NCBI GenBank assembly: GCA_016188005.1
Contig: JACPIQ010000068.1
Coordinates: 1 to 64,000 of the forward strand
Reading direction: 5' to 3'
From: Candidatus Rokuibacteriota bacterium
Lineage (GTDB): Bacteria; Methylomirabilota; Methylomirabilia; Rokubacteriales; CSP1-6
Length of the DNA: 64,000 nt
Shown: piece after piece, positions 1-64,000 of the stretch
Numbering within the stretch: position 1 is the first letter of the stretch
How the letters are laid out: the number at the start of each line of letters is the position of its first letter
Position numbers and translations under genes: made by a program
Notes under the pieces: generated by a model
Seen by the model: the letters and a program-made list of their open reading frames with translations, nothing else
What the model was told of the DNA's origin: nothing
Databases searched by the model: none

Positions 1-1243
1 GGTTGCCCTTCTTGATATAGACCGACCACTCCTCGACGACGAGCTTCACCTCGAGGCCGAGCTGCTTCCACGCCTGCTGCGCGTAGAGTGCCACCTGCTC
101 GCGGACGGGGTTGCCCTTGTCCACCATCAGCTCGAAGGCCAACCGCTTGCCGCCCTTCTGGAGAGTGCCGTCGGGGCCGGGCTTGAATCCCGCCTCCGCC
201 AGCAGCGCCTTGGCGCGGCCGACGTCGTAGGCATACGGCTTGAGGCTGGCGTTGAAGAACGGCCCGAACGCCCGGGCGTAGGGGCTGCTGGCCACCGGCG
301 CATCGCCCTTCACGACGCGCTGGACGAGCAGCCCACGGTTCAGCCCGTGGATCAGCGCCTGCCGGACCAGGCGGTCGGTGAAGGGCCAGCGCGTGTTGTT
401 GAAGGAGATGTTGAACGTGGACGGCAATTGCGTCACCTTGAAGCTGAGCTGCGGCGCGCGCTCGAGCGTCTCGCGATGGACGGACTCGACGACGGCCAGG
501 TCCAGCTCGCCGGTCCGGAGTTGCGCCACCACCGTGTTGATGTCGGGGATGACCTTGAACACGATGGTGCGGAGCTTGGGACGGCCGTCATGGTAGTCAG
601 GGTTGGCGTCGAGAGTGATGTGCGAGCCCTTGACCGCTTCCTTGAACTTGAACGGCCCCGTGCCGACCGGCTTCTGCGCGAAGTCCGAGAGGTCGTTGAG
701 GTCCTTGCCCTCCAGGAGGTGCTTCGGCGCGATGACGACGTTCCACGCGAGCACGATGGGCAGCGACGCGAACGGCTGACCGAAGACGATGCGGACCGTC
801 GCGTCGTCGACGATGTCCACCCGCTGCAGCCCCTTCAACGCGCTCCGGAACAACGCCTTGACCTTGGGGTCGACGATGCTCTCGAGCGTGAACTTGACGT
901 CCGCCGCGGTGAGCGGCTTGCCGTCGTGCCACTTCACGCCACGCCGCAGCTTGAACTCCCACACCTTGGCGCCCTCGAGCGCCTGCCACGAGGTGGCGAG
1001 ATCGCCGACCGGCTGGAGGTCGCCCGGACGGTAGCGTGTCAGGGTCGAGAAGACGACCTTGAGCACCTGCGTCGTCGGCAACTGCTGGGGCTGCGTGAAT
1101 GGATTCAGCGTCACGTCGCCGATGATGGAGATGCGGAGCACGCCGGGCGGCCCTTGAGCCTCAGCAGGCGTGACCAGGGTGCCGGTGATGACCGCGAACG
1201 CCAGGGCCAGGGTCAGACATCGCGACGATGGTCGATAACTCAT
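1..1243 (-). CDS. Peptide/nickel-type ABC transporter substrate-binding protein (partial, 3' end outside window)
   Basis: This is the extracytoplasmic binding protein of a peptide/nickel (SBP_bac_5, DppA-like) ABC importer. The ATG at 1243 is followed by a cleavable signal peptide (basic MSYRPSSR, hydrophobic core, cleavage likely near AEAQG). Family hallmarks follow: an ILNPFT-like segment, WEFKLRRGVKWHDGKPLTAADV, the VGTGPFKFKE motif and a late ARALLAEAGF-like stretch. About 414 codons are visible of a usual 500 to 540, so the C-terminal lobe lies beyond the left edge. It is the last visible gene of the operon behind two permeases, and its start overlaps the stop of a 36-codon ORF as ATGA. 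The substrate cannot be told from sequence. Confidence 0.9.
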   Translation of the reverse strand, partial: MSYRPSSRCLTLALAFAVITGTLVTPAEAQGPPGVLRISIIGDVTLNPFTQPQQLPTTQVLKVVFSTLTRYRPGDLQPVGDLATSWQALEGAKVWEFKLRRGVKWHDGKPLTAADVKFTLESIVDPKVKALFRSALKGLQRVDIVDDATVRIVFGQPFASLPIVLAWNVVIAPKHLLEGKDLNDLSDFAQKPVGTGPFKFKEAVKGSHITLDANPDYHDGRPKLRTIVFKVIPDINTVVAQLRTGELDLAVVESVHRETLERAPQLSFKVTQLPSTFNISFNNTRWPFTDRLVRQALIHGLNRGLLVQRVVKGDAPVASSPYARAFGPFFNASLKPYAYDVGRAKALLAEAGFKPGPDGTLQKGGKRLAFELMVDKGNPVREQVALYAQQAWKQLGLEVKLVVEEWSVYIKKGN

Positions 1244-1350
1244 GTGATCCCTTTCGTTGGTGAGTGCGCCGCGTCCTCGATGATCTGCGCGGCGATGTTG
1301 CGGGCAATCTCCCCCGGGCTTCCACGCTGCCGGCGGAGTCCCAGCGGCAT
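1240..1350 (-). CDS. 36-aa ORF translationally coupled between permease and binding protein
   Basis: A 36-codon frame starts with an ATG inside the permease stop (TGATG, 1352-1348) and stops as ATGA on the start of the binding-protein gene. The peptide runs MPLGLRRQRG to HSPTKGIT and contains one plausible amphipathic helix (GEIARNIAAQIIEDAAHS) with composition unlike the arginine-rich shadow frames of this genome. It matches no family I recognise. It may be a real small protein, a coupling peptide that carries ribosomes across the gap, or the leftover C-terminus of a lost gene. The double coupling is what makes it credible. Confidence 0.4.
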   Translation of the reverse strand: MPLGLRRQRGSPGEIARNIAAQIIEDAAHSPTKGIT

Positions 1351-2255
1351 CACGTTCCCGCGTGCCGCGGATCGAGCGTGTCGGACAGCGCGTCGCCGAG
1401 CGCGTTGTAGGACAGCACGGTCAGCATGATCGCCGCGCCCGGGTAGAGGGCGAGACTCGGGGTCTTCCAGACGTAGTGCTGGGCGCCGGTCAGCATGTTG
1501 CCCCACGTCGGCGTCGGCGGCTGGACGCCGAGGCCGAGGTACGACAGCGCCGACTCGGTGAGCACGGCGTACGCGACGCCGAGCGTCGCCGCCACGATGA
1601 GCGAGGGCAGCGCCTGCGGCAGCAGGTGCCGCAGCAGGATGCGCGTGCGGCCCACGCCCAGGGCGCGCGAGGCGACCACGAACTCCTGCGGCAGCGTCCG
1701 CAGCACCTCGGCGCGGACCACGCGAGCGACGACCATCCACCCCGTCGCCCCGATCACCAGGACCACGTTGACGATGCTCGAGCCGAAGACGGCCAGTACG
1801 AGCAGGGCCAGGAAGAATGTGGGCACCGTCAGCATGCCGTCGGTCACGCGCATGAGGATCACCTCGACGATCCCGCCGGCCATGCCGCTGATGCCGCCGA
1901 GTGCGGTGCCGATCGCGATCGCCAGGACCATGGCCGACAGCCCGACCGCCAGGGACGTCCGCGCGCCGGCGATCAGCCGGGAGAGCACGTCGCGCCCGGT
2001 CTCGTCCGTGCCCAGCAGGTGCTCGCGCGACGGCGGGGCCATCTGATTCAGGAGGTCGATGAACTCCGGTTCGTAAGGGACGATCCACGGCGCCAGCGCG
2101 GCGGCCAGGTGCACCACGATGAGATAGCCGAGCGCGGCGACTGCCAGCCGGTTGCGGCGAAACCGGCGCCAGGGGTAGTCGGCGCCCCGCTCGCCCCGTG
2201 CCTCCGGCAGCGCGGCGCGCGGCGTCTCGGTGTCGATCCCGCCGGGCCCGCTCAC
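1350..2255 (-). CDS. ABC transporter permease, DppC type
   Basis: This is an inner-membrane subunit of a peptide/nickel importer (BPD_transp_1 family, DppC/OppC type), 301 aa. The GTG start at 2255 overlaps the stop of the upstream permease as GTGA, which fixes the start even though the frame is open further upstream. Its DppC features are the N-terminal PWRRFRRNRLAVAAL segment before TM1, the GTDETGRDVLSRLIAGARTS motif, and the EAA loop around VVASRALGVGRTRILLRHLLP that contacts the ATPase. The C-terminus ends in LSDTLDPR, as is usual. It pairs with the DppB-type protein encoded immediately upstream. Confidence 0.93.
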   Translation of the reverse strand: MSGPGGIDTETPRAALPEARGERGADYPWRRFRRNRLAVAALGYLIVVHLAAALAPWIVPYEPEFIDLLNQMAPPSREHLLGTDETGRDVLSRLIAGARTSLAVGLSAMVLAIAIGTALGGISGMAGGIVEVILMRVTDGMLTVPTFFLALLVLAVFGSSIVNVVLVIGATGWMVVARVVRAEVLRTLPQEFVVASRALGVGRTRILLRHLLPQALPSLIVAATLGVAYAVLTESALSYLGLGVQPPTPTWGNMLTGAQHYVWKTPSLALYPGAAIMLTVLSYNALGDALSDTLDPRHAGT

Positions 2256-3199
2256 CTGAGCGTGATCCTCGGGTCCACCACGCCGTAGAGCAGGTCCGTC
2301 ACCAGACTGCTCGCGACGACGAGCCCCGCCACCAGCAGCGTCACGCCCATGATCACCGGATAGTCGCGCGTGATGGCCGCATCGACCGCCAGGCGTCCGA
2401 GTCCAGGCCAGGCGAAGATCGTCTCGGTGATCACCGCGCCGCCGAGGAGCCGGGGGACGAGCACGCCCAGCACTGTCAGCATCGGGATGAGCGCGTTGCG
2501 GAGCGCGTGCCGCGCGAGGAGCGAGACCTCCGGCAGACCCTTGGCGCGCGCGGTGCGGATGTAGTCCTGCGCGAGGACGTCCACCATGTTCGAGCGCACG
2601 TAGCGGGTGAGCTGCGCCAGCGGGAAGGTCGCCAGCACCAGGGCCGGCATCACGGTGTGGGCCAGCAGGTCCCCCACCGCGAAGGGCGTCCCGACCGTCA
2701 CCATCCCCGACGAAGGGAGCCAGCCGAGCTGCACCGAGAAGACGATGATGAGCAGGATCCCCAGCCAGAAGATCGGGACGGAGACGCCGGCGAACGCCAC
2801 CACCGTCGCGACGTAATCGAGCCACGAGTAGCGGTAGACGGCGGAGATCGTCCCGAGCGGCACGGCCAGCACGACGGCGACGACGAGCGCCGTGCCCGAG
2901 AGCAGCAGCGTGCTCGGGATCCGCTCGGCCACGAGCTGCGAGGTCGGCAGGCCGTGCTGGTAGGAGCGGCCGAAGTTCCCGCCGAGCGCGTTGCGGATCC
3001 AGCGCCCGTACTGGACCGGCAGCGGGTCGTCGAGGCCGAGCAGGCCACGCATCTCCCGCGCGACGCCGGGGTCCATGTCCGGCTGGTTGAGCAGCGCGGG
3101 CCCGCCGGGCGCGGCGTGGACGATGACGAAGATCGCCACGCTCACCACGAAGAGCACGACCACGCCATGGAGCAGCCGGCGGAGAAGATACGTCCGCAC
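2252..3199 (-). CDS. ABC transporter permease, DppB type
   Basis: This 315-aa inner-membrane permease is the DppB/OppB-type partner of a peptide/nickel importer. It shows the family's N-terminal MRTYLLRRLLHGVVVLF helix, the PGGPALL segment in the first periplasmic loop, about six membrane helices, and the EAA motif around YIRTARAKGLPEVSLLARHA. The C-terminus is DLLYGVVDPRITL, typical of DppB. It is the first gene of the visible operon (permease B, permease C, small ORF, binding protein). No ATPase genes are visible, and they may lie past the left edge. Confidence 0.93.
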   Translation of the reverse strand: MRTYLLRRLLHGVVVLFVVSVAIFVIVHAAPGGPALLNQPDMDPGVAREMRGLLGLDDPLPVQYGRWIRNALGGNFGRSYQHGLPTSQLVAERIPSTLLLSGTALVVAVVLAVPLGTISAVYRYSWLDYVATVVAFAGVSVPIFWLGILLIIVFSVQLGWLPSSGMVTVGTPFAVGDLLAHTVMPALVLATFPLAQLTRYVRSNMVDVLAQDYIRTARAKGLPEVSLLARHALRNALIPMLTVLGVLVPRLLGGAVITETIFAWPGLGRLAVDAAITRDYPVIMGVTLLVAGLVVASSLVTDLLYGVVDPRITLR

Positions 3200-3368
3200 G
3201 ACGCGGGATCGAGGCTAGTGTCCAGGCTCTGAACCCACGCTGACGATCACGCGGCGGGGCCGACGCGGCGTTCTCAGCATGAGGTCAAAGAGGGACACCC
3301 GCCCGTGTCATTCACGCACGCAGCACCCACCGTTTGCCACCCCGTCCGCGGTTCATGAATCGTGCGCC

Positions 3369-3960
3369 CTAGGTCGCGGCCGGAACGCATCCAGCCGCGA
3401 GCAGCTCGTCGATGACGCGGGCCAGGATCGAACGGGCGAGGACGGTCGGGCGGCCGGTGACCTCGACGACGATCTCGCGCATCGCTTCGTCCATGCCGAC
3501 GCAGCTCATCCACACGAGGTCGGCGCGCGCGGCGGCGAGGATCTCCGCCGCTCGGCGCACGTCGTCGAGACGCTGCTCGCCGGTATAGGGCGAGGCCGAC
3601 GTCACCACCGCCTCGATGCCGCGCTCCGCGAACTGCCGGTGCGCCTGCTCGATCTGTCCGGCCGAGGGCTTGATGACGCCGAGCCGCCGTCCACCGGCCA
3701 GCGCCGAGATGATCGCGGGGAAGACGCGGCCGGGGTTCACGACGAGGACGTCGGAGCGGCGTCTCGGACCCGTCGCGAAGCCGGGCGGCGATGCCGACCT
3801 CGCCAGGCCCCGGGCCGAGCGCTTCGATCTCACGCCGGCGGAGGTCATCCAGCGCGCCAGCCTGCAAGACCTCGACCGGACGCGTGAAGAACGGGGTCAT
3901 GAAGGGTACGAGATCGTCGCGCGGCGCTTGACCCACAGTCACCATCCCGATGCGGTCCAT
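3369..3960 (-). pseudogene. AroM-family gene with internal deletion and frameshift
   Basis: The N-terminal part, from ATG 3960 behind a GGGGGAGGAG ribosome site, reads MDRIGMVTVGQAPRDDLVPF and continues to IAARLRDGSE. This matches the start of AroM proteins. Near 3770-3785 the homology jumps to another frame (SDVLVVNPGRVFPAIISALAGG, then GVIKPSAGQI and WMSCVGMDEAMREI) and runs to the stop at 3369. By comparison with E. coli AroM (about 225 aa), roughly 40 residues of the middle are missing, and the two halves are out of frame with each other. The product would be truncated. AroM's biochemical role is unclear. Whether this is a true deletion or an assembly error cannot be decided here. Confidence 0.7.
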
Positions 3961-4118
3961 GGCTGACTCCTCCCCCGACCCCGGGACCCCGCGAATGATA
4001 TCTACGCTCTGCCGATGACGACCGGCTCTTGACTCGGCGTCACGGCCCGGGCAGCCATGGCGCGGGGCGCCGGCGGTCTCCGCTCCCGCTCGCGGCGCCC
4101 CGCCGCCTGCTCTTCGGA

Positions 4119-4194
4119 TGGTGGAGGGTAAGGGATTCGAACCCTCGACCTCGGCGTTGCGAACGCCGCGCTCTCCCAACTGAGCTAACCCCCC
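4119..4194 (-). tRNA. tRNA-Ala (anticodon CGC)
   Basis: The minus strand folds as a full cloverleaf. The acceptor stem GGGGGGT pairs with ACCCTCC and contains the G3-U70 wobble that identifies tRNA-Ala. The D stem is GCTC/GAGC, the anticodon stem CGGCG/CGCCG closes the loop TTCGCAA, and the T arm carries GGGTTCGAATCCC-type pairing. The anticodon CGC reads GCG codons, which are frequent in this genome. The discriminator is A73 and the CCA end is encoded. It is 76 nt long including CCA. Confidence 0.97.
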
Positions 4195-4209
4195 CTGGAC
4201 AGCCTCCGT

Positions 4210-4238
4210 ATTCTACCCACGCAGGGGGGACATCACAA
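4210..4238 (-). promoter_or_regulatory. sigma70-type promoter of tRNA-Ala
   Basis: On the minus strand a -35 box TTGTGA (4238-4233; 4 of 6 to consensus) and a -10 box TAGAAT (4215-4210; 5 of 6) are separated by 17 nt. The tRNA begins about 16 nt after the -10 box. The promoter lies just after the slipin stop codon, so the tRNA need not depend on read-through. Confidence 0.6.
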
Positions 4239-4246
4239 GCAGCGCG

Positions 4247-5074
4247 TCACTGGCCAGCCGGGATCCCGGGGGCCGGTGGCGGCTGCGCAGCCTTGAAGGC
4301 GTTGACCACCGCGCCGAAGAGCTCCATGGGCAGCGGGAAGAACGTCGTCGTGTTCCGCTCCGAGGCGATCTCCCTCATGGTCTGGAGATACCGGAGCTGG
4401 ATGGCGATGGGATAGCGCGACAGCACGTCTGCCGCCTCGGAGAGCTTCGCGGCGGCCTGGAACTCTCCGTCCGCGTTGATCACCTTGGCGCGCCGCTCGC
4501 GCTCGGCCTCGGCCTGCTTGGACATGGCCCGCTGCATGTCCTGCGGCAGGTCGACGTTCTTCACCTCCACGGCTGCGACCTTGATGCCCCACGGCGTCGT
4601 GTGCTCGTCGATGATGCGGGTGAGCTGCTGGTTGATCTTGTCCCGCGCGGCGAGGAGGTCGTCCAGCTCCTGCTGCCCCAGCACGCTCCGGAGCGTCGTC
4701 TGAGCGATCTGGGAAGTCGCGTAGAGGAAATCCTCGACGCTGATCACGGCCTTCGCCGCGTCGAGCACGCGGAAGAAGATCACGGCGTTGACTTTCACGG
4801 AGACGTTGTCGCGCGTGATCACGTCCTGCGGCGGCACGTCCATGGTGATGGTCCTGAGGCTCACCTTGACCATCTTGTCCACGAACGGGATCAGCAGCAC
4901 CAGGCCCGGCCCGGAGCCGTCGCCGCCCGGATTGAGCACGGCGCTGGCGCGACGGCCGAAGCGGAAGATGACCCCCCGCTCGTACTCCCGGAGGATCCGC
5001 ACGGACGAGCCGACGACGAAGAGCACGATCACCAGCACCGGCACGATCCCGAAGATCATCTCGAAGCCGCTCAT
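4247..5074 (-). CDS. Slipin (stomatin-like SPFH membrane protein)
   Basis: This 275-aa protein of the SPFH/stomatin family has one N-terminal membrane helix (residues about 5 to 25, [15 protein letters not shown]) and then the band-7 domain. Family marks are [13 protein letters not shown], the [20 protein letters not shown] segment and [16 protein letters not shown] charged helix ([18 protein letters not shown]) precedes the C-terminus. Slipins form membrane ring or scaffold assemblies. Its start overlaps the stop of the NfeD protease gene as ATGA, the classic nfeD-slipin pair, in which the membrane protease is thought to act on the stomatin C-terminus. Confidence 0.93.
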
Positions 5075-6399
5075 GTGCGTGTCTCCTCACGGTCCCGCCG
5101 CGGGTTGGCTGCCCTGACCACGTGGAGCGTGAGCCCCTCCACCGCCGTGATCCGTACCGTCTCGCCCACCGCCACGGGCCCGTCCCGCGTCACGGCGTGC
5201 CACAACTCGCCCTGCACGAGCACCTGTCCCTCGGGATCGAGCGCCGTCCGGGCCACGGCCGCCTCGCCCACCATGCCCGCAGCCCCCGTGCTGGGCTGCC
5301 GGTACAGGGCCCGGACACCGTAGGAGAGCGCGAAGATGAAGAGCCCTGCCGTGCTCCCCACGGTCGGGACGATGACGTACCACGAGATGCGGATCCCCGT
5401 CTCGGGAGCGTCGTAGAGCATCATCGAGCCCAGGATCATGGCGACGATCCCGCCGATGGAGAGCACACCATGGCTCACGATCTTGATCTCCGCGATGAGG
5501 AGCGCCACGCCGAAGAGGATGAGCAGCAGGCCCGCCCAGTTGATGGGCAGGCTCTGGAAGGCGAAGAAGGCCAGGATGAGGCTGATGCCGCCCAGCACCC
5601 CGGGCAGGATCACTCCGGGATTCGACAGCTCGAAGAACAGGCCCAGCATCCCGATCATCATGAGGATGTAGGCGATGTTCGGGTCGGTGATCAGCGCCAG
5701 GAAGCGGTCGCGGAAGCGCACCTCGATGCGCTTCACCGGCGCCTCGCGCGTCTGCAGCGTGACCGGACCCCGGGTGGTCTTGACGGTCCTCCCGTTCGCC
5801 TTTGCCAGGAGATCCGGGATGTTCTCGGCGACGAGGTCGACCACCCGGAGCTTCACCGCCTCGCGCTCCGTGGCCGATACGGAGGTGCGCACGGCCTTCT
5901 CCGCCCATTCGACGTTGCGCCCGCGCTCGGTGGCGATGGTGCGGGCGAAGGCGGCCGCGTCGTTCTCGACCTTCTTCATCATCTCCTTGTCGCTGCCGCC
6001 ACCCACGGCCACGGGGTGCGCGGCCCCGATGTTGGTGGCCGGCGCCATGGCGGCCACGTGACCCGCCATGGTGATGAAGACCCCGGCGGAGGCCGCGCGC
6101 GCGCCGGTGGGGCCGACGTAGACGATGACGGGGATCTCGGACTTGAGGATGGCCTGCACGATGGAGCGCATGGAGCGCTCGAGCCCGCCGGGGGTGTCGA
6201 GCTGGACGATCAGTGCCTGGGATCGCTCCGCCTGGGCCCGCTCCAGCGCGCCGGCGACGAGGCGCACGGTCACGGGGGTGATGGCGCCGTCCACCTCGAG
6301 GAGGGAGACGGGAGCGGGAGGCGCCGCAAAGCCGGGCAGCGGTCCCAGCGCCACGGCCAGCCCGAGCAGAACAGACCCCCACAGCAGGCCTCGCCTCAT
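5071..6399 (-). CDS. NfeD-family membrane serine protease (1510-N type, long form)
   Basis: This 442-aa protein has a signal peptide or anchor, a ClpP-fold serine protease domain (about 30 to 220), a membrane block of four to five helices (about 235 to 370) and a C-terminal OB-fold NfeD domain (about 375 to 440). The catalytic serine is probably Ser104 in [10 protein letters not shown], with the lysine of a Ser-Lys dyad at about 142-143 (KEMMKKVEN), as in the Pyrococcus 1510-N protease. The LDTPGG motif is intact. It is coupled to the slipin gene and probably cleaves or regulates it in membrane quality control. Confidence 0.92.
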
Positions 6400-6439
6400 G
6401 GCCGCCTCCCGCCGCTCATGATAGCACGCGGCAGCGCGG

Positions 6440-7384
6440 CTACCGGCCGAGGGCGAGCACCGACAGGAGCTCGAAGAGCAGGTTGGCGGCCAGCAGGCTC
6501 GTCACCTGGCCCGGCCCGTCGTAGGGGGGCGAGACCTCCACGACGTCGGCGCCGATCAGCGGGAGCGCGCGCAGGGCACGCACGAGCACCAGCGCCTCGT
6601 ACGCGCTGAGCCCACCCACCTCCGGTGTGCCAGTGGCGGGTGCGTAGGCGGGATCCACCGCGTCGATGTCGAAGGAACAGTAGACGGGCGCGCCGCGCAG
6701 CCGCTCGAGCCGCCCGGCGACCGCCGCCACGCCGCGCTCCTTGACCTCGTCGATGCGCACGACTTCCAGCCCGTGCTCGGCGTGAAAGTCGAAGTCGCCC
6801 GGCCCTCGCAGCGGGCCCCGGATGCCGATCTGCAGCACTCGGCGGCCATCCACGAGCCCCTCTTCGACCGCCCGCCTGAAGGTGCTGCCGTGGAAGTGGC
6901 GGGAGCCACCGTACTCGTCCCAGGTGTCGGGGTGCGCGTCGAAGTGCACGAGACCCAGCGGCCCGTGCTGCCGCCGGAGCGCCCGGAGGATGGGCAGCGT
7001 GACCGAGTGATCGCCGCCCACTCCGAGCGGGATGACCCGGGCCGCCGCCAGCCGGTCCACTTCCAGCTCGATCGCCTCGAAGGTGCGCTCGATGGAGATG
7101 GGGGCCACGTCCACGTCCCCGTAGTCCGCTACCCTCAGCCGCTCGAAGGGGGACACCCCGAGCGCGGGGTTGTAGGTGCGGATCAGCGAGGACTGCTCCC
7201 GGATGTGGCGCGGGCCGTGGCGCGCCCCCGGCCGGTAGGATGTGCCGCCGTCGTAGGGAAGCCCGACGATCGCCACGTCCAGCGCGGCCGGGTCCCGCAA
7301 GTAGGGCAGCCGCATGAAGGTCGCCGGCTGGCCGAAGCGAGGCGAGTGAAGCGCGTCCCGCGGCGCCGGTCGGCCCTCGTCCAC
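6440..7384 (-). CDS. speB: Ureohydrolase (agmatinase family)
   Basis: This 314-aa enzyme of the arginase/agmatinase superfamily uses a binuclear manganese centre to hydrolyse guanidino groups to urea. The metal-binding motifs are present in order: GGDHSVTLPI, FDAHPDTWDEY (the DAHxD signature) and SFDIDAVDPAYAPATGTPEVGG (DxD). Agmatine giving putrescine is the default assignment, but guanidinobutyrate or another guanidino acid cannot be excluded. It lies 22 nt downstream of sufS with no clear link to Fe-S assembly, at the 3' end of the cox/suf train. Confidence 0.85.
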   Translation of the reverse strand: MDEGRPAPRDALHSPRFGQPATFMRLPYLRDPAALDVAIVGLPYDGGTSYRPGARHGPRHIREQSSLIRTYNPALGVSPFERLRVADYGDVDVAPISIERTFEAIELEVDRLAAARVIPLGVGGDHSVTLPILRALRRQHGPLGLVHFDAHPDTWDEYGGSRHFHGSTFRRAVEEGLVDGRRVLQIGIRGPLRGPGDFDFHAEHGLEVVRIDEVKERGVAAVAGRLERLRGAPVYCSFDIDAVDPAYAPATGTPEVGGLSAYEALVLVRALRALPLIGADVVEVSPPYDGPGQVTSLLAANLLFELLSVLALGR

Positions 7385-7405
7385 GTTGCCCTCACCCGCC
7401 TCGCG

Positions 7406-8632
7406 TCACAGCTCGGCCTGGAGCGTGGACACCGCTCGAGCGAGGCACTCCACCTCGCCGGCGGTGTTGTAGACGGAGAAGCTCGCCCGGAGCGTACCGA
7501 CGATTCCCAGGCGCCGCATCAGGGGCTGGGCGCAGTGGTGCCCCGCTCTGACGGCGATCCCCGACTCGTCGAGGATGGCCGCGCCGTCATGAGGGTGGAT
7601 GCCCGCGACGTTGAACGCCACCACGGCCCCCCGCGGCTCTGCCGCCGGCGGGCCGTAGAGCGTGACGCCGGGGATGGCCGCCAGCGCCTCCTGGGCGAGC
7701 CGCGTCAGCTCCTGCTCGTGGGCGGTCACGCGCGGCATACCGAGCTTGCCGAGATATTCTACCGCCGCCGCCAATCCCACCGCCTCCGAGATCGGTGGGG
7801 TGCCGGGCTCGAAGCGCCATGGCAGGTCGTTCCACCGGGCGCGGTCGATCCACACCTCCTTGATCATCTCTCCCCCGCCCCAGGCGGGCTCCAGCCGCTC
7901 CAGCACCTCGTGGCGCCCGTAGAGCACGCCGATCCCCGTCGGCCCCAGCATCTTGTGCCCCGAGAAGGCGTAGAAGTCGGCGCCGAGCCCGGGAAGGTCC
8001 AGCGCCAGATGGGGCGCGGCCTGGGCTCCGTCCACGAGCAGAAGGGCGCCCGCTGCATGGGCCGCTTGCGCCATGTCCGCCACGGGGTTGACCGTGCCGA
8101 GGACGTTGGAGACGTGAGTCACGGCCACGATGCGGGTGCGCCCGCCGAGGAGTCGGCTGAAGGCGTCGAGGTCCAGGTGACACCCGTCCGACACTGGCAC
8201 CGCCCGGAGCGCGACGCCCCGATCGCGGCAGACCAGCTGCCACGGGATCAGGTTCGAGTGGTGCTCCATCTCGGTGACCAGCACCTCGTCGCCCGGCGCG
8301 AGCGTGCGCCCCATGACCTGGGCCACCAGGTTGATCGCCTCCGTCGTCCCGCGGGTGAAGACGATCTCCTCGCGGGCGCGCGCGCCGATGAAGGCACGGA
8401 CGGCGTCGCGGGCACCCTCGTACAGCTCCGTGGCCTCCTCGCCCAGCGTGTGGATGGAGCGGTGGACGTTGGCGTGGCTCTGCTCGTAGTAGCGCTGGAT
8501 GGCCTCGATCACCTGGCGCGGCTTCTGGCTGGAGGCGGCGGAGTCGAGGTACGCGACGGGGTGGCCGTGCACCATGCGGGACAGGATGGGGAAGTCGGGC
8601 CGGCAGCCCTCGCCCAGGGTCATGGCGCTCAT
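7406..8632 (-). CDS. sufS: Cysteine desulfurase SufS
   Basis: This is a PLP-dependent group II cysteine desulfurase, 408 aa, which moves sulfur from cysteine as persulfide to a SufU/SufE partner. The ATG at 8632 overlaps the sufU stop (ATGA). The N-terminal FPIL and LDSAASSQKP motifs are typical. The PLP lysine is Lys227 in FSGHKMLGPTGIG, and the active-site cysteine is Cys367 in VRAGHHCAQPLM. Pairing with sufU gives a minimal SUF sulfur-donation module. Here it sits at the end of a molybdoenzyme cluster, where it could also supply sulfur to the CoxD/XdhC maturation steps; that link is inferred. Confidence 0.95.
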   Translation of the reverse strand: MSAMTLGEGCRPDFPILSRMVHGHPVAYLDSAASSQKPRQVIEAIQRYYEQSHANVHRSIHTLGEEATELYEGARDAVRAFIGARAREEIVFTRGTTEAINLVAQVMGRTLAPGDEVLVTEMEHHSNLIPWQLVCRDRGVALRAVPVSDGCHLDLDAFSRLLGGRTRIVAVTHVSNVLGTVNPVADMAQAAHAAGALLLVDGAQAAPHLALDLPGLGADFYAFSGHKMLGPTGIGVLYGRHEVLERLEPAWGGGEMIKEVWIDRARWNDLPWRFEPGTPPISEAVGLAAAVEYLGKLGMPRVTAHEQELTRLAQEALAAIPGVTLYGPPAAEPRGAVVAFNVAGIHPHDGAAILDESGIAVRAGHHCAQPLMRRLGIVGTLRASFSVYNTAGEVECLARAVSTLQAEL

Positions 8633-9006
8633 CGGGGGGGCGGCGTCTCCCCGCCCGAGAGGGCGGCCTGGAGGACGGAGATGGGGAGGGTGACGCAGCG
8701 CATCCGCGTGGGACGGATCTCCGCCTCCAGGCGCTCGAGGACGGCGGCCGCCGGGACCGCGGCCGCCTGGTCGGTGGCCCGGCCCACCACCATCTCCAGC
8801 AGCACGTCCGCCGAGGCGGCGCAGATGGCGCAGCTGTCGCCGTGGTGGCGGGCATCCGACAGCGTGCCGTTCACGATGCGGCACTCGATGCGGATCCGAT
8901 CCCCGCAGAGGGGATTCACGTCCTCGAAGGCGCCCTGGGGCTCCGCGATCCGGCCGCGGAAGCGCGGGTGACGGAAGCGGTCGCGGATCACCGTGCTGTA
9001 GACCAC
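8629..9006 (-). CDS. sufU: SufU-type Fe-S assembly protein
   Basis: This 125-aa IscU-like fold protein carries the SufU ligand set: Cys34 and Asp36 in NPLCGDRI, Cys59 in HHGDSCAIC and Cys104 in MRCVTLP. In Gram-positive models SufU is a zinc-dependent sulfurtransferase that accepts persulfide from SufS. It is directly coupled to sufS. An extra cysteine, Cys62, follows Cys59 in the GDSCAIC turn. Confidence 0.92.
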   Translation of the reverse strand: MVYSTVIRDRFRHPRFRGRIAEPQGAFEDVNPLCGDRIRIECRIVNGTLSDARHHGDSCAICAASADVLLEMVVGRATDQAAAVPAAAVLERLEAEIRPTRMRCVTLPISVLQAALSGGETPPPR

Positions 9007-9010
9007 GGCG

Positions 9011-10054
9011 CTACTCCGGCAGCTCGCCGCGCGCCGCCGTCTTGCGGTACGGCGGGAAGCGAAAGGCGCTGTCCTGTGACAGAAGACCTCCGAGGCCGAG
9101 AGCGGCCAGCTGGGCGTTGCCGATGGGTTCGCCGGCGAGAAGCCGCGGCAGGATGAGGTCGAAGGTCGTGGCCTGGGAGAACATGCCGCACGTGGGCATG
9201 CCGAGTACCGGGCGGCTCATCGCCTCGCCGACGAACAGCAGGCTGCCCGGGTGCGCCGGCACCCCCACCCGCTCCATCCGCCCGCCGGCAAGCCCGATGC
9301 CGAGGAAGACCGGATCGAGCGGATCGAGCGCGCTGGCCCCGGCGACGATCACGAGCTCCGCACCGGCCTCCACCAGCGCCGTGATCTCCCCGCCCACCGC
9401 GCGCGCGTCGCCCCCCGAGTAGCGCACCGGCAGCAGACGGGAGCCGAACCAGTCCACCTTCTCCCGCAGCACCGCCTCGAACCTCGCGCGCTGGCGGGCG
9501 TCCAGGGTCTCGCGCGTGACGGCGCCGATGGCGTGCGGGGCGAACGGCAGGACTCCCAGCAGTCCGCCAGCTCCCCGCGTGCACTCCTCGACGCGCTTCA
9601 CCACCTGCTCGGCGATGGCCAGCGGAATCACCTTCGCCCGGGCGACGATCTCGCCTGCCTCCACCGGCTGGAGATCGTAGAGGGTGAACACCGCGATGCC
9701 GGGCTCTGCATTGACCAGCGCGAGCGCAGCCTCGCGGACCCGCAGCAGCCCGCGATGCGCGGCGGCGAGCGTCCACTGCCCGCCGCTATAGCCCTTCACC
9801 TCGACCCCCTCCCCCACCGCCGCCTGCGCCAGCCGCGCCCCGGCCGGCTCCTCGTGCAGATCTCCAGCCTCGAGCTCGAGGAGATGCACTTCCTCCCACG
9901 GCAGGGTCAGGAGCAGCCCCGCGGCCGCGACGTCCAGGGTCTGGCCCTTGCGGATGGCGACGCGCCCCTCGCCGTCCCGCACGTCGTGACAGGCGATCCT
10001 CCCCTCCAGCGCCCCTGCCGCAGCCTCGTCCCTTCGCAGGGCCATCGGCTTCAT
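9011..10054 (-). CDS. MoeA/MogA-like molybdopterin-binding domain protein
   Basis: This 347-aa protein has an N-terminal region without clear motifs followed by a MoCF/MoeA-like fold (about 170 to 340). The evidence for the fold is the helix-strand-turn AVGGEITALVEAGAELVIVAGASALDPLDPVF and the late GVPAHPGSLLFVGEAMSRPVLGMPTCG segment, which matches the molybdopterin-binding loop of MoeA-like proteins. Such proteins accompany coxDEI clusters and probably handle molybdenum cofactor before insertion. A true moeA lies at 57941. The exact reaction is not established. Its ATG overlaps the end of the repeat-encoded frame upstream as ATGA. Confidence 0.75.
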   Translation of the reverse strand: MKPMALRRDEAAAGALEGRIACHDVRDGEGRVAIRKGQTLDVAAAGLLLTLPWEEVHLLELEAGDLHEEPAGARLAQAAVGEGVEVKGYSGGQWTLAAAHRGLLRVREAALALVNAEPGIAVFTLYDLQPVEAGEIVARAKVIPLAIAEQVVKRVEECTRGAGGLLGVLPFAPHAIGAVTRETLDARQRARFEAVLREKVDWFGSRLLPVRYSGGDARAVGGEITALVEAGAELVIVAGASALDPLDPVFLGIGLAGGRMERVGVPAHPGSLLFVGEAMSRPVLGMPTCGMFSQATTFDLILPRLLAGEPIGNAQLAALGLGGLLSQDSAFRFPPYRKTAARGELPE

Positions 10055-10059
10055 CTAAC

Positions 10060-10398
10060 CATCTCGCTTGAATGTGGATGACTTCGGGCTGCGGTTGGGC
10101 CTCTTCGCCCTGTCGGGCTCATCGGGGCGTCGACTCCACCGGGGCCTCTTCGCCCCTTCGGGACCCTCTCCACCTCGCCTGACCGTGGATGACTCCACCG
10201 TGCGGTTGGGCCTCTTCGCCCTGCCGGGCTCATCGGGGCGCCGACTCCACCGGGGCCCTCTCCACCTCGCCTGACCGTGGATGACTCCACCGTGCGCCCC
10301 GCGCCTCTTCGCCCTGTCGGGCTCTGTCCATCTCGCCTGAACCTGGAAGACTCCACGTTGCCCCCGGGCCTCTTCGGGCCTCCGGCCCTCATCGGGGC
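10060..10398 (-). repeat. Tandem-repeat spacer between xdhC and the MoeA-like gene (about four units)
   Basis: Four related units of about 60 to 110 nt fill the space between two co-transcribed genes. Read on the plus strand, each begins near CCAYCTCGCCTGAAC and holds the small palindrome TGGATGACTCCA, then GCCTCTTCGCCC, and most end in CTCATCGGGG. Unit starts are near 10060, 10172, 10263 and 10330. The two central units are nearly identical over about 45 nt. On the coding (minus) strand a 113-codon frame runs through the array from an ATGA on the xdhC stop to an ATGA on the next start. It encodes only Arg/Pro/Gly-rich repetitive sequence, so I annotate a repeat and not a gene. A diverged fifth copy lies at 52078-52145. 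Confidence 0.8.
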
Positions 10399-11477
10399 GC
10401 CCGGCCGACCTTCTCCGACAGGGGGAGGCCGGTGGCGCTGTGCTGGACCGCCACGACCTCGGCCATGATGGCCAGCGCGATCTCGGGCGCCGAGCGGGCG
10501 CCGAGATCGAGCCCGATGGGCACCCGCACGCGCGCCAGCTGAGCCTCGCCCAGCCCCTCCTCGCGGAGCAGGTTCAGGATCGCCGCGCCGCGCCGCGTGC
10601 TTCCCAGGAGTCCGATGTAGCCGACCTCCGTGCCCAGCGCGTGCCGCAGCACGGGCAGGTCGTACTTGTAGTCGTGGGCCACCAGCACCAGCGCCGTGCT
10701 CGGGACCAGCGGGACCTCTCGGACGAGATCCGAGGGAATGCCGATCCTGAGCTCGTCGACGTCGGGGAAGCGCTCGGGCGTTGCGAAGCGCGGCCGCCCG
10801 TCCACCACGATGGTCCGGAAGCCGAGGGTCCGCGCCAGGGCCACCAGCGGCATGGCCACATGCCCCGCCCCCACGACCGCCAGGATGGCGGGCGGCGCCA
10901 GCACCTCCGCGAAGGCCCGCACCCCTTCCAGGAACAGCGTGCGCGATGCGCCGGCACGCAGCGCCGCCCCGGCCTCGCCGGCGAAGCGGCGGTCCAGGAA
11001 CGGCTCGCCGAGGCTGCCCTCGATCTCGCCAGAGTCCAGCACGAGGAGCTTGGCGCCGGCGCCGGGCGGATCGAGCCGCGTCACGATGGCGGCGCGCCCG
11101 CCGCGGCCCGCATGAGCGCGCGCCCTCTCGTAGAAGGCCAGCGTGTCGTCACCCGGGCGATCCAGCGCGACTGGCTCGACGAACACCTCGATGGTCCCCC
11201 CGCAGGTGAGGCCGATCTCCCAGGCCTCCTCGTCGCCCAGGTCGAGCTCCAGCAGTCGCGGCGCATTCCGCCCGAGCACGGCGGCTGACTCCTCGATGAC
11301 CTGGGCGTCCACGCACCCCCCGATGGTGACGGATCCGAGAATCCGCCCCCCCTCGCCCACCAGCATCTGCGCTCCTTCCTTCCTGGGGGTCGTCCCACGG
11401 GTGTTGACCAGCGTCGCCAGCGCCACCCGGCCCTCCGCCCGGCGGAGCCGCGCGATGTGCTCGAGGAACTCGCTCAC
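10389..11477 (-). CDS. XdhC/CoxI-family molybdoenzyme maturation protein
   Basis: This 362-aa protein has the XdhC_CoxI domain at the N-terminus (ATLVNTRGTTPRKEGAQMLV, then GSVTIGGCVDAQVIEES, and a second cysteine in GLTCGGTIEVFVEP) and the Rossmann-like XdhC_C domain at the C-terminus (ILAVVGAGHVAMPLVALA and YIGLLGSTRR). XdhC binds the molybdenum cofactor and presents it, sulfurated, to xanthine-dehydrogenase-family enzymes. It follows coxE by 7 nt in the order coxD-coxE-coxI, so its client is most likely the CoxSLM enzyme in the same train. Confidence 0.93.
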   Translation of the reverse strand: MSEFLEHIARLRRAEGRVALATLVNTRGTTPRKEGAQMLVGEGGRILGSVTIGGCVDAQVIEESAAVLGRNAPRLLELDLGDEEAWEIGLTCGGTIEVFVEPVALDRPGDDTLAFYERARAHAGRGGRAAIVTRLDPPGAGAKLLVLDSGEIEGSLGEPFLDRRFAGEAGAALRAGASRTLFLEGVRAFAEVLAPPAILAVVGAGHVAMPLVALARTLGFRTIVVDGRPRFATPERFPDVDELRIGIPSDLVREVPLVPSTALVLVAHDYKYDLPVLRHALGTEVGYIGLLGSTRRGAAILNLLREEGLGEAQLARVRVPIGLDLGARSAPEIALAIMAEVVAVQHSATGLPLSEKVGRAPR

Positions 11478-11484
11478 GGTCGGC

Positions 11485-12648
11485 TCACCTCAGCGTGAGA
11501 TGCCCCGCGAGGTCACGCAGGCTCGCGAGGTTGTGGGCCGCGGCGAAGTGGTCCACGAGGGGCAGCGCCGCGGCCATGCCGCGCGTCAGCGGCTCGTAGG
11601 AGGGGTTGCCCAGCAAGGGGTTCAGCCAGATCAGTCGCCCTGCCTTCCGCTTGAGGGCCAGCATCTCGCCCGCCAGCGCCTCCGGCTCTCCCGTGTCCCA
11701 GCCATCGGAGAGCAGGATGACGATGCTCTGCCGGCTGAGCAGGTGCCCCCAGCCGGAGTTGAACTCGCGCAGGCTGTCACCGATTCGAGTGCCTCCGGAC
11801 CAGTCGCGCACCTCGGTGAGCTGGCGGAGCGCCCCCTTGTAGGACAGGCCCCGGAGGTGCTCGGTGACGCGCGTGAGCCGCGTGGCGAAGGTGAAGGTCT
11901 CGACACGCCCGAAGACGTTCTGGAGCGCGTAGAGGAACTGGAGCAGGAAGCGGCTGTAGAGGTCCATGGAGCCAGAGACGTCGCAGAGGAGGACGAGCCG
12001 CACCTTCCGGCGCCGACGCTCCCGCCGCCTCAGCTCGACCAGCTCCCCCTTCATCACGTTGGCGCGGATGCTCCGGCGCAGGTCCACCACGCCTCCGCGC
12101 TTCACCGGGCGCCGCCGCCGGCTCATCCGCCGTGCCAGCCGCCTGGCGATCAGCACCGTCACGCGCGCCACCTCGTCGAGCTGGTCCGAGGGAAAGGAGG
12201 AGAAGTCCCGCTCCATCAGCACCTCCTGCGGGCTCGTCCCGGGAACCTCGAGAGGCTCGCCGTCCTCCGCCCCCTCTTCCTCCCACCCCTCCAGCCCGAG
12301 CGCAATCTCCTGACGTCCCCCGCTCTCGGCAGAGCCGGGGACGGGGTCCTCCTCCCGCGGCGAACCGGAGGCTGGCGCCGCACTGACCAGCCCCTCGAGC
12401 CCCTGCCCCTCCGCGGCGCGGAAGGTCCAGAAGGCATCGAAGCAGCGGTCGAAGGCTGGCAGCTCCTCGCGGCGGGCCACCAGCACCGTCCTGAGGGCCA
12501 GGCGCACCTCGCCGCGGTCGAGCACGTTCACGATCTCCAGCGCCCGGACCGCATCCATCAGCTCGGACACAGTGACCTGGAGCCCCGCGCCGCGCAGCAT
12601 CCGGCCGAAGGCGAGGGTGGCCGTCATCAGGTCCCGCGGAGCTTGCAC
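11485..12648 (-). CDS. coxE: CoxE-like VWA domain protein
   Basis: This 387-aa protein has a von Willebrand A domain in its C-terminal half with an intact MIDAS motif (LLCDVSGSMDLYSRF) and the conserved VRDWSGGTRIGDSL and ILLSDGWDTG segments. CoxE works with the MoxR-type ATPase CoxD in the post-translational maturation of CO-dehydrogenase-type active sites. The gene lies 8 nt downstream of coxD. The middle, around residues 110 to 150, is acidic and low in complexity, probably a linker. Confidence 0.93.
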   Translation of the reverse strand: MQAPRDLMTATLAFGRMLRGAGLQVTVSELMDAVRALEIVNVLDRGEVRLALRTVLVARREELPAFDRCFDAFWTFRAAEGQGLEGLVSAAPASGSPREEDPVPGSAESGGRQEIALGLEGWEEEGAEDGEPLEVPGTSPQEVLMERDFSSFPSDQLDEVARVTVLIARRLARRMSRRRRPVKRGGVVDLRRSIRANVMKGELVELRRRERRRRKVRLVLLCDVSGSMDLYSRFLLQFLYALQNVFGRVETFTFATRLTRVTEHLRGLSYKGALRQLTEVRDWSGGTRIGDSLREFNSGWGHLLSRQSIVILLSDGWDTGEPEALAGEMLALKRKAGRLIWLNPLLGNPSYEPLTRGMAAALPLVDHFAAAHNLASLRDLAGHLTLR

Positions 12649-12656
12649 GGGACGGA

Positions 12657-13547
12657 CTACCCCTCGACGGGCAGGAAGCGCTTGAGGCCGGCGGTGTCCA
12701 GCTCGCGCTTCACGCGCCTGATGTCCTCCGGGTCCTTGAGCACGCAGCCGAGGGTCTCTGCCACCAGGTCCTCGTCCAGGTGGTCGGCGTGCAGCGATGA
12801 GAGCGCCTGCGCCCAGTCCAGCGTCTCCGCCACGCCCGGGAGCTTGGCGAGCCTGACCGTGCGGAGCGTCTCCATGAAGCGCGAGATCTCGCGGGCCAGG
12901 CGCTCGTTGACGCCGGGCACCTTGCGCGTGACGATGCGGACCTCCTTGTCGAAGCCGGGGAAGTCCACCCAGAGATACAGGCAGCGCCGCCGGAGGGCAT
13001 CCGACAGCTCACGGTTCCGGTTCGAGGTCAGGATCACGTAGGGGGGGTGCGTGGCCTTGATCGTGCCCAGCTCCGGGATCGTCACCTGGAAGTCGGAGAG
13101 GACCTCGAGGAGGAAGGCTTCCAGCTCCTCGTCGCCCCGATCGATCTCGTCGATGAGCAGCACCGGAGCCTGGCCGTTCTGCGTGATCGCCTGCAAGAGC
13201 GGGCGCCGGATCAGGAAGGGCTCGGAGAAGATCGCCGCCTCCTTGTCCTTGAGGGAGTGCGTCGTGCTCTCCTCGAGCTTGATGTGCAGAAGCTGCTTGG
13301 GGTAATTCCACTCGTACAGCGCCTGGTTCGCGTCGAGCCCCTCGTAGCACTGCAGGCGAATGAGCCGCGTGGCGAGCATGCGGGCCATGACCTTGGCGAC
13401 CTCGGTCTTGCCCACCCCCGCGTGCCCCTCGATCAGGAGCGGCTTCCTGAGCGTCATGGCCAGGTGCACCGACGTGGCGATGGCCGCGTCGGTGACGTAG
13501 TCGGCGCCTTCCATCAGCTCCTCGATCCGTTTGATCTCCGCCCTCAT
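12657..13547 (-). CDS. coxD: CoxD-like MoxR AAA+ ATPase
   Basis: This 296-aa MoxR-family AAA+ ATPase has Walker A GHAGVGKTEVAK, Walker B VLLIDEIDRG and a sensor 1 asparagine in YVILTSNRNREL. In Oligotropha, CoxD is a chaperone-type ATPase that drives sulfuration and copper insertion at the Mo site. It sits directly before coxE. The presence of coxD, coxE and coxI suggests that the CoxL protein here needs the same maturation although it is a form II enzyme. Confidence 0.94.
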   Translation of the reverse strand: MRAEIKRIEELMEGADYVTDAAIATSVHLAMTLRKPLLIEGHAGVGKTEVAKVMARMLATRLIRLQCYEGLDANQALYEWNYPKQLLHIKLEESTTHSLKDKEAAIFSEPFLIRRPLLQAITQNGQAPVLLIDEIDRGDEELEAFLLEVLSDFQVTIPELGTIKATHPPYVILTSNRNRELSDALRRRCLYLWVDFPGFDKEVRIVTRKVPGVNERLAREISRFMETLRTVRLAKLPGVAETLDWAQALSSLHADHLDEDLVAETLGCVLKDPEDIRRVKRELDTAGLKRFLPVEG

Positions 13548-13559
13548 GGCGTTTCCATC

Positions 13560-14150
13560 TTACACCGGCGGCGCGCTCGGCCTGAGCCTCTCGTAGTCCC
13601 CGGGCGTGTCGAGATCCTCGGGCATGGGCAGGTCGAAATCCACCAGCGTCACCCTCGCCGGATCCCGGTCCACCACGCAGCGGCCTCCCTGGTCGCCGCC
13701 CAGTGCCAGGAGCTCGGAGAAGAGCGCGGCCGAGAAGAGCACGGGGTTGCCCCGGGCGCCCCGGTAGCGGGGAGCCGCGACGGGCCGGCCGCTCTCCCTG
13801 AATGCCCGGAGCAGCGCGGGAATCACTTCGCCCGGGACCGTCGGCTGGTCGCCCAGCGCGACCAGGGCCGCCGCCGTTCCAGGGACGAGCGCGCGAATGC
13901 CGGCCTCGATGGAACCGGCCTGGCCGGCCTCGGGATGAGCGTTCACCACGAGCCGGGCCCCGAGGCCCTCGAGCGCGGCCTCGATGTCGGAGGGCGCGGG
14001 CCCCACCACCACGAGGATATCGTCGAGCCCGGACGACGCAACGCGCTCGACAGTTCTTCGGATCAGTGGCCTGCCGCCCCAGTCCAGAAAGAGCTTCGCC
14101 TGCCCCATGCGGCGCGACAGCCCCGCGGCGAGGACGATTCCGGCGATCAC
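13560..14150 (-). CDS. MobA/MocA-like nucleotidyltransferase
   Basis: This 196-aa protein of the NTP-transferase fold has the nucleotide-binding signature GIVLAAGLSRRMGQAKLFLDWGG at the N-terminus and the metal-binding VALGDQPTV motif mid-protein. In cox and xdh clusters such proteins (MocA type) attach CMP to molybdopterin to make the cytosine dinucleotide cofactor used by the xanthine oxidase family. The ATG overlaps the stop of the histidine kinase gene (ATGA), so the sensor and the cofactor gene are translated together. Confidence 0.88.
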   Translation of the reverse strand: MIAGIVLAAGLSRRMGQAKLFLDWGGRPLIRRTVERVASSGLDDILVVVGPAPSDIEAALEGLGARLVVNAHPEAGQAGSIEAGIRALVPGTAAALVALGDQPTVPGEVIPALLRAFRESGRPVAAPRYRGARGNPVLFSAALFSELLALGGDQGGRCVVDRDPARVTLVDFDLPMPEDLDTPGDYERLRPSAPPV

Positions 14151-16189
14151 GGCTCGGTGTCCAGGACCTCACGCACCTTCGCCGCCAGGCCGGGCGGGGA
14201 GAACGGTTTCTGGAGCAAGGCCGTGCCGGGCTCGAGGACCCCCTGCAGGCCAGGCGTGTCGTGGGTGTAGCCGGACATGTAGAGCACTCTCATCCCCGGG
14301 CGAAGCCGCGTCAGCTGCTCCGCCAGCGCCCGCCCGCTCATCCTGGGCATGACCACATCCGTCAACAGCAGGTCGATGGGCCCGGCATGCGCCTCGCTGA
14401 TCTCGAGCGCCTGCGCCCCGTCCCGGGCGGCGAGCACGGCGTACCCAGCCGCCCGCAGGATCTCCCGGCCGAGATCGAGCAAGGGCTCCTCGTCCTCGAC
14501 CAGGAGGATGGTCTCGGCGCCCGACGTGCGCTGCGCCTCGGCGGGAACCGGCGTCTTCGGCTGGACGACCTCCTCCACCCGCGGCAGGAAGATCTCGAAC
14601 CTCGTGCCCCGGCCGGGCTCGCTCTCGACCCAGATGAACCCCTCGCTCTGCTTGACGACACCGTACACTGTCGCGAGCCCCAGCCCGGTCCCCCGGCCCA
14701 CCTCCTTCGTCGTGAAGAAGGGCTCGAAGATACGGGCCTGGGTGTCGCGGTCCATCCCGTGCCCCGTATCGGCCACCGCGAGCCTGACGTACGGGCCGAT
14801 CCGGGCCTCCGGGTGGCGGTCGAGGAACGCCGCGTCGATCTGGGCATTCGCGGTCTCGATGGTGAGGGTCCCACCGCCGGGCATGGCGTCGCCGGCGTTC
14901 ACGGCCAGGTTCATGATCACCTGCCCGATCTGGGCTGAGTCGGCCTTGACCCGGCCGAGCCCCGGGTCCAGAGAGTAGCGGATTTCGATCTGCTCTCCGA
15001 TCAGCCGGCGCAGCAGCCGCCCCGTGCTCTCGATGGTCGCGTTGAGGTCCAGCACCATCGGCGTGAGAACCTGCTTCCGGCTGAAGGCCAGCAGCTGCTG
15101 GGTGAGGCTGGCGGCCCGCTCCGCCGTCTGCCGAATGAGCTCCACGTTGCGCCGCGCGCCGTCGTCGAGCGAGGGCCTTGCCGCCAGCAGCTCGCTGCGC
15201 CCGGTGATGACCGTCAGCAGGTTGTTGAAGTCGTGAGCCACTCCGCCGGCCAGCCGCCCGACCGCCTCCATCTTCTGCGCCTGACGGAGCTGCGCCTCGA
15301 GCCCCGCCCGCGCGGCCTCGGCGCGCCGGCGCTCGCTGATGTCCCGGAGGATCAGGGTGTAAGCGGTCTCGCCCCGGTGCTTCCACGTCGACACGGCCAG
15401 CTCCACCGGGACCTCCGTCCCGTCCTGCCGGAGGCCTTCCAGCTCCACCGTGGACTGCCACGCCGCCGACGTCCCCGCGCCGCCCGCGCCCTCGAGCAGA
15501 CGGGCGGTGAACGGCTCCCGGGACGCCTCCGCGATCAGGCGGACGACCGGCGTGCCGAGCACGTCGTGCTCGGTCCAGCCGAAGATCGCGCGCGCCCCGC
15601 CGTTCCAGGACAGGATGCGCCCCGCCGCGTCGGCCAGGATGATGCCGTCGCCGGCCGACTGCGTCACGGAGCGGAAGCGCGCCTCGCTGAGCTCCAGCGC
15701 CCGCAGTGGCAGGGTCCGCAGGAAGAAGAACACTCCCCCGCTCACCACGAGGCCGAGGATCCCCACCGCCCCCGCGCCGATGAGGAGAGGACGCAGGGAC
15801 CGGACACTCTCGGTGCGGCCGACGACGACCCCGGCGTCCCGCAAGTTGGCGCTCCGGACCATGACCGGCCTGGGCGCCGGGATCGCCGTCTCCAGGATCA
15901 ACCGGTTGCCGGGCCCGACGACTCGCCGTCGCACCGGGTCGCCCGGGACCCTGCGATGCGAGATCGCGTCCTCGATCCTCACGAGCTGGTACTGCCATGT
16001 GTCGGGGCTTTCCACGATGAGCTCACTGAGGATCGTCGCGTTGATCTCGGCATCGGTCTGGACCAACCCGGCCTGGTACTGATACGAGAGCGCGAGGTAG
16101 GTGCCCGGCAGCCCGAGCGCGATGACGACGGCGAGCACGGCCGCGATCCGGCCGCCGACCCGGACTACGGTGGCGTCGGACCCGGGCAT
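14147..16189 (-). CDS. Hybrid sensor histidine kinase with PAS and C-terminal receiver
   Basis: This 680-aa membrane kinase has TM1 near residues 12 to 34, an extracytoplasmic sensor region of about 120 residues, TM2 near 155 to 178, a PAS domain (about 185 to 300), HisKA with the phospho-acceptor His in GGVAHDFNNLLTVI, HATPase_c (N box NLAVNAGDAMPGGG, then DTGHGMD and GTGLGLATVYG), and a receiver domain with the phospho-Asp in LLLTDVVMPRMSG. No DNA-binding output domain is present. It is 25 nt downstream of a phosphate-binding-like periplasmic protein and coupled to the mobA-like gene, an unusual place for a sensor inside a cox cluster. The partner regulator is not in the window. Confidence 0.93.
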   Translation of the reverse strand: MPGSDATVVRVGGRIAAVLAVVIALGLPGTYLALSYQYQAGLVQTDAEINATILSELIVESPDTWQYQLVRIEDAISHRRVPGDPVRRRVVGPGNRLILETAIPAPRPVMVRSANLRDAGVVVGRTESVRSLRPLLIGAGAVGILGLVVSGGVFFFLRTLPLRALELSEARFRSVTQSAGDGIILADAAGRILSWNGGARAIFGWTEHDVLGTPVVRLIAEASREPFTARLLEGAGGAGTSAAWQSTVELEGLRQDGTEVPVELAVSTWKHRGETAYTLILRDISERRRAEAARAGLEAQLRQAQKMEAVGRLAGGVAHDFNNLLTVITGRSELLAARPSLDDGARRNVELIRQTAERAASLTQQLLAFSRKQVLTPMVLDLNATIESTGRLLRRLIGEQIEIRYSLDPGLGRVKADSAQIGQVIMNLAVNAGDAMPGGGTLTIETANAQIDAAFLDRHPEARIGPYVRLAVADTGHGMDRDTQARIFEPFFTTKEVGRGTGLGLATVYGVVKQSEGFIWVESEPGRGTRFEIFLPRVEEVVQPKTPVPAEAQRTSGAETILLVEDEEPLLDLGREILRAAGYAVLAARDGAQALEISEAHAGPIDLLLTDVVMPRMSGRALAEQLTRLRPGMRVLYMSGYTHDTPGLQGVLEPGTALLQKPFSPPGLAAKVREVLDTEP

Positions 16190-16214
16190 GGGCGATTCTC
16201 CTGGGCCGGATCCG

Positions 16215-17042
16215 TCACCGGACCCAGTACCCCAGGCGGGAAAGGATCTCGCGGCCGGGCGCCGACCCCGCGAACTCCAGGAAACGCCGCGCGCGCGGTG
16301 AGGGCGTCCGGGGCGTCACCAGGTAGAAGGTCTTGACGTACGGGTAGGAACCGTCGGCGATGGCCCTCTGGCTGGGCGGGACGCCGTTGATCGAGAGCGC
16401 CTTGAGCGGGCGCCGCTCGGAGAGGATCAGGGCCAGCGTCAAGGTGCCGAGCGCTCCGGGGATCGCCTCGATGGCCTCGGCGCTGTCCTGGTCCGTGGCC
16501 GCCATCTTCAGCCCGGGACGGCCATGGGCGGCGGTGACCGCCCGCTCCATCTCGCGGGACATCCTCTTGAGGCTGTCGCTGTCGGAGTCGCCTGGAGGGC
16601 GCAGGATCAGTCGCAGCCGGCTCCCGTCGGGCCAGTTCAGGGTCCGGCCGGCGTAGATGTTCACCAGCTCCGGGAGCGTGAACCCGGGGACAGGGTTCGT
16701 GCTGGAGGTCGCGAAGACGAACGGCGTCCTGCCCAGCTCCACGCCGCTGAGCCCCTGCTCGGACTCCGCGGGCGTGACCGCCTGGGCGCTCACCGCGATG
16801 TCAAGAACCGCCGCCAGCAGCGCCGTCTTGGCGCCACGGCTACCCAGCCGGGTGAGGATCTCGACCCGGCTGTGATCGGGGGTTTTCTGGAAGGCCTCCG
16901 CGAGGATCTCGATCGAGCGCACGGCTCCCCCGGTGCCGCCGACCTTGATCGTTTCCTGGGACGAGACGGCGCCGACCGGGACCCACGCCAGGAGAGCGAC
17001 GGCGCAGACCGTCGCCCGGAACACCCGGGGCCTCCAGCTCAC
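16215..17042 (-). CDS. PstS-like periplasmic substrate-binding protein
   Basis: This 275-aa secreted protein (signal peptide to about residue 28, cleavage near AVSSQE) belongs to the PBP-like domain family that includes PstS-type phosphate-binding proteins. Signals are the GGTGGAVRSIEILAEAF start, DIAVSAQAVTPAE, the FVFATSSTNPVPGFTLPELVNIYAG segment and a C-terminal PYVKTFYLVT. No transporter subunits accompany it. It precedes the hybrid histidine kinase gene by 25 nt, so it may feed a ligand signal to that kinase. Phosphate is only the family default; another oxyanion is possible. Confidence 0.8.
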   Translation of the reverse strand: MSWRPRVFRATVCAVALLAWVPVGAVSSQETIKVGGTGGAVRSIEILAEAFQKTPDHSRVEILTRLGSRGAKTALLAAVLDIAVSAQAVTPAESEQGLSGVELGRTPFVFATSSTNPVPGFTLPELVNIYAGRTLNWPDGSRLRLILRPPGDSDSDSLKRMSREMERAVTAAHGRPGLKMAATDQDSAEAIEAIPGALGTLTLALILSERRPLKALSINGVPPSQRAIADGSYPYVKTFYLVTPRTPSPRARRFLEFAGSAPGREILSRLGYWVR

Positions 17043-17111
17043 TCAGCCGCTTCTCGAGAGGCCAGAAGCCATGGGTCGGAGCATCGGCGGGGACCCGTCA
17101 CCCCCGCGCGG

Positions 17112-17969
17112 CTACTTCCTGGCCGCGGCCTCGATGGCCCGCTTCGCGAAGACCCTGAGCAGGTGCTGCTTGTACTCCACCGAGCCCTGGAGGTCGGCCT
17201 GCACATCCACCCCCTCCGGCGCTCGCTCGGCGGCCGCCTGGATCGTCGCCGTGTCGAGCGTCTTCCCCTGGAGCGCGGCCTCCACGCCCCTGGCGCGCAC
17301 GGCCCGGGTGCCGGCACCGGTGATGCCGATGCCGGCCTTGCCGACCTTGCCGCCGTCGAGCGTGAGCACGGCGGCCACGCCCACCACGGCGAAGCGCGAG
17401 GCCGGGTGCGGGAACTTCAGGTACGCGCAGCCCACGCCCGGGCCGCAGACGGGGACCCGGACCTCGCTCAGGATCTCGTCGGGCCCCACCGCCGTCGTCA
17501 TGAGCCCCTTGAAGAAGTCGTCGGCCTTGACCGTCCGCCGGCCCCTGGCACCCTCGAGGACCATCTCGGCGCTGAGCGCGATGATCGTCGCCGGATAGTC
17601 GGCCGCCGGGTCGGCGTGAGAGAGGCTCCCGCCGATGGTCCCGAGGTTGCGCACCATGGGGTCGCCGATCTGGGCCGCAGTCTGGGCCAGGACGGGGCAC
17701 CTGCCCTTGACCACCGGAGAGGATTCGACGGCCCAGTGGGTGGTCATGGCACCGATCACCAGCGTGCCGCCCTCCTCCTTGATCCCGGCGAGCCCCGGGA
17801 CCTTTCGCAGATCCACGAGGTGCGCCGGCCGCGCCAGCCTGAACTTCATGGCCGGCAGGAGGCTGTGACCCCCAGCCAGGAGCTTGGCCTCCTCCTTGTA
17901 CTTGCCGAGGAGATCGAGGGCTTCCTTCAGCGTACCGGGCGTGTGGTAGTCGAACTGGGCTGGATACAT
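17112..17969 (-). CDS. coxM: CoxM-like FAD-binding subunit of molybdenum hydroxylase
   Basis: This 285-aa medium subunit of a CO-dehydrogenase-like enzyme binds FAD and passes electrons from the Fe-S subunit to the respiratory chain. ATG 17969 has a GGGGGAGGAG ribosome site; the frame stays open upstream, inside coxL. FAD motifs are LLAGGHSLLPAMKFRLARP (AGGHS) and the pyrophosphate loop TIGGSLSHADPAADYP (TIGG). The CO_deh_flav_C domain follows (FPHPASRFAVVGVAA). It is encoded 13 nt after coxL, giving the order S-L-M rather than the M-S-L order of Oligotropha. Confidence 0.92.
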   Translation of the reverse strand: MYPAQFDYHTPGTLKEALDLLGKYKEEAKLLAGGHSLLPAMKFRLARPAHLVDLRKVPGLAGIKEEGGTLVIGAMTTHWAVESSPVVKGRCPVLAQTAAQIGDPMVRNLGTIGGSLSHADPAADYPATIIALSAEMVLEGARGRRTVKADDFFKGLMTTAVGPDEILSEVRVPVCGPGVGCAYLKFPHPASRFAVVGVAAVLTLDGGKVGKAGIGITGAGTRAVRARGVEAALQGKTLDTATIQAAAERAPEGVDVQADLQGSVEYKQHLLRVFAKRAIEAAARK

Positions 17970-17982
17970 GCGCTCCTCCCCC

Positions 17983-20397
17983 TTACTTCCGGGACCTGGC
18001 GGCCTGAACGGTCTTCCAGACGCGCTCGGGCGTGAGTGGCATGGCCTCGAAGTGATCCACGCCGAGCCCCGACAGCGCGTCCACCACCGCATTGACGACG
18101 GCGGGCGTGGACGCGATGGTACCGGTCTCCCCCGCACCCTTGATGCCCAGCGGGTTCACCGGCGTCGGGGTCTCGGTGCGGTCGGTCTCGTAGAGCGGCA
18201 GCATGTCGGCCTTGGGCATCGCATAGTCCAGCATGCTCCCGGTGAGGAGCTGGCCCGACTGGTCGTCGTACACCGCACCCTCCCAGAGCGCCTGGCCGAC
18301 CCCCTGGGCGATGCCGCCGTGGACCATGCCGTCCACGATCATCGGGTTGATCACGTTTCCAACATCGTCCACCGCCAGGTAGCGGAGAATCTTGACGTGG
18401 CCGGTGTCCGGGTCCACCTCGACCACACAGGCATGCGCCCCGAAGGGGAAGCAGAAGTTCGCCGGGTCGTAGAAGCTCGTCTCCTCGAGCCCGGGCTCGA
18501 GGCCGTCCGGATAGTTGTGGGGCACGTAGGCTGTCAGCGCCACCGCGCCGAAGGGCACCGCCTTGCCGGGCGCGCCGCGCACGGAGAACTGCCCGCCGGC
18601 GTACTCGATGTCGCCGGGGGAGGCCTCGAGGAGATGCGCCGCGATCTTCTTGCCCTTCTCTTTGATCTTGTTGAGCGACATCAGGAGGGCGGTGCCGCCT
18701 ACCGCGGCCGAGCGGCTGCCGTAGGTGCCCATCCCGAAGGGCACCTTCCCGGTATCCCCATGGACCACCTCCACGTCGTCCATGGGGATGCCGAGCTGGT
18801 CGGCCACCAGCTGGGCGAAGGTCGTCTCGTGCCCCTGCCCGTGGGAGTGCGAGCCCGTGAACACCGAGACCTTCCCCGTCGGGTGCACGCGCACGACGCC
18901 CGACTCGTACAGGCCGGCGCCCGCACCCAGCATCCCGACCACCTTCGAGGGCGCGATACTGCACGCCTCGATGTAGGTCGAGAAGCCGACGCCGATGAGC
19001 CGCCCCTGCTTCCGCGCCGCCGCTTGCTCCGCGCGAAACTTCTCGTAGTCCAGCGCCGCCAGCAGCTTGTCGAAGGTGGGGCCGTAGTTGCCGCTGTCGT
19101 AGTTCACCACGACCTTGGTCTGGTAGCCGTTGGCGAACTTCGGGATGAAGTTCCGGCGCCGGATCTCCGCGGTGTCCATCTTGAGCGCGGCGGCCCCGGC
19201 CTCGATCATGCGCTCCAGCAGGTAGGATGCCTCCGGCCGTCCGGCGCCCCGGTAGGCGTCCACGACGACGCTGTTGGTGTAGACACCCGTGACCGCGCAG
19301 TGGATGGCACCCATCTCGTAGACGCCGTTGAGGAGCGTCCCGTACAGATAGGTCGGCACGGCCGGGGCGAAGGTCGAGAGGTAGGCGCCGAGATTGGCCG
19401 TGGTCCTGACGCGCAGCCCCAGGATCTTGCCCTCCCGCGACAGCGCCAGCTCGGCGGCGGTGACGTGATCGCGCCCCTGGGCGTCCGTCAGGTAGGCCTC
19501 GCGCCGCGTGGAGGTCCACCGGATGGGCCGCTGCACCCGCCGGGCCGCCCACGCCAGGACGATCTCCTCGTTGTAGACGAAGATCTTCGACCCGAAGCCG
19601 CCGCCCACGTCGGGCGCGATGACACGCACCTTGTGCTCGGGAAGGCCCAGGACGAAGGCCGTCATGAGCAGCCGGTGGACATGCGGGTTCTGGGACGTGA
19701 TCCAGATCGTGAGCTCGTCGGTGGCGGCGTCATAGCGGGCGACGCTGGCGCGCGGCTCCATGGCATTCGCCACGAGCCGCTGGTTCACGATGCGCTTCTT
19801 CACCACCACCGGGGCCGACTTGAAGGCGGCCTCCGTGGCAGCCGCATCGCCGATCTGCCACTCGAAGCAGATGTTGTTCGGGGCCTCCTTGTAGGGCTGC
19901 GGCGCGCCCGGGGCGGTGGCCTTCTCGGTGCTCGTGACGGAGGGCAGCGGCTCCCAGTCCACCACCACCTTCTCCGCCGCGTCCTGGGCGGCGACCTGGC
20001 TGTCGGCGATGACGACCGCTACCGGATCGCCGACGTGGCGGGCCACGTCCGAGACCAGGGGCATGTGCGGAACGACCTTGATGTCTTCTTTCAAGTCGAG
20101 CGGGAGCCCGGCCTGCTTGAGCTTGTCCACGCCGGCCTTCATGAGCAGCCACCCGCAGGGCAGCGAGCCCACGCCGGTCAGGTCCTGTCCCGTGAACACG
20201 TCCACGACGCCCGGGTGAGCCTTCGCCGCGCTTGTGTCGATCCGCCGGATGCGCGCATGGGCATGCGGGCTCCGGACGAAGGCGGCGTAAGTCATGCCCG
20301 GCAGCTTCAGGTCGTCCGTGTAGTTGCCCTTGCCGGTGATGAAGCGGGGGTCCTCCCGGCGCTTGATGCTCGAGCCCATCAGTCTCGCGGTGGCCAT
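17983..20397 (-). CDS. coxL: CoxL-like molybdopterin large subunit, form II (aerobic-type CO dehydrogenase family)
   Basis: This 804-aa catalytic subunit of the xanthine oxidase family starts at ATG 20397 behind GGAGGGATC. The N-terminal Ald_Xan_dh_C domain (FITGKGNYTDDLKLPGMTYA) is followed by the Mo-pterin-binding domains. The active-site loop is AYRGAGR at residues about 381 to 387, the signature of form II (BMS) enzymes. It is not the AYRCSFR loop of proven CO dehydrogenases, so the Cu-ligating cysteine is absent. The base Glu of KGAGETGT (about 756) is present. True CO oxidation is unproven for form II, and another aldehyde, purine or carboxylate substrate is possible. Confidence 0.93.
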   Translation of the reverse strand: MATARLMGSSIKRREDPRFITGKGNYTDDLKLPGMTYAAFVRSPHAHARIRRIDTSAAKAHPGVVDVFTGQDLTGVGSLPCGWLLMKAGVDKLKQAGLPLDLKEDIKVVPHMPLVSDVARHVGDPVAVVIADSQVAAQDAAEKVVVDWEPLPSVTSTEKATAPGAPQPYKEAPNNICFEWQIGDAAATEAAFKSAPVVVKKRIVNQRLVANAMEPRASVARYDAATDELTIWITSQNPHVHRLLMTAFVLGLPEHKVRVIAPDVGGGFGSKIFVYNEEIVLAWAARRVQRPIRWTSTRREAYLTDAQGRDHVTAAELALSREGKILGLRVRTTANLGAYLSTFAPAVPTYLYGTLLNGVYEMGAIHCAVTGVYTNSVVVDAYRGAGRPEASYLLERMIEAGAAALKMDTAEIRRRNFIPKFANGYQTKVVVNYDSGNYGPTFDKLLAALDYEKFRAEQAAARKQGRLIGVGFSTYIEACSIAPSKVVGMLGAGAGLYESGVVRVHPTGKVSVFTGSHSHGQGHETTFAQLVADQLGIPMDDVEVVHGDTGKVPFGMGTYGSRSAAVGGTALLMSLNKIKEKGKKIAAHLLEASPGDIEYAGGQFSVRGAPGKAVPFGAVALTAYVPHNYPDGLEPGLEETSFYDPANFCFPFGAHACVVEVDPDTGHVKILRYLAVDDVGNVINPMIVDGMVHGGIAQGVGQALWEGAVYDDQSGQLLTGSMLDYAMPKADMLPLYETDRTETPTPVNPLGIKGAGETGTIASTPAVVNAVVDALSGLGVDHFEAMPLTPERVWKTVQAARSRK

Positions 20398-20411
20398 GGT
20401 GGAGATCCCTC

Positions 20412-20885
20412 CTACCGCTTCGCCATCTTCTCGGCGGCGTACTGGATGGCCTTGACGATGTTGTGGTAGCCCGTGCAGCGGCAGAGGTTGCCCTCCAGCT
20501 GGTGGCGGATCTCGGCCTCGGAGGGATTCGGGTAGCGCTGGAGCAGCTGGGCGGCCGACATGATCATGCCTGGCGTGCAGAAGCCGCATTGCAGTCCGTG
20601 CTTCTCCCAGAAGCCTTCCTGGATGGGGTGGAGCTGCCCATCCCTGGCCAGCCCCTCGATGGTGGTGATGGTGGCCCCGTCGGCCTGCACGGCCAGCAGC
20701 GTGCAGGACTTCACCGCCGCGCCGTTCAGGTGGATCGTGCAGGCCCCGCACTGGCTGGTGTCGCAGCCCACATGCGTGCCCGTGAGCCCCGCCAGCTCCC
20801 GGATGAAGTGCACCAGGAGCATCCGCGGCTCGACCTCGTGGGAATAGCTCACGCCGTTGATCGTCATGGTGACTTTCGTTTTCAC
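20412..20885 (-). CDS. coxS: CoxS-like 2Fe-2S subunit
   Basis: This 157-aa small subunit carries two [2Fe-2S] clusters: the plant-type site [15 protein letters not shown] with a later Cys (VKSC), and the helical site CGFCTPGM with CRCTGY. I chose GTG 20885 because GAGGAGG lies 7 nt upstream and the length then matches the family; a longer frame from 20942 adds a proline-rich stretch without homology. It is the first gene of coxS-coxL-coxM and starts 58 nt after larC. Confidence 0.94.
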
Positions 20886-20943
20886 CGCGGGGACCTCCTC
20901 GCTGGGCCGACGGTTCAGTGGCTTGGGAAAAGCGCCCCTCACC

Positions 20944-22206
20944 CTATGCCGTGCCTGGGCCGGATGTCAAGAGCCGGCGCCCCTCGGCCCGGGCCGCGTC
21001 GAGCACCTCGCGCACGGGCAGGCCTCTGTCCCGGGCAATCTGCCGCACCTCGTCGAACTCGGGCGTCACCGTGACCACCCGGTCGCCCAGGCGCGAGACC
21101 TTGAAGGCCAGTGCGCCGTACGACGTCTCCAGCCTCACCAGCTCGCGCGGGAGCCGCTGGCGCTGCCAGGCCGCCCAGCGAACGCCGATGGTGGTGGACT
21201 CCTGAAAGAGCGCCCGCGCGACCGCCCCGACGTCGCCCTGCTCGCAGAGGGCCGTGAGGACCACGCCGGGGCGGCTCTTCTTCATCAGGACGGGGGTGAG
21301 GTACACATCCAGCGCCCCCGCGGTGAAGAGCCGCTCCATCAGGGGCTCCCAGAGCTGGGGGGACATGTCGTCCACCGTGGTCTCGACCTGGAACACCGTC
21401 TCCGTCGCGACCCCCATCGGGTCGGGCGGCGCGGCCCCTTCCCCCACGAAGAGCCGGATCACGTTCGGCGTGTCGAGGTCCATGCTGCCCGCGCCGTAGC
21501 CCACGGCGGAGACGGTCATGGCGGGCATGGCCCCGGCCCCCGCGGCCAGCGTCGTGAGGATCGCCGCCCCCGTGGGGGTCACCAGCTCCCGCTTGACCCC
21601 GGTGTCCACCACCGGGAAGCCGCGAAGCAGCTCGGCGGTCCCAGGCGCGGGCACCGGGACCTGGCCATGCGGCCCGCCCGCCATGCCGCCGCCCAGCGGC
21701 AGGGCCGAGCAGTGCAGCACCTCGATTCCCAGCAGGTGGAGGCCCAGGCAGGCCCCGGTCACGTCCACGATCGCGTCCACCGCCCCCACGTCGTGGAAGT
21801 GCACCTCGTCCACGCTCACCCCATGCACGCGCCCCTCGGCCTCGGCCAGCCGCGTGAAGATCCGCGCGGCGTGGTCCCGGACGGGTCCCGGCAGCGCGCT
21901 GCGTTCCAGGATGCCGAGGATGACGGCCAGGCTGCGGTGCGGGTGGACGTAGGAGCCGTGGGGGCGCTCGTGGGCGTGACCGGGCCCGTCGTCGGGGCCG
22001 TGGCCGTGGTCGTGGACATGGACGTCCACCTTCGTCGCCCGGAAGGCGCCTTTCATCACGTCGCGCCGCTCGAGGGAGTAGCCGCCGAGGTCGAGCCCCG
22101 CCAGTCCGTCGCGAAGCGCCTCGAAGGACAGCCCGGCGTCCACGAGGGCGCCCAGGATCATGTCCCCCGACGCCCCGCTCGGGCAGTCGAAGTACGCCAG
22201 CTTCAT
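20944..22206 (-). CDS. larC: LarC, nickel-pincer cofactor nickel insertase
   Basis: This 420-aa LarC family protein (formerly DUF111) uses CTP to insert nickel into the pincer nucleotide cofactor of lactate racemase and related enzymes. The N-terminal [26 protein letters not shown] motif is diagnostic. A histidine-rich linker ([22 protein letters not shown]) suits nickel binding, and the CTP/hydrolase half includes [23 protein letters not shown]. It is a single uninterrupted frame, whereas some larC genes need a programmed frameshift. larE is just upstream, but larB and larA are not in the window. Confidence 0.94.
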
Positions 22207-22212
22207 CCATGT

Positions 22213-22236
22213 TCAACATGCCTGGCGGCATGTTGA
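22213..22236 (-). promoter_or_regulatory. Perfect 10-bp hairpin just before the larC start
   Basis: TCAACATGCC (22213-22222) and GGCATGTTGA (22227-22236) pair perfectly around a 4-nt loop. The structure ends 6 nt before the larC ATG and occupies the place where the ribosome site should be; no separate Shine-Dalgarno is visible. It could control larC translation, bind a protein as an operator-like palindrome, or be an attenuator at the larE-larC junction. Confidence 0.5.
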
Positions 22237-22274
22237 CCGTGGGCGAGAGAAACGGGGCATTCCGCCGGCGCCAT

Positions 22275-23120
22275 CTAGGAGGGCCCGGGCCGCTTCCCGA
22301 TCCCGCGGAGCATCTCGTTGGCGCTGCCGCTGCGGAAGCCCTCGAGGTCCAGCGTGACGTAGGCGTAGCCCAGCGCGCGGAAGCGGGCGACGATGCCCTC
22401 GCGCAGCCCCGCCTGCCACAACCGCTCCATCTCCGGGAGCGGCAGCTCGATCCGGGCCAGCCGGTCGTGGTGGCGCACCCGGAACTGGCTGAAGCCGAGC
22501 GCCCGGAGGAAGGCCTCGGCCTCGTCCACCCTGCGGAGCTTCTCCGCGGTGATCGGGTCGCCGTACTGGAAGCGGGACGACAGGCACGCGAAGGACGGCT
22601 TGTCCCAGGTTGGGAGCCCGGCCTCGCGCGAGAGGACCCGCACCTCCTCCTTCCACAGCTCGGCCTCGATGAGCGGCGCCCGCACGCCCTTCTCTCTCGC
22701 CGCCTCCATGCCGGGACGGTGGTCGCCGAGATCGTCCATGAGGGCGCCGTAGACGATGGGCAGTCCCCCGTGCTCGCGCCCGATGGCCTCGAGGCGTGTG
22801 AAGAGCGTGTCCTTGCAGAAGAAGCACCGGTCGGGCGCGTTCCGCGCGTAGTCGGGATTGTCGAGCTCGCGCGTCTGCACCACGGTGTGCGGCAGGCCGA
22901 TGAGAGCGGCGAGCCGCCGGGCCTCGGCCAGCTCGGAGGAGGGGTAGGTCTCCGAGTCGGCTGTGACCAGCAGCGCCCGCTCACCCACCGCTTCTTTCGC
23001 CGCCCAGCCCAGAAAGGTGGAGTCCACGCCGCCCGAGAAGGCCACGATGAGGTGGTCCAGGGCTCGGAGAATGCCCAGGAGCCGCTCGTACTTCTCCGCC
23101 AGCGGGGCTGCCGTCGTCAT
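22275..23120 (-). CDS. larE: LarE, ATP-dependent sacrificial sulfur transferase
   Basis: This 281-aa PP-loop ATPase adenylates the pyridinium carboxylate of the pincer precursor and donates sulfur. The PP-loop SGGVDSTFLGWAA is at the N-terminus, DRCFFCKDTLF follows, and PSFACLSSRFQYG contains the cysteine corresponding to the sacrificial Cys176 of Lactiplantibacillus LarE. The start at 23120 overlaps the pfkB stop as ATGA; the upstream open frame lies inside pfkB. It is followed by larC after 68 nt. Confidence 0.93.
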   Translation of the reverse strand: MTTAAPLAEKYERLLGILRALDHLIVAFSGGVDSTFLGWAAKEAVGERALLVTADSETYPSSELAEARRLAALIGLPHTVVQTRELDNPDYARNAPDRCFFCKDTLFTRLEAIGREHGGLPIVYGALMDDLGDHRPGMEAAREKGVRAPLIEAELWKEEVRVLSREAGLPTWDKPSFACLSSRFQYGDPITAEKLRRVDEAEAFLRALGFSQFRVRHHDRLARIELPLPEMERLWQAGLREGIVARFRALGYAYVTLDLEGFRSGSANEMLRGIGKRPGPS

Positions 23121-24028
23121 CGGTCGAAGTGCACCATCTCCTGGAAGACCCTGTAGCGCCCCTCGATCTCGGCCGCGTCGAGCCGCTTGAGCCGCTCCAG
23201 CGAGAAGTCCTCCACCGTGAAGGAGGCCATGACCGCGCCGTGCACCATGGCGCGCCGGAGGGAGGTCCCATCCGTGAGGCCGCGCTGGGCGAGATAGCCC
23301 ATGAAGCCGCCGGCGAAGGTGTCGCCTGCGCCGGTCGGATCGAAGACCGACTCCAGCGGGTAGGCCGGAGCGAAGAAGAAGCGGCCTTCGGCGACCATGA
23401 GGGCGCCGTACTCGCCGCGCTTGATCACGATCACCCGGGGCCCCAGGTCCACGATGGCGCGCGCGGCCTTGATGAGGTTGGGCTCGCGTGCCAGCATCCG
23501 CGCCTCGGCGTCGTTGATGAGGAGCACGTCCACGCGGGAGAGCACGCGGCACAGGGCCTCGCGCTTGCCCTCGATCCAGAAGTTCATCGTATCCAGCGCC
23601 ACGAGCCGCGGCTGCTGCATCTGGCGGAGCACGTCGAGCTGCAGCTCGGGATCGATGTTGGCGAGGAAGAGGAACGGCGCCTTGCGCATCACCGGGGAGA
23701 GCACCGGCGTGAACTCGGCGAGCACGTTGAGCTGGGTGTCCAGGGTCCTGGCGTCGTTGAGGTCGAAGCCGTACTCCCCGGTCCAGCGGAATGTCTTCTT
23801 GCCCTCCTTCACCTGCACCGCGCCGATGTCCACGCCCCGCCCTTCCAGCAGGGCCAGGTGCGCCTTCGGGAAGTCCTGTCCGACGGCCGCCACGACGTGC
23901 ACCCCGGTGAAGAAGCTCGCGGCGTAGGAGAAGTAAGTGGCCGACCCTCCCAGGGCCTCGGCCACCTGGCCAAAAGGGGTCTTGACGCTGTCCAGAGCCA
24001 CCGAGCCCACCACCACCAGTTCAGCCAC
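23117..24028 (-). CDS. PfkB-family carbohydrate/nucleoside kinase
   Basis: This 303-aa ribokinase-fold kinase has the N-terminal strand VVVGSVALDSVKTPFG with LGGSATYFS for substrate binding, and the C-terminal PfkB signature FDPTGAGDTFAGGFMGYL with the catalytic Asp and anion hole. The substrate is not certain. Its 8-nt overlap with mtnP suggests purine nucleoside or methylthioribose-related salvage; adenosine kinase activity would fit but is only inferred. Confidence 0.88.
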   Translation of the reverse strand: MAELVVVGSVALDSVKTPFGQVAEALGGSATYFSYAASFFTGVHVVAAVGQDFPKAHLALLEGRGVDIGAVQVKEGKKTFRWTGEYGFDLNDARTLDTQLNVLAEFTPVLSPVMRKAPFLFLANIDPELQLDVLRQMQQPRLVALDTMNFWIEGKREALCRVLSRVDVLLINDAEARMLAREPNLIKAARAIVDLGPRVIVIKRGEYGALMVAEGRFFFAPAYPLESVFDPTGAGDTFAGGFMGYLAQRGLTDGTSLRRAMVHGAVMASFTVEDFSLERLKRLDAAEIEGRYRVFQEMVHFDR

Positions 24029-24947
24029 GGGACTTCTCCTTCGGGAAGTAGTGCCCGAGCAGGAGGTCGAGCCGCCTCCGGGCGCGCGGCGAGAAGGCCG
24101 CGGGGTTCGTGATCACGGCATCCTTGAGCGCCTGCCGGCAGCCGCCGCCGCAGGGCTTGCCGATGCGCGGGATGACCCGGCGCAGCACCTCCCTGGCGGT
24201 GGCGACGTTCTTGAGCAGGTTGGCCACCACGGCCTCCACCGACACCACCTCGTGCTCCTCGTGCCAGACGTCGTAGTCGGTGGCCAGCGCGAGGGTGGCG
24301 TAGCAGAGCTCCGCCTCGCGGGCGAGCTTGGCCTCCGGCATGTTGGTCATGCCGATCACGGAGACACCCCAGCTCCGGTAGATCTCCGACTCCCCCTTGG
24401 TGGAGAACTGCGGCCCCTCGATGCAGATGTAGGTCCCCCCGCGGTGCACCGTGGCTCCTGTCTCGCGCCCGGCGGCTTCCAGGAGATCGGCCAGGTCCGA
24501 GCACACGGGATGCGCGAGCCCCACGTGGGCCACGATGCCGTCGCCGAAGAAGGACGACGCCCGGCGCTTCGTGTGGTCGTAGAACTGGTCAGGGAGCACG
24601 AGATCCAGCGGCCGGATCTCCTCCTTCATGCTCCCCACGGCGCTGATGGAGATCACCCAGCGGGCGCCCAGCTGCTTGAGCCCGTGGATGTTCGCCCGGT
24701 AGTTCAGCTCCGAGGGCGTGAGCCGGTGCCCGCGGCCGTGGCGCGGCAGGAAGATCACCTCGCGGTCTCCCAGCCGGCCGACACAGTAGGCATCCGACGG
24801 ATCGCCGAAGGGGGTCTTGACCCGCACCCACCGCACCTCGGTGAGGCCCTCCATGGCGTAGAGGCCACTGCCTCCGATGACGCCCACGCGCTCGGCGTCT
24901 CGATCGCGTCTTGCGGGCCTCCGCCCGGGCTGCTTGCTCGCTGTCAT
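24021..24947 (-). CDS. mtnP: S-methyl-5'-thioadenosine phosphorylase
   Basis: This 308-aa trimeric purine nucleoside phosphorylase cleaves methylthioadenosine with phosphate to adenine and methylthioribose-1-phosphate in methionine salvage. MTAP marks are RVGVIGGSGLYAMEGL, the phosphate motif FLPRHGRGHRLTPSELNYRANI, TYICIEGPQFSTKGESEIYR and SVIGMTNMPEAKLARE, with the base-binding ATDYDVWH. The start overlaps the mtaB stop (ATGA). An N-terminal basic extension of about 18 residues precedes the domain, so a slightly later start is possible. Confidence 0.94.
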   Translation of the reverse strand: MTASKQPGRRPARRDRDAERVGVIGGSGLYAMEGLTEVRWVRVKTPFGDPSDAYCVGRLGDREVIFLPRHGRGHRLTPSELNYRANIHGLKQLGARWVISISAVGSMKEEIRPLDLVLPDQFYDHTKRRASSFFGDGIVAHVGLAHPVCSDLADLLEAAGRETGATVHRGGTYICIEGPQFSTKGESEIYRSWGVSVIGMTNMPEAKLAREAELCYATLALATDYDVWHEEHEVVSVEAVVANLLKNVATAREVLRRVIPRIGKPCGGGCRQALKDAVITNPAAFSPRARRRLDLLLGHYFPKEKSRG

Positions 24948-26299
24948 GCGGTCGGCTCCTCCAGGCGGCCGAAGGTCCCCTCGGGCCGGCAGTCGGTGAT
25001 GGTCACTGGCACGAAGCGGCGGGCGAGAGTGTCGGGGCCGTCGAAGAGCACCTCGACGTAATTGGCCGTCAGCCCGGAGAGGAGACCGGTGGCCCGGTCG
25101 CGGGTCTCGAGGACGAGCGCCTCATGGGTCCGTCCCAGCATCCTCCGCCTGAAGGCGAGCGCCTTTCCCCTCCCCAGCCGCCGGAGCGCCGCGCTCCGCG
25201 CCCGGATCGCTGGAGCCGGCACGTGGTCGCGGAGCCGGGCGGACTCCGTGCCCTTTCGGTCCGAGTAGGAAAAGACGTGCAGGTAGGAGAAGGGCAGCTC
25301 CCCGACGAGGCTCAGCGTCTCGGCAAAGTCCAGGTCGCCCTCTCCCGGATGCCCCACGATCATGTCGGCGCCGAGGCCGAGACCCGGGATGTCCCGCGCC
25401 AGCCGCTCCACCAGCGCCCGGTACATGCGCGTGTTGAACGGGCGGCGCATGAGACGCAGCACACGGTCGCTGCCGCTCTGGAGCGGCAGGTGCAGGTGAG
25501 GCGTGACGACGCGCGAGCCCACGATCGCCTCGATAAGCTCCGGGGTGAAGTAGGCGGGCAGGATCGACGAGAGCCGGAGCCATCGGAGCCGCGGAACGGC
25601 ATCGAGCTGCGTCACCAGGGCGGCCAGCGTCGTGCGCGGCAGGAGGTCCCGGCCGTAGTGTCCCAGGTCCACCCCCGTGAGCGTGATCTCGCGGTACCCG
25701 GCCTCCACGAGCGCGCGCACCTGCTCGAGCACCACCTTCGGGTCCTGGCTCCGGCTGCCACCCCGCGCGGTCGGCACGATGCAGAAGGCGCAGCGGTACT
25801 GGCAGCCGTCCTGGACCTTCACGGAGGCGCGCGAGCGGCCGGCCACCCGTGCGAAGGGCGCCACCGGCACCGCGTGGGCCGCCGCGATGGGCGCCACCTC
25901 GATCTCTGCCGGCTGCCTGCCCTCGGCCCGGGACCCCCCCCCCCGCGAGAGGAGCGGCGCCAGCAGCTCGGGGAGCCGGTACTTCTCCTGGTTGCCGACA
26001 ACGAGGTCCACGCCGGGGATACGCGCGACGGCCCGCGGATCGGTCTGGGCGTAGCAGCCCGTGACCACCACGAGGGCGCCAGGCCGCTCGCGCGCGATGC
26101 GCCTGATGAGCTGCCGATCGGAGAAGTCCGCCCGGCCCGTCACGGTGCAGGTGTTCACCACGTACACCCGGGCTGGCTCCTGCCCCGCCACCGCGCGGAA
26201 GCCCCGACTCTCCAGGACTGCCAGCATCTCCTGGGACTCGACCTGGTTCAGCCGGCAGCCGAGCGTGGCCACGCTCACCGTGACGGGCTCGCTGGTCAC
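24944..26299 (-). CDS. mtaB: tRNA t6A37 methylthiotransferase MtaB
   Basis: This 451-aa radical-SAM methylthiotransferase converts t6A37 to ms2t6A37 in tRNA. The N-terminal UPF0004 domain has three cluster cysteines (TLGCRLNQ, VNTCTVTG, TGCYAQTD), the radical-SAM motif is CQYRCAFC, and a TRAM domain ends the protein. The GTG start at 26299 overlaps the rlmN stop (GTGA), so the two RNA-modifying radical-SAM genes are coupled. A run of 11 G (coding strand; 25934-25944) encodes the RGGGS linker and is a likely slippage site. Confidence 0.92.
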   Translation of the reverse strand: MTSEPVTVSVATLGCRLNQVESQEMLAVLESRGFRAVAGQEPARVYVVNTCTVTGRADFSDRQLIRRIARERPGALVVVTGCYAQTDPRAVARIPGVDLVVGNQEKYRLPELLAPLLSRGGGSRAEGRQPAEIEVAPIAAAHAVPVAPFARVAGRSRASVKVQDGCQYRCAFCIVPTARGGSRSQDPKVVLEQVRALVEAGYREITLTGVDLGHYGRDLLPRTTLAALVTQLDAVPRLRWLRLSSILPAYFTPELIEAIVGSRVVTPHLHLPLQSGSDRVLRLMRRPFNTRMYRALVERLARDIPGLGLGADMIVGHPGEGDLDFAETLSLVGELPFSYLHVFSYSDRKGTESARLRDHVPAPAIRARSAALRRLGRGKALAFRRRMLGRTHEALVLETRDRATGLLSGLTANYVEVLFDGPDTLARRFVPVTITDCRPEGTFGRLEEPTA

Positions 26300-27366
26300 G
26301 ACACCGACACCTCGGCCGCCGCCCGGCCGCACCCGGCCGCCACGGCCTCCTTGAGCTGGCCGCAGGCCGCGCCAACGTCCTCGCCCTTGCTCCAACGCAG
26401 CGTGGCGGTGATCCCGTGCTCCAGCAGCACGGCCTGGAAGGCGAGAATCCTGGGCACCGCGGGGCGCTGGAACGGCGCGCCCTCCCAGTCGTTGAACGGG
26501 ATCAGGTTCACCTTGGCCCGCATCCCGCGGAGCAGCCGCACCAGCCGCCGGGCATCCTCGGCGCTGTCGTTCACGCCGTCCAGCAGCACGTACTCGAAGG
26601 TCATGCGCTGGCGCAGGGGCAGCGGGAAGCGCCGGCAGGCGTTCAGGAGGGCCGCGAGGTCGAAGGCCCGGTTCACGGGCATGAGCCGGCTGCGGACCTC
26701 GCTCGTCGTGGCGTGCAGGGAGATCGCCAGATTGACGCGGAGGTTCTCCCGCGCCAGCTTCTCGATGCCCGGGGCCAGCCCCACCGTGGAGACCGTGATC
26801 CGCCGGGGGGAGAGGCCGAAGCCGTGGGGATCGGTGAGGATCCTCAGCGACTTCACCGTCGCCGCATAGCTGGCCAGCGGCTCGCCCATGCCCATGTAGA
26901 CCACATGTGTGATCCGCGTCCCGGAGGGCAGCGTCTTCCTGGCGGTCAGCAGCTGGCCCACGACCTCGCCGGCCGTCAGGTTGCGGGCAAGCCCCATGGT
27001 GCCGGTGAGGCAGAACGCGCAGCCGAAGCCGCAGCCCACCTGGGTGGAAAGGCAAAGCGTGAGCCGGTCGTCGTCGGGCATGAGCACTGACTGGACCCTC
27101 GCCCCGTCCGCCAACCGCAGGACGAGCTTGCTGCTGCCGTCCTGGGAGGGGGTGATCCGCTCCACGTCGGGCAGCGCGATGGCGCAACGCGCCGCGAGCG
27201 CCTGCCTCAGCTCCCCGGGGAGGTCTGACATGGCCCCGAGATCGGTGACGCCCTTGCCGAAGATCCAGCCGGCGAGCTGACGGCCGCGGTAGCGCGGGGC
27301 GCCAAGGGACTCCACGAGCGATTCCATCTCGGAGGGCAGGAGGTCCAGCAGATTCGAAAGGGACAT
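26296..27366 (-). CDS. rlmN: Dual-specificity RNA methyltransferase RlmN
   Basis: This 356-aa radical-SAM enzyme methylates C2 of A2503 in 23S rRNA and A37 in some tRNAs. The radical-SAM motif is CGFGCAFC, GEPLASYAATVKSL is the typical core, and the mechanistic C-terminal Cys is in GEDVGAACGQL. ATG 27366 gives the family's usual N-terminus (LLDLLPSEMESLVESLGAPRYRGRQL). It begins a tightly coupled set rlmN-mtaB-mtnP-pfkB-larE. Confidence 0.95.
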   Translation of the reverse strand: MSLSNLLDLLPSEMESLVESLGAPRYRGRQLAGWIFGKGVTDLGAMSDLPGELRQALAARCAIALPDVERITPSQDGSSKLVLRLADGARVQSVLMPDDDRLTLCLSTQVGCGFGCAFCLTGTMGLARNLTAGEVVGQLLTARKTLPSGTRITHVVYMGMGEPLASYAATVKSLRILTDPHGFGLSPRRITVSTVGLAPGIEKLARENLRVNLAISLHATTSEVRSRLMPVNRAFDLAALLNACRRFPLPLRQRMTFEYVLLDGVNDSAEDARRLVRLLRGMRAKVNLIPFNDWEGAPFQRPAVPRILAFQAVLLEHGITATLRWSKGEDVGAACGQLKEAVAAGCGRAAAEVSVS

Positions 27367-27544
27367 ACGCGGGGTAGGATAGCACACGGCCACGGGCGCG
27401 GCGTCCGGCGCCAGTTGTCCACAGAAACTGTGGGCCGCCCGTGGATAACCCGGTGGGTTCCCGGGCCGGCGCCATCTGGTGACGGGCACTAAGAGCGCTT
27501 CGCCTCCCCTCGAGGCAGCCGGCCGCGGCACCACGCCTCCCGGG

Positions 27545-28831
27545 CTACGTCACCACGGCCAGGTAGAGATCGAGCAGGTTGGTGTTGGTGGGCCCTGTCA
27601 CGAGCAAGTCCCCGAGAGCAAAGAAGACCGCGTGGGAGTCGTTGTCATGGAGGCGGGCACGGGGATCGCATCCCTGGGCTCGGGCCCGTGCAGCGCTCTC
27701 CCCGTCGGCGAGTGCCCCGGCGGCATCGGTGGGCCCATCGGTGCCGTCGGTGCCAGCCGCCAGGACCGTGATGCCCGCCACGCCGTCAAGCTCGAGGGCC
27801 GCGGCCAGGGCGAACTCCTGGCAGCGTCCGCCCCGTCCCCGCCCCCTGACCGTCACCGTGGTCTCTCCCGCCGCGATCAGGCAGGCGGGGGCGGCCACGG
27901 GCCCGCGCCCGGCGCGGATCTCCCGTGCCAGCCCGACGAAGCGGTCCGCCACTTCCCGGGCCTCGCCCTCGAGCGATCGGGTGAGCAGATGCGGATCGAG
28001 CCCGAGCCGGCGCGCCTCGGCCATGGCTCCGTCCACCACGAGCTGGTTGTTGCCGATGACGATGTTCTGGACCTGGTCGAAGATCGGATCGCCGGGCTTC
28101 GGGGTTTCCGGGATCTCCCCCCCCACCCCCTCCTGGAGCCGCTCCCGGATGGCCGCGGGCACCTGGTCGCCGACGCCCAGGCGGTCCAGGATGGCCACGG
28201 CCTGGGGGAAGGTGGACGCGTCCGGAGCGGTGGGGCCCGAGGCGATGATGTCGGGCGGGTCCCCGATCACGTCGGAGAGGAGCAGGGCGCGGACGCGGGC
28301 CGGAGCCGCGGCCCGGGCGAGCTGTCCCCCCTTGAGTAGCGAGCAATGCTTCCTCACCGCATTGAGCTGGCCGATGGTGGCCCCGGCCCCCAGGAGGAGC
28401 CGGGTCAGCGCCCGCTTCTCCTCGAGGGTGATGGGCGGCGGCGGAGCGGGGGCCAGCGCCGAGCCTCCACCGGAGATGAGGACGAGCACCAGGTCGTCCG
28501 GGCCGGCCCCGCGGACCAGAGCGTGGATCTGCCGGGCGGCAGCGGCCCCCCGCTCGTCGGGGACCGGGTGGCCGGCCTCCACGAGGTGCAGCCGCCGGGT
28601 GGGCGCGAGATGGCCGTCCTTGACCACGACCAGCCCCTCGGCGATGCGGTCGCCCAGGGGCTCCTCGACGGCGGCGGCCATGGCGCCCGAGGCCTTCCCC
28701 GCCCCCACCACGATGAGCCTGCCCCGGGAAGGCGGCCGGAGATCGCCGAGGGCACGCAGGACGAGCGGGCGTACCGCTCCCGCTCGAACCGCCGCGTCGA
28801 AGATGGCGCGGGCCGCGGCCCGCGGGTTCAC
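27545..28831 (-). CDS. Glycerate 2-kinase (GckA/TtuD, MOFRL family)
   Basis: This 428-aa protein has the DUF4147 domain (VVGAGKASGAMAAAVEE, VLISGGGSALAPAP and LLLSDVIGDPPDIIASGPTAPD) and the C-terminal MOFRL domain (LAAGTDGTDGPTDAAGA). Characterised members phosphorylate D-glycerate to 2-phosphoglycerate; older annotations call them hydroxypyruvate reductase. The GTG start overlaps the aminotransferase stop (GTGA). The pair suggests amino acid to keto/hydroxy acid to glycolysis, for example serine-linked C3 metabolism, which is inferred from neighbours. Confidence 0.9.
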   Translation of the reverse strand: MNPRAAARAIFDAAVRAGAVRPLVLRALGDLRPPSRGRLIVVGAGKASGAMAAAVEEPLGDRIAEGLVVVKDGHLAPTRRLHLVEAGHPVPDERGAAAARQIHALVRGAGPDDLVLVLISGGGSALAPAPPPPITLEEKRALTRLLLGAGATIGQLNAVRKHCSLLKGGQLARAAAPARVRALLLSDVIGDPPDIIASGPTAPDASTFPQAVAILDRLGVGDQVPAAIRERLQEGVGGEIPETPKPGDPIFDQVQNIVIGNNQLVVDGAMAEARRLGLDPHLLTRSLEGEAREVADRFVGLAREIRAGRGPVAAPACLIAAGETTVTVRGRGRGGRCQEFALAAALELDGVAGITVLAAGTDGTDGPTDAAGALADGESAARARAQGCDPRARLHDNDSHAVFFALGDLLVTGPTNTNLLDLYLAVVT

Positions 28832-29997
28832 CGCTCGAGCTTCTGCAGGCGCCGGCCCGCCTCCAGCAGCATGTCGTCGGTCTTCGGGAAGCAGAAGCGG
28901 ATCTTGGTCTTCCCGAGATCCGGGTGGGCGTAGAAGGACGATCCGGGCACGGTGGTCACGCCGATCTCCTTGACCAGGAACATGGCGAAGGCCGTGTCGT
29001 CCTCGCAGCCATACCGCTTCATGAAATGGGCGGCGTCGGTGAGGATGTAGTAGGCCCCTCTCGGCTTCCAGGCCACGAAGCCGGCGGCCTCCACCTGCGA
29101 GAAGAGCAGGTCGCGCCGGGCCTGGTAGCCCTCCCGCAACCGCACGTAGTAGGCGTCCGGGAAGCCGAGCGCGGTGACGGCTGCCTCCTGCAGCGGGTGC
29201 GGCGCCCCCACCGTGATGAAGTCGTGGGCCCGCCTGATTCCGAGCGACAGCTCCGGGCTCGCGACGGCGTAGCCGATGCGCCACCCGGTCACCGAGTAGG
29301 ACTTCGAGATCCCGGAGATGGTGACGGTCCGCTCGGCCATGCCGGGAAGGGTCGCGATGGGTGTGTGCCCCTCCCCGTCGTAGACGATGTGCTCGTAGAT
29401 CTCGTCGGTGATCGCCAGCAGATCGTGCTCGAGGCACAGATCGGCGATGGTCCCGAGCTCGGCGCGCGAGAAGACCTTGCCCGAGGGGTTGTTGGGGCTG
29501 TTGAAGATGATGGCCCGCGTGCGGGGCGACACCGCCCGGGCCAGCCGCGCGGGGTCGAAGGAGAAGTCCGGCGGTTCCAGCGGCACGAACACGGGCTCGG
29601 CGCCCGCGATGATGCAGCCCGGGCCGTAGTTCTCGTAGAAGGGTTCGAAGATGATCACTTCGTCCCCGGGGTTCAGCACGGCCAGCAGCGTGGCGAGCAT
29701 GGTCTCCGTGGAACCGCAGCACACGGTGACGTGCTGGTCCGGGTCCAGCTCCATGCCGTAGAAGCGCCGGTACTTGTCGGCCACGGCCCGCCGGAAGCGC
29801 GGCGCGCCCCAGGTGACGGCGTACTGATGGAAGTCGCCGTCGAGCGCCCGGTGGGCCGCCTCCACCAGCTCGCGAGGCGGCGGGAAGTTGGGCATCCCCT
29901 GGGCCAGGTTGATGCCCCCGTGCTGGTCACTCACACGGGTCATCTCGCGGATCACCGACTCGGTGAACCCCTGCACGCGCTTCGACATCCCGGTCAT
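28828..29997 (-). CDS. PLP-dependent class I aminotransferase
   Basis: This 389-aa fold-type I aminotransferase has the PLP lysine in TISGISKSYSVTGWRIGY, the NNPSGK loop (FNSPNNPSGKVF), DEIYEHIVYDG, and the C-terminal Arg that binds carboxylate (TKIRFCFPKTDDML). The sequence type resembles the kynurenine/glutamine/methionine aminotransferase group rather than aspartate aminotransferase proper. With mtnP nearby it might transaminate ketomethiobutyrate, but coupling to glycerate kinase argues equally for a serine/glyoxylate-type role. Confidence 0.9.
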   Translation of the reverse strand: MTGMSKRVQGFTESVIREMTRVSDQHGGINLAQGMPNFPPPRELVEAAHRALDGDFHQYAVTWGAPRFRRAVADKYRRFYGMELDPDQHVTVCCGSTETMLATLLAVLNPGDEVIIFEPFYENYGPGCIIAGAEPVFVPLEPPDFSFDPARLARAVSPRTRAIIFNSPNNPSGKVFSRAELGTIADLCLEHDLLAITDEIYEHIVYDGEGHTPIATLPGMAERTVTISGISKSYSVTGWRIGYAVASPELSLGIRRAHDFITVGAPHPLQEAAVTALGFPDAYYVRLREGYQARRDLLFSQVEAAGFVAWKPRGAYYILTDAAHFMKRYGCEDDTAFAMFLVKEIGVTTVPGSSFYAHPDLGKTKIRFCFPKTDDMLLEAGRRLQKLER

Positions 29998-30007
29998 TGG
30001 AGCTCCC

Positions 30008-30250
30008 TCACGGCAGGAGGACGTCGTGCTCGATGGGGTCCACCGTCACGCCCTGCGTCTTGAGCCAGGCCACCCCCCGATCGAGCCCTTCCTCGGGGGC
30101 CTCGAGCTCGAGCACCACCCAGCCGTGATCGGCCCTGACCTCGGCACGGCGGATGTTCGTGATGATGTCGAAGTCCTTCACCAGCCGGTAGATGATGGGC
30201 TTCTGCACCAGCTCGGCGGGAAAGGTCAGGCGCACCCGCATCCGGGCCAT
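30008..30250 (-). CDS. NIL domain protein
   Basis: This small protein of 80 aa consists almost wholly of an NIL domain (MRVRLTFPAELVQKPIIYRLVKDFDIITNIRRAEV), an ACT-like ligand-binding fold known from MetN ATPases and from ferredoxins of methanogen homocysteine synthesis. I chose ATG 30250, 10 nt after a GGGGG run; a GTG at 30262 would add four residues. Its place after thrC and a MoaD-like carrier suggests a role in sulfur amino acid synthesis, possibly as a methionine or sulfide-acceptor sensor. Confidence 0.85.
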   Translation of the reverse strand: MARMRVRLTFPAELVQKPIIYRLVKDFDIITNIRRAEVRADHGWVVLELEAPEEGLDRGVAWLKTQGVTVDPIEHDVLLP

Positions 30251-30279
30251 GGGCCAGACCACCCCCTACCGCTCACCCC

Positions 30280-30561
30280 TCACCGGCGCCCGCCGGCGAT
30301 GGCCGGCACGATGGACACCTCGTCCCCGGCCTTGAGCGTGGTCTTCGCCCCCTGGAGAAACCGGATGTCCTCCTGGTTCACGTAGACGTTGATGAATCGG
30401 CGAACAGCCCCACCCTCCTCCACCACCCGCTCCCGCAGCCCCGGGAACTGGCGCTCGAGATCGTCGATCACCTGCGCCACGGTGTCGCCGGCGGCCTGCA
30501 CCTCGGCGGCGCCCTTGGTCACCGCGCGCAGCGGGGTCGGGATGCGAACGAGCACGGCCAT
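30280..30561 (-). CDS. MoaD/ThiS-family ubiquitin-like sulfur carrier with GG-RR tail
   Basis: This 93-aa beta-grasp protein starts after GGAGG. Typical features are VRIPTPLRAVTKGAAEV, the IDDLERQFPGL helix, NVYVNQEDIRFL and the C-terminal GDEVSIVPAIAGG. Sulfur carriers must end in Gly-Gly to be adenylated and thiocarboxylated, yet here GG is followed by two arginines, so either a peptidase trims it or it is inactive as a carrier. It sits 116 nt behind thrC and ahead of an NIL protein, a context seen for carriers used in cysteine or homocysteine synthesis. Confidence 0.88.
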   Translation of the reverse strand: MAVLVRIPTPLRAVTKGAAEVQAAGDTVAQVIDDLERQFPGLRERVVEEGGAVRRFINVYVNQEDIRFLQGAKTTLKAGDEVSIVPAIAGGRR

Positions 30562-30677
30562 GAGCTGCCTCCTTCACCTGGCGCGGGCGCCCGGGCTGTC
30601 GCCCGCCCGCGCCCGCCGGAATCTTAGGTTGCGTCCTGCCATCGCGCTACGCCAGTCCCGGTCTCCCGGCTCCCGCC

Positions 30678-31937
30678 TCACACGCCCACCTTGGCCTTGA
30701 GGTCGGCCAGGGCCTGGTCGAAGGCCGAGAGCGAGGGCCTGATCGTCACGTCCACCGAGAGGCGCTCGTGGAGGACATCGGGGGTCTTGAGCCCGTTGCC
30801 GGTGACGCAGATCACGATGGGCTCGTGCCGCGGGATCCGGCCCGCCTCGATGAGCTTCCGCGCCGCGGCCACGGTCACGCCGCCGGCCGTCTCCGTGAAG
30901 ATCCCCTCCGTCCGCGCCAGGAGCTGCATGCCCTCGATGATCTCCTCGTCCGTGGCGTGCTCGCCGTGGCCGCCCGAGTCCTTGGCGACGCGGTAGGCGT
31001 AGTAGCCGTCGGCGGGGTTGCCGATGGCGAGGGACTTGGCGATGGTCTGCGGGCGCACCGGCACCAGCATGTCGGTGTCGTTCCGGATCATGGTCACGAT
31101 GGGCCCGCAGCCGGCCGCCTGGGCGGCGTACATGCTCGTGCGTCCCTCCGGGATGAGCCCCAGGAGCCGTAGCTCCTTGAAGGCCTTCCAGATCTTGGTG
31201 ATGAGCGACCCCCCGGCACAGGGCACCACGACGTGCGCCGGCGCGCGCCAGCCGAGCTGCTCGGCGATCTCGTAGCCGTAGGTCTTGGAGCCCTCCGCGT
31301 AGTACGGGCGGATGTTGATGTTGGCGAAGGCCCAGCGGTACTTGTCGGCCACCTCCGAGCAGAGCCGGTTCACCTCGTCGTAGGTGCCGTGGACGGCCAC
31401 GAGGGTGGGGCTGTAGACGAGCGTGGCCGTGATCTTCCCCTGCTCGAGGTCGGCGGGGATGAAGATGTAGGACTTGAACCGCCCCTCGGCGGCATGCGCC
31501 GCCACCGAGTTCGCCAGGTTGCCGGTGGAAGCGCAGGCCACGGTGTCGAAGCCGAACTCCTTCGCCTTGCCGAGCGCAACGGCCACCACCCGGTCCTTGA
31601 ACGACCACGTCGGGTGACAGACGGAGTCGTTCTTGACCCAGAGCTCCTTGACGCCCAGCTCGTCGGCCAGATTGCGCGCCCGGATCAGCGGCGTGAAGCC
31701 CACGGCCCCGCCCACGGTGGGCTCGCCGTCGGCCCCCAGCTCCAGAGGCAGGAGATCGGCGTAGCGCCAGATGCTCTTCGGACCGGCCTCGATGCGCGCC
31801 CGGCTCAGGCGCCGGCCGATCTCCGCGTAGTCGTACTCGACCTCGAGGGGGCCGAAGCAGAACTCGCAGACGTGAGTGGGCGCGGCGGGATACGAGCGCC
31901 CGCACTCCCGGCACTTCAGCCCTTGCAGTCTCTCCAT
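30678..31937 (-). CDS. thrC: Threonine synthase
   Basis: This 419-aa fold-type II PLP enzyme converts O-phosphohomoserine to threonine. The N-terminal zinc-ribbon-like pair CRECG...CEFC is followed by the PLP lysine in PTWSFKDRVVAVAL, the phosphate cup ACASTGNLANSVAAHAA and the GG loop VVPCAGGSLITKIWKA. It heads a set with a MoaD-like sulfur carrier and an NIL protein, so a sulfhydrylase side role on O-phosphohomoserine is conceivable, though the sequence itself looks like an ordinary threonine synthase. Expression is probably controlled by the folded leader at 31938-32029. Confidence 0.94.
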   Translation of the reverse strand: MERLQGLKCRECGRSYPAAPTHVCEFCFGPLEVEYDYAEIGRRLSRARIEAGPKSIWRYADLLPLELGADGEPTVGGAVGFTPLIRARNLADELGVKELWVKNDSVCHPTWSFKDRVVAVALGKAKEFGFDTVACASTGNLANSVAAHAAEGRFKSYIFIPADLEQGKITATLVYSPTLVAVHGTYDEVNRLCSEVADKYRWAFANINIRPYYAEGSKTYGYEIAEQLGWRAPAHVVVPCAGGSLITKIWKAFKELRLLGLIPEGRTSMYAAQAAGCGPIVTMIRNDTDMLVPVRPQTIAKSLAIGNPADGYYAYRVAKDSGGHGEHATDEEIIEGMQLLARTEGIFTETAGGVTVAAARKLIEAGRIPRHEPIVICVTGNGLKTPDVLHERLSVDVTIRPSLSAFDQALADLKAKVGV

Positions 31938-32029
31938 GGCCTCTCCATCGGTAGGGGATTTGAGCCCCGGCTTTCCAGCAACGATCCTGGGCTGGCCGCC
32001 GCCCGGATCACCGACACAGCGAGAGAATC
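31938..32029 (-). promoter_or_regulatory. Structured 5' leader of thrC, candidate riboswitch or translational regulator
   Basis: The predicted 92-nt leader can fold into a closed junction. An outer stem pairs UCGGU (32014-32010) with ACCGA (31952-31948), extended past an internal loop by CUCUC (32025-32021) with GAGAG (31945-31941). The latter is part of the GGAGAGG ribosome site, so the stem hides it. Inside are a 9-bp hairpin with one bulged A (32009-31983, GAUCCGGGC/GCCCAGGAUC) and a GGGG/CCCC hairpin with a 7-nt loop (31968-31954). It matches no riboswitch class I can name. Confidence 0.45.
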
Positions 32030-32035
32030 CTGCTT

Positions 32036-32064
32036 ACTAAACACTCGCGCGCGCGAAAAGTCAA
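32036..32064 (-). promoter_or_regulatory. sigma70-type promoter of thrC
   Basis: On the minus strand TTGACT (32064-32059; 5 of 6) and TTTAGT (32041-32036; 4 of 6) are spaced by exactly 17 nt. The predicted start near 32029 puts the 5' half of the leader's outer stem at the very beginning of the transcript. Confidence 0.6.
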
Positions 32065-32112
32065 CGCGCTCGCATCGCGGCCGGCCGCGGAGATGACGTA
32101 TGATCGGCGCCT

Positions 32113-34044
32113 GTGGACAGAGCGCGCCACCTCCCGCTGCTGCTGCTGGCCGGCTACGCGACGGCCTGGGGGGTGGCGGCCTTTGGCGCCGGGCTGCCCG
32201 TCTTCGACGACCATCCGGGACAGCTCTACCGGCTCCACCACGCAGTGAGTCTCGGGCTGGCGCCGTGGCGCTGGAATCCCGGCTGGTGGGCGGGCTACGC
32301 GGAGCTGCAGTTCTACCCGCCCGGCTTCTCCTACCTGGGCGCGCTGTTGCACGCGGCCGCCGTGGGCCGGCTCTCCGTGGAGGCCACCTATCGTGTCCTC
32401 CTCTGGGTGACCTGGCTCCTCCCCGGACTCGGCGTCTACGCGCTCCTCGCCCGCCTGCTCCCGCGTCCGTGGCTCGCGCTCCCCGCCGCGGTCCTGGCCC
32501 TCACGCTCTCGGCGGAGTCACGGAGCGGCGCCGAGGAGGGCGTGCGCTGGGGGCTCGTGGCGGCTCGGCTGGGCTGGGGGCTCCTGCCGCTCCTCGCGCT
32601 CTCGCTGCTGCGCTGGGCGGGGGGTGACCCTCGCGCCCCGGTGAGCGCCTCCCTGCTCCTCGCCGCTGTGGTCCTCGTCCATCCGGCCCACGTCCCCGCG
32701 GGGCTGGCGCTGATCGGGCTCGCGGCTCTCGTCGGCTCCGGGACGCCAGCGCGGCGGCTCGGCGATGCCGCGCTCCTCACCGGCCTCGGCCTCGGCCTGG
32801 CCGCCTTCTGGATGCTGCCGCTCCTCGCCCATCTGTCGCTCGCGCTCCCGCTGGCCTGGGGAGATGCCGACCTCGCCGCGCTCGGCCGCAAGGTCCTTGG
32901 CCGGCCGCTCATCGTGGTCCTCGCGGCGGCCAACCTCGCGGGCTGGATCATGCGCGGGCGGGGACGGCTCACCGGCACAGCCTCGGTCTGGCTACTCGCG
33001 CTCGCGCCGCTGATGACGGGACTGCTCCTCACCGATGTCTTCCTCGGCTCGACGGTCGGCATCCGGTGGATCCCCGCCGACCGGCTGGTGGACAGCCTCT
33101 ACCTGGCCCTGATCCTGGGCGGCGCGGTGAGCCTGGGGGCGGCCGCACGGCACCTCCCGCGGGTCCCGGCCGGAGCCCTCGGCCTCGCCGCTCTGGCCGT
33201 GACGCTTCCCCTGGCGGCCGGCAGCCCCGAGCCAACGCTCTCCCTCTGGCCTGGCGGGCGGAGCCAGTGGCCCAGCTACACCCACGCGGTGGCAGGCACT
33301 CGGCTCGGCGACCTCTGGGCGGCGCTCCGAGAGGTGCCGCCCGGGCGAATCCTCTTCGTGCGCTCCTCGGTCCCGCTGCGGTACGGAGCGGAGTGGTGGC
33401 GGCCGCACTCCCATCTCATGGCGCTGACACCCGTCGCCGCGGGCCGCGACATCGTCAACGGCACCTTCACCCACCCCTCCCCCGTCGCGGGCTTCCTCTA
33501 CTCGGGGTCGGCCTCGGCCCCCGTCACCCGGCTCGTGGAGCAGCGAGACGGTGAGACGCTCTTCGGCCGGCCGCTCGCGACGCTCCGCCCGGAGGAGTTC
33601 GACCGCCTGTCCGCCGGGCTCGCGATCTCCGCCGTGGTGGCGCTCGACGAGGATGCCGAACGGCTCGGCTTCCTCACCGCGCACGAGGGCTTCGGAGGCC
33701 CCCGGAGGATCGGACCCTTCCTGCTCTTCGTCGCGAAGGCCGCCGCCCCGGGCCCGGAAGCCGTGGCGCCGGGCCACCTGCGCCTCCTCCTGCCGGCCGG
33801 CGCGGGCGGCTTCGTTCCCGCCGGCATCGGCTACTCGCCACTCTGGACGGCGCATGCCGCCGGCCGCGCCCTGGCGACCCGGCGGGGAGAGGCGGGGCTC
33901 CTCGAGATCCGGGTCCCTGCGCGGCAGCCGCTCTTCGTGGATCTGCTCTATGGACCCGGCCTCGCCGAGTGGGCCGGCGTGGGGCTCAGCCTCGCCTGTC
34001 TCCTCCTCATGTGCTTCCGAAGGCGCCTGGGGCTTACCCGCTGA
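32113..34044 (+). CDS. Large polytopic membrane protein (glycosyltransferase-like, function unknown)
   Basis: This 643-aa protein starts at GTG 32113 and has about 11 to 12 hydrophobic helices in its first 360 residues, a soluble extracytoplasmic region (about 370 to 590) and one C-terminal helix before a basic tail (CFRRRLG). The early loop DDHPGQLYRLHHAVSLG with WWAGYAELQFYPPGF resembles the first loop of GT-C type or 6-pyruvoyl-tetrahydropterin-synthase-related membrane proteins found in many environmental bacteria, where an acidic residue near TM1 is catalytic. I cannot assign a reaction. It is divergent from thrC. Confidence 0.75.
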   Translation: MDRARHLPLLLLAGYATAWGVAAFGAGLPVFDDHPGQLYRLHHAVSLGLAPWRWNPGWWAGYAELQFYPPGFSYLGALLHAAAVGRLSVEATYRVLLWVTWLLPGLGVYALLARLLPRPWLALPAAVLALTLSAESRSGAEEGVRWGLVAARLGWGLLPLLALSLLRWAGGDPRAPVSASLLLAAVVLVHPAHVPAGLALIGLAALVGSGTPARRLGDAALLTGLGLGLAAFWMLPLLAHLSLALPLAWGDADLAALGRKVLGRPLIVVLAAANLAGWIMRGRGRLTGTASVWLLALAPLMTGLLLTDVFLGSTVGIRWIPADRLVDSLYLALILGGAVSLGAAARHLPRVPAGALGLAALAVTLPLAAGSPEPTLSLWPGGRSQWPSYTHAVAGTRLGDLWAALREVPPGRILFVRSSVPLRYGAEWWRPHSHLMALTPVAAGRDIVNGTFTHPSPVAGFLYSGSASAPVTRLVEQRDGETLFGRPLATLRPEEFDRLSAGLAISAVVALDEDAERLGFLTAHEGFGGPRRIGPFLLFVAKAAAPGPEAVAPGHLRLLLPAGAGGFVPAGIGYSPLWTAHAAGRALATRRGEAGLLEIRVPARQPLFVDLLYGPGLAEWAGVGLSLACLLLMCFRRRLGLTR

Positions 34045-34511
34045 CAAGAAGTGGATTTTCGCCACGGCTCCTCGAGGCGATGGCGCTCCCCGGATGGCCC
34101 TTGCAGCCCCGCGGTGCCGACGTCCCGCCCCGCCATGGGCGAGCACGGTCAGGACGCGCCGACTCACCGGGTGGTTCACCCTCAACGGAGGGGTCGAGCC
34201 GGACCCGTCACTTCGCCCCGCCCTTCACGGTGACCACCCAGTCCGCGACCGCGCGGACAGTGCCGATCTCGCGCCGTGAGGTCTCCTCGAGCATGAAGAT
34301 CGCGAGATCGTAACCTCGCCGTCTGAGCGCCTTCTCCTTCGAGCCGCCGGATGCGGATTTCGCGGGGCGCGTGGGACGCAGCCCTCCTTGCGGGCCCGCA
34401 GCCGCGCATGTACCATAGCCCCCGCGCCGAGCGCGAAGGCGGCGCGGCAGCCGCCCGGCTCGTCGGCCGCGAAAGCAGTGAATCGGGAGCGGCATGGAGG
34501 AGGAGGCGACT
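34045..34511 (-). other. Intergenic region with a possible short gene remnant
   Basis: This 467-nt stretch separates two plus-strand genes. On the minus strand a frame ending at 34208 reads GYDLAIFMLEETSRREIGTV and continues to VVTVKGGAK. Its composition is less Arg/Pro-rich than nearby shadow frames, and it may be the 3' remnant of a gene, but it has no convincing start or family. The rest probably holds the promoter of the following ABC operon; no clear -35/-10 pair was found. Confidence 0.25.
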
Positions 34512-36071
34512 ATGGGTGTGCTCAGGAACGGCCTGTGGCTCGCCGCGGGAGTGCTCGCCGTGTTGCTGCTGCAGGCAGGAGTCGCGCACGCGCAGAAGAA
34601 GAAGACGCTCGTCGTGGCGCTGAATCAGGACCCCGACATCCTCGATCCCACGCTGGCGCGGACCTACGTGGGGCGCATCGTCTTCTCGCACATCTGCGAG
34701 AAGCTCTACGAGATCGACGAGAGCCTCCGGATCTCGCCGCAGCTCGCCGCCGACATGCCCACGATCAGCGACGCCGGCAAGACCGTCACCATCAAGCTCC
34801 GCCCCGGCGCGAAGTTCAACGACGGCACACCGATGGACGCGGAAGCGGTCAGGTTCTCGCTCGACCGACACCGCACGCTCAAGGGCTCCACCCGCGCCAG
34901 CGAGCTCGCGCCGGTCGAGGCGGTGGAGGCGGTCGACCCGCTCACCGTGCGGCTCCGTCTGAAGGCGCCGTCCTCGCCGCTGCTCGCCCAGCTCACCGAC
35001 CGGGCCGGCATGCCCGTCTCCCCGGCCGCCGTCCGGAAGCTCGGGGACAAGTTCGGCACCGCCCCCGTCTGCGTCGGCCCGTGGCAGTTCGCCGAGCGGG
35101 TGCCCCAGGACCGGATCGTGGTGGAGAAGTCGGCCCACTACTTCGACCCGGCGCAGGCGAAGTTCGACAAGATCATCTTTCGGATCATCGCCGACGACAA
35201 CGTGCGGCTTGCCAACCTCCGCTCGGGCGACATCGACGTCATGCACCAGGTCTCCCCGACCGACGCGACCGCCATCAAGCGTGAGGGCCGGTTCGAGCTG
35301 TCGAACGTCACCGGGCTCGGCTACCAGGGCATCACCATCAACCTCCGCAACAAGAACGGGAAGTACCCGACGCCCCCCGGCGACCTCGGCACGCCGCTGG
35401 CCAACGACCCGCGGGTGCGCGAGGCGTTCGAGCTGTCGATCGACCGCGAGGCGCTGAACCAGGTGGCGTGGGACGGGCTCTTCACGCCGGGCTGCACGCC
35501 CATCCCCACCATCAGCGTCTACTTCGACAAGAGCCGCAAGTGCGCGGCCCGGGACGTCGCGCGGGCCAAGAAGCTCCTCGCGGAGGCCGGGCTGGCCAAC
35601 GGCTACGCCTTCGAGATGGCGATCGTCAACAACCCCCGTGAGCGCCGCGTGGGTGAAGTGCTCCAGCAGATGGCACGCGAAGCCGGCTTCACCGTCACGC
35701 TTCGCCCCTCGGAATTCGCCTCCGCGCTGAAGGACGACGACAATGGCAAGCACCAGGCGTTCCTCATCGGCTGGAGCGGCCGCGTCGACCCCGACGGCAA
35801 CATCCATCAGGCCCAGACGTGCAAGGGGAGCCTCAACCAGACACAGGCCTGCGACGAGCGCATCGATGCCCTCCTCAACAAGGCCCGCGAGGTGAGCGAC
35901 GTGGGCCAGCGGCGCGCGCTCTACCGGGAGGCGATCGACATGTTCACCGCCCGGCGCAACATCGTCTACCTCTACCACCCGAACTACATCGTGGCCTTCC
36001 CCAAGAATCTCAAGGGCTACAAGGCGGTGCCCGACGGCCTGATCCGAATCAAGGGGACGTCCTGGAACTGA
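34512..36071 (+). CDS. Peptide/nickel-type ABC transporter substrate-binding protein
   Basis: This 519-aa secreted SBP_bac_5 protein is the ligand-binding component of a peptide-type importer. I chose ATG 34512, as GGAGGAGGAGG lies just upstream, over the in-frame ATG at 34494. The signal peptide runs to about residue 26 (GVAHAQKK). Family motifs are LNQDPDILDPTLARTYVG, LRPGAKFNDGTPMDAEAVRFSLDR, VCVGPWQFAERV and ARAKKLLAEAGLANGYAF. It heads an operon with DppB- and DppC-type permeases. The substrate is unknown. Confidence 0.94.
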   Translation: MGVLRNGLWLAAGVLAVLLLQAGVAHAQKKKTLVVALNQDPDILDPTLARTYVGRIVFSHICEKLYEIDESLRISPQLAADMPTISDAGKTVTIKLRPGAKFNDGTPMDAEAVRFSLDRHRTLKGSTRASELAPVEAVEAVDPLTVRLRLKAPSSPLLAQLTDRAGMPVSPAAVRKLGDKFGTAPVCVGPWQFAERVPQDRIVVEKSAHYFDPAQAKFDKIIFRIIADDNVRLANLRSGDIDVMHQVSPTDATAIKREGRFELSNVTGLGYQGITINLRNKNGKYPTPPGDLGTPLANDPRVREAFELSIDREALNQVAWDGLFTPGCTPIPTISVYFDKSRKCAARDVARAKKLLAEAGLANGYAFEMAIVNNPRERRVGEVLQQMAREAGFTVTLRPSEFASALKDDDNGKHQAFLIGWSGRVDPDGNIHQAQTCKGSLNQTQACDERIDALLNKAREVSDVGQRRALYREAIDMFTARRNIVYLYHPNYIVAFPKNLKGYKAVPDGLIRIKGTSWN

Positions 36072-36115
36072 TCGCGCGGGCGCCGGCATCGAGATGACGG
36101 CCCGGTAGCTCCTCC

Positions 36116-37078
36116 ATGCTCGAGTTCGTGCTGCGCCGGGTCTTCATCTCGATCGTCACGCTCGTCCTGATCAGCCTCGTCGTCTTCACCGGCGTGCGCA
36201 TGATCCCGGGCGATCCGGCGCGCGTGATGGCGGGGACGGACGCCGACGAGGCGGGGCTCGAGGAGGTTCGCGAGAAGTACGGGCTGAAGGACCCCGTCCC
36301 GGTCCAGTATCTGAGGTGGGTCCGGCTGGCGCTGGGCGGCGACCTGGGGGAGTCCATCCGGACGCGCCAGTCGGTCGCCTGGACGGTGGCGATGAAGCTG
36401 CCCATCACCATGGAGCTCGCCGGCTTCGCCGTGCTCATCGCCGTCGCGATCGCCATCCCGGCCGGCGTGCTGGCCGCGGTACGCCGCAACACCGTGTGGG
36501 ACCTCCTGGCCAGCGGCGCGTCCCTCTGCGGCGTCTCCGTGCCCAACTTCTGGCTGGGGATCATGCTGATCCTGCTCGTCTCGGTCCGGCTCGGGTGGCT
36601 ACCCGCGTCCGGCTTCGTGCCGTTCTGGGAAGATCCGGTGGGCAACCTCGAGCGCATGGTCATGCCCGCCTTCGTGCTCGGTACCGCCCTGGCGGCTGTG
36701 CTCATGCGCCAGACCCGCAACAGCATGATCGAGGTGCTCAGCGCCGACTACATCCGCACAGCCCGAGCCAAGGGCCTCGCGGGGCAGACGGTGGTCTTCC
36801 GTCACGCGATCCGCAACGGGCTCATTCCGGTGGTGACGATCCTCGGGCTGCAGATGGGTGCGCTCATGGGGGGCGCGGTGGTGACCGAGCAGATCTTCGT
36901 GGTGCCGGGGTTCGGGCGGCTCATCGTGGAGGCCGTCTTCACCCGCGACTACCCGCTCGTCCAGGGAGTTGTGCTGATCACCGCGAGCGCCTACGTGCTG
37001 ATCAATCTGGCCGTTGACGTCTCCTACTCCTTCCTGAACCCCCGTATCCGGATCAAGGGGGCGGCCGGTGAGTCTTGA
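36116..37078 (+). CDS. ABC transporter permease, DppB type
   Basis: This 320-aa inner-membrane permease has an N-terminal helix (VLRRVFISIVTLVLISLVVF), the RMIPGDPARVMAG periplasmic motif, about six helices and the EAA loop YIRTARAKGLAGQTVVFRHA. The C-terminus DVSYSFLNPRIR is standard for DppB. It is 44 nt after the binding-protein gene and overlaps the next permease by 11 nt. Confidence 0.94.
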   Translation: MLEFVLRRVFISIVTLVLISLVVFTGVRMIPGDPARVMAGTDADEAGLEEVREKYGLKDPVPVQYLRWVRLALGGDLGESIRTRQSVAWTVAMKLPITMELAGFAVLIAVAIAIPAGVLAAVRRNTVWDLLASGASLCGVSVPNFWLGIMLILLVSVRLGWLPASGFVPFWEDPVGNLERMVMPAFVLGTALAAVLMRQTRNSMIEVLSADYIRTARAKGLAGQTVVFRHAIRNGLIPVVTILGLQMGALMGGAVVTEQIFVVPGFGRLIVEAVFTRDYPLVQGVVLITASAYVLINLAVDVSYSFLNPRIRIKGAAGES

Positions 37079-37976
37079 CGCCTCGCGCGGGTCGGTGACC
37101 GCCGGGGCCCTTCCACTGGCGACTGCCCCCACGGCGCCGTCCGGCTGGCTGGGCCGGGGCTGGCGGCGGATGGTGCGGCGGCCGGCATCGGTGGCCGGGA
37201 GCGTCGTCGTCCTCGTCTTCATCACGATGGCGATCGGCGCGTCGTGGATCGCGACCACCGACCCGCTGCGCGCCGACTGGAGCAAGATCCGCAAGCCGCC
37301 GACCTGGGCGAACCCGTTCGGGACGGACGACCTCGGCCGCGACAACTTCTCTCGCGTGGTCTGGGGAAGCCGCGTCTCGATGCAGGCGGGCGTCTTCTCG
37401 ATCATGCTGGCGATGGCGATGGGGGTCCCGATCGGCCTCGTGGCCGGGTACTACCGCGGCGGGCTCGACCAGCTCATCATGCGGCTCACCGACGCCTGGC
37501 TGGCCTTCCCGTTCTTGATCCTCGCCATCGGCCTCGTCACGATCATGGGCCCCTCCCTCACGAACGCGACGCTCGCGATCGGGCTCGGCGCCACCCCGAC
37601 CTATATTCGCCTCACACGCGGGCTGACCCTCTCGGCCAAGGAGGAGGACTATGTCCTGGCCGCGCGGGCCCTCGGGGCCGGCGATCTCCGGTTGATGAGG
37701 CGCCACGTCTTCCCGAACATCTTCAGCGCGATCCTCGTCCAGGCGACTGTCTCGATTCCCACCGCGATCATCGCCGAGGCCATCCTGTCCTTCCTGGGGC
37801 TGGGCGTGCAGCCGCCGGTCCCGTCCTGGGGGACGATGCTCAACGCCGCGCAGCAGTTTCTGGAATCGGCCCCCTGGATGGCGTACTGGCCCGGGCTGGC
37901 GATCTTCTCACTCGCCCTGTCCTTCAACCTCGCCGGTGACGGGCTGCGCGACCTGCTCGACCCCAAGGACTACTGA
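37068..37976 (+). CDS. ABC transporter permease, DppC type
   Basis: This 302-aa permease starts at a GTG inside the preceding gene. It shows the DppC-type GTDDLGRDNFSRVVWGSRVS motif, the EAA loop YVLAARALGAGDLRLMRRHVFP and the terminal LRDLLDPKDY. No ATPase gene follows; the next gene is convergent, only 2 nt away. The importer must therefore borrow ATPases encoded elsewhere or be incomplete. Confidence 0.94.
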   Translation: MSLDASRGSVTAGALPLATAPTAPSGWLGRGWRRMVRRPASVAGSVVVLVFITMAIGASWIATTDPLRADWSKIRKPPTWANPFGTDDLGRDNFSRVVWGSRVSMQAGVFSIMLAMAMGVPIGLVAGYYRGGLDQLIMRLTDAWLAFPFLILAIGLVTIMGPSLTNATLAIGLGATPTYIRLTRGLTLSAKEEDYVLAARALGAGDLRLMRRHVFPNIFSAILVQATVSIPTAIIAEAILSFLGLGVQPPVPSWGTMLNAAQQFLESAPWMAYWPGLAIFSLALSFNLAGDGLRDLLDPKDY

Positions 37977-37978
37977 AC

Positions 37979-38371
37979 TCAGGCGTCACTCCGCTTCCGA
38001 GGGTGCGGCAGCCCCCTGTCCGCGCGCTCCCGGATGACCTTGTCCAGGTGCTCCAGCCCGAAGGACAGCGCGTGAGGCCCCATGAGCGCCCCTGCCGTGA
38101 CGACCGTCTCGACGAGTTCCTGGATCGTCGCTCCCGCCTCAAACGCCTTGTGGATGTGGATGTCAATGTACGGCCAGGCAAGCACGGCATCGATGGCCAC
38201 GATGATGAACTCCGTGGCCTTCCTGTCGAGCTCCTCGTGGGCGTACATCTTCATGGTCATGTCGTGCCACGCGGCCAGAGTCTGCGGGGCGTATTCGGCC
38301 AGAACCTCATGCCACTTCAGGGTAGGCTGACCGCGTTCTCGCTTCACCCTCTCGACAAGCTCCATGTCCAT
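37979..38371 (-). CDS. Carboxymuconolactone decarboxylase family protein
   Basis: This 130-aa all-helical protein of the CMD/AhpD superfamily (DRKATEFIIVAIDAVLAWPYIDIHIHKAFEAGATIQELVE) keeps the HxH-type segment but lacks the CxxC redox pair of AhpD, so it is not a peroxidase-type AhpD. The substrate is unknown. It is the last gene of the TRAP transporter set, so it may act on the imported compound. Confidence 0.85.
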   Translation of the reverse strand: MDMELVERVKRERGQPTLKWHEVLAEYAPQTLAAWHDMTMKMYAHEELDRKATEFIIVAIDAVLAWPYIDIHIHKAFEAGATIQELVETVVTAGALMGPHALSFGLEHLDKVIRERADRGLPHPRKRSDA

Positions 38372-38383
38372 CGATTGTCTCCT

Positions 38384-40276
38384 TTAGTGCCTGAGGCCTA
38401 TCTTCCGGGCCGCACGGCGACCGACGCTCCCATTCGCGACGATCGCCAGCCCCGTGCCGAGCCCTACCAGTTGCACCCACCCGCGCGGGACCATGCAGGC
38501 GACCCCCGCGAGCAAGAGCAGGATCCTCGTGGGGACTCTGAGCGGACCACCCGCGAAGCCGCAGTTCGCGGTGCAGATGAGCACCGTACCGACCGCAGCG
38601 AGCGCGAACGCGACGACCGTCTCCTCGACCCGGGACACGATGATGAGCTGCGGGAAATACACGATCGCGAACGGGATGAAGAACACGGGCAGCCCGATCC
38701 GGAGGACCACCCACGTGGTCCGCCATGGGTCCACCCGTGCAATCCCGGCTGCCGTGAACGGTGCAAGCGCCGTCGGCGGCGTCAGATCGGATGTGACGCC
38801 GAAGAAGAACAGGAAGAAATGGGCGACGAGCAGCGGCACCCCTTGCGCGATCAGCGCGGGGGCGACCAGGATCGCAAGGAGCAGGTACGAGGGCAAGGTC
38901 GGCAGCCCGGTGCCGAGGACGATCGAAGCGATCGCGGCGAGCAGGAGTGTCGCCAGCAGGTTCCCGCCAGCCAGTGACAGCACCAGCTCGGACAGCTTGT
39001 TGCCGATGCCGGTCAGCGCAACCATCCCCATGACGATCCCCACGACGGCGGTGGCGGCCCAGAGCGCGAGCGTTGCCTCCACGCCAGACACACACACGTC
39101 GTGAAGCAGGCCGACGAGCGCCCGGGGCCGACGCCGATGCTCGAACACCGTCAGGGCCGTGAGCGTCACGATCGCGAAGAAGACGGATCGAGCCGGGCTG
39201 TACTGTTGCGCCAACAGATACACGAGCACTATCAGCGGGAGCACACACTGTATGAGGCGTGCGGCCGATGCGCGCTCCCGCACGCTCACCGAGCCGGATT
39301 GCCGAGACAGGTTCAGCCGAGCCGTTTCCAGGTGAACAGCAGTTCCGACTGCGAGGTAGTACAGCATGGCGGGGATCACGGCCGCCGCAGCGATACGGAT
39401 GTAGGGCGTGTTCGTCAGCTCCGCCATCAGGAAGGCCGACACCCCCAGCATCGGCGGCATGATCTGCGCCCCGATCGAGGCGAGCGCCTGGATGGCCGCG
39501 GCAAACACTGCGCCGTAGCCGGTCCGGACCATGACCGGTATCGTGACCGTGCCAATGGTGGCGACATCCGCCACGCCGCTCCCGGACACCATCCCAAACA
39601 TGGCCGAAGAGAGCACCGCGCTCTGCCCAGGGCCGCTTCGCAGGCGCCGGGTCGCCAGCCCAGCCAGCCACGTCAGCGCCTGCCCGGCTCCCGTTCGCTC
39701 CACCATCGCGCCGAATATGATGAAGAGCGACACGAACTCGGCCATCACGCCGACCGGAACACCCCACACGCCATCTTGCGCAAGCCAGATGAAACGGGCG
39801 ACCCGCTCGAGCGAGAAGCCGCCATGGCTCAGATCTCCGGGAAGCCACTGGCCCCAGAACGCATACGCGACGAATCCGCCAGCGATGACCGGCAAGCTCA
39901 TCCCGATGGTGCGCCGAGCCATCTCCAGCACGACGACCGCACCCGCCGCTGCCGATGCAAAGTCGATGACGGAGAGGCTCCCGAAGCTCGTCGCGATGAC
40001 GGCGAATCGACGCACGATATGCAGCACAGCAAAGACGGTCGCCGCGATGAGAGCCACATCGACAGCCAGCCCACGCCAGCCACGAGCGAATGGGACACGC
40101 AGGAACAGCAGCGTCGCCGCGAGCAGTAACGGAATCCCGCGCTCGACGTGAAGCGGGTACTCTCCAAACGGGCCGATGTACAGAAGGGTCGCCCCCAGCG
40201 TGAGCGCCCCCCAGGTGAAGAGGCGATCGCGGATGGTCGCAACGAGGCCGCGCGGCATGTTCGCTGTCGGTCCCAC
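38384..40276 (-). CDS. TRAP transporter permease, fused 4TM/12TM (TAXI type)
   Basis: This 630-aa membrane protein joins the small DctQ-like part (about four helices in the first 150 residues) to the large DctM-like part. It carries the family marks FIWLAQDGVWGVPVGVMAEFVSLFIIFGAMVERTGAG, SGSGVADVATIGTVTIPVM and PPMLGVSAFLMAELT. It is the secondary, ion-driven permease for the TAXI-family binding protein encoded just upstream. Base composition is slightly less GC-rich than in neighbouring genes. Confidence 0.93.
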   Translation of the reverse strand: MGPTANMPRGLVATIRDRLFTWGALTLGATLLYIGPFGEYPLHVERGIPLLLAATLLFLRVPFARGWRGLAVDVALIAATVFAVLHIVRRFAVIATSFGSLSVIDFASAAAGAVVVLEMARRTIGMSLPVIAGGFVAYAFWGQWLPGDLSHGGFSLERVARFIWLAQDGVWGVPVGVMAEFVSLFIIFGAMVERTGAGQALTWLAGLATRRLRSGPGQSAVLSSAMFGMVSGSGVADVATIGTVTIPVMVRTGYGAVFAAAIQALASIGAQIMPPMLGVSAFLMAELTNTPYIRIAAAAVIPAMLYYLAVGTAVHLETARLNLSRQSGSVSVRERASAARLIQCVLPLIVLVYLLAQQYSPARSVFFAIVTLTALTVFEHRRRPRALVGLLHDVCVSGVEATLALWAATAVVGIVMGMVALTGIGNKLSELVLSLAGGNLLATLLLAAIASIVLGTGLPTLPSYLLLAILVAPALIAQGVPLLVAHFFLFFFGVTSDLTPPTALAPFTAAGIARVDPWRTTWVVLRIGLPVFFIPFAIVYFPQLIIVSRVEETVVAFALAAVGTVLICTANCGFAGGPLRVPTRILLLLAGVACMVPRGWVQLVGLGTGLAIVANGSVGRRAARKIGLRH

Positions 40277-40290
40277 CGGTTGAGCTCGCG

Positions 40291-41355
40291 CTATCGTGGC
40301 ATCAGATGTTCCGGTACCTTCACTCCCTTCTCGCGGTAGTAGCGGTAGGCACCGCCATGGAGAGGCGTCGTGATCCCAGTCAGGGCGTCGTCCAAGGTCA
40401 CGTTCTTGGCGAGCTGGTAGCTCTTGTGGAACTCGCCGATGTTCTCGAAGAGAAGCCGGGTGATCTCGTACACGACGCCCTCATCCAAGTCCCGGTGCGC
40501 CATCGCCACCTGGTACGTCGTCACGATCGGAATATCCTCGGCGTTCTCGACATTCGGATACAGCGTTCGAGGCAGGATCCCGAGTTTCCAGCCGGGAATC
40601 TTCGCGAGAAACTCCTTGGCGCCATCCCCCGTGTGGGCAATGAAGCGAACCTTCCGGGCAGTTGCCATCTCCAGGATCTGCCCCAGGGGTAACGAGGCAA
40701 AGCCCATGTAGGCGTCGATGGCGCCGTCCTTGAAGCGTTGAATACCATTGGGAGGCGACAGCTCCAGCATCTTGATGTCGCGCTCGAGATTGATTCCATA
40801 GCTCAGGAGCAACCGTCGGTTGAATGCGTTCGAGCTGCTGCCAGGCTGTCCGATGCTGACCTTCAGGTTCGAGTTCTTGAAGTCCAGGGGCCCTCGCACG
40901 CGGGATTCGGCCGGCACGACCCAGTGCAGCCCGCCGAAGAAATACGAGAAGACTGGCCGCAGCGAACGGTACACAGGATCATTCCCGGCCGGCAACACCC
41001 CTCGAACTGCCTCGCCAACCTCCGTCGCGACCGCCCACCCAATGCTCGCCTGCTTGTGCGCGACCAGGCTCATGTTCTCCGGACCGCCGGCGCTCGCGGC
41101 GACGGTGGCGCGCACCCGGGTGGACCGCTCGTTGATGATCTTGGCCCAGCCGGATCCGTTCTGGTGTGGGTTGCCCCCTACCGTGGACGTCGAGAACTGG
41201 AGACTGGCTGTCTTGTCCGCGACCCGGATGATCTGCCCGCCGCCTCCAGCGCTGGCGCTGCCTGGGCTCCACGGGGGTAGTGCGGAGCAGACGCCCGCCA
41301 CGATCACGACCGCTCCCGCGAGCGCCAATCCTAGGAACTTACGATGACCGAGCAT
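40291..41355 (-). CDS. TAXI-family TRAP solute-binding protein
   Basis: This 354-aa secreted binding protein starts at ATG 41355 (signal peptide LALAGAVVIVAGVCSALP). TAXI-family features are the mid-protein SIGWAVATEVGEAVRG, a GQPGSSSNAFNRRLLLSYGI segment and the DAYMGFASLPLGQI motif. Family members often import glutamate/glutamine or other organic acids; the ligand here is unknown. It lies 14 nt ahead of the fused permease gene. Confidence 0.93.
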   Translation of the reverse strand: MLGHRKFLGLALAGAVVIVAGVCSALPPWSPGSASAGGGGQIIRVADKTASLQFSTSTVGGNPHQNGSGWAKIINERSTRVRATVAASAGGPENMSLVAHKQASIGWAVATEVGEAVRGVLPAGNDPVYRSLRPVFSYFFGGLHWVVPAESRVRGPLDFKNSNLKVSIGQPGSSSNAFNRRLLLSYGINLERDIKMLELSPPNGIQRFKDGAIDAYMGFASLPLGQILEMATARKVRFIAHTGDGAKEFLAKIPGWKLGILPRTLYPNVENAEDIPIVTTYQVAMAHRDLDEGVVYEITRLLFENIGEFHKSYQLAKNVTLDDALTGITTPLHGGAYRYYREKGVKVPEHLMPR

Positions 41356-41396
41356 GTGTGTCTCCTGGCTTGAGGTTGCGACTGCGATGGGGCGGA

Positions 41397-41942
41397 TCAC
41401 CGTCGGCCACGACGGTCTCCACCGTGGGTCCCGGGCGCGGATGCCCCCAGCGCTCCGCTGATCTCCTCGGCGGCGGCGATGAGTCGTCGCGCCACCGGCT
41501 CCACGTCGCGGCTCGTGAGCCGACGGACGGGACCGGCCATCGACAGGCCGCCCGCAAGGCGATTGAGGCCATCGAAAAGGGGCACCGCGACTGCCCACGC
41601 GTCGGGGACGACCTCGCCGGCCGTGAAGGCAGAGCCCTGCCTCCGGATCCGCTCGAGCTCGCCCTCGAGGTCCGCCACCGGCCCGGCTCCACGCCCGCGT
41701 CGCCGTCTGGCGCTCCGGATAAGCTCCCGGAGCTCCTCCGGCGGCTGGAAGGCGAGCAGGACCTTCGACGCGGCACCGGCGAACAGTGGCAGCTCGGAGC
41801 CCGGGGCGGCGTGTGCAATGCCGGCGAAAGTCGTGGGCCCGAGGAGGAGCACGGCGGTCAGGCTCGCGAAGCCGAAGGCGAAGGCGAGCGGCATGCTCAG
41901 CAGCACCGCGACGAGGAAGAGCCCGAGCAGCAGGAGCGTCAC
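41397..41942 (-). pseudogene. Chimeric remnant: TRAP DctM N-terminus joined to IclR effector domain
   Basis: The 181-codon frame begins with a GTG overlapping an upstream stop (GTGA) and reads like the first helix of a DctM large permease (TLLLLGLFLVAVLLSMPLAF, then GFASLTAVLLLG, to about residue 43). It then passes without a stop into the C-terminal effector domain of an IclR regulator (SELPLFAGAASKVLLAFQPP, GSAFTAGEVVPDAWAVAVPLFD, LSMAGPVRRLT). The rest of DctM and the helix-turn-helix half of IclR are missing. This looks like a deletion that fused two genes in frame; the product is unlikely to work as either. Confidence 0.65.
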
Positions 41943-42170
41943 GGGCGCGCCCAGCCGGCGATCTGCCGCTCAACCATGCCGCCGCCGAGGACACCACCGG
42001 GTCGCCCGCGCGCCCGAATCCTCCAGGCGAGGATCACGGCGCGGGCACCAAGATCGAGTGCCCGGGCCAGCGGGTGCAGCTCTTCACCGCGCGACGCCCT
42101 TCGCTTTCGAGTAGGGTGTGACGTCCTGCGGCCGCACGAAGAACCGGGAAGCGCTGCTTCGCGTCGTCAT
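41943..42170 (-). pseudogene. Remnants of a cupin-like gene and a TRAP small subunit
   Basis: On the minus strand an ATG at 42170, 5 nt after GGAGG, opens a 28-codon frame ([19 protein letters not shown]) that looks like a cupin N-terminus and stops at 42084. Just after it, frames reading GEELHPLA and GHSILVPAP recall a cupin C-terminal strand. A further frame ends GGGMVERQIAGWARP and stops on the DctM-like GTG (GTGA), as a DctQ C-terminus would. Family calls are tentative. With the chimera next door, this is best read as a decayed gene set. Confidence 0.35.
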
Positions 42171-42259
42171 CGTCACCTCCGTGGGGCTCAGGCCCACCGT
42201 GGCTTCCGGAGCCCGGCCGTCAGGGTGTCACGCCGGATCCGCATCGCGGTCAATTCTCA

Positions 42260-43125
42260 TTGTCAAGAGCCGAGCGCGGCGAAGGAGGCAGGGCGATAGG
42301 ACCTCTCACCGACATCCGGATTCTCGACCTCACCACCGTTCTGATGGGCCCCTACGCGACCCAGATCCTGGGTGACCTCGGCGCCGACGTCATCAAGGTG
42401 GAAGGGCCGGAGGGCGACTCGACGCGCGCGATCGGCCCGGCCCGCCACCCCGGGATGAGCGGGACGGTGCTGAACCTGCACCGGAACAAGCGGAGCGTGG
42501 TGCTCGACCTCAAGCGCCCGGCCGGCAGGGAGGCGCTGCTGCGCCTCGCGCAGCGGGCCGCCGCCGCGGGCGCACGGGTGACGGGCAGACGATCGAGGTC
42601 CCGATGTTCGAGACGCTCTTCTCGTTCAACCTGGTCGAGCACAACGCGGGGCGGGCGTTCGAGCCACCCCTCGGGCCGGCCGGATACGCGCGGCTACTCA
42701 CCGCCTTCCGCAGGCCGGTGACCCGCGCTTCGCCGATCTCGGCACGCGCACCCGGCACATCGGCGAGCTCTACGCCCTGGTGGAGGAGATCGTCGCCACC
42801 CGGACGACGGCCGAGTGGGTGGAGCGCTGCGAAGAAGCGAGCATCCCCCGTGAACCTCGTCCTCGACATCGATGCGATGTGGGACGACCCCCATCTGGCG
42901 GCCACGGGCTTCTTCCGCGTCGCGCATCACCCGACGGAGGGAGCCTACTGGACCGTTGACATGCCGGTCCGCTTCTCGCGGACCCCGTCTGAGCTCACCC
43001 GGCACGCACCCCGGCTGGGCGAACAGAGCGTGGAGGTGCTGCGCGAGGCAGGGCACGGTGACGCGGAGATCGAAACCATGATCCGCGAGGGCGTGACGGT
43101 CGGCGAAACCACGAGCGGGGCCTGA
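42260..43125 (+). pseudogene. CaiB/BaiF CoA-transferase (class III), broken
   Basis: The start is typical of the family ([20 protein letters not shown], then [32 protein letters not shown]), running to about 42565. The frame then shifts and picks up far downstream in the protein ([20 protein letters not shown]), shifts near 42712 to [20 protein letters not shown], and shifts back near 42852 to NLVLDIDAMWDDPHLAATGF. Compared with a usual 390 to 400 aa, over 100 central residues are missing. A ribosome site GGAGG is followed at 7 nt by ATA where an ATG would be expected, possibly a lost start. Confidence 0.75.
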
Positions 43126-43173
43126 CGTCTGTTCCCGGGGCCGCCGCGGGGTGCCTCCTGCTCTCCCGCCCCC

Positions 43174-43209
43174 GAGGGCTCCCGCGCCGGGGGGAGCGCG
43201 GGAGCCCTC
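43174..43209 (+). terminator. Strong stem-loop between convergent genes
   Basis: GAGGGCTCCCGCGC and GCGCGGGAGCCCTC form a perfect 14-bp stem around an 8-nt G-rich loop. It lies between the end of the CoA-transferase pseudogene (plus) and the end of a small secreted-protein gene (minus), where a bidirectional terminator is expected. There is no U tract, as is common in very GC-rich genomes. Confidence 0.65.
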
Positions 43210-43301
43210 CCGCTAGCCTGCCACGTCAGGGGGTTCTGAGGGCGCGGCGCGCTGGCAGGAGCAAACCGTCGGCAGCCCCGACCCACCGGAGAGCGCGCCG
43301 G

Positions 43302-43643
43302 TCAGCACCACCCTTTCCTGGCGCGCCCCGGCGGACACCAGCCGCGCTCGCGCACGATCACTGTCGGGGGCCCGTAGTGGTAAGCGGGAGCGGGGTAGTA
43401 GTAGTGGTGCACCCGCCGTGGCGGAGGGTAGTGATGGTGCTCGTGTACGACCACCCGCTCCGTGACGCGGGGCGCTACCACGACGGGCGCGGGGTGATAC
43501 CCGAAGATCCCCACCCCGCCCAGTATCTGGTTGAACACGGCGAAGGCGCCGAGCCCCAGGGCCGCGTCTGTCGCCGCGTCGGCGAAGGCCACGGCCGGGC
43601 TCAAGAACGTCAGCGCCAGGACCACCGCCAGCAGCGTCTTCAT
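43302..43643 (-). CDS. Small secreted His/Tyr/Pro-rich protein
   Basis: This 113-aa exported protein starts at ATG 43643 behind GGGAGG; an ATG at 43667 lacks this site. The signal peptide runs to about residue 21 (LTFLSPAVAFADA). A short glycine-rich hydrophobic segment (AVFNQILGGVGIFGYHP) is followed by a low-complexity region with clusters HEHHHYPPP and VHHYYYPAPAYHYGPP, which could bind metal or the cell wall, and two cysteines close to the C-terminus. No family is recognised. Confidence 0.7.
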   Translation of the reverse strand: MKTLLAVVLALTFLSPAVAFADAATDAALGLGAFAVFNQILGGVGIFGYHPAPVVVAPRVTERVVVHEHHHYPPPRRVHHYYYPAPAYHYGPPTVIVRERGWCPPGRARKGWC

Positions 43644-43763
43644 GTCGCACCTCCCGTGGAGAGCCATGCCTCTGAGACGCTTGACCGGTCCGGCATATGC
43701 GAGCCCGTCCCACGTTCTACGGGAGCCGCCAGGGCGAGGGACGCCACGGCGCTGGCAGGAACG

Positions 43764-44114
43764 TCACCGGCGGTCCCGCTCGGCCAGCCGCCGCGACGTC
43801 CCCTGCGTCGCCCCGACGAAATGGACCTCCTCGCGGCCCTTGACTACCGCGGGCGTGATCACCCAGGTGCCGCCGCAGCTTGCCCCGGCCACCTTGGCTG
43901 CCGTGTCCGGGCCGGCCGCCAGCGCGACCGCGCTGCCCAGACCGCCGAGGATACAGAAGGTCGCTTTGAGCGGCGTGTAGACCAGGGTGCCCAGGAAGCT
44001 GCCGGCCCCGTATCCCGCCTGCGCGAGCGTCCCGTCATTGCCTGTCTGCGCCCAGGCTTCTCCGGCCTGCCCGAGCATCGTCACCAGCGTGACCACGGCC
44101 ATGAGCCTGTGCAT
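43764..44114 (-). CDS. Small secreted glycine/alanine-rich protein
   Basis: This 116-aa exported protein starts after AAGGAGGGG. It has a signal peptide cleaved near residue 22 (GEAWAQTGN), then a small hydrophobic domain YGAGSFLGTLVYTPLKATFC and ILGGLGSAVALAAGPD, two cysteines about 25 residues apart, and a polar tail. Proteins of this general look are widespread in environmental genomes without a known role. It is encoded next to another small secreted protein. Confidence 0.7.
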   Translation of the reverse strand: MHRLMAVVTLVTMLGQAGEAWAQTGNDGTLAQAGYGAGSFLGTLVYTPLKATFCILGGLGSAVALAAGPDTAAKVAGASCGGTWVITPAVVKGREEVHFVGATQGTSRRLAERDRR

Positions 44115-44282
44115 GCTCCGCCCCTCCTTTTTGTCCCGTCACCGGCAAGGCTCGTGCCAGCCCTATGGAGCCCGGAACGTGATGATCTTCGCGGACTTCC
44201 GCTCCGGTGAGGGCGGGGGCGGTTCCGGCCCGAGAAGTTTCTACCCGGCGGGCCTGTAAGGAATGCTCGGAGGAAGCGCCCG

Positions 44283-45776
44283 CTACGGCGCTTCGGCAGC
44301 CGCGCGCCTGACGGGGATGTGAACGAAGAGCTCCTCGGGGCGCGGCCGCGGCGCCGACGACCTTCCCGGCGGGGCGATGAGGTAGGACGTCTCGCGAGCG
44401 TGATCCTCGCACTGCCGCTCCACGCTGTAGATGCTGCCGAACTTCCAGAGCATGCGTGCGTAGTTCGTCTGCCCGCGCCCCAGCGCTCGCAGCAGGGGGA
44501 CGCCGTAGCGACGGAGGGCGCCCCAGCCGAGATGCTTGCGGGCGAGGATCTGCTGGGTGCGCACCAGCTCCTCGTAGAAGCGCCGGAGCGGCAGCCGCGT
44601 TGGCAGCACCGCGTGCTGGACGTCGAAGAGGCGGTAGTCGCGTGTGGCGAGCTTGCGCGACTCGGTGAGCCAGGTCTCGGTGCCCGGGTAGGGCGTGGCC
44701 ACGGTGAGGTGGACGATCTCAGGCACGCTGAGCGCCCACTCCCGGACGATGGCGAAGCGCCGCTCGTCCCAGTCGGGGTCGGCGATGAGGTTCACGGCCA
44801 CGGTGAAGCCCAGCTCGCGCGCGATCTCCAGCGCCCTGAAGTTCTCGCCGGGGGTCACGCGCTTGCGGTGCCGTCGCAGCGCCTCCTCGTCCAGCGCCTC
44901 GAGCCCCAGGAACATGTAGAAGAGCCCGAGCCGCCTCCAGTAGGCGAAGACCTCCCGGTTCTTGATGAGCACATCGCAGCGCGTCTCCACGTAGTACCGC
45001 TTGCGGATGCCTCGCCGCTCGACCTCGCGGCCGACGGCCATGCCGTGCTCCGGGTGGATGAATGCCACGTCGTCCACCAGGAACACGTTCGGCTCCCGGA
45101 TCCGCGCGAGATCCTCCGCCGCCCCCTCGGGCGAGGCCTTGCGGTAGGAGCGGCCGTAGAAGGTCCACGCGCTGCAGAAGGAGCAGTCCCAGGGGCATCC
45201 CCGAGTCAGCTCAGCCGACGCGCAGGGGTCCAGCACGCCGATGAAGTAGCGGTGGCGGTCCCGCGCGAGGTCCCGCGCCGGCAGGTGCCGGTCGAGACTG
45301 TCCAGCAGCGTCGGCGCCGGTCCCGCGGCCTGGCGGGTGACCACGCCTGGGAGGGCCTCGAGGCGCGGGTCGCCGACGGCCTCGAGCAGGAGCGGGGCGA
45401 TCTCCTCGCCCTCGCCGCGCACGACGCAGTCGATGGCTCCGCCGGCGTGCTCCAGAACCTCCGGCGCAATGAAGGAGGCACTGTGACCGCCGACGAAGAC
45501 GAAGCAGTCCGGCCTCTGGCGCTTGATCTCCCGGGCGAGGTCGATCACCTCGGGCACGTTGGCGACATAGTTCACCGAGAATCCCACGGCCTGCGGGGTG
45601 AAGTCGGCGAGCTCGCGCGAAAGCGCGCGGGGGGGGGAGATCTGCAGATCGAGGAGCCGCACCTGGTGGCCGGCGTCGCGGATCGCGCCTGCCACGCGCT
45701 CGAGCCCCAGCGGCTCGAGCCGGAGGTAAAGCTCCGAGTACATCAGGGGACTCGGATGGACGAGCAGGACTCGCAT
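44283..45776 (-). CDS. hpnR: Hopanoid C-3 methylase HpnR (B12-binding radical SAM)
   Basis: This 497-aa radical-SAM methylase has an N-terminal cobalamin-binding domain (MRVLLVHPSPLMYSELYLRL, GFSVNYVANVPEVIDLAREI, FVFVGGHSASFIAPEVLEHA) and a central radical-SAM motif CPWDCSFC within ELTRGCPWDCSFCSAWTFYG. HpnR adds a methyl group at C-3 of hopanoids. The match extends through VDDVAFIHPEHGM and PYPGTETWL, and the length fits the family. ATG 45776 follows GGGAGG. No other hopanoid gene is in the window. Confidence 0.88.
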   Translation of the reverse strand: MRVLLVHPSPLMYSELYLRLEPLGLERVAGAIRDAGHQVRLLDLQISPPRALSRELADFTPQAVGFSVNYVANVPEVIDLAREIKRQRPDCFVFVGGHSASFIAPEVLEHAGGAIDCVVRGEGEEIAPLLLEAVGDPRLEALPGVVTRQAAGPAPTLLDSLDRHLPARDLARDRHRYFIGVLDPCASAELTRGCPWDCSFCSAWTFYGRSYRKASPEGAAEDLARIREPNVFLVDDVAFIHPEHGMAVGREVERRGIRKRYYVETRCDVLIKNREVFAYWRRLGLFYMFLGLEALDEEALRRHRKRVTPGENFRALEIARELGFTVAVNLIADPDWDERRFAIVREWALSVPEIVHLTVATPYPGTETWLTESRKLATRDYRLFDVQHAVLPTRLPLRRFYEELVRTQQILARKHLGWGALRRYGVPLLRALGRGQTNYARMLWKFGSIYSVERQCEDHARETSYLIAPPGRSSAPRPRPEELFVHIPVRRAAAEAP

Positions 45777-45839
45777 CGGGACCCTCCCGTGCCTCATGAG
45801 TATACGCGGTCACGTCCCGGAAAACCTGTTCCGCGAAAG

Positions 45840-47225
45840 TCAGTGGCGCTCGGGGGCGAGGGTGTGAGTGAAGCGGACCCGACCCGTGACATCCACGATG
45901 CGCACGGAGAGGCCCGCCTCGTCGATCCGGATCTCGCCGAAGTTCTCGACCTCGCCGAGGCCGTAGAGCGTGCGGGAGTTGAGCTCCTGGTCGGTCGGAC
46001 GCGGCCGGCCCAGCGAGGCCGAGAGCGGCCCCGCGATGAACTCGTGGAAGGCCCAGCCGGCCGCCGGCTCGTGGCGGAGCAGCTCCGCGTGGTGCACGTC
46101 GGCGGCGAGGAAGATCAGGTTCCTGACGCCGGCCTCGCGGAAGGCGCGCAGGATCGCATCGCGCTCCACGGCGAAGCCGGTGCCGCCCTCCTCCGGGAAG
46201 CCGAGGATGTTCGCGTTGCTCCAGGAGTCCCTGGCGCCCCGCCCCGTGGGCACGGACAGGGACACGCTCGTCACGACGACCTTCCACGTGGCCGTCGAGG
46301 CCGGCACCCCCTCCACGAGCCAGCGCTTCTGCGCGGCCCCGAGCATGGTCTTGCCCGGTCCGTCGGGGTGGGTGTTGGGGCTCCGGTACTGCCGCGTGTC
46401 CAGGATGAACAGCTCCAGCCGCCGCCCCCACTGGAACTGGCGGTACAGCCGCCCGGGCTCGGAGTGTGGCGGCTCTACGGGAAAGTAGTCGAGGAAGGCC
46501 CGGCGGCCCGTGGGCATGAGCCGGTCCGCGGAGCCGGCGAAGTCATTCCTCACCTCGTGGTCGTCCCAGATGGCATAGACCGAAGCGCGCTGGAAGAAGT
46601 GCTGCAGCGCCGGGTCGGCACGGTTGTAGCGGTGCTTGCTGCGGAACTCGGCCAGCGTGCGGGCCACCCCGCCATATCCTGGCACACGGTCCGGGCCCTC
46701 GCAGACGTGATCGGCATAGATCGTGTCGCCGACGAAGATGAAGAAGTCGAGCGAGCGGCCGGCGAGGGCGCGGAAGATGGGGTAGCCCTCGGTCACGTGG
46801 CGGCAGGCAGTCCGGCTACCCAGGTCGCCGCTCCACGCGAAGGTCACGGGCGCCGCCGCCGAGGGCGCGGGCGCCGTCACGAACTCCCCGTCCACCCGGC
46901 GGGCCCCTTGCTCCACGGTGTAGCGCTGACGCGCGCCTGGCTGGAGCCCGCTCAGCCTGATCTTCGTCGCCAGGTCGGCAGCCGGGGCGGCCTCCACGTG
47001 GCCCAGGCCGGCGAGAGGGCCGGCGGCTGGGCCATAGCGGAAGGTCACGGGGCCAGGCTCGGGAGCGCGAGCCCAGAGGACAGCTCCGCTGTCGGTGACC
47101 TCGCCCACCGTCACGAGGATCTCTCGGGGCCTCTCGGCCCCGCCGGCCAGCGCAGCGCCCAGCAGGAGCGCCGCGGCGGTGGCCCAGACCGCCGCGACGG
47201 GGCGCGGCCGCCGGCCCGGCCTCAT
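45840..47225 (-). CDS. PhoD-like alkaline phosphatase D family protein
   Basis: This 461-aa secreted metallophosphoesterase has a signal peptide at the N-terminus from ATG 47225 (VWATAAALLLGAALAGG), an N-terminal fibronectin-like domain (VTDSGAVLWARA), and the PhoD core: SGDLGSRTACR, FIFVGDTIYADH, YAIWDDHEVRNDF, LFILDTRQYRSPN and FLAADVHHAELL. An upstream ATG at 47324 would overlap the next gene and add an arginine-rich stretch, so I prefer the shorter form. It hydrolyses phosphodiesters or monoesters outside the cytoplasm. Confidence 0.88.
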   Translation of the reverse strand: MRPGRRPRPVAAVWATAAALLLGAALAGGAERPREILVTVGEVTDSGAVLWARAPEPGPVTFRYGPAAGPLAGLGHVEAAPAADLATKIRLSGLQPGARQRYTVEQGARRVDGEFVTAPAPSAAAPVTFAWSGDLGSRTACRHVTEGYPIFRALAGRSLDFFIFVGDTIYADHVCEGPDRVPGYGGVARTLAEFRSKHRYNRADPALQHFFQRASVYAIWDDHEVRNDFAGSADRLMPTGRRAFLDYFPVEPPHSEPGRLYRQFQWGRRLELFILDTRQYRSPNTHPDGPGKTMLGAAQKRWLVEGVPASTATWKVVVTSVSLSVPTGRGARDSWSNANILGFPEEGGTGFAVERDAILRAFREAGVRNLIFLAADVHHAELLRHEPAAGWAFHEFIAGPLSASLGRPRPTDQELNSRTLYGLGEVENFGEIRIDEAGLSVRIVDVTGRVRFTHTLAPERH

Positions 47226-47274
47226 CGGCCAGGCGGGGGAAGTGGGGCGAAGAAACCGGACCGGACGTCCACGA

Positions 47275-47802
47275 TCACCGGTCCGGCCTCCGCGCCTCCT
47301 CCTCGAAGCGCTGGTCATTGTCACGGTTGAAGACCCAGCACGTGTTCTCGAGCTGGGGCACGCCGGCGAGGACGAAGCTCCGCCGGGCGAGCGGATCGGC
47401 GAGGATGCGGGCCGCCTGCACGGGATCGGCCCGGACCCGCTCCCTCAGCCGGAGCATGGTGACCTGGAAGGCTGCCCGCCCCATGTCCGTGACAATCTCC
47501 ATCAGGTGCGGGCAGCCGAGACTCGTGCCCACCTTGTCCTGGGCGATCCTGGCGAAGCCGCGGTGCAGCCGCTCGCCCACGAGCCCGCCCAGCACCCCCG
47601 TGGCGCCGGCGCAGAAGGGCGGGTTGGTCCCCCTCACCATCTCCCCGGTGGCCTCGACGATGGTCATGGAGGGATAGGTGACCAGCAGCGTCGCGCGGAT
47701 GTGATGGACGTCGTCCTCGAGCGTGCCCAGGAACCGGAAGCGGCCCTCCGCCTCCTGCTCGATCACCACCTCCTTGCGTCGGGTGAAGAAGGGTGTTGCC
47801 AT
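47275..47802 (-). CDS. DUF2889 domain protein
   Basis: This 175-aa soluble protein of the DUF2889 family shows VYPS-like ATLLVTYPSMTIVEATGEM, an FCAGATGVLGGLVGERLHRGF helix and VGTSLGCPHLMEIVTDMGRAA with a conserved Cys-x-His. Family members are often encoded beside CoA-thioester and SDR genes of aromatic or lipid catabolism, and here an SDR gene lies 36 nt upstream. No function is established. Confidence 0.8.
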   Translation of the reverse strand: MATPFFTRRKEVVIEQEAEGRFRFLGTLEDDVHHIRATLLVTYPSMTIVEATGEMVRGTNPPFCAGATGVLGGLVGERLHRGFARIAQDKVGTSLGCPHLMEIVTDMGRAAFQVTMLRLRERVRADPVQAARILADPLARRSFVLAGVPQLENTCWVFNRDNDQRFEEEARRPDR

Positions 47803-47838
47803 CGTCGTAGGGCCAGGGCCGGTGTCTGGCTCCCGCAG

Positions 47839-48750
47839 TCAGACCAGCGGGTCGTAGTTGAAGTACTGGCCGGAGGTCTCGAGCGGCACGAGGTGGTGCT
47901 TGAGCGTCCCCGGGAACATGTCAGCCAGCCGCTCGGGGGTCCAGCCGGGCTCGTGATGGACGCTGCGCGTCGGACGCATGTGGCCGAAGAGCATGATCTC
48001 CTTGCCGCGTACCCCCAGGACCTGCCCCGAGACCTCCTTGGCGGCGTCCGAGGCTAGGAAGACCGCCACGGGGGCGATGTGCTCCGGGCCCATCTTCTTG
48101 ATCTTCTCCACGCGCGCCTTCTGCGCCTCGGTCTCGGTCGGGATGGTGCCGATCATCCGCGTCCACGCGAAGGGAGAGATGCAGTTGGCAGTCACGTTGT
48201 AGCGCGCCATGTCCAGCGCCACCACCTTGGTGAAGCCCACGATGCCGAGCTTGGCGGCGGCGTAGTTGGCCTGTCCCACGTTGCCCACCAGACCCGAGGT
48301 GGAGGTCATGTTGATCAGGCGCCCCCACTTCTGCTCGCGCATGTGGGGCACCGCCGCGCGCGTGACGGCGAAGCAGCCCTTGAGGTGCGTGTCGATGACG
48401 CCGTCCCACTCCTCCTCCGTCATGTTGAAGATCATGCGGTCGCGGAGGATGCCCGCGTTGTTCACCACGATGTCCACGCGCCCGAAGTGGTCCAGCGCCG
48501 CCTGCACGATGTTCCGCCCGCCCGCCATGGTGGCCACCGAGTCGTAGCTGGCCGTGGCCCGCCCGCCCAGGCCCTTGATCTCGCTCACGACCTCGTCGGC
48601 GGGCGCCGAGCCTCCGCCCGCGCCGTCGGCGCCGCCGCCGTAGTCGTTGACTACCACCGCCGCGCCGTGCCGGGCCATCAGCAAGGCGATCTCCCGGCCG
48701 ATCCCGCGGCCCGCGCCGGTCACGACGGCCACCTTGTCCTGTAGCATCAT
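47839..48750 (-). CDS. SDR-family oxidoreductase (3-hydroxyacyl-CoA dehydrogenase type)
   Basis: This 303-aa short-chain dehydrogenase has the cofactor motif TGAGRGIG, NNAG in VVNNAGILRD, catalytic Ser in NMTSTSGLVGNVGQ and the YAAAK motif. The insertion NDYGGGADGAGGGSAPADE after strand 2 and the extended C-terminus are typical of the multifunctional-enzyme-type hydroxyacyl-CoA dehydrogenases of beta-oxidation, in which NAD(P) oxidises the 3-hydroxy group. It lies 14 nt upstream of a DUF2889 gene region and next to a broken CoA-transferase, suggesting a former acyl-CoA degradation set. Confidence 0.9.
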   Translation of the reverse strand: MMLQDKVAVVTGAGRGIGREIALLMARHGAAVVVNDYGGGADGAGGGSAPADEVVSEIKGLGGRATASYDSVATMAGGRNIVQAALDHFGRVDIVVNNAGILRDRMIFNMTEEEWDGVIDTHLKGCFAVTRAAVPHMREQKWGRLINMTSTSGLVGNVGQANYAAAKLGIVGFTKVVALDMARYNVTANCISPFAWTRMIGTIPTETEAQKARVEKIKKMGPEHIAPVAVFLASDAAKEVSGQVLGVRGKEIMLFGHMRPTRSVHHEPGWTPERLADMFPGTLKHHLVPLETSGQYFNYDPLV

Positions 48751-48789
48751 GGGTTCCCTCTCCTCAGGAATGACATCGGGTCCACTGCG

Positions 48790-49243
48790 TCACAGCACGC
48801 CCCCAGCGCCGGGGACCTCGATCTCGGTCTCGGCGTACCCGATCTCCCTCGATACCTCCCGCGTGTGCTCCCCCAGCGCCGGCGCCGGGGTCCGGATGGT
48901 GCCGGGCGTCTTCTCGAGCTTCACCGGCGTGGCCGCCCCGGAACTCCTCGATGATCATGTCGGCCCGCTCCGCCAGCCGCCGGAACACGGCGAGGCCCTC
49001 CGGGCGGCGCAGGTCCACGCACACCCCGCGCTTGTTCCGGTTGACAACGAGGTGGAGGAGACCCTCGCCCCCGCGGTACGCGCGGTACACCGTGCGGCCC
49101 GCGTCGGCGGACTCGCACGCCTCGACCTTGACGACGTCGGCGCCCAGGTCGCCAAGACACATCCCGCGGAATGGCCCCGCGATGAGATGGGCGGCCTCCA
49201 GGACCCGGATCCCCTCGAGCGGCGGCGGAGACGGCGGTGCCAT
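48790..49243 (-). pseudogene. CaiB/BaiF CoA-transferase, central part deleted
   Basis: The first 100 or so codons are a normal family III start ([56 protein letters not shown]). At about 48935 the homology jumps, out of frame, to a C-terminal end (TPVKLEKTPGTIRTPAPALG, then EHTREV and EIGYAETEIEVPGAGGVL) that stops at 48790. About 250 central residues, including the active-site region, are missing. The reading frame as it stands would run on to 48764 with an unrelated tail. Confidence 0.75.
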
Positions 49244-49303
49244 GACCGGTCAACCCTAGCACATTCGCGGCGGGGCGGGGCCGCCGCCTGGCGCCTGAAG
49301 CAA

Positions 49304-50128
49304 TCATCCCAGACGTCCCTGGCGCCGCGAGCGGCGCCAGGCCTCCAGCGCTGCCGCGTACTCGGCGCCCAGGAGCAAGACGATGCCCGTGTAGTAGGCG
49401 AACATCGCCAGCGCCACGAGCACCCCCAGCGGGCCGTAGATCTGATCGTAGACGCCCACGGCGAGGATGTACCAGCGGAACAGTTGCTTGGCGATCTCCC
49501 ACAGGACGGCCGCCAGGAGGGCGCCGGCCAGCGCCGCGCCCGCCGGCACCTTGCGGCTTGGGAAGTAGCGGTAGGCGACGAAGAAGAGACCGGCGTTGAG
49601 CCCGAGCGCCAGCGCGACGGACATCCAGCGGATCCACTGGCGGGGCACGAGAAAGGGCGTCAGCACGAAGGCTCTGAGCCAGAAGAACAGGTCCATGATG
49701 CCGATGCTGGCCAGGAAGAGGGCGCCCATCACGAAGAGCATGAGGACGTCGTAGAGCATGCCGCGGAAGAAGCCGCGCCCTCGCCTGACGGCGAAGATCT
49801 CGTTCATGACCTGCCGCAGGGACCCGAAGAGCTGCGTGGAGAAGAGCAGCAGAATGGCGGTGCCGAGGAGACCGGAGAGGTTGCGCGTGGCGATGATGCG
49901 GGCGAGGGCGTCGCTCACCTCCCTCCGGTACACGGGGATGATCTGGGCGAGCTGGCTCAGCACCGCCTGGGTCGCGGCCTCGCTGGTGAGGACGAAGCCG
50001 AGGGCCGACACCACGAGGAAGAGCATGGGGATGAGACAGATGAGCAGGTAGAAGGAGAGCCCGGCGGCCATGAACAGACCGCGGTGGGCCGCGAAGCCCC
50101 GGAGCGCCCGCCAGAGCGCCAGGATCAC
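49304..50128 (-). CDS. YihY/BrkB-family membrane protein
   Basis: This 274-aa inner-membrane protein with about six helices belongs to the YihY family once mislabelled RNase BN. Signals are the N-terminal GFAAHRGLFMAAGLSFYLLICLIPMLF, the SGLLGTAILLLFSTQLFGSLRQVMNEIF segment, and FAYYTGIVLLLGAEYAA near the C-terminus. Function is unresolved. It is followed by unrelated genes on both sides. Confidence 0.88.
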   Translation of the reverse strand: MILALWRALRGFAAHRGLFMAAGLSFYLLICLIPMLFLVVSALGFVLTSEAATQAVLSQLAQIIPVYRREVSDALARIIATRNLSGLLGTAILLLFSTQLFGSLRQVMNEIFAVRRGRGFFRGMLYDVLMLFVMGALFLASIGIMDLFFWLRAFVLTPFLVPRQWIRWMSVALALGLNAGLFFVAYRYFPSRKVPAGAALAGALLAAVLWEIAKQLFRWYILAVGVYDQIYGPLGVLVALAMFAYYTGIVLLLGAEYAAALEAWRRSRRQGRLG

Positions 50129-50161
50129 CGCAACAAGACCGGACCGCGGGGCGGCCTCAGG

Positions 50162-50953
50162 CTACACCACGCTCCTGATGAGGCCCCCGTCCACCTGGAT
50201 GACGGCTCCGGTGACATAGGAGGCCCGCTGGGAGGCGAGGAAGACGACCACGCTGGCGAACTCCTCGGGGGTGCCAACGCGCCCCATCGGGATGTCGGCG
50301 CCGGCCAGCGCCATCTGCGCCTCGAGGCTCCGGCTCGCCGTCCGCGCCCGCTCCGTCTGGTGCTGGAGGAAGCGGTCCGTCAGGATCCGCCCCGGCAGCA
50401 CCAGGTTCACGGTGATGTTGTCCTTGGCGAGGTCTCCGGCCAGGGTCTTGAACAGCCCCGCCACACCCGGCCGGATGCCGTTGGAGAGGACCAGCCCGTC
50501 CACCGGCTGCTTCACGGAGGAAGACTGGATGGCGAGGATGCGCCCCCATCTCCGCTGCCTCATGTGAGGCAACGCTGCGCGGATGAGCCGCACCGTGGAC
50601 AGGTGCACCTGCTCGAAGGCCTCGTTCCACTGCGCGTCCGTCATCTGGTCGAAGCCGCCGGGCGGCGGCCCGCCGACGTTGGCGACCAGGACATCCACCC
50701 CGCCGAGGACCTCGGCGGTGCGCGCCATGGCGCGCGCCACGTCCTCGGCCCGGCTGAGGTCGGCCGGGACGGCCAGCGCCTCGCCGCCCGTCTGCTTCCG
50801 CACCTCCTCGGCGGCCTCGCGGAGCGGACCATCGTTGCGGGCGCACATGGCCACGCGCGCCCCCTCGGCCGCCAGTCCGAGCGCGCAGGCCCGGCCCATG
50901 CCCTTGCTTGCCGCCGCCACGAAAGCCACCTTGCCCGCGAGTCCGAGATCCAT
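50162..50953 (-). CDS. SDR-family oxidoreductase
   Basis: This 263-aa short-chain dehydrogenase shows strong similarity of layout to the SDR at 55803. The cofactor motif is AAASKGMGRA (G replaced by AAS, as in the 3-oxoacyl-ACP reductase-like FabG subgroup), with NVGG instead of NNAG, catalytic Ser in IQSSSVKQPVDGL, and VNLVLPGRILTDR. The usual YxxxK is altered to SNGIRPG, so the catalytic Tyr appears to be missing, as in a known divergent SDR subgroup. The substrate is unknown. Confidence 0.85.
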   Translation of the reverse strand: MDLGLAGKVAFVAAASKGMGRACALGLAAEGARVAMCARNDGPLREAAEEVRKQTGGEALAVPADLSRAEDVARAMARTAEVLGGVDVLVANVGGPPPGGFDQMTDAQWNEAFEQVHLSTVRLIRAALPHMRQRRWGRILAIQSSSVKQPVDGLVLSNGIRPGVAGLFKTLAGDLAKDNITVNLVLPGRILTDRFLQHQTERARTASRSLEAQMALAGADIPMGRVGTPEEFASVVVFLASQRASYVTGAVIQVDGGLIRSVV

Positions 50954-51015
50954 GCCGCTCCTCTCAGTTGGGTATGGGCGTCTGGGGTTGCCCCGCGTCC
51001 CCTCCCGCGGTTGCT

Positions 51016-51046
51016 GCCGCCAGCCACGCGGAGCGTTGCTGGCGGC
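51016..51046 (-). terminator. Hairpin downstream of the hydrolase gene
   Basis: GCCGCCAGC (51016-51024) and GCTGGCGGC (51038-51046) can form a perfect 9-bp stem with a 13-nt loop in the 284-nt gap between the hydrolase stop and the SDR start. It may end the hydrolase transcript; no U tract follows. The rest of the gap shows nothing recognisable. Confidence 0.4.
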
Positions 51047-51237
51047 GCTCTCTCCGGACCCTTGGCTTCTCCCCGCTGACGGGGCGGGACAGCGTCATCT
51101 CCTGGCCCGTTGCGCACCGGCCCAACGTGGCGCAAGGCAGCGCGTTGCCGCGAAGGGCGCCCCCGGCCCCACACGGCGGTTCGTCGGCGGGGTTCCGAGA
51201 CGGGACACTAGCACGGACAGCGCGGAGGTCGCAACGC

Positions 51238-52077
51238 TCACGGCCCGAGGTGCTTGCGGAAGAAGGACTCCACCTGGCGGAACGCGTCGGCCGCGGCCTC
51301 GGCTTGGTACGACACGGTGGCGCCGCGCCCCCCGGGCTTGTGGTCGTTCCCGACATGCGGAAGCACCTCGAGCCGCTGCCCCTCAACGTCGAAGTAGTGG
51401 TAGGCCCCTGGGTAGATCACCAGGGAGACCTCGGCCCCGCGCGCCCGCATGCTGTCCACCATCTCCTGGCACACGGGCGCGGGTGTCCAGTCATCCGCCC
51501 CGCCGATCAGTACCAGGAGCGGGCGGACCACGAGCTGCTTCACCAGGGAGGAGCAGCCGCCGGGATAGACGCCCACCGCGGCCGCAAAGCCGGGCGCGGG
51601 CAGCTTCACTCCGCGCTTCTGCGCCCGCTCGAGGCTCGGCCCGTTGATCACCGCCATGGCGTAGACACCGCCCTGGGAGAACCCCAGGGCCGCCACGCGG
51701 TCCGGCCGGACGAACGGCTGCGATTGCAGCCAGCGGAGAGCGCCCATCGCATCGTCGAAGCGCGCGGTGATCGGGATGTCGTCAGGGGTCTCGGGGAGGC
51801 AGTCCCCCGCCACCTTCCGGGGGCCGAAGCTGTCCACCACGAGCGCGACGTACCCGCGGGCGGCGAGCCAGCGGGCCCAGCGCTCGAGCTGCGGGGAGAG
51901 GCCGCCGCAACCGTGCAGCAGCACCACTGCCGGGAAGGGTCCTCGGCCTGGCGGGGCGCTGAGCCTCGCCCTGATCTCCTCCGGGGCCCCAGGCGTCACG
52001 CTGTGGAACGCCACGGCTCCTGCGCAACCGCCGAGGAGCCCGGCCAGCGCGAGCGCAGCAAGCAGACGGGTCGTCAT
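51238..52077 (-). CDS. Dienelactone hydrolase-family lipoprotein
   Basis: This 279-aa alpha/beta hydrolase is exported as a lipoprotein: the lipobox LLGGC lies at residues about 14 to 18 after a short hydrophobic stretch. The oxyanion region is VVLLHGCGG, the nucleophile is Ser in ALGFSQGGVYA, the acid is likely Asp in LIGGADDWTPA, and the histidine is in YPGAYHYFDVEG. It belongs to the DLH group, but a periplasmic location argues for an esterase role rather than for chlorocatechol degradation. A repeat copy abuts its start. Confidence 0.88.
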   Translation of the reverse strand: MTTRLLAALALAGLLGGCAGAVAFHSVTPGAPEEIRARLSAPPGRGPFPAVVLLHGCGGLSPQLERWARWLAARGYVALVVDSFGPRKVAGDCLPETPDDIPITARFDDAMGALRWLQSQPFVRPDRVAALGFSQGGVYAMAVINGPSLERAQKRGVKLPAPGFAAAVGVYPGGCSSLVKQLVVRPLLVLIGGADDWTPAPVCQEMVDSMRARGAEVSLVIYPGAYHYFDVEGQRLEVLPHVGNDHKPGGRGATVSYQAEAAADAFRQVESFFRKHLGP

Positions 52078-52145
52078 TCAGCACGCCTGAACGTCGAGGA
52101 CTCCAGGGTGCCGCCGCGCCTCTTCGCGCACGCGCTCATCGGGGG
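52078..52145 (-). repeat. Single diverged copy of the 10-kb spacer repeat
   Basis: The sequence from CGCCTGAACG through GAGGACTCCAGGGTGCCG and CGCCTCTTCG to CTCATCGGGG follows the same order of blocks as the units at 10060-10398. It abuts the start codon of the hydrolase gene, just as the array abuts the start of the MoeA-like gene. It identifies the element as dispersed and intergenic. Confidence 0.6.
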
Positions 52146-52163
52146 AGAGCATACCGGAGCGGG

Positions 52164-52198
52164 GGCGGCCCTTCCAGGGCCGCCGGGTGCGGTAGAAT
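52164..52198 (+). promoter_or_regulatory. Candidate promoter with overlapping inverted repeat
   Basis: A -10-like TAGAAT (52193-52198) lies 22 nt before the ATG of the selenoprotein candidate. Immediately upstream GGCGGCCC and GGGCCGCC form a perfect 8-bp inverted repeat around TTCCA (52164-52184), covering the expected -35 region, which has no good -35 box. This arrangement would suit control by a DNA-binding protein. Confidence 0.35.
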
Positions 52199-52219
52199 CG
52201 GCCGAGGAGGGCTTCCGCC

Positions 52220-52822
52220 ATGCCCGTGCACATCGTGGAATACGCCGACTATCTCTGACCGTGGTGCTACCCGGCGGCGGTTCGCCTCCGGCGGCTCCAG
52301 GACGAGATGGGCGACGACCTCGTCATCCAGTGGAAGGCCTTCCCGCTCCGCCCCGCGCCGGACCCGAGCGTCACCTTCAAGGGCACGTACCGCGAGGAGG
52401 GGTGGCGGCGCTGCGACGCGATGGCGCAGGGAGACGGCATCCGGTTCACGCCATGGCCGCGCGACGAGTACCCCCACTGGTCGCTCCCGGCCCTCGAGGC
52501 CGCCAAGTGCGTCCTCCTCCAGGGACGCGAGGCGTTCGAGCGCCTACACCTGCTCTTGTACGAGGCCTTCTTCACCCGCAGCGTGAACATCGCCGACCCG
52601 GAGGAGCTGACCGGCGTGATCCGCGAATCGGGCGCCGACATGCCGCGCTTCCTCGCCGACTTCGGGGGCGGCGCGGGGCGCCAGGCGGTCCTGGCCGACT
52701 ACCAGGATGGGCTCACGCGCGACCGGGTGCGCGCCATCCCCACCATCGTCGTGGAGGGCGGCCAGCGGCTCACCGGCCTCGCGGACCTCGCCACGTACAG
52801 GAAGGCGATCGAGTCCGCGTAG
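52220..52822 (+). CDS. DsbA/FrnE-family thiol oxidoreductase, candidate selenoprotein (UPWC active site, in-frame UGA)
   Basis: Read through one UGA, this is a 200-aa DsbA-fold protein of the FrnE/2-hydroxychromene-2-carboxylate isomerase-like group. ATG 52220 (GAGGAGG upstream) gives MPVHIVEYADYL, UGA at 52256-52258 (codon 13), then PWCYPAAVRLRRLQDEMG. In relatives the motif reads D-x-x-CPWC-Y, so the UGA replaces the first, nucleophilic cysteine while the second (Cys16) stays. The rest is an intact domain, with the cis-Pro turn VRAIPTIVVEGG near residue 174, so it is not a decayed gene. A suitable stem-loop follows the UGA. Conventional annotation would start it at 52307 and lose the active site. 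It probably works as a thiol-disulfide exchange enzyme; no signal peptide is seen, so it is cytoplasmic. Confidence 0.85.
52256..52291 (+). promoter_or_regulatory. Candidate bacterial SECIS element
   Basis: Starting 13 nt after the UGA, CCGG (52271-52274) pairs with CCGG (52288-52291), a C-U mismatch follows, and GGCG (52276-52279) pairs with CGCC (52283-52286) around the apical triloop GUU (52280-52282). A short stem with an apical loop that has G among its first two bases, placed about 16 to 37 nt after UGA, is what bacterial SelB-dependent SECIS elements require; here the loop is at +22 to +24. GC-rich coding DNA makes hairpins common, so it is supportive rather than decisive. Confidence 0.65.
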
Positions 52823-55123
52823 GTGACTGGCCTCCCTCGCCTCCGCTACGACAGTCCGCTCCTCTTCGGCCGGGACCCCGCCGAGGGGCTGCTGGCCTTC
52901 GCGCCGCTGGAGGGCTCCGTGCGGGGCTGGGCGCGGCAGGAGGGGCGCGTCGTCGCCAGCGAGTTCCCCTTCCAGCCCTTCCTGCTGCTCACCGAGGGAG
53001 CGCTGCTCCGCGGGTTCAAGGGTGACGCGGAGCTGTCCCCCCTCGAGGGAGAGCGCGGCTATCGCTGCCTCGCCCGCCTGCCCACGTGGGCTCAGGCCGA
53101 GAAGGCCCGCGAGCATTGCCGGAAGGTCACCGGCCGCCCTCCCGGCGCGCCGGACGCCCCGTACCGCTTCCTCGGGGAGGCCACGCATCAGTTCCTCCTC
53201 TGGACGGGGAAGACCTCGTTCCGCGGGATGGTGTTCGGTGACCTTCGTCGCATGGCCCTCGACCTCGAGGTCCTCACCGGCCCCGGCTTCGAGTTCCCCA
53301 ACGCACTCCGCGAATCCGACCGGATCATCGCCATCGCCCTGGCCGACTCGTCGGGGTGGAGCACCGTCCTGTCCGGCGCGGCACAGTCCGAGGCCGAGCT
53401 GATCGAGGACTGCTCGCGCCTCATCCGCGAGCGCGATCCCGACGTGCTGGAGGGGCACAACATCTTCCGCTTCGATCTCGAGTACATCGAGGCCCGCGCC
53501 CGGCGCCACGGCGTCGCGCTGGCTTGGGGCCGCGACGGCTCGGCGCTCGCCGGTCACCCTTCGCGCATGCAGGTGGCCGAGCGGACGATCTCCTACCGCC
53601 GCTACCGCGTGGCGGGGCGCCACATCGTGGACACGTGGATCCTGGCCCAGCTCCACGACGTAGCGGCGCGCGACCTTCCCTCCTACGGCCTGAAGGACGT
53701 GGCGCGCCACTTCGGCGTGGCCGCTCCCCACCGCACCTACTTGCCGCCGGAGGACATCCCACGCATCTTCCGGGAGGAGCCGGCACGGCTCATGGCCTAC
53801 GCGCGCGACGACGTGCTGGAGACCGTGGCGCTGTCGGCGATCCTGTCGCCACCCTACTTCGTCCAGGCCCAGGCGCTGCCCCTCGACTACGAATCGGTGG
53901 TCCTCAGGGGCAATGCCACGAAGATCGATGCGCTCCTGCTGCGGGAGTATCTCCACCAGCGGCGGGCCGTGCCCCAGCCGTGCCCCGGCCGGGCCGTCGC
54001 GGGCGGCTTCACCGCGCTCTTTCAGCAGGGGGTCGCGCGGGACGTCGTGCACGTGGACGTGACATCGCTCTACCCCTCGCTCATGCTCGCAGAGGGCCTG
54101 GCTCCCGCCTCCGACGCGCTCCGCGTCTTCTCGATCCTGCTGCGTGACCTGCGCGACTTCCGTGTGGCGGCCAAGCGCCTCGCCAACGAGGCGCCTGCCG
54201 CGGCCGAGCGGCTCTTGCTGACCGCGCTCCAGCAGACCTTCAAGATCCTCATCAACTCGTTCTACGGCTACCTGGGTGCCGGCTTCGCGCACTGGAACGA
54301 CTACGACGTCGCCAACCGCGTGACCGCCGAGGGGCGCCGGCTGGTGACGGCGCTGCTCGACCGCCTCCGCGAGCTGGGGGCGACGCCCATCGAGGTGGAC
54401 ACCGACGGCATCTACTTCACTCTCCCCCCCGCGTCGCGCCCCGCCGCCGGGGACGGGGACAGCGCCGTCGCCCTCCTCGCGGCGCTCGCCGGGGTTCTGC
54501 CCGAGGGAATTCAGCTGGAGCTGGCCGGCCGCTACCCGGCCATGCTGAGCTACAAGATGAAGAACTATGTGCTCCTGGACGCGGACGGCAAGCTCCTCGT
54601 CAAGGGATCGAGCCTGCGCTCCCGCGGCCTCGAGCTCTTCCAGCGCCGGTGGATGGAGGAAATGTTCCGGCTGCTCCTCACCGGGCGTCGCGACGAGATC
54701 CCGGCGCTCCTGCGCCGCTGGGAGGAGGACTTCACCCACCGGCGCCTGACGGTGCAGCAGTTCATGAAGACGGAGACGCTGCAGGAGTCCCCGGCGAACT
54801 ACCAGGAAAAGGTCGCGGCGGGGACGCGGAACCCAAGCGCGCTCTACCAGCTGGCGCTCCGGTCCTCGCGGGCATACCAGGCTGGCGATCAGCTCTCCTA
54901 CTACGTGACCGGCACCGGGCCGCGGGTGAAGGTCAACGAGGCCGCCAAGCTGGCCTCGTCCTGGGACCCGGCCGCCCCCGACGAGAACACGGCCTACTAC
55001 CTCGCCAAGCTCCGCGACCTCCACGAGAAGTTCCGCCCCCTCATCGAGCAGGACGGCCTGCGGCCGGTGGAGGAGGACGTGGCGGCCGCTCCGACCCAGG
55101 AGTCCCTCGATCTCGACGCCTGA
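52823..55123 (+). CDS. Family B DNA polymerase (Pol II-like)
   Basis: This 766-aa DNA polymerase with 3'-5' exonuclease starts at GTG 52823, directly after the stop of the candidate selenoprotein gene. Exonuclease motifs are ExoI ALDLEVL (about residue 141), ExoII EGHNIFRFDLEYI and ExoIII YARDDVLET. Polymerase motifs are A DVTSLYPSLM, B KILINSFYGYLG and C VDTDGIYF, with KMKNYVLL as the KxY-type element. All catalytic carboxylates are present. Bacterial family B enzymes usually act in translesion or repair synthesis. Its length is close to E. coli Pol II (783 aa), but the N-terminal domain differs. Confidence 0.92.
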   Translation: MTGLPRLRYDSPLLFGRDPAEGLLAFAPLEGSVRGWARQEGRVVASEFPFQPFLLLTEGALLRGFKGDAELSPLEGERGYRCLARLPTWAQAEKAREHCRKVTGRPPGAPDAPYRFLGEATHQFLLWTGKTSFRGMVFGDLRRMALDLEVLTGPGFEFPNALRESDRIIAIALADSSGWSTVLSGAAQSEAELIEDCSRLIRERDPDVLEGHNIFRFDLEYIEARARRHGVALAWGRDGSALAGHPSRMQVAERTISYRRYRVAGRHIVDTWILAQLHDVAARDLPSYGLKDVARHFGVAAPHRTYLPPEDIPRIFREEPARLMAYARDDVLETVALSAILSPPYFVQAQALPLDYESVVLRGNATKIDALLLREYLHQRRAVPQPCPGRAVAGGFTALFQQGVARDVVHVDVTSLYPSLMLAEGLAPASDALRVFSILLRDLRDFRVAAKRLANEAPAAAERLLLTALQQTFKILINSFYGYLGAGFAHWNDYDVANRVTAEGRRLVTALLDRLRELGATPIEVDTDGIYFTLPPASRPAAGDGDSAVALLAALAGVLPEGIQLELAGRYPAMLSYKMKNYVLLDADGKLLVKGSSLRSRGLELFQRRWMEEMFRLLLTGRRDEIPALLRRWEEDFTHRRLTVQQFMKTETLQESPANYQEKVAAGTRNPSALYQLALRSSRAYQAGDQLSYYVTGTGPRVKVNEAAKLASSWDPAAPDENTAYYLAKLRDLHEKFRPLIEQDGLRPVEEDVAAAPTQESLDLDA

Positions 55124-55252
55124 GCCCGGAAGGGCGCCGGCCCGCGCCTCCCGTTGCGAGCGAGAGGCGACAGGCCAGCCGCGCCCCCGGGAAAAAGGAA
55201 GACCCCGGAGGCCTGGCCCCGGGGTCCTGTGTCTCGCCCGGCCTGTCAGCGG

Positions 55253-55582
55253 CTAGCGCCGCCACCCGCCTCCGCCCGCGCCGCCCCCCGGCCGCGGTCC
55301 GCGGTCCGACCGAGGTCCACCCGCTCCGCGCTGCGGCTGCGGGCGCGCCTCGTCCACGACCAGGTTGCGATCTCTGAAGAGACGCCCGTTCAGCATCTCG
55401 ATGGCCTTCGACGCCTCTTCCTTGGTGGACATCTCCACGAAGCCGAATCCCCGGGGCCGCCCGGTGAACTGATCGGTGACGATCCGCACCGACTCCACCG
55501 TGCCGGCCTGCTGGAACAGCTCCCGCAGATCTTCCTCCGTGGCCTGGAAGGAGAGGTTGCCGACGAACAGCTTTGCAGGCAT
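55253..55582 (-). CDS. RRM-type RNA-binding protein
   Basis: This 109-aa protein has one RNA recognition motif: RNP2 KLFVGNLSF at the N-terminus and RNP1 RGFGFVEM, then LNGRLFRDRNLVVDEARP. The tail (about 80 to 109) is glycine/arginine-rich (RGAGGPRSDRGPRPGGG) and probably disordered. Such small RRM proteins in bacteria are often cold-inducible RNA chaperones. ATG 55582 has AGGAGGG upstream. It has its own promoter at 55716-55744, leaving a leader of about 130 nt, which is long enough for regulation. Confidence 0.93.
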   Translation of the reverse strand: MPAKLFVGNLSFQATEEDLRELFQQAGTVESVRIVTDQFTGRPRGFGFVEMSTKEEASKAIEMLNGRLFRDRNLVVDEARPQPQRGAGGPRSDRGPRPGGGAGGGGWRR

Positions 55583-55715
55583 CACGACCCTCCTGCCGCG
55601 ATCAGGACCGAGTCAACGACCTCTCCCCGGCTCGCCTGCGGCGTGTAGGGCATCGCGCCCCGAAAGACCCCGCGCTGCGGCGAACGCGCAACGCCCGCCC
55701 GCCGCGCACTAGGTA

Positions 55716-55744
55716 ACGGTACTGAGCGTGCCGGACACTGTCAA
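55716..55744 (-). promoter_or_regulatory. sigma70-type promoter of the RRM gene
   Basis: On the minus strand a perfect -35 TTGACA (55744-55739) is followed after 17 nt by TACCGT (55721-55716) as -10 (3 of 6). The region upstream is unusually AT-rich for this genome and holds the inverted repeat GGAATGTTCC near 55757, a possible regulator site. Confidence 0.6.
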
Positions 55745-55802
55745 GCGAAGTTTCTCGGAATGTTCCTTCTTTCACGATGTTACGACACGGGGGCGGGCCG
55801 GC

Positions 55803-56597
55803 TCAGAGGTACACGCCGCGCGTGATCCCCCCGTCAACCGTGATGGCGATGCCGGTCAGGAACGAGGCGCGCGCCGAGGCGAGGAAGCACACCAGGTCGG
55901 CCACCTCCTCGGGCAGCGCGATCCGCCCCAGCGGGAGGTCCGCCGCGCGCTCCCTCTCGAAGGCCGCGACGTCCTTGCCCGCGGCCTGCGCCTGCTGGCG
56001 CGTGAGCGCATCCCAGCGCTCCGTCTTCACCGGTCCCGGCGAGACGGCCGTGACGAGGATGTTCGACTTGGCACCGAGGTCGGCCAGCGCCTTGGTGAAG
56101 TTGATCAGCGCCGCATTGGCCGTGCCCCCCATCATGTAGGTGGCCGACGGATTCCGCGCCGCCGCCCCGACCACGTTCACGATGCGGCCGCCCCCCTGCC
56201 GCTGCATCTGGGGAAGGATCTCGCGCGCCATGCGGATGTAGCCGAGGAGCTTGAGCCGCCAGCCGTTGAGCCACTCCTCGTCGGGCGTCGCCAGGAAGTC
56301 ACCTGCCCTGATGGCGCCCGCGTTGTTCACGAGGATGTCCAGGCGGCCCAGCCGGCTCACCGCCTCGGCGGCCGCGCGCTGGACGCCCTCACGCTCCCCG
56401 AGATCGGCCGCGATCGTCTCCACGCGCCGGCCCGTCGCGGCCTCGATCTCGCTCGCCGCGCGCGCCAGCGTTCCGGCGTCCCGGGCGCAGATCATCACCC
56501 GGGCGCCCTCGCTGGCCAGCGCTCGCGCCACCGCGCGCCCGATGCCCTTGCTGCCTCCTGTGACCAGCGCCGTCCTGTCCCCGAGCCCGAGATCCAT
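55803..56597 (-). CDS. SDR-family oxidoreductase
   Basis: This 264-aa short-chain dehydrogenase has the TGGSKGIGRAVA cofactor motif, NNAG in ILVNNAGAIRAGDF, catalytic Ser region VNVVGAAARNPSATYMMGG, and AVSPGPVKTERW. The usual YxxxK is replaced around TYMMGGTANAA, where Tyr is kept but the Lys is not obvious, so catalysis may be altered. It resembles the SDR at 50162 in length and in its GLGDRTALVTGG start. The substrate is unknown. Confidence 0.87.
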   Translation of the reverse strand: MDLGLGDRTALVTGGSKGIGRAVARALASEGARVMICARDAGTLARAASEIEAATGRRVETIAADLGEREGVQRAAAEAVSRLGRLDILVNNAGAIRAGDFLATPDEEWLNGWRLKLLGYIRMAREILPQMQRQGGGRIVNVVGAAARNPSATYMMGGTANAALINFTKALADLGAKSNILVTAVSPGPVKTERWDALTRQQAQAAGKDVAAFERERAADLPLGRIALPEEVADLVCFLASARASFLTGIAITVDGGITRGVYL

Positions 56598-56639
56598 GGC
56601 TGCTCGTTCCCCCCTTGGCGCCCGTCGACGCCTCTCGTC

Positions 56640-57326
56640 TCAGTCTCGCCGCGGGAAACAGGGCACGGCGGCCCAGTCGAAGGCCCCGGCATCCCGCGCT
56701 CCCAGGACCACCGCCTCCTCCCAGCACCGCCGAACGCCCTGGCCGAAGCTCTCCAGATCCATCCCGTCGAGCCTCCGGCCCAGGAGCCGCGCGCAGCCGT
56801 CGTGGAGGAGGAGTCGGGCGCCATCCAGGTTGCCGTTGGCCAGATGCTGGAATCCCACCGCCACCTGGATCAGCCCCTGGAGCACCTCGCGCTCATCGCC
56901 CTCGGACCGCATCCAGTACGGCTCCAGCTGCTCGTGCATCTCGAAGTAGAGACCGGCGTCGAAAAGGCATGCGGCCGTGTGGAGCGCCCGCCGGAGCGGC
57001 GGGTCCCTCGGCTCCAGCGGCCGCCCGCGCACCAGCCGCCAGCCTCGCCGTGCCCGCTCGCAGAAGTCCGCCTGATGGGCGCGGAGCCCGCTCTTCACGG
57101 CCAGCCCGTCGCGGTGGCGCTCGAAGAGATCGGCGGGGAAGGAGTCCGGGACACGGCCGGCCACCTCCAGCGCCCGCGGATCGTCGCACACCGCGGTGAG
57201 GGCCTCGAGGCCCCGGCGCGCGTCCTCGTCGTGAAAGGCCCCCAGGATGAGCTCCGTGAGGCGGTTCCGGAGCGGCAACGGCAGCGTCACATGACGCCCG
57301 AGAGCGGGGACAGGGCCCGGGAACAT
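56640..57326 (-). CDS. DUF309 domain protein
   Basis: This 228-aa protein has a C-terminal DUF309 domain marked by LFDAGLYFEMHEQLEPYWMR and EREVLQGLIQVAVGFQHLANGN (an HExxE-like helix pair). The N-terminal half is of unknown kind. I start at ATG 57326; the frame remains open to 57578 but lies within the RDD gene there. DUF309 proteins have no established function; some are encoded near tRNA or cofactor genes. Confidence 0.78.
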   Translation of the reverse strand: MFPGPVPALGRHVTLPLPLRNRLTELILGAFHDEDARRGLEALTAVCDDPRALEVAGRVPDSFPADLFERHRDGLAVKSGLRAHQADFCERARRGWRLVRGRPLEPRDPPLRRALHTAACLFDAGLYFEMHEQLEPYWMRSEGDEREVLQGLIQVAVGFQHLANGNLDGARLLLHDGCARLLGRRLDGMDLESFGQGVRRCWEEAVVLGARDAGAFDWAAVPCFPRRD

Positions 57327-57423
57327 GGCGAGCGGAGGGGATGGGCCCTCCGGAGCCGGCGATGCGGGAGGCGGCAGATGGGGCAACGGCCGCGAGCCAT
57401 CGGCGCGCAGTATAGCATGCGGG

Positions 57424-57906
57424 TCAGAGGCGCTCGACGCGCGTGCCCGCCAGCAGATCGTGGAGCGCGCGCCTGTCCCGTCGCAGCGCGGCCAGCACAT
57501 GTCCACCGCCGAACGCGAGCAACGACAACGCCCACCCGAGCGCCCGGCCGACCGCCATCCCGAGCGTGAGCGGACCACCTTCGGCCGCGACGACCCTGAT
57601 GCCGAGGATCATCTTGCCCATGGTCTGGCCGAAGAGCCAGTGAAAGAGCACCGAGTAGACCAGCGGGAAGAGCCAGCGGAAGGCACCCCCCGCTGCCTGG
57701 AACACGCGCGAGCCCTGCAGCGCCGCCCCCCAGAGCCAGCCGCCCAGCACGCCCACCGTCACCTGCGCCGCCACGATGAAGGCCCAGTCGAGCACCACCG
57801 CCGCAGCCCGAGCCCAGAACCCGGCCGGCCGTGCCGCCACGCCCGGCGGCGAGGGCTCGGCGGTCTCCGCCTCGGGGACAGCGCAACCCGGGCCGGGCTC
57901 CAGCAT
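57424..57906 (-). CDS. RDD-family membrane protein
   Basis: This 160-aa protein has about three hydrophobic helices and the RDD hallmarks: a first Arg in GFWARAAAVVLDWAFIVAA, the second helix ending LFHWLFGQTMGKMILGIRVV, and the last segment RRDRRALHDLLAGTRV. RDD proteins are small transporters or membrane factors of varied role. ATG 57906 was chosen; earlier in-frame starts would overlap the divergent moeA gene. Only 34 nt separate the two starts. Confidence 0.85.
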   Translation of the reverse strand: MLEPGPGCAVPEAETAEPSPPGVAARPAGFWARAAAVVLDWAFIVAAQVTVGVLGGWLWGAALQGSRVFQAAGGAFRWLFPLVYSVLFHWLFGQTMGKMILGIRVVAAEGGPLTLGMAVGRALGWALSLLAFGGGHVLAALRRDRRALHDLLAGTRVERL

Positions 57907-57928
57907 CGCGCGCGCATGGTAGCACAGG

Positions 57929-57934
57929 TATAAT
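57929..57934 (+). promoter_or_regulatory. Consensus -10 box 6 nt before moeA: leaderless transcript
   Basis: A perfect TATAAT lies at 57929-57934 and the moeA ATG begins at 57941, exactly where transcription should start. No Shine-Dalgarno fits between them, so moeA mRNA is probably leaderless. No good -35 box is seen. Confidence 0.45.
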
Positions 57935-57940
57935 TCCGCC

Positions 57941-59143
57941 ATGATCTCAGTGCAGGAGGGCCAGGCGCGGATCCTCGCGCAAGTCACCTCCGTCGCGCCG
58001 CCCCAGGTCGTCCCGCTCCCCGAAGCGCTCGGCCGCGTGCTCGGCGAAGCCCTGCGGGCGGCCATCGACGTCCCCCCGGACGACAACTCCGCCGTGGACG
58101 GCTACGCCGTCGCCCACGCGGAGGTCGCCGCGGGGGGCCACCGCAGCCTGCGGGTCGTGGCCGATCTCCCCGCCGGCGCCATGTTCGACGGCCGCCTCGC
58201 CGCCGGGGAGACCATCCGCATCATGACGGGAGCGCCCATGCCCGCCGGCGCCGACACCGTGTACCCCCAGGAGGTGGCCGAGCGCGAGGGAAGGCGGATC
58301 CGTGTGGGAGCCATCGTGCGCGGCGCCAACGTCCGCTATCGCGGCGAGGACGTGCGGGCGGGCGGAGTCGTCCTCGAGGCCGGCACGGTGCTCCGTCCCC
58401 AGGAGCTGGGCGTGGCAGCCTCTCTCGGCCTGCCACAGCTCAGCGTGCGCCAACGCCCGCGCGTGGCCATCGTCTCCACCGGCGACGAGGTGGCCGAGCC
58501 GGGCGGAGCGCGCAAGCCGGGACAGATCTACGACTCCAACCGCTTCTCGATCCGCGGCCTCGTCGAGCAGGCCGGGGGCCGGGTCATCGACCACGGCGTC
58601 GTCCCCGACCTCTTCGACGAGCTTCGGGCGAGGCTCCTGAGGGCCGCGGGCGACGCCGACATCGTGCTCACCTCCGGCGGGGTCTCGGTGGGGGACTACG
58701 ACCTCGTCAAGGCCGTGCTCCGGGAGTCCGGCGGCATAGACTTCTGGCAGGTGGCCATGCAGCCCGGCCGCCCGCTGGCCGTAGGGCGCATCGGCCCGGC
58801 GCACTTCTTCGGGCTGCCGGGCAATCCCGTCGCCTCCATGCTGACGTTCTGCCTGTTCGTGCGCCCGGCGCTCTGGAAGCTGGCGGGCCGGCGCGACCTC
58901 TTCCCTCCCCGCTTCCATGCCGTGGCGGTGGAGCCCTTGAGCAAGAAGCCCGGGCGGCGCGAGTTCAAGCGCGGCGTCCTCGCTTACACCGGCGAGCGGT
59001 GGGAGGCGCGGAGCACGGGGCCGCAGGGCTCCGGGATCCTCACCTCCATGGCCCGGGCCAACTGCTTCATCGTCATCGAGGAGGAGCGGGGGGACGTGGC
59101 GCCCGGAGAGCGCGTCGTCGTCGAGCCCTTTCCCCCCGCCTGA
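57941..59143 (+). CDS. moeA: Molybdopterin molybdotransferase MoeA
   Basis: This 400-aa enzyme inserts molybdate into adenylated molybdopterin. The N-terminal substrate domain has PPDDNSAVDGYAVAHAE, then IRIMTGAPMPAGADTVYPQE; the MoCF domain has RVAIVSTGDEVAEPG, YDSNRFSIRGLVEQ, VLTSGGVSVGDYDLVKAVL and FGLPGNPVASMLTFCLFVRPAL. The C-terminal beta domain is present. It supplies cofactor to the cox-type enzyme encoded about 40 kb away, among others. It is the first gene of a plus-strand set with tldD, tldE and transketolase. Confidence 0.96.
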   Translation: MISVQEGQARILAQVTSVAPPQVVPLPEALGRVLGEALRAAIDVPPDDNSAVDGYAVAHAEVAAGGHRSLRVVADLPAGAMFDGRLAAGETIRIMTGAPMPAGADTVYPQEVAEREGRRIRVGAIVRGANVRYRGEDVRAGGVVLEAGTVLRPQELGVAASLGLPQLSVRQRPRVAIVSTGDEVAEPGGARKPGQIYDSNRFSIRGLVEQAGGRVIDHGVVPDLFDELRARLLRAAGDADIVLTSGGVSVGDYDLVKAVLRESGGIDFWQVAMQPGRPLAVGRIGPAHFFGLPGNPVASMLTFCLFVRPALWKLAGRRDLFPPRFHAVAVEPLSKKPGRREFKRGVLAYTGERWEARSTGPQGSGILTSMARANCFIVIEEERGDVAPGERVVVEPFPPA

Positions 59144-59167
59144 GCGCGCGCGCTCCTGCGCTATCCC

Positions 59168-60736
59168 ATGCCGCACCGGATCCGGACCGACCTGATGGAG
59201 CAGATCGCTCCCCTCGCGGAGGAGACGGCGACCGCCTTCGCCCGCAGCCTCGCCGACCTGGCCTACGCCGATGTCCGGGTCGAGATCAGCGAGGGCAAGT
59301 GGGCTTCGGCGGAGAACGGGTCGGCCAAGTCCTCGGGCGACGACTATAGCTTCGCGGTCGGGATGCGCGTGCTGGCGGGTTCCCGCGCCATCGCCCCGGG
59401 GTACTTCGGCCGGGCGCTGGGCGCGGCGGACCTCGACGGGCTCGCGGCGCTCCTGCGGGACGGCTTGCGCACCGCGCATCGACGGGCGCTGGCGAATGCC
59501 GAGGCGAAGGCGGACGCGCGGGGGAAGTTCGGTCCCCTGGGCGAGGCCCTGACTGACACGCGCCTCTCCCCGGTCCGCGCCAGTCGCGACGTGGTGCCGC
59601 CGGTCTTCGAGCTCGACCCGCGCAGCATGGATCTCGGCGAGATGGTCCACTTCGCCACGGAGGTGTCGCGCCAGGTCTCCGGCGCGGACAGCCGTCTCCG
59701 CTACAACTACATCTCCGCCATGACCCAGCTCGCCCGCGAGCTGTTCGCCTCCTCCGAGGGCGCCCTCATCGACCAGTCCTTCGCCCTGACCCAGGGCATG
59801 TGCTACCTCGTGGCGGGTGACGAAGGCCACGGCCAGGAGATCTACGACGTGGTGGGCCACCAGCGCGGCTGGGAGATCCTCGCCGCGGGCGTGGACGATC
59901 CGCTCCTGGCCTTCCCCCCCTTCCCGCGCTTCGCGCTGGACATGGCCCGGGAGGGCGCGGAGCTGGCCACGGCACCGCCTCTCCCTACCCTGGACCGGGC
60001 GGTCACCGTGGTGACGGACCCGCATTACAACACCCTCGTCGCCCACGAGATCATCGGCCACCCCATGGAGCTCGACCGGGGCCTCAAGCTGGAGACGGCG
60101 TATGCCGGGCGGTCGTGGCTCCTCCGGGACCTCGACCGCCACCACCTCGGGCGGCAGATCGCCTCGCCGCTCGTGACCGCGTACTCCGACCCCGCGCTGC
60201 CCGGTTACGGACACTACAGGTACGACCACGAGGGCACGCCGGCCCGGCGTGTGGTGCACATCGAAGACGGCGTGTTCAGGGGCTTCATGAACAGCCGGCA
60301 GACCGCCGCCATCTTCGGCGGCAGCCCGAACGGGCACTGGAAGGCCACGGAGGCCTCCCTCGTCCCCCTCATCCGCATGTCCAACACGGTGTTCGGCGCG
60401 GGCGAACGCGACCCTGCCGACATCATCAAGGAAGTCGACCGCGGCTACTACCTCGTGGGCCACAAGACGCCGTCCATCGCCGAGAGCCGTGAGAACTTCC
60501 GCATCTCCGCCCGCAAGGTCTACGAGATCCGCGACGGACAGCTCGGGCGCCTGTACCGCGACGGCGGGATGATGGCCGACACGCAAACCTACCTCATGAA
60601 CGTCGACGCGGTGGGATCGGACTTCCGCCTCTACCCGATCCCGAATTGCGGCAAGGGGCAGCCCATGCAGACCAAGAAGCTCGGCAACGGCGGGCCGACC
60701 ATGCGGAGCCGCGCCATCATCACCGGAGGCCACTAG
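59168..60736 (+). CDS. tldD: TldD-type metalloprotease subunit
   Basis: This 522-aa protein of the TldD/PmbA family carries the zinc site HEIIGHPMELDRGL (HExxxH) that distinguishes the active subunit, and the C-terminal SRENFRISARKVYEIRDGQLG segment. TldD/TldE heterodimers are peptidases that process RiPP precursors and CcdA-like peptides. It lies 24 nt after moeA and is followed by its partner tldE. Confidence 0.92.
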   Translation: MPHRIRTDLMEQIAPLAEETATAFARSLADLAYADVRVEISEGKWASAENGSAKSSGDDYSFAVGMRVLAGSRAIAPGYFGRALGAADLDGLAALLRDGLRTAHRRALANAEAKADARGKFGPLGEALTDTRLSPVRASRDVVPPVFELDPRSMDLGEMVHFATEVSRQVSGADSRLRYNYISAMTQLARELFASSEGALIDQSFALTQGMCYLVAGDEGHGQEIYDVVGHQRGWEILAAGVDDPLLAFPPFPRFALDMAREGAELATAPPLPTLDRAVTVVTDPHYNTLVAHEIIGHPMELDRGLKLETAYAGRSWLLRDLDRHHLGRQIASPLVTAYSDPALPGYGHYRYDHEGTPARRVVHIEDGVFRGFMNSRQTAAIFGGSPNGHWKATEASLVPLIRMSNTVFGAGERDPADIIKEVDRGYYLVGHKTPSIAESRENFRISARKVYEIRDGQLGRLYRDGGMMADTQTYLMNVDAVGSDFRLYPIPNCGKGQPMQTKKLGNGGPTMRSRAIITGGH

Positions 60737-60768
60737 CCCTGCCCACCGCGGGGGAGCTCCGACGGGCG

Positions 60769-62301
60769 GTGGCCGAGGCCTTGGCCTTCGTCGCCGCCCA
60801 GCCCGGCGTGCGCGAGGCCGAGGTGTTCGCGGCCGCCAACCGGACCCTCCTGACGCGCCTCAATTTCACCTCCCACATTCCCTGCAACGGCATCGAGGAG
60901 CCCAAGTCCAGCGAGGGGTACGGGCTCGGCGTCCAGGCGGTGTTCGAGGCCCCCGGCGGGTTCGCCACGATCGGCTTCGGGGCGGAGCCGAGCGACCTCT
61001 CCCGGCGGGGCGTGGAGCGGGCGCTCGACAAGGCCAGGCGGGGCGCGGTCCACGACCCCGAGTTCGTGTCGCTGCCGAGGCCCGGCTCCGAGAGCCGCCG
61101 GCTCCACGCGTACCACGACCCGCGGCTCCTCGAGGTCGGCGACGGGCAGCTGGTCGAGGTCGGCTGGCGGGTCCTCGGGGGGGCCCTCAACGCCTTCCTC
61201 ACCTCGTCCCGGCTGGCTGATCTCGCCGGGGGCGACGCGGGCCTCCGGCGTCTCGGCCTCATCGTGGGCGGCGACGTGACGGTCCTGCAGGAGCGGATCG
61301 CCATCGCGTCGACCCACCTGCCGGGGCCGCAGACGGACGAGTCCACGCTCATGATGGGCTTCGTGACCGCCATGGTGGAGGCGCACGACGCCAAGGGCTC
61401 GGGCTGGTCCACGGGCACCGGCCTCGAGCGCTTCACCGACGAGGCCGGCGTCGAGGCGGCGCAGAACGCCATCGCCGCCATCGGCGGCGAGCGGGTCCCC
61501 GCGGGGGACTATACGGTGATCCTCGGCAAGCAGCCGGTGGCCGATCTCCTCAACAACCTCGTCATCCCGGCCTGCCAGGCCGGCGCCTTCTACTCGTCCA
61601 GCACACCCTTCCTCGGGCGGCTCGGCAAGCCGGTGGCCTCGCCGCTGCTCTCGGTGTACGACAGCGGCGCCGCGCCGGGTCTCATGGGCTCCAAGGGCAT
61701 CACCTGCGAGGGGCTCCCCACCGGGCGCACCGACCTCCTCCGGAACGGCCAGCTGGTGGGGCTCCTGACGAACTGGTACGACGCCCAGCGACTGCTGCGC
61801 GACCCGCTCATCCGCCAGAAGCTCGGCGTGGAGGCGACCGCCGCCTCCCCGGCGCTGGTCGCGCGCAACGGCTTCCGCTACACGGGCGGCGGCGGGCGGG
61901 CCTTCGACGTCCAGCCGGGGGTCGCGGCCTCCAACGTGATCGTGGAGGGCGCCGAGCCCGTGCCACTCGGGGAGCTGATCCGCGCGGTCAAGGACGGGCT
62001 CTACATCGGCCGCATCTGGTACACGTACCCGATCAACGGTCTGGGCGCAGGCGACTTCACTTGCACCGTGGTGGGCGACTCCTTTATCATCCGGGACGGT
62101 CGAATCGCGGGTCCGCTCCGTGCCAACGTCATCCGGATCAACGACAACATCACGCGGCTGCTCCAGAGCATCGTCGGCATCGCCAGGGACGCCAAGGGCA
62201 CGCTCGTCTGGGCGGCCGACGAGGTCGTGTACGCTCCCGAGATCGCCGTGAGCGGCGTCCACGTCGACGAGATCTCGAGCCCCATGGAGGTGTTCGACTG
62301 A
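60769..62301 (+). CDS. TldE/PmbA-type metalloprotease partner subunit
   Basis: This protein of about 510 aa, PmbA/TldE family, lacks the HExxxH site, as partner subunits do. Family marks are EPKSSEGYGLGVQAVF, YTVILGKQPVADLLNNLVIPA, LPTGRTDLLRNGQLVGLLTN and PINGLGAGDFTCTVVGDSFIIRDG. No ATG fits near the true N-terminus. I chose GTG 60769; a CTG at 60739 behind GGAGG is an alternative that adds ten residues. It overlaps the next gene by 1 nt (TGATG). Confidence 0.85.
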   Translation: MAEALAFVAAQPGVREAEVFAAANRTLLTRLNFTSHIPCNGIEEPKSSEGYGLGVQAVFEAPGGFATIGFGAEPSDLSRRGVERALDKARRGAVHDPEFVSLPRPGSESRRLHAYHDPRLLEVGDGQLVEVGWRVLGGALNAFLTSSRLADLAGGDAGLRRLGLIVGGDVTVLQERIAIASTHLPGPQTDESTLMMGFVTAMVEAHDAKGSGWSTGTGLERFTDEAGVEAAQNAIAAIGGERVPAGDYTVILGKQPVADLLNNLVIPACQAGAFYSSSTPFLGRLGKPVASPLLSVYDSGAAPGLMGSKGITCEGLPTGRTDLLRNGQLVGLLTNWYDAQRLLRDPLIRQKLGVEATAASPALVARNGFRYTGGGGRAFDVQPGVAASNVIVEGAEPVPLGELIRAVKDGLYIGRIWYTYPINGLGAGDFTCTVVGDSFIIRDGRIAGPLRANVIRINDNITRLLQSIVGIARDAKGTLVWAADEVVYAPEIAVSGVHVDEISSPMEVFD

Positions 62302-63197
62302 TGGCCAGGCCCGACCTCGCGCGGCTCCAGCAGCTCGCCCGGGAATGCCGCGTCCAGATCCTGCGCATGCTCACCCACGCCGGCTCGGGCCACCCCGGCG
62401 GCTCCCTCTCCGTGGCCGATATCCTGGTGACGCTCTACTTCCACCGCATGCGCTACGACCCCGCGCGCCCCGGCTGGGAGGAGCGCGACCGGCTGGTGCT
62501 CTCCAAGGGACACTGCGTGCCCGCCCAGTACTGCTGCATGGCCCGGGCCGGCTTCTTCCCCGAGAGCCAGCTCATCACCCTCAGGAAGCTGGGGAGCCCG
62601 CTGCAGGGCCATCCCGACCGCGTGATGCTGCCGGGCATCGAAGCGGCCACGGGCTCGCTCGGCCAGGGGCTCTCCATTGCCGTCGGCATGGCGCTGGGGC
62701 TCAAGCTCGGCGGCAAGGCCGCGCGCGTCTACTGCGTCGTGGGCGACGGCGAGATCCAGGAGGGCCAGGTCTGGGAGGCCGCCATGTCGGCGCCCCAGCT
62801 CGGCCAGCCCGCCCATGCACTGGACAACCTCTGCGTCATCGTCGACTACAACAAGATCCAGCTCGACGACCACGTGAGGAATATCCTCGACCTCGAGCCC
62901 CTGGTGGACAAGTGGAAGTCCTTCGGCTGGCCGGTTCTCGACATCGACGGCCACGACTTCGCCCAGATCGACAAGGCGCTGGACCACGCCGAGGCCATCA
63001 AGGGCAAGCCCACTTTCGTGGTGGCCCACACCGTGAAGGGCAAGGGCGTCTCCTTCATGGAGGACGAGCCCGAGTGGCACGGCAAGGCGCCCAAGCCTGC
63101 CGAGGCGATCCGGGCCATCGGCGAGATCCTCGGCGACCCGCTGCCCGCCTGGGCCCAGGCGGTCGTGGGCGAGATCGAGCGCCTGGAGAAGCGGTGA
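62301..63197 (+). CDS. Transketolase, N-terminal (thiamine diphosphate-binding) subunit
   Basis: This 298-aa half transketolase carries the pyrophosphate/Mg part of the ThDP site: HAGSGHPGGSLSVADILVTLYF, then LSKGHCVPAQYCCMARAG and VVGDGEIQEGQVWEAAM (GDG...N). The end is VAHTVKGKGVSFMEDEPEWHGKAP. Split transketolases work as alpha2beta2 enzymes that move two-carbon units in the pentose phosphate pathway. Its ATG overlaps the tldE stop by one nucleotide, and its own stop overlaps the next start in the same way. Confidence 0.95.
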   Translation: MARPDLARLQQLARECRVQILRMLTHAGSGHPGGSLSVADILVTLYFHRMRYDPARPGWEERDRLVLSKGHCVPAQYCCMARAGFFPESQLITLRKLGSPLQGHPDRVMLPGIEAATGSLGQGLSIAVGMALGLKLGGKAARVYCVVGDGEIQEGQVWEAAMSAPQLGQPAHALDNLCVIVDYNKIQLDDHVRNILDLEPLVDKWKSFGWPVLDIDGHDFAQIDKALDHAEAIKGKPTFVVAHTVKGKGVSFMEDEPEWHGKAPKPAEAIRAIGEILGDPLPAWAQAVVGEIERLEKR

Positions 63198-64000
63198 TGG
63201 CGGCCAAGGCCTCGCGCGCCGCCTTCGGGGAGGCCCTCCTCGAGCTGGGCGCCACGGATGAGCGCATCGTCACCGTCGACGCCGACCTCTCGAAGTCCAC
63301 GATGACCGCGAAGTTCGCGAAGGCCTACCCGTCACGCGCCTTCAACGTCGGCATCGCCGAGTCCACCATGATCGGCATGGCGGCCGGGCTCGCGCTCACC
63401 GGCCGCGTCCCCTTCGCCTGCTCGTTCGCCTGCTTCCTCGTGGGGCGCTTCGAGACGATCCGCGTCTCGGTGGCCTACACGCAGGCCCCCGTCAAGCTCG
63501 TGGGCACGCATGTGGGCGTTGCCATCGGGGAAGACGGCTACACGCAGATGGGGCTCGAGGACATCGCCTGCATCCGCGCGCTGCCCAACATCCCCATCGT
63601 CCAGCCCGCCGACGAGCTCGAGACCAGGCAGGCGGTGGCCTGGGCCGTGGGGCATCCGGGCCCCGTGTACCTGCGGCTCACCCGGCAGAGCCTGGAGCCG
63701 GTCCACGAAGACGGCTACCGGTTTCGCTTCGGGCTGGCCGAGGTCTTGCGCCCCGGCCATGACGTCACCATCGTGGCCTCGGGCGGCCCGCTCTGGAACT
63801 GCCTCGAGGCCGCCGAGCGGCTCGCCGCCCAGGGTGTCGTCGCGGAGGTGGTCAACGTGGCGACCATCAAGCCGCTGGATGAGGAGACGATCCTGGGCTC
63901 GGCGGGAAAGACGGGACGGGTGGTCACGGTCGAGGACCACGGTGTGCATGGCGGCCTCGGCGGCGCCGTGGCCGAGCTGCTCGGCGAGGTCATGCCCACC
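63197..64000 (+). CDS. Transketolase, C-terminal (pyrimidine-binding) subunit, partial
   Basis: This is the first 268 codons of the second transketolase half; the gene runs out of the window. It has the Pyr domain (VTVDADLSKSTMTAKFAKAYP, the catalytic Glu in FNVGIAESTMIGMAAGLAL) and the start of the C-terminal domain (VTIVASGGPLWNCLEAAERL, VVTVEDHGVHGGLGGAVAEL). About 40 to 50 residues are missing relative to the usual 310. Confidence 0.95.
   Translation, partial: MAAKASRAAFGEALLELGATDERIVTVDADLSKSTMTAKFAKAYPSRAFNVGIAESTMIGMAAGLALTGRVPFACSFACFLVGRFETIRVSVAYTQAPVKLVGTHVGVAIGEDGYTQMGLEDIACIRALPNIPIVQPADELETRQAVAWAVGHPGPVYLRLTRQSLEPVHEDGYRFRFGLAEVLRPGHDVTIVASGGPLWNCLEAAERLAAQGVVAEVVNVATIKPLDEETILGSAGKTGRVVTVEDHGVHGGLGGAVAELLGEVMPT

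Follow-up and report, generated by a model that had tools for sequence, protein, structure and literature searches.

DsbA-like selenoproteins with a UxxC motif have been described several times. They were found in the GOS survey as DsbA 1/2 (PMC2398784), were counted as "DsbA-like protein" with 45 proteins in 41 organisms (PMC5029168) and are referred to as "DsbA-like protein form 1" with PF01323 and UxxC in a further paper, in which a MAG of the Methylomirabilota, with 63 predicted selenoproteins, is also cited (PMC13188914). FrnE is a predicted cytoplasmic disulfide reductase of the DsbA family, which carries CP(W/F)C and often a C-terminal CX4C (PMC8945050). As for the RNA signal, the model of the bacterial SECIS (bSECIS) places the loop 16-37 nt from the UGA, with a G in the first two positions of the loop and, in most cases, a pair around G[G/U] (PMC13188914), and the key loop bases of the E. 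coli fdhF SECIS are G23 and U24 (PMC8659212).

The gene described here was found in a stretch of 64,000 nucleotides (hereafter the window) from a Candidatus Rokuibacteriota bacterium, an uncultured organism of soil or groundwater, and it very probably encodes a cytosolic FrnE-like thiol(selenol)-disulfide oxidoreductase of the DsbA fold, in which the nucleophile is selenocysteine (Sec) in a UPWC motif and the UGA is decoded as Sec. The source genome is a draft assembly of 5.37 Mb in 140 contigs and is 98% complete. Rokubacteria are placed in the Methylomirabilota by GTDB. A literature search for Rokubacteria and selenoproteins gave no paper on the present case in the collection searched, and the main text of PMC12013277 makes no mention of DsbA, FrnE or Rokubacteria.

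Reading frame, fold and active site

A single frame runs from the ATG at 52220 to the TAG at 52820-52822 on the forward strand, and the sole internal stop in its translation is the TGA at 52256-52258. Read through, it gives MPVHIVEYADYL-U-PWCYPAAVRLRRL..., a protein of 200 aa with U as residue 13. The features of the locus are the following.

52205-52210, + strand: Shine-Dalgarno-like AGGAGG, 9 nt 5' of the ATG (read from the sequence)
52220-52822, + strand: putative Sec-containing DsbA/FrnE-like protein, 200 aa via the TGA (translation; PF01323; model pLDDT 96)
52256-52258, + strand: in-frame TGA, proposed Sec codon, residue 13 of UPWC (all 45 orthologues have TGA; 62 more distant homologues have Cys)
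52265-52267, + strand: TGC of the resolving Cys16 of UPWC (Cys invariant in the alignment)
52271-52291, + strand: bacterial SECIS-type hairpin CCGG.GGC[N1 GU N2]C.GCC.CCGG (codon conservation, covariation, bSECIS model of PMC13188914)
52739-52741, + strand: Pro174, proline of the cis-Pro loop, AIPT (column invariant in 46 sequences)
52823-55123, + strand: family-B DNA polymerase, whose GTG stands directly after the TAG; this neighbour is conserved among Rokubacteria (PF00136, PF03104; synteny)

A preliminary description of this DNA had proposed one frame through the UGA into a DsbA-fold domain, with its own ribosome site and start upstream, and had expected a gene caller to begin at 52307; all of these points agree with the translation, with the AGGAGG and the ATG listed above and with the table-11 ORF, which covers only 52307-52822 (171 aa) and starts at the ATG at 52307. 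Routine annotation truncates the gene at this ATG and the active site is lost. When the 64-kb window was scanned for coding potential, no other TGA with coding sequence on either flank was convincing. The other read-through candidates in the window, at 615-1034 and 57950-60736, seem to be due to chance or to two neighbouring genes. TGA is the usual stop in the window, ending 34 of its 48 predicted genes, and it is therefore not globally reassigned.

The protein matches PF01323 (DSBA) with 68.6 bits against a gathering cut-off of 25.6, and AlphaFold, given an alignment of 46 sequences, predicted a structure with a pLDDT of 96.2 and a pTM of 0.92, in which U13 lies between strand 1 and helix 1. 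The features of the DSBA fold are present in the model, that is, a thioredoxin fold with an inserted helical domain, the CxxC position at the start of helix 1 and a cis-Pro, a role which Pro174 is given on established knowledge of the thioredoxin fold. In a sequence-profile search of the PDB, D. radiodurans FrnE came first (E 6e-20), and FrnE is also among the best fold matches of Foldseek, together with 2in3, YjbH, SCO1869 and DsbM; DsbA, HCCA isomerase and GST-kappa are fold neighbours as well. The model comes close to cytosolic oxidoreductases of the FrnE, DsbM and YjbH types. The earlier assignment to FrnE is thus in line with both searches. In NCBIfam no family came above its cut-off (NF041057, 38.7 bits vs 190).

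The active site is UPWC here and CPWC in Cys homologues, corresponding to the CP(W/F)C of the FrnE subfamily (cd03024). The C-terminal CX4C, present in many but not all FrnE proteins, is absent, the protein ending at residue 200. Cys65 and Cys97 occur in 31/31 Sec orthologues of the alignment; its Cys-type homologues (n=15) have another residue at the position of Cys65 and keep Cys97 in 6/15. The protein is probably cytosolic, because it has no signal peptide and its active site lies 13 residues from the N-terminus.

Sec, Cys and the selenocysteine machinery

The distribution of UGA was surveyed in 95 genomes of the phylum, which gave 45 orthologues with the site covered, from eight families and with 45-100% identity. 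Residue 13 is TGA in all 45 (45/45), it is TGC or TGT in 62 more distant homologues, giving CPWC or CPFC, and no codon other than these three was seen at the covered sites. The preliminary description had placed the UGA at the nucleophilic Cys of CPWC relatives, and Cys is indeed found at exactly residue 13 in the 62 homologues; it had also noticed no other defect after the UGA, and the orthologues, down to 45% identity, are likewise free of other defects. No reversion of the putative Sec to Cys is seen in any orthologue, and the UGA is nearly fixed across the phylum. Matches above 45% identity without TGA lack the active-site region, those in G036, G003 and G084 being cut near contig ends. 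The other such match, an orthologue (L133, G043:C46:20053-20379), has no active-site segment and contains a TAA, so it is either a decayed gene or an assembly error.

A Sec/Cys exchange is seen within one paralogue clade: at this site TGA is present in L124-L128 and TGC in L129 and L130, close relatives whose proteins are otherwise very similar. Among relatives that have a public name, Candidatus Rokubacteria bins are nearest, at 86% and 78% identity. The pattern used for a contig scan, DYLCPWCY, is biased to Cys relatives, and the Sec/Cys distribution given here was taken from the unbiased family and phylum searches. Because orthologues keep Sec across families and related lineages use Cys, the clade is well suited to a test of why Sec persists.

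Four PF01323 proteins were found in the genome, on contigs C68 (the window), C59, C134 and C99, and TGA stands at this position in all of them. Every DSBA-domain protein found in the genome appears to use Sec. The three further proteins are listed below.

G000:C59:10108-10695: DSBA-domain protein with TGA, UPYC (L114)
G000:C134:37466-37993: DSBA-domain protein with TGA, UPWC (L115)
G000:C99, about 20607-21060: DSBA-domain protein with TGA, UPYC (L116)

The rest of the genome had been named as the place to look for selA, selB, selC and selD, and all four were found.

C4:43285-43378: selC (tRNA-Sec), anticodon TCA (69.3 bits, cut-off 47; SeC in ARAGORN)
C4:44812-46176: selA (577 bits)
C4:46195-48078: selB (364 bits)
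C86:102037-102972: selD (L118; 348 bits), with its own in-frame TGA

selC, selA and selB are clustered on the single contig C4, and selD reads ...SYAACAGUASKMG..., with U at the usual Sec position (CAGUASK). The in-frame region upstream of selD also reads through as a long ORF. Within the same taxonomic family, selA is above the cut-off in 51/57 genomes and in 27/31 of those having a TGA orthologue. The search of the family genomes gave no selA match in G023, G026, G042 and G053, all with a TGA orthologue, probably due to incomplete assemblies.

With these components, SelB would recognise a hairpin that starts about 12 nt past the UGA, together with the GU at its apex, and would deliver the tRNA-Sec that decodes the UGA as Sec; SelA and SelD would supply selenocysteinyl-tRNA and selenophosphate. 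In the protein, Sec13 would be the residue that attacks disulfides of the substrate, or other oxidised thiols, and Cys16 the one that resolves it, with Pro174 as the cis-Pro; Cys65 and Cys97 may help regeneration. Actual Sec insertion is inferred, as are the exact redox role, the direction of the reaction and the substrates.

The SECIS-type hairpin and other readings of the TGA

A putative SECIS-type element, for which the preliminary description had not looked, follows the UGA. The hairpin begins about 12 nt past the UGA and is encoded within 35 nt after it, with the apical GU at 52280-52281 and the covarying bases N1 and N2 at 52279 and 52282, respectively. Nucleotide conservation after the TGA is far above what the protein needs. 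Among 32 orthologues there is no variation at codons 18 (CCG), 19 (GCG) and 22 (CGC), and 31/32 (97%) share CTC at codon 23, compared with a mean modal frequency of 0.72 at the other conserved codons. As third positions of the codons for Ala20 and Val21, N1 and N2 are free at the protein level, yet they are complementary in 45/45 Sec genes (G-C 21, C-G 17, G-U 7), while in Cys homologues with Val21 they could pair in just 12/39. In a structure count, none of 500 shuffles and no slid register reached the paired cells or the covariation of the alignment. On the protein tree the N1:N2 class switches about 5 times, both sides always together, and strongly supported branches carry only 3 of these. 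The distance from the UGA to the start of the loop (GTT) is 21 nt, within the 16-37 nt of the bSECIS model, and the loop has a G in its first two positions.

More divergent families have another stem sequence, e.g., CCTGC...GCTGCAG, in which by eye the helix is shifted by one base. For the 50-nt sequence of the window itself, minimum-energy folding gave no greater stability than for shuffles of this GC-rich sequence (z -0.89), and a crude hairpin scan separated Sec from Cys genes weakly (33/45 vs 25/62). Because the fold energy of the single sequence is not significant, the case for SECIS rests on conservation and covariation, and what defines the SECIS loop from sequence alone is the signal at synonymous sites together with the compensating N1:N2 pair.

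Several other explanations have to be weighed against decoding as Sec. The TGA might be a true stop, ending a 12-codon leader peptide, with re-initiation at the ATG at 52307 and a truncated protein without a redox motif; the 171-aa ORF does begin there and TGA is a normal stop in the genome. However, residues 1-32 make up the first strand, the active site and the first helix of the modelled fold, the protein is conserved on both sides of the TGA, including Cys homologues which read straight through, and few codons of the gene are as conserved as codons 14-28, which lie between the TGA and this ATG, so that such a stop is hardly credible. In a 140-contig draft assembly a single base change would be enough to produce a TGA, by decay to a pseudogene or by a sequencing or assembly error in which TGC was read as TGA, but the chance of this is practically nil, since the identical TGA occurs in separately assembled genomes, down to 45% identity and with no other defects. 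The misreading of TGC, foreseen as a possible refutation at the outset, is answered by the same count: 45/45 orthologues carry TGA, and it is thus not an isolated read error.

It is also very unlikely that a suppressor or near-cognate tRNA reads the UGA as Trp or Cys and not as Sec. Read-through as Cys would account for the Cys homologues too, but the genome has a complete Sec system, a SECIS-type element with a conserved pair at its apical GU follows the UGA, most predicted genes of the window end with UGA and selD has the usual Sec position. A different kind of alternative accepts the insertion of Sec and gives the protein another role within the DsbA/GST-kappa/HCCA-isomerase superfamily, as a selenol-dependent peroxidase or a glutathione-dependent isomerase. 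HCCA isomerase and GST-kappa are among the fold neighbours, and a selenol at the nucleophile position can support peroxidase chemistry; nevertheless, the motif is UPWC, not UxxS, with an invariant resolving Cys16, and the best profile match is FrnE, a disulfide reductase/isomerase. Such a role is considered unlikely, and the gene is read here as that of a FrnE-like oxidoreductase with Sec as its nucleophile.

Neighbouring genes and comparison with known systems

The family-B DNA polymerase lies downstream in all but one of the 31 orthologue loci of the family, the exception being on a contig which ends soon after the gene, and a divergent dienelactone-hydrolase-like gene lies upstream at most of the 31. 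A TPR-like ORF stands between the Sec gene and polB in several genera (L024, L026, L029 and L032). Outside the family, the polymerase adjoins the gene in one genome (L134/L135) and was not found in the other genomes within the stretches fetched around the gene. The redox protein and the polymerase may possibly form an operon. That an ancestral FrnE-type Sec clade, found nearly throughout the Methylomirabilota and having two extra invariant Cys, works with the family-B polymerase in redox-linked DNA synthesis or repair is a speculative proposal which is quite unlikely to be right.

The Sec reading of the preliminary description is upheld by the machinery, the TGA of all 45 orthologues and the 62 Cys homologues, whereas the novelty that it implied was overstated, because DsbA-like UxxC selenoproteins were already described (PMC2398784, PMC5029168, PMC13188914). 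The new details are a clade with near phylum-wide fixation, a strictly compensating SECIS pair and synteny with a family-B polymerase, and the case contributes a selenoprotein clade with good support from a phylum that is uncultured and rich in selenoproteins.

The DsbA-like UxxC selenoproteins resemble the present protein in having PF01323, Sec at the first Cys of CxxC and Cys homologues, a likeness of domain and motif only, and neither Rokubacteria nor FrnE is named for them in the main text of PMC2398784, PMC5029168 and PMC13188914. The E. coli fdhF SECIS is likewise a hairpin 3' of the UGA with GU at its apex, but by direct count the apical G here is 2 nt farther from the UGA, a conserved U17 bulge is not seen and the stem is GC-rich with a C/U mismatch. 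The thioredoxin-like (seleno)lipoprotein of the Rcas_1661 family (NF041057) is a Sec/Cys family too and matches the C-terminal half weakly, although its score is far below the cut-off (38.7 bits vs 190) and the present protein has no lipoprotein signal. FrnE (Deinococcus radiodurans DR_0659; PDB 5cnw, 5cp1) shares with it the DsbA fold, the CP(W/F)C-type active site and a predicted cytosolic location. Unlike FrnE, to which it has about 18% identity in the structural alignment, the present protein is without CX4C, has what is in all probability Sec in place of the first Cys and carries two other invariant cysteines, Cys65 and Cys97.
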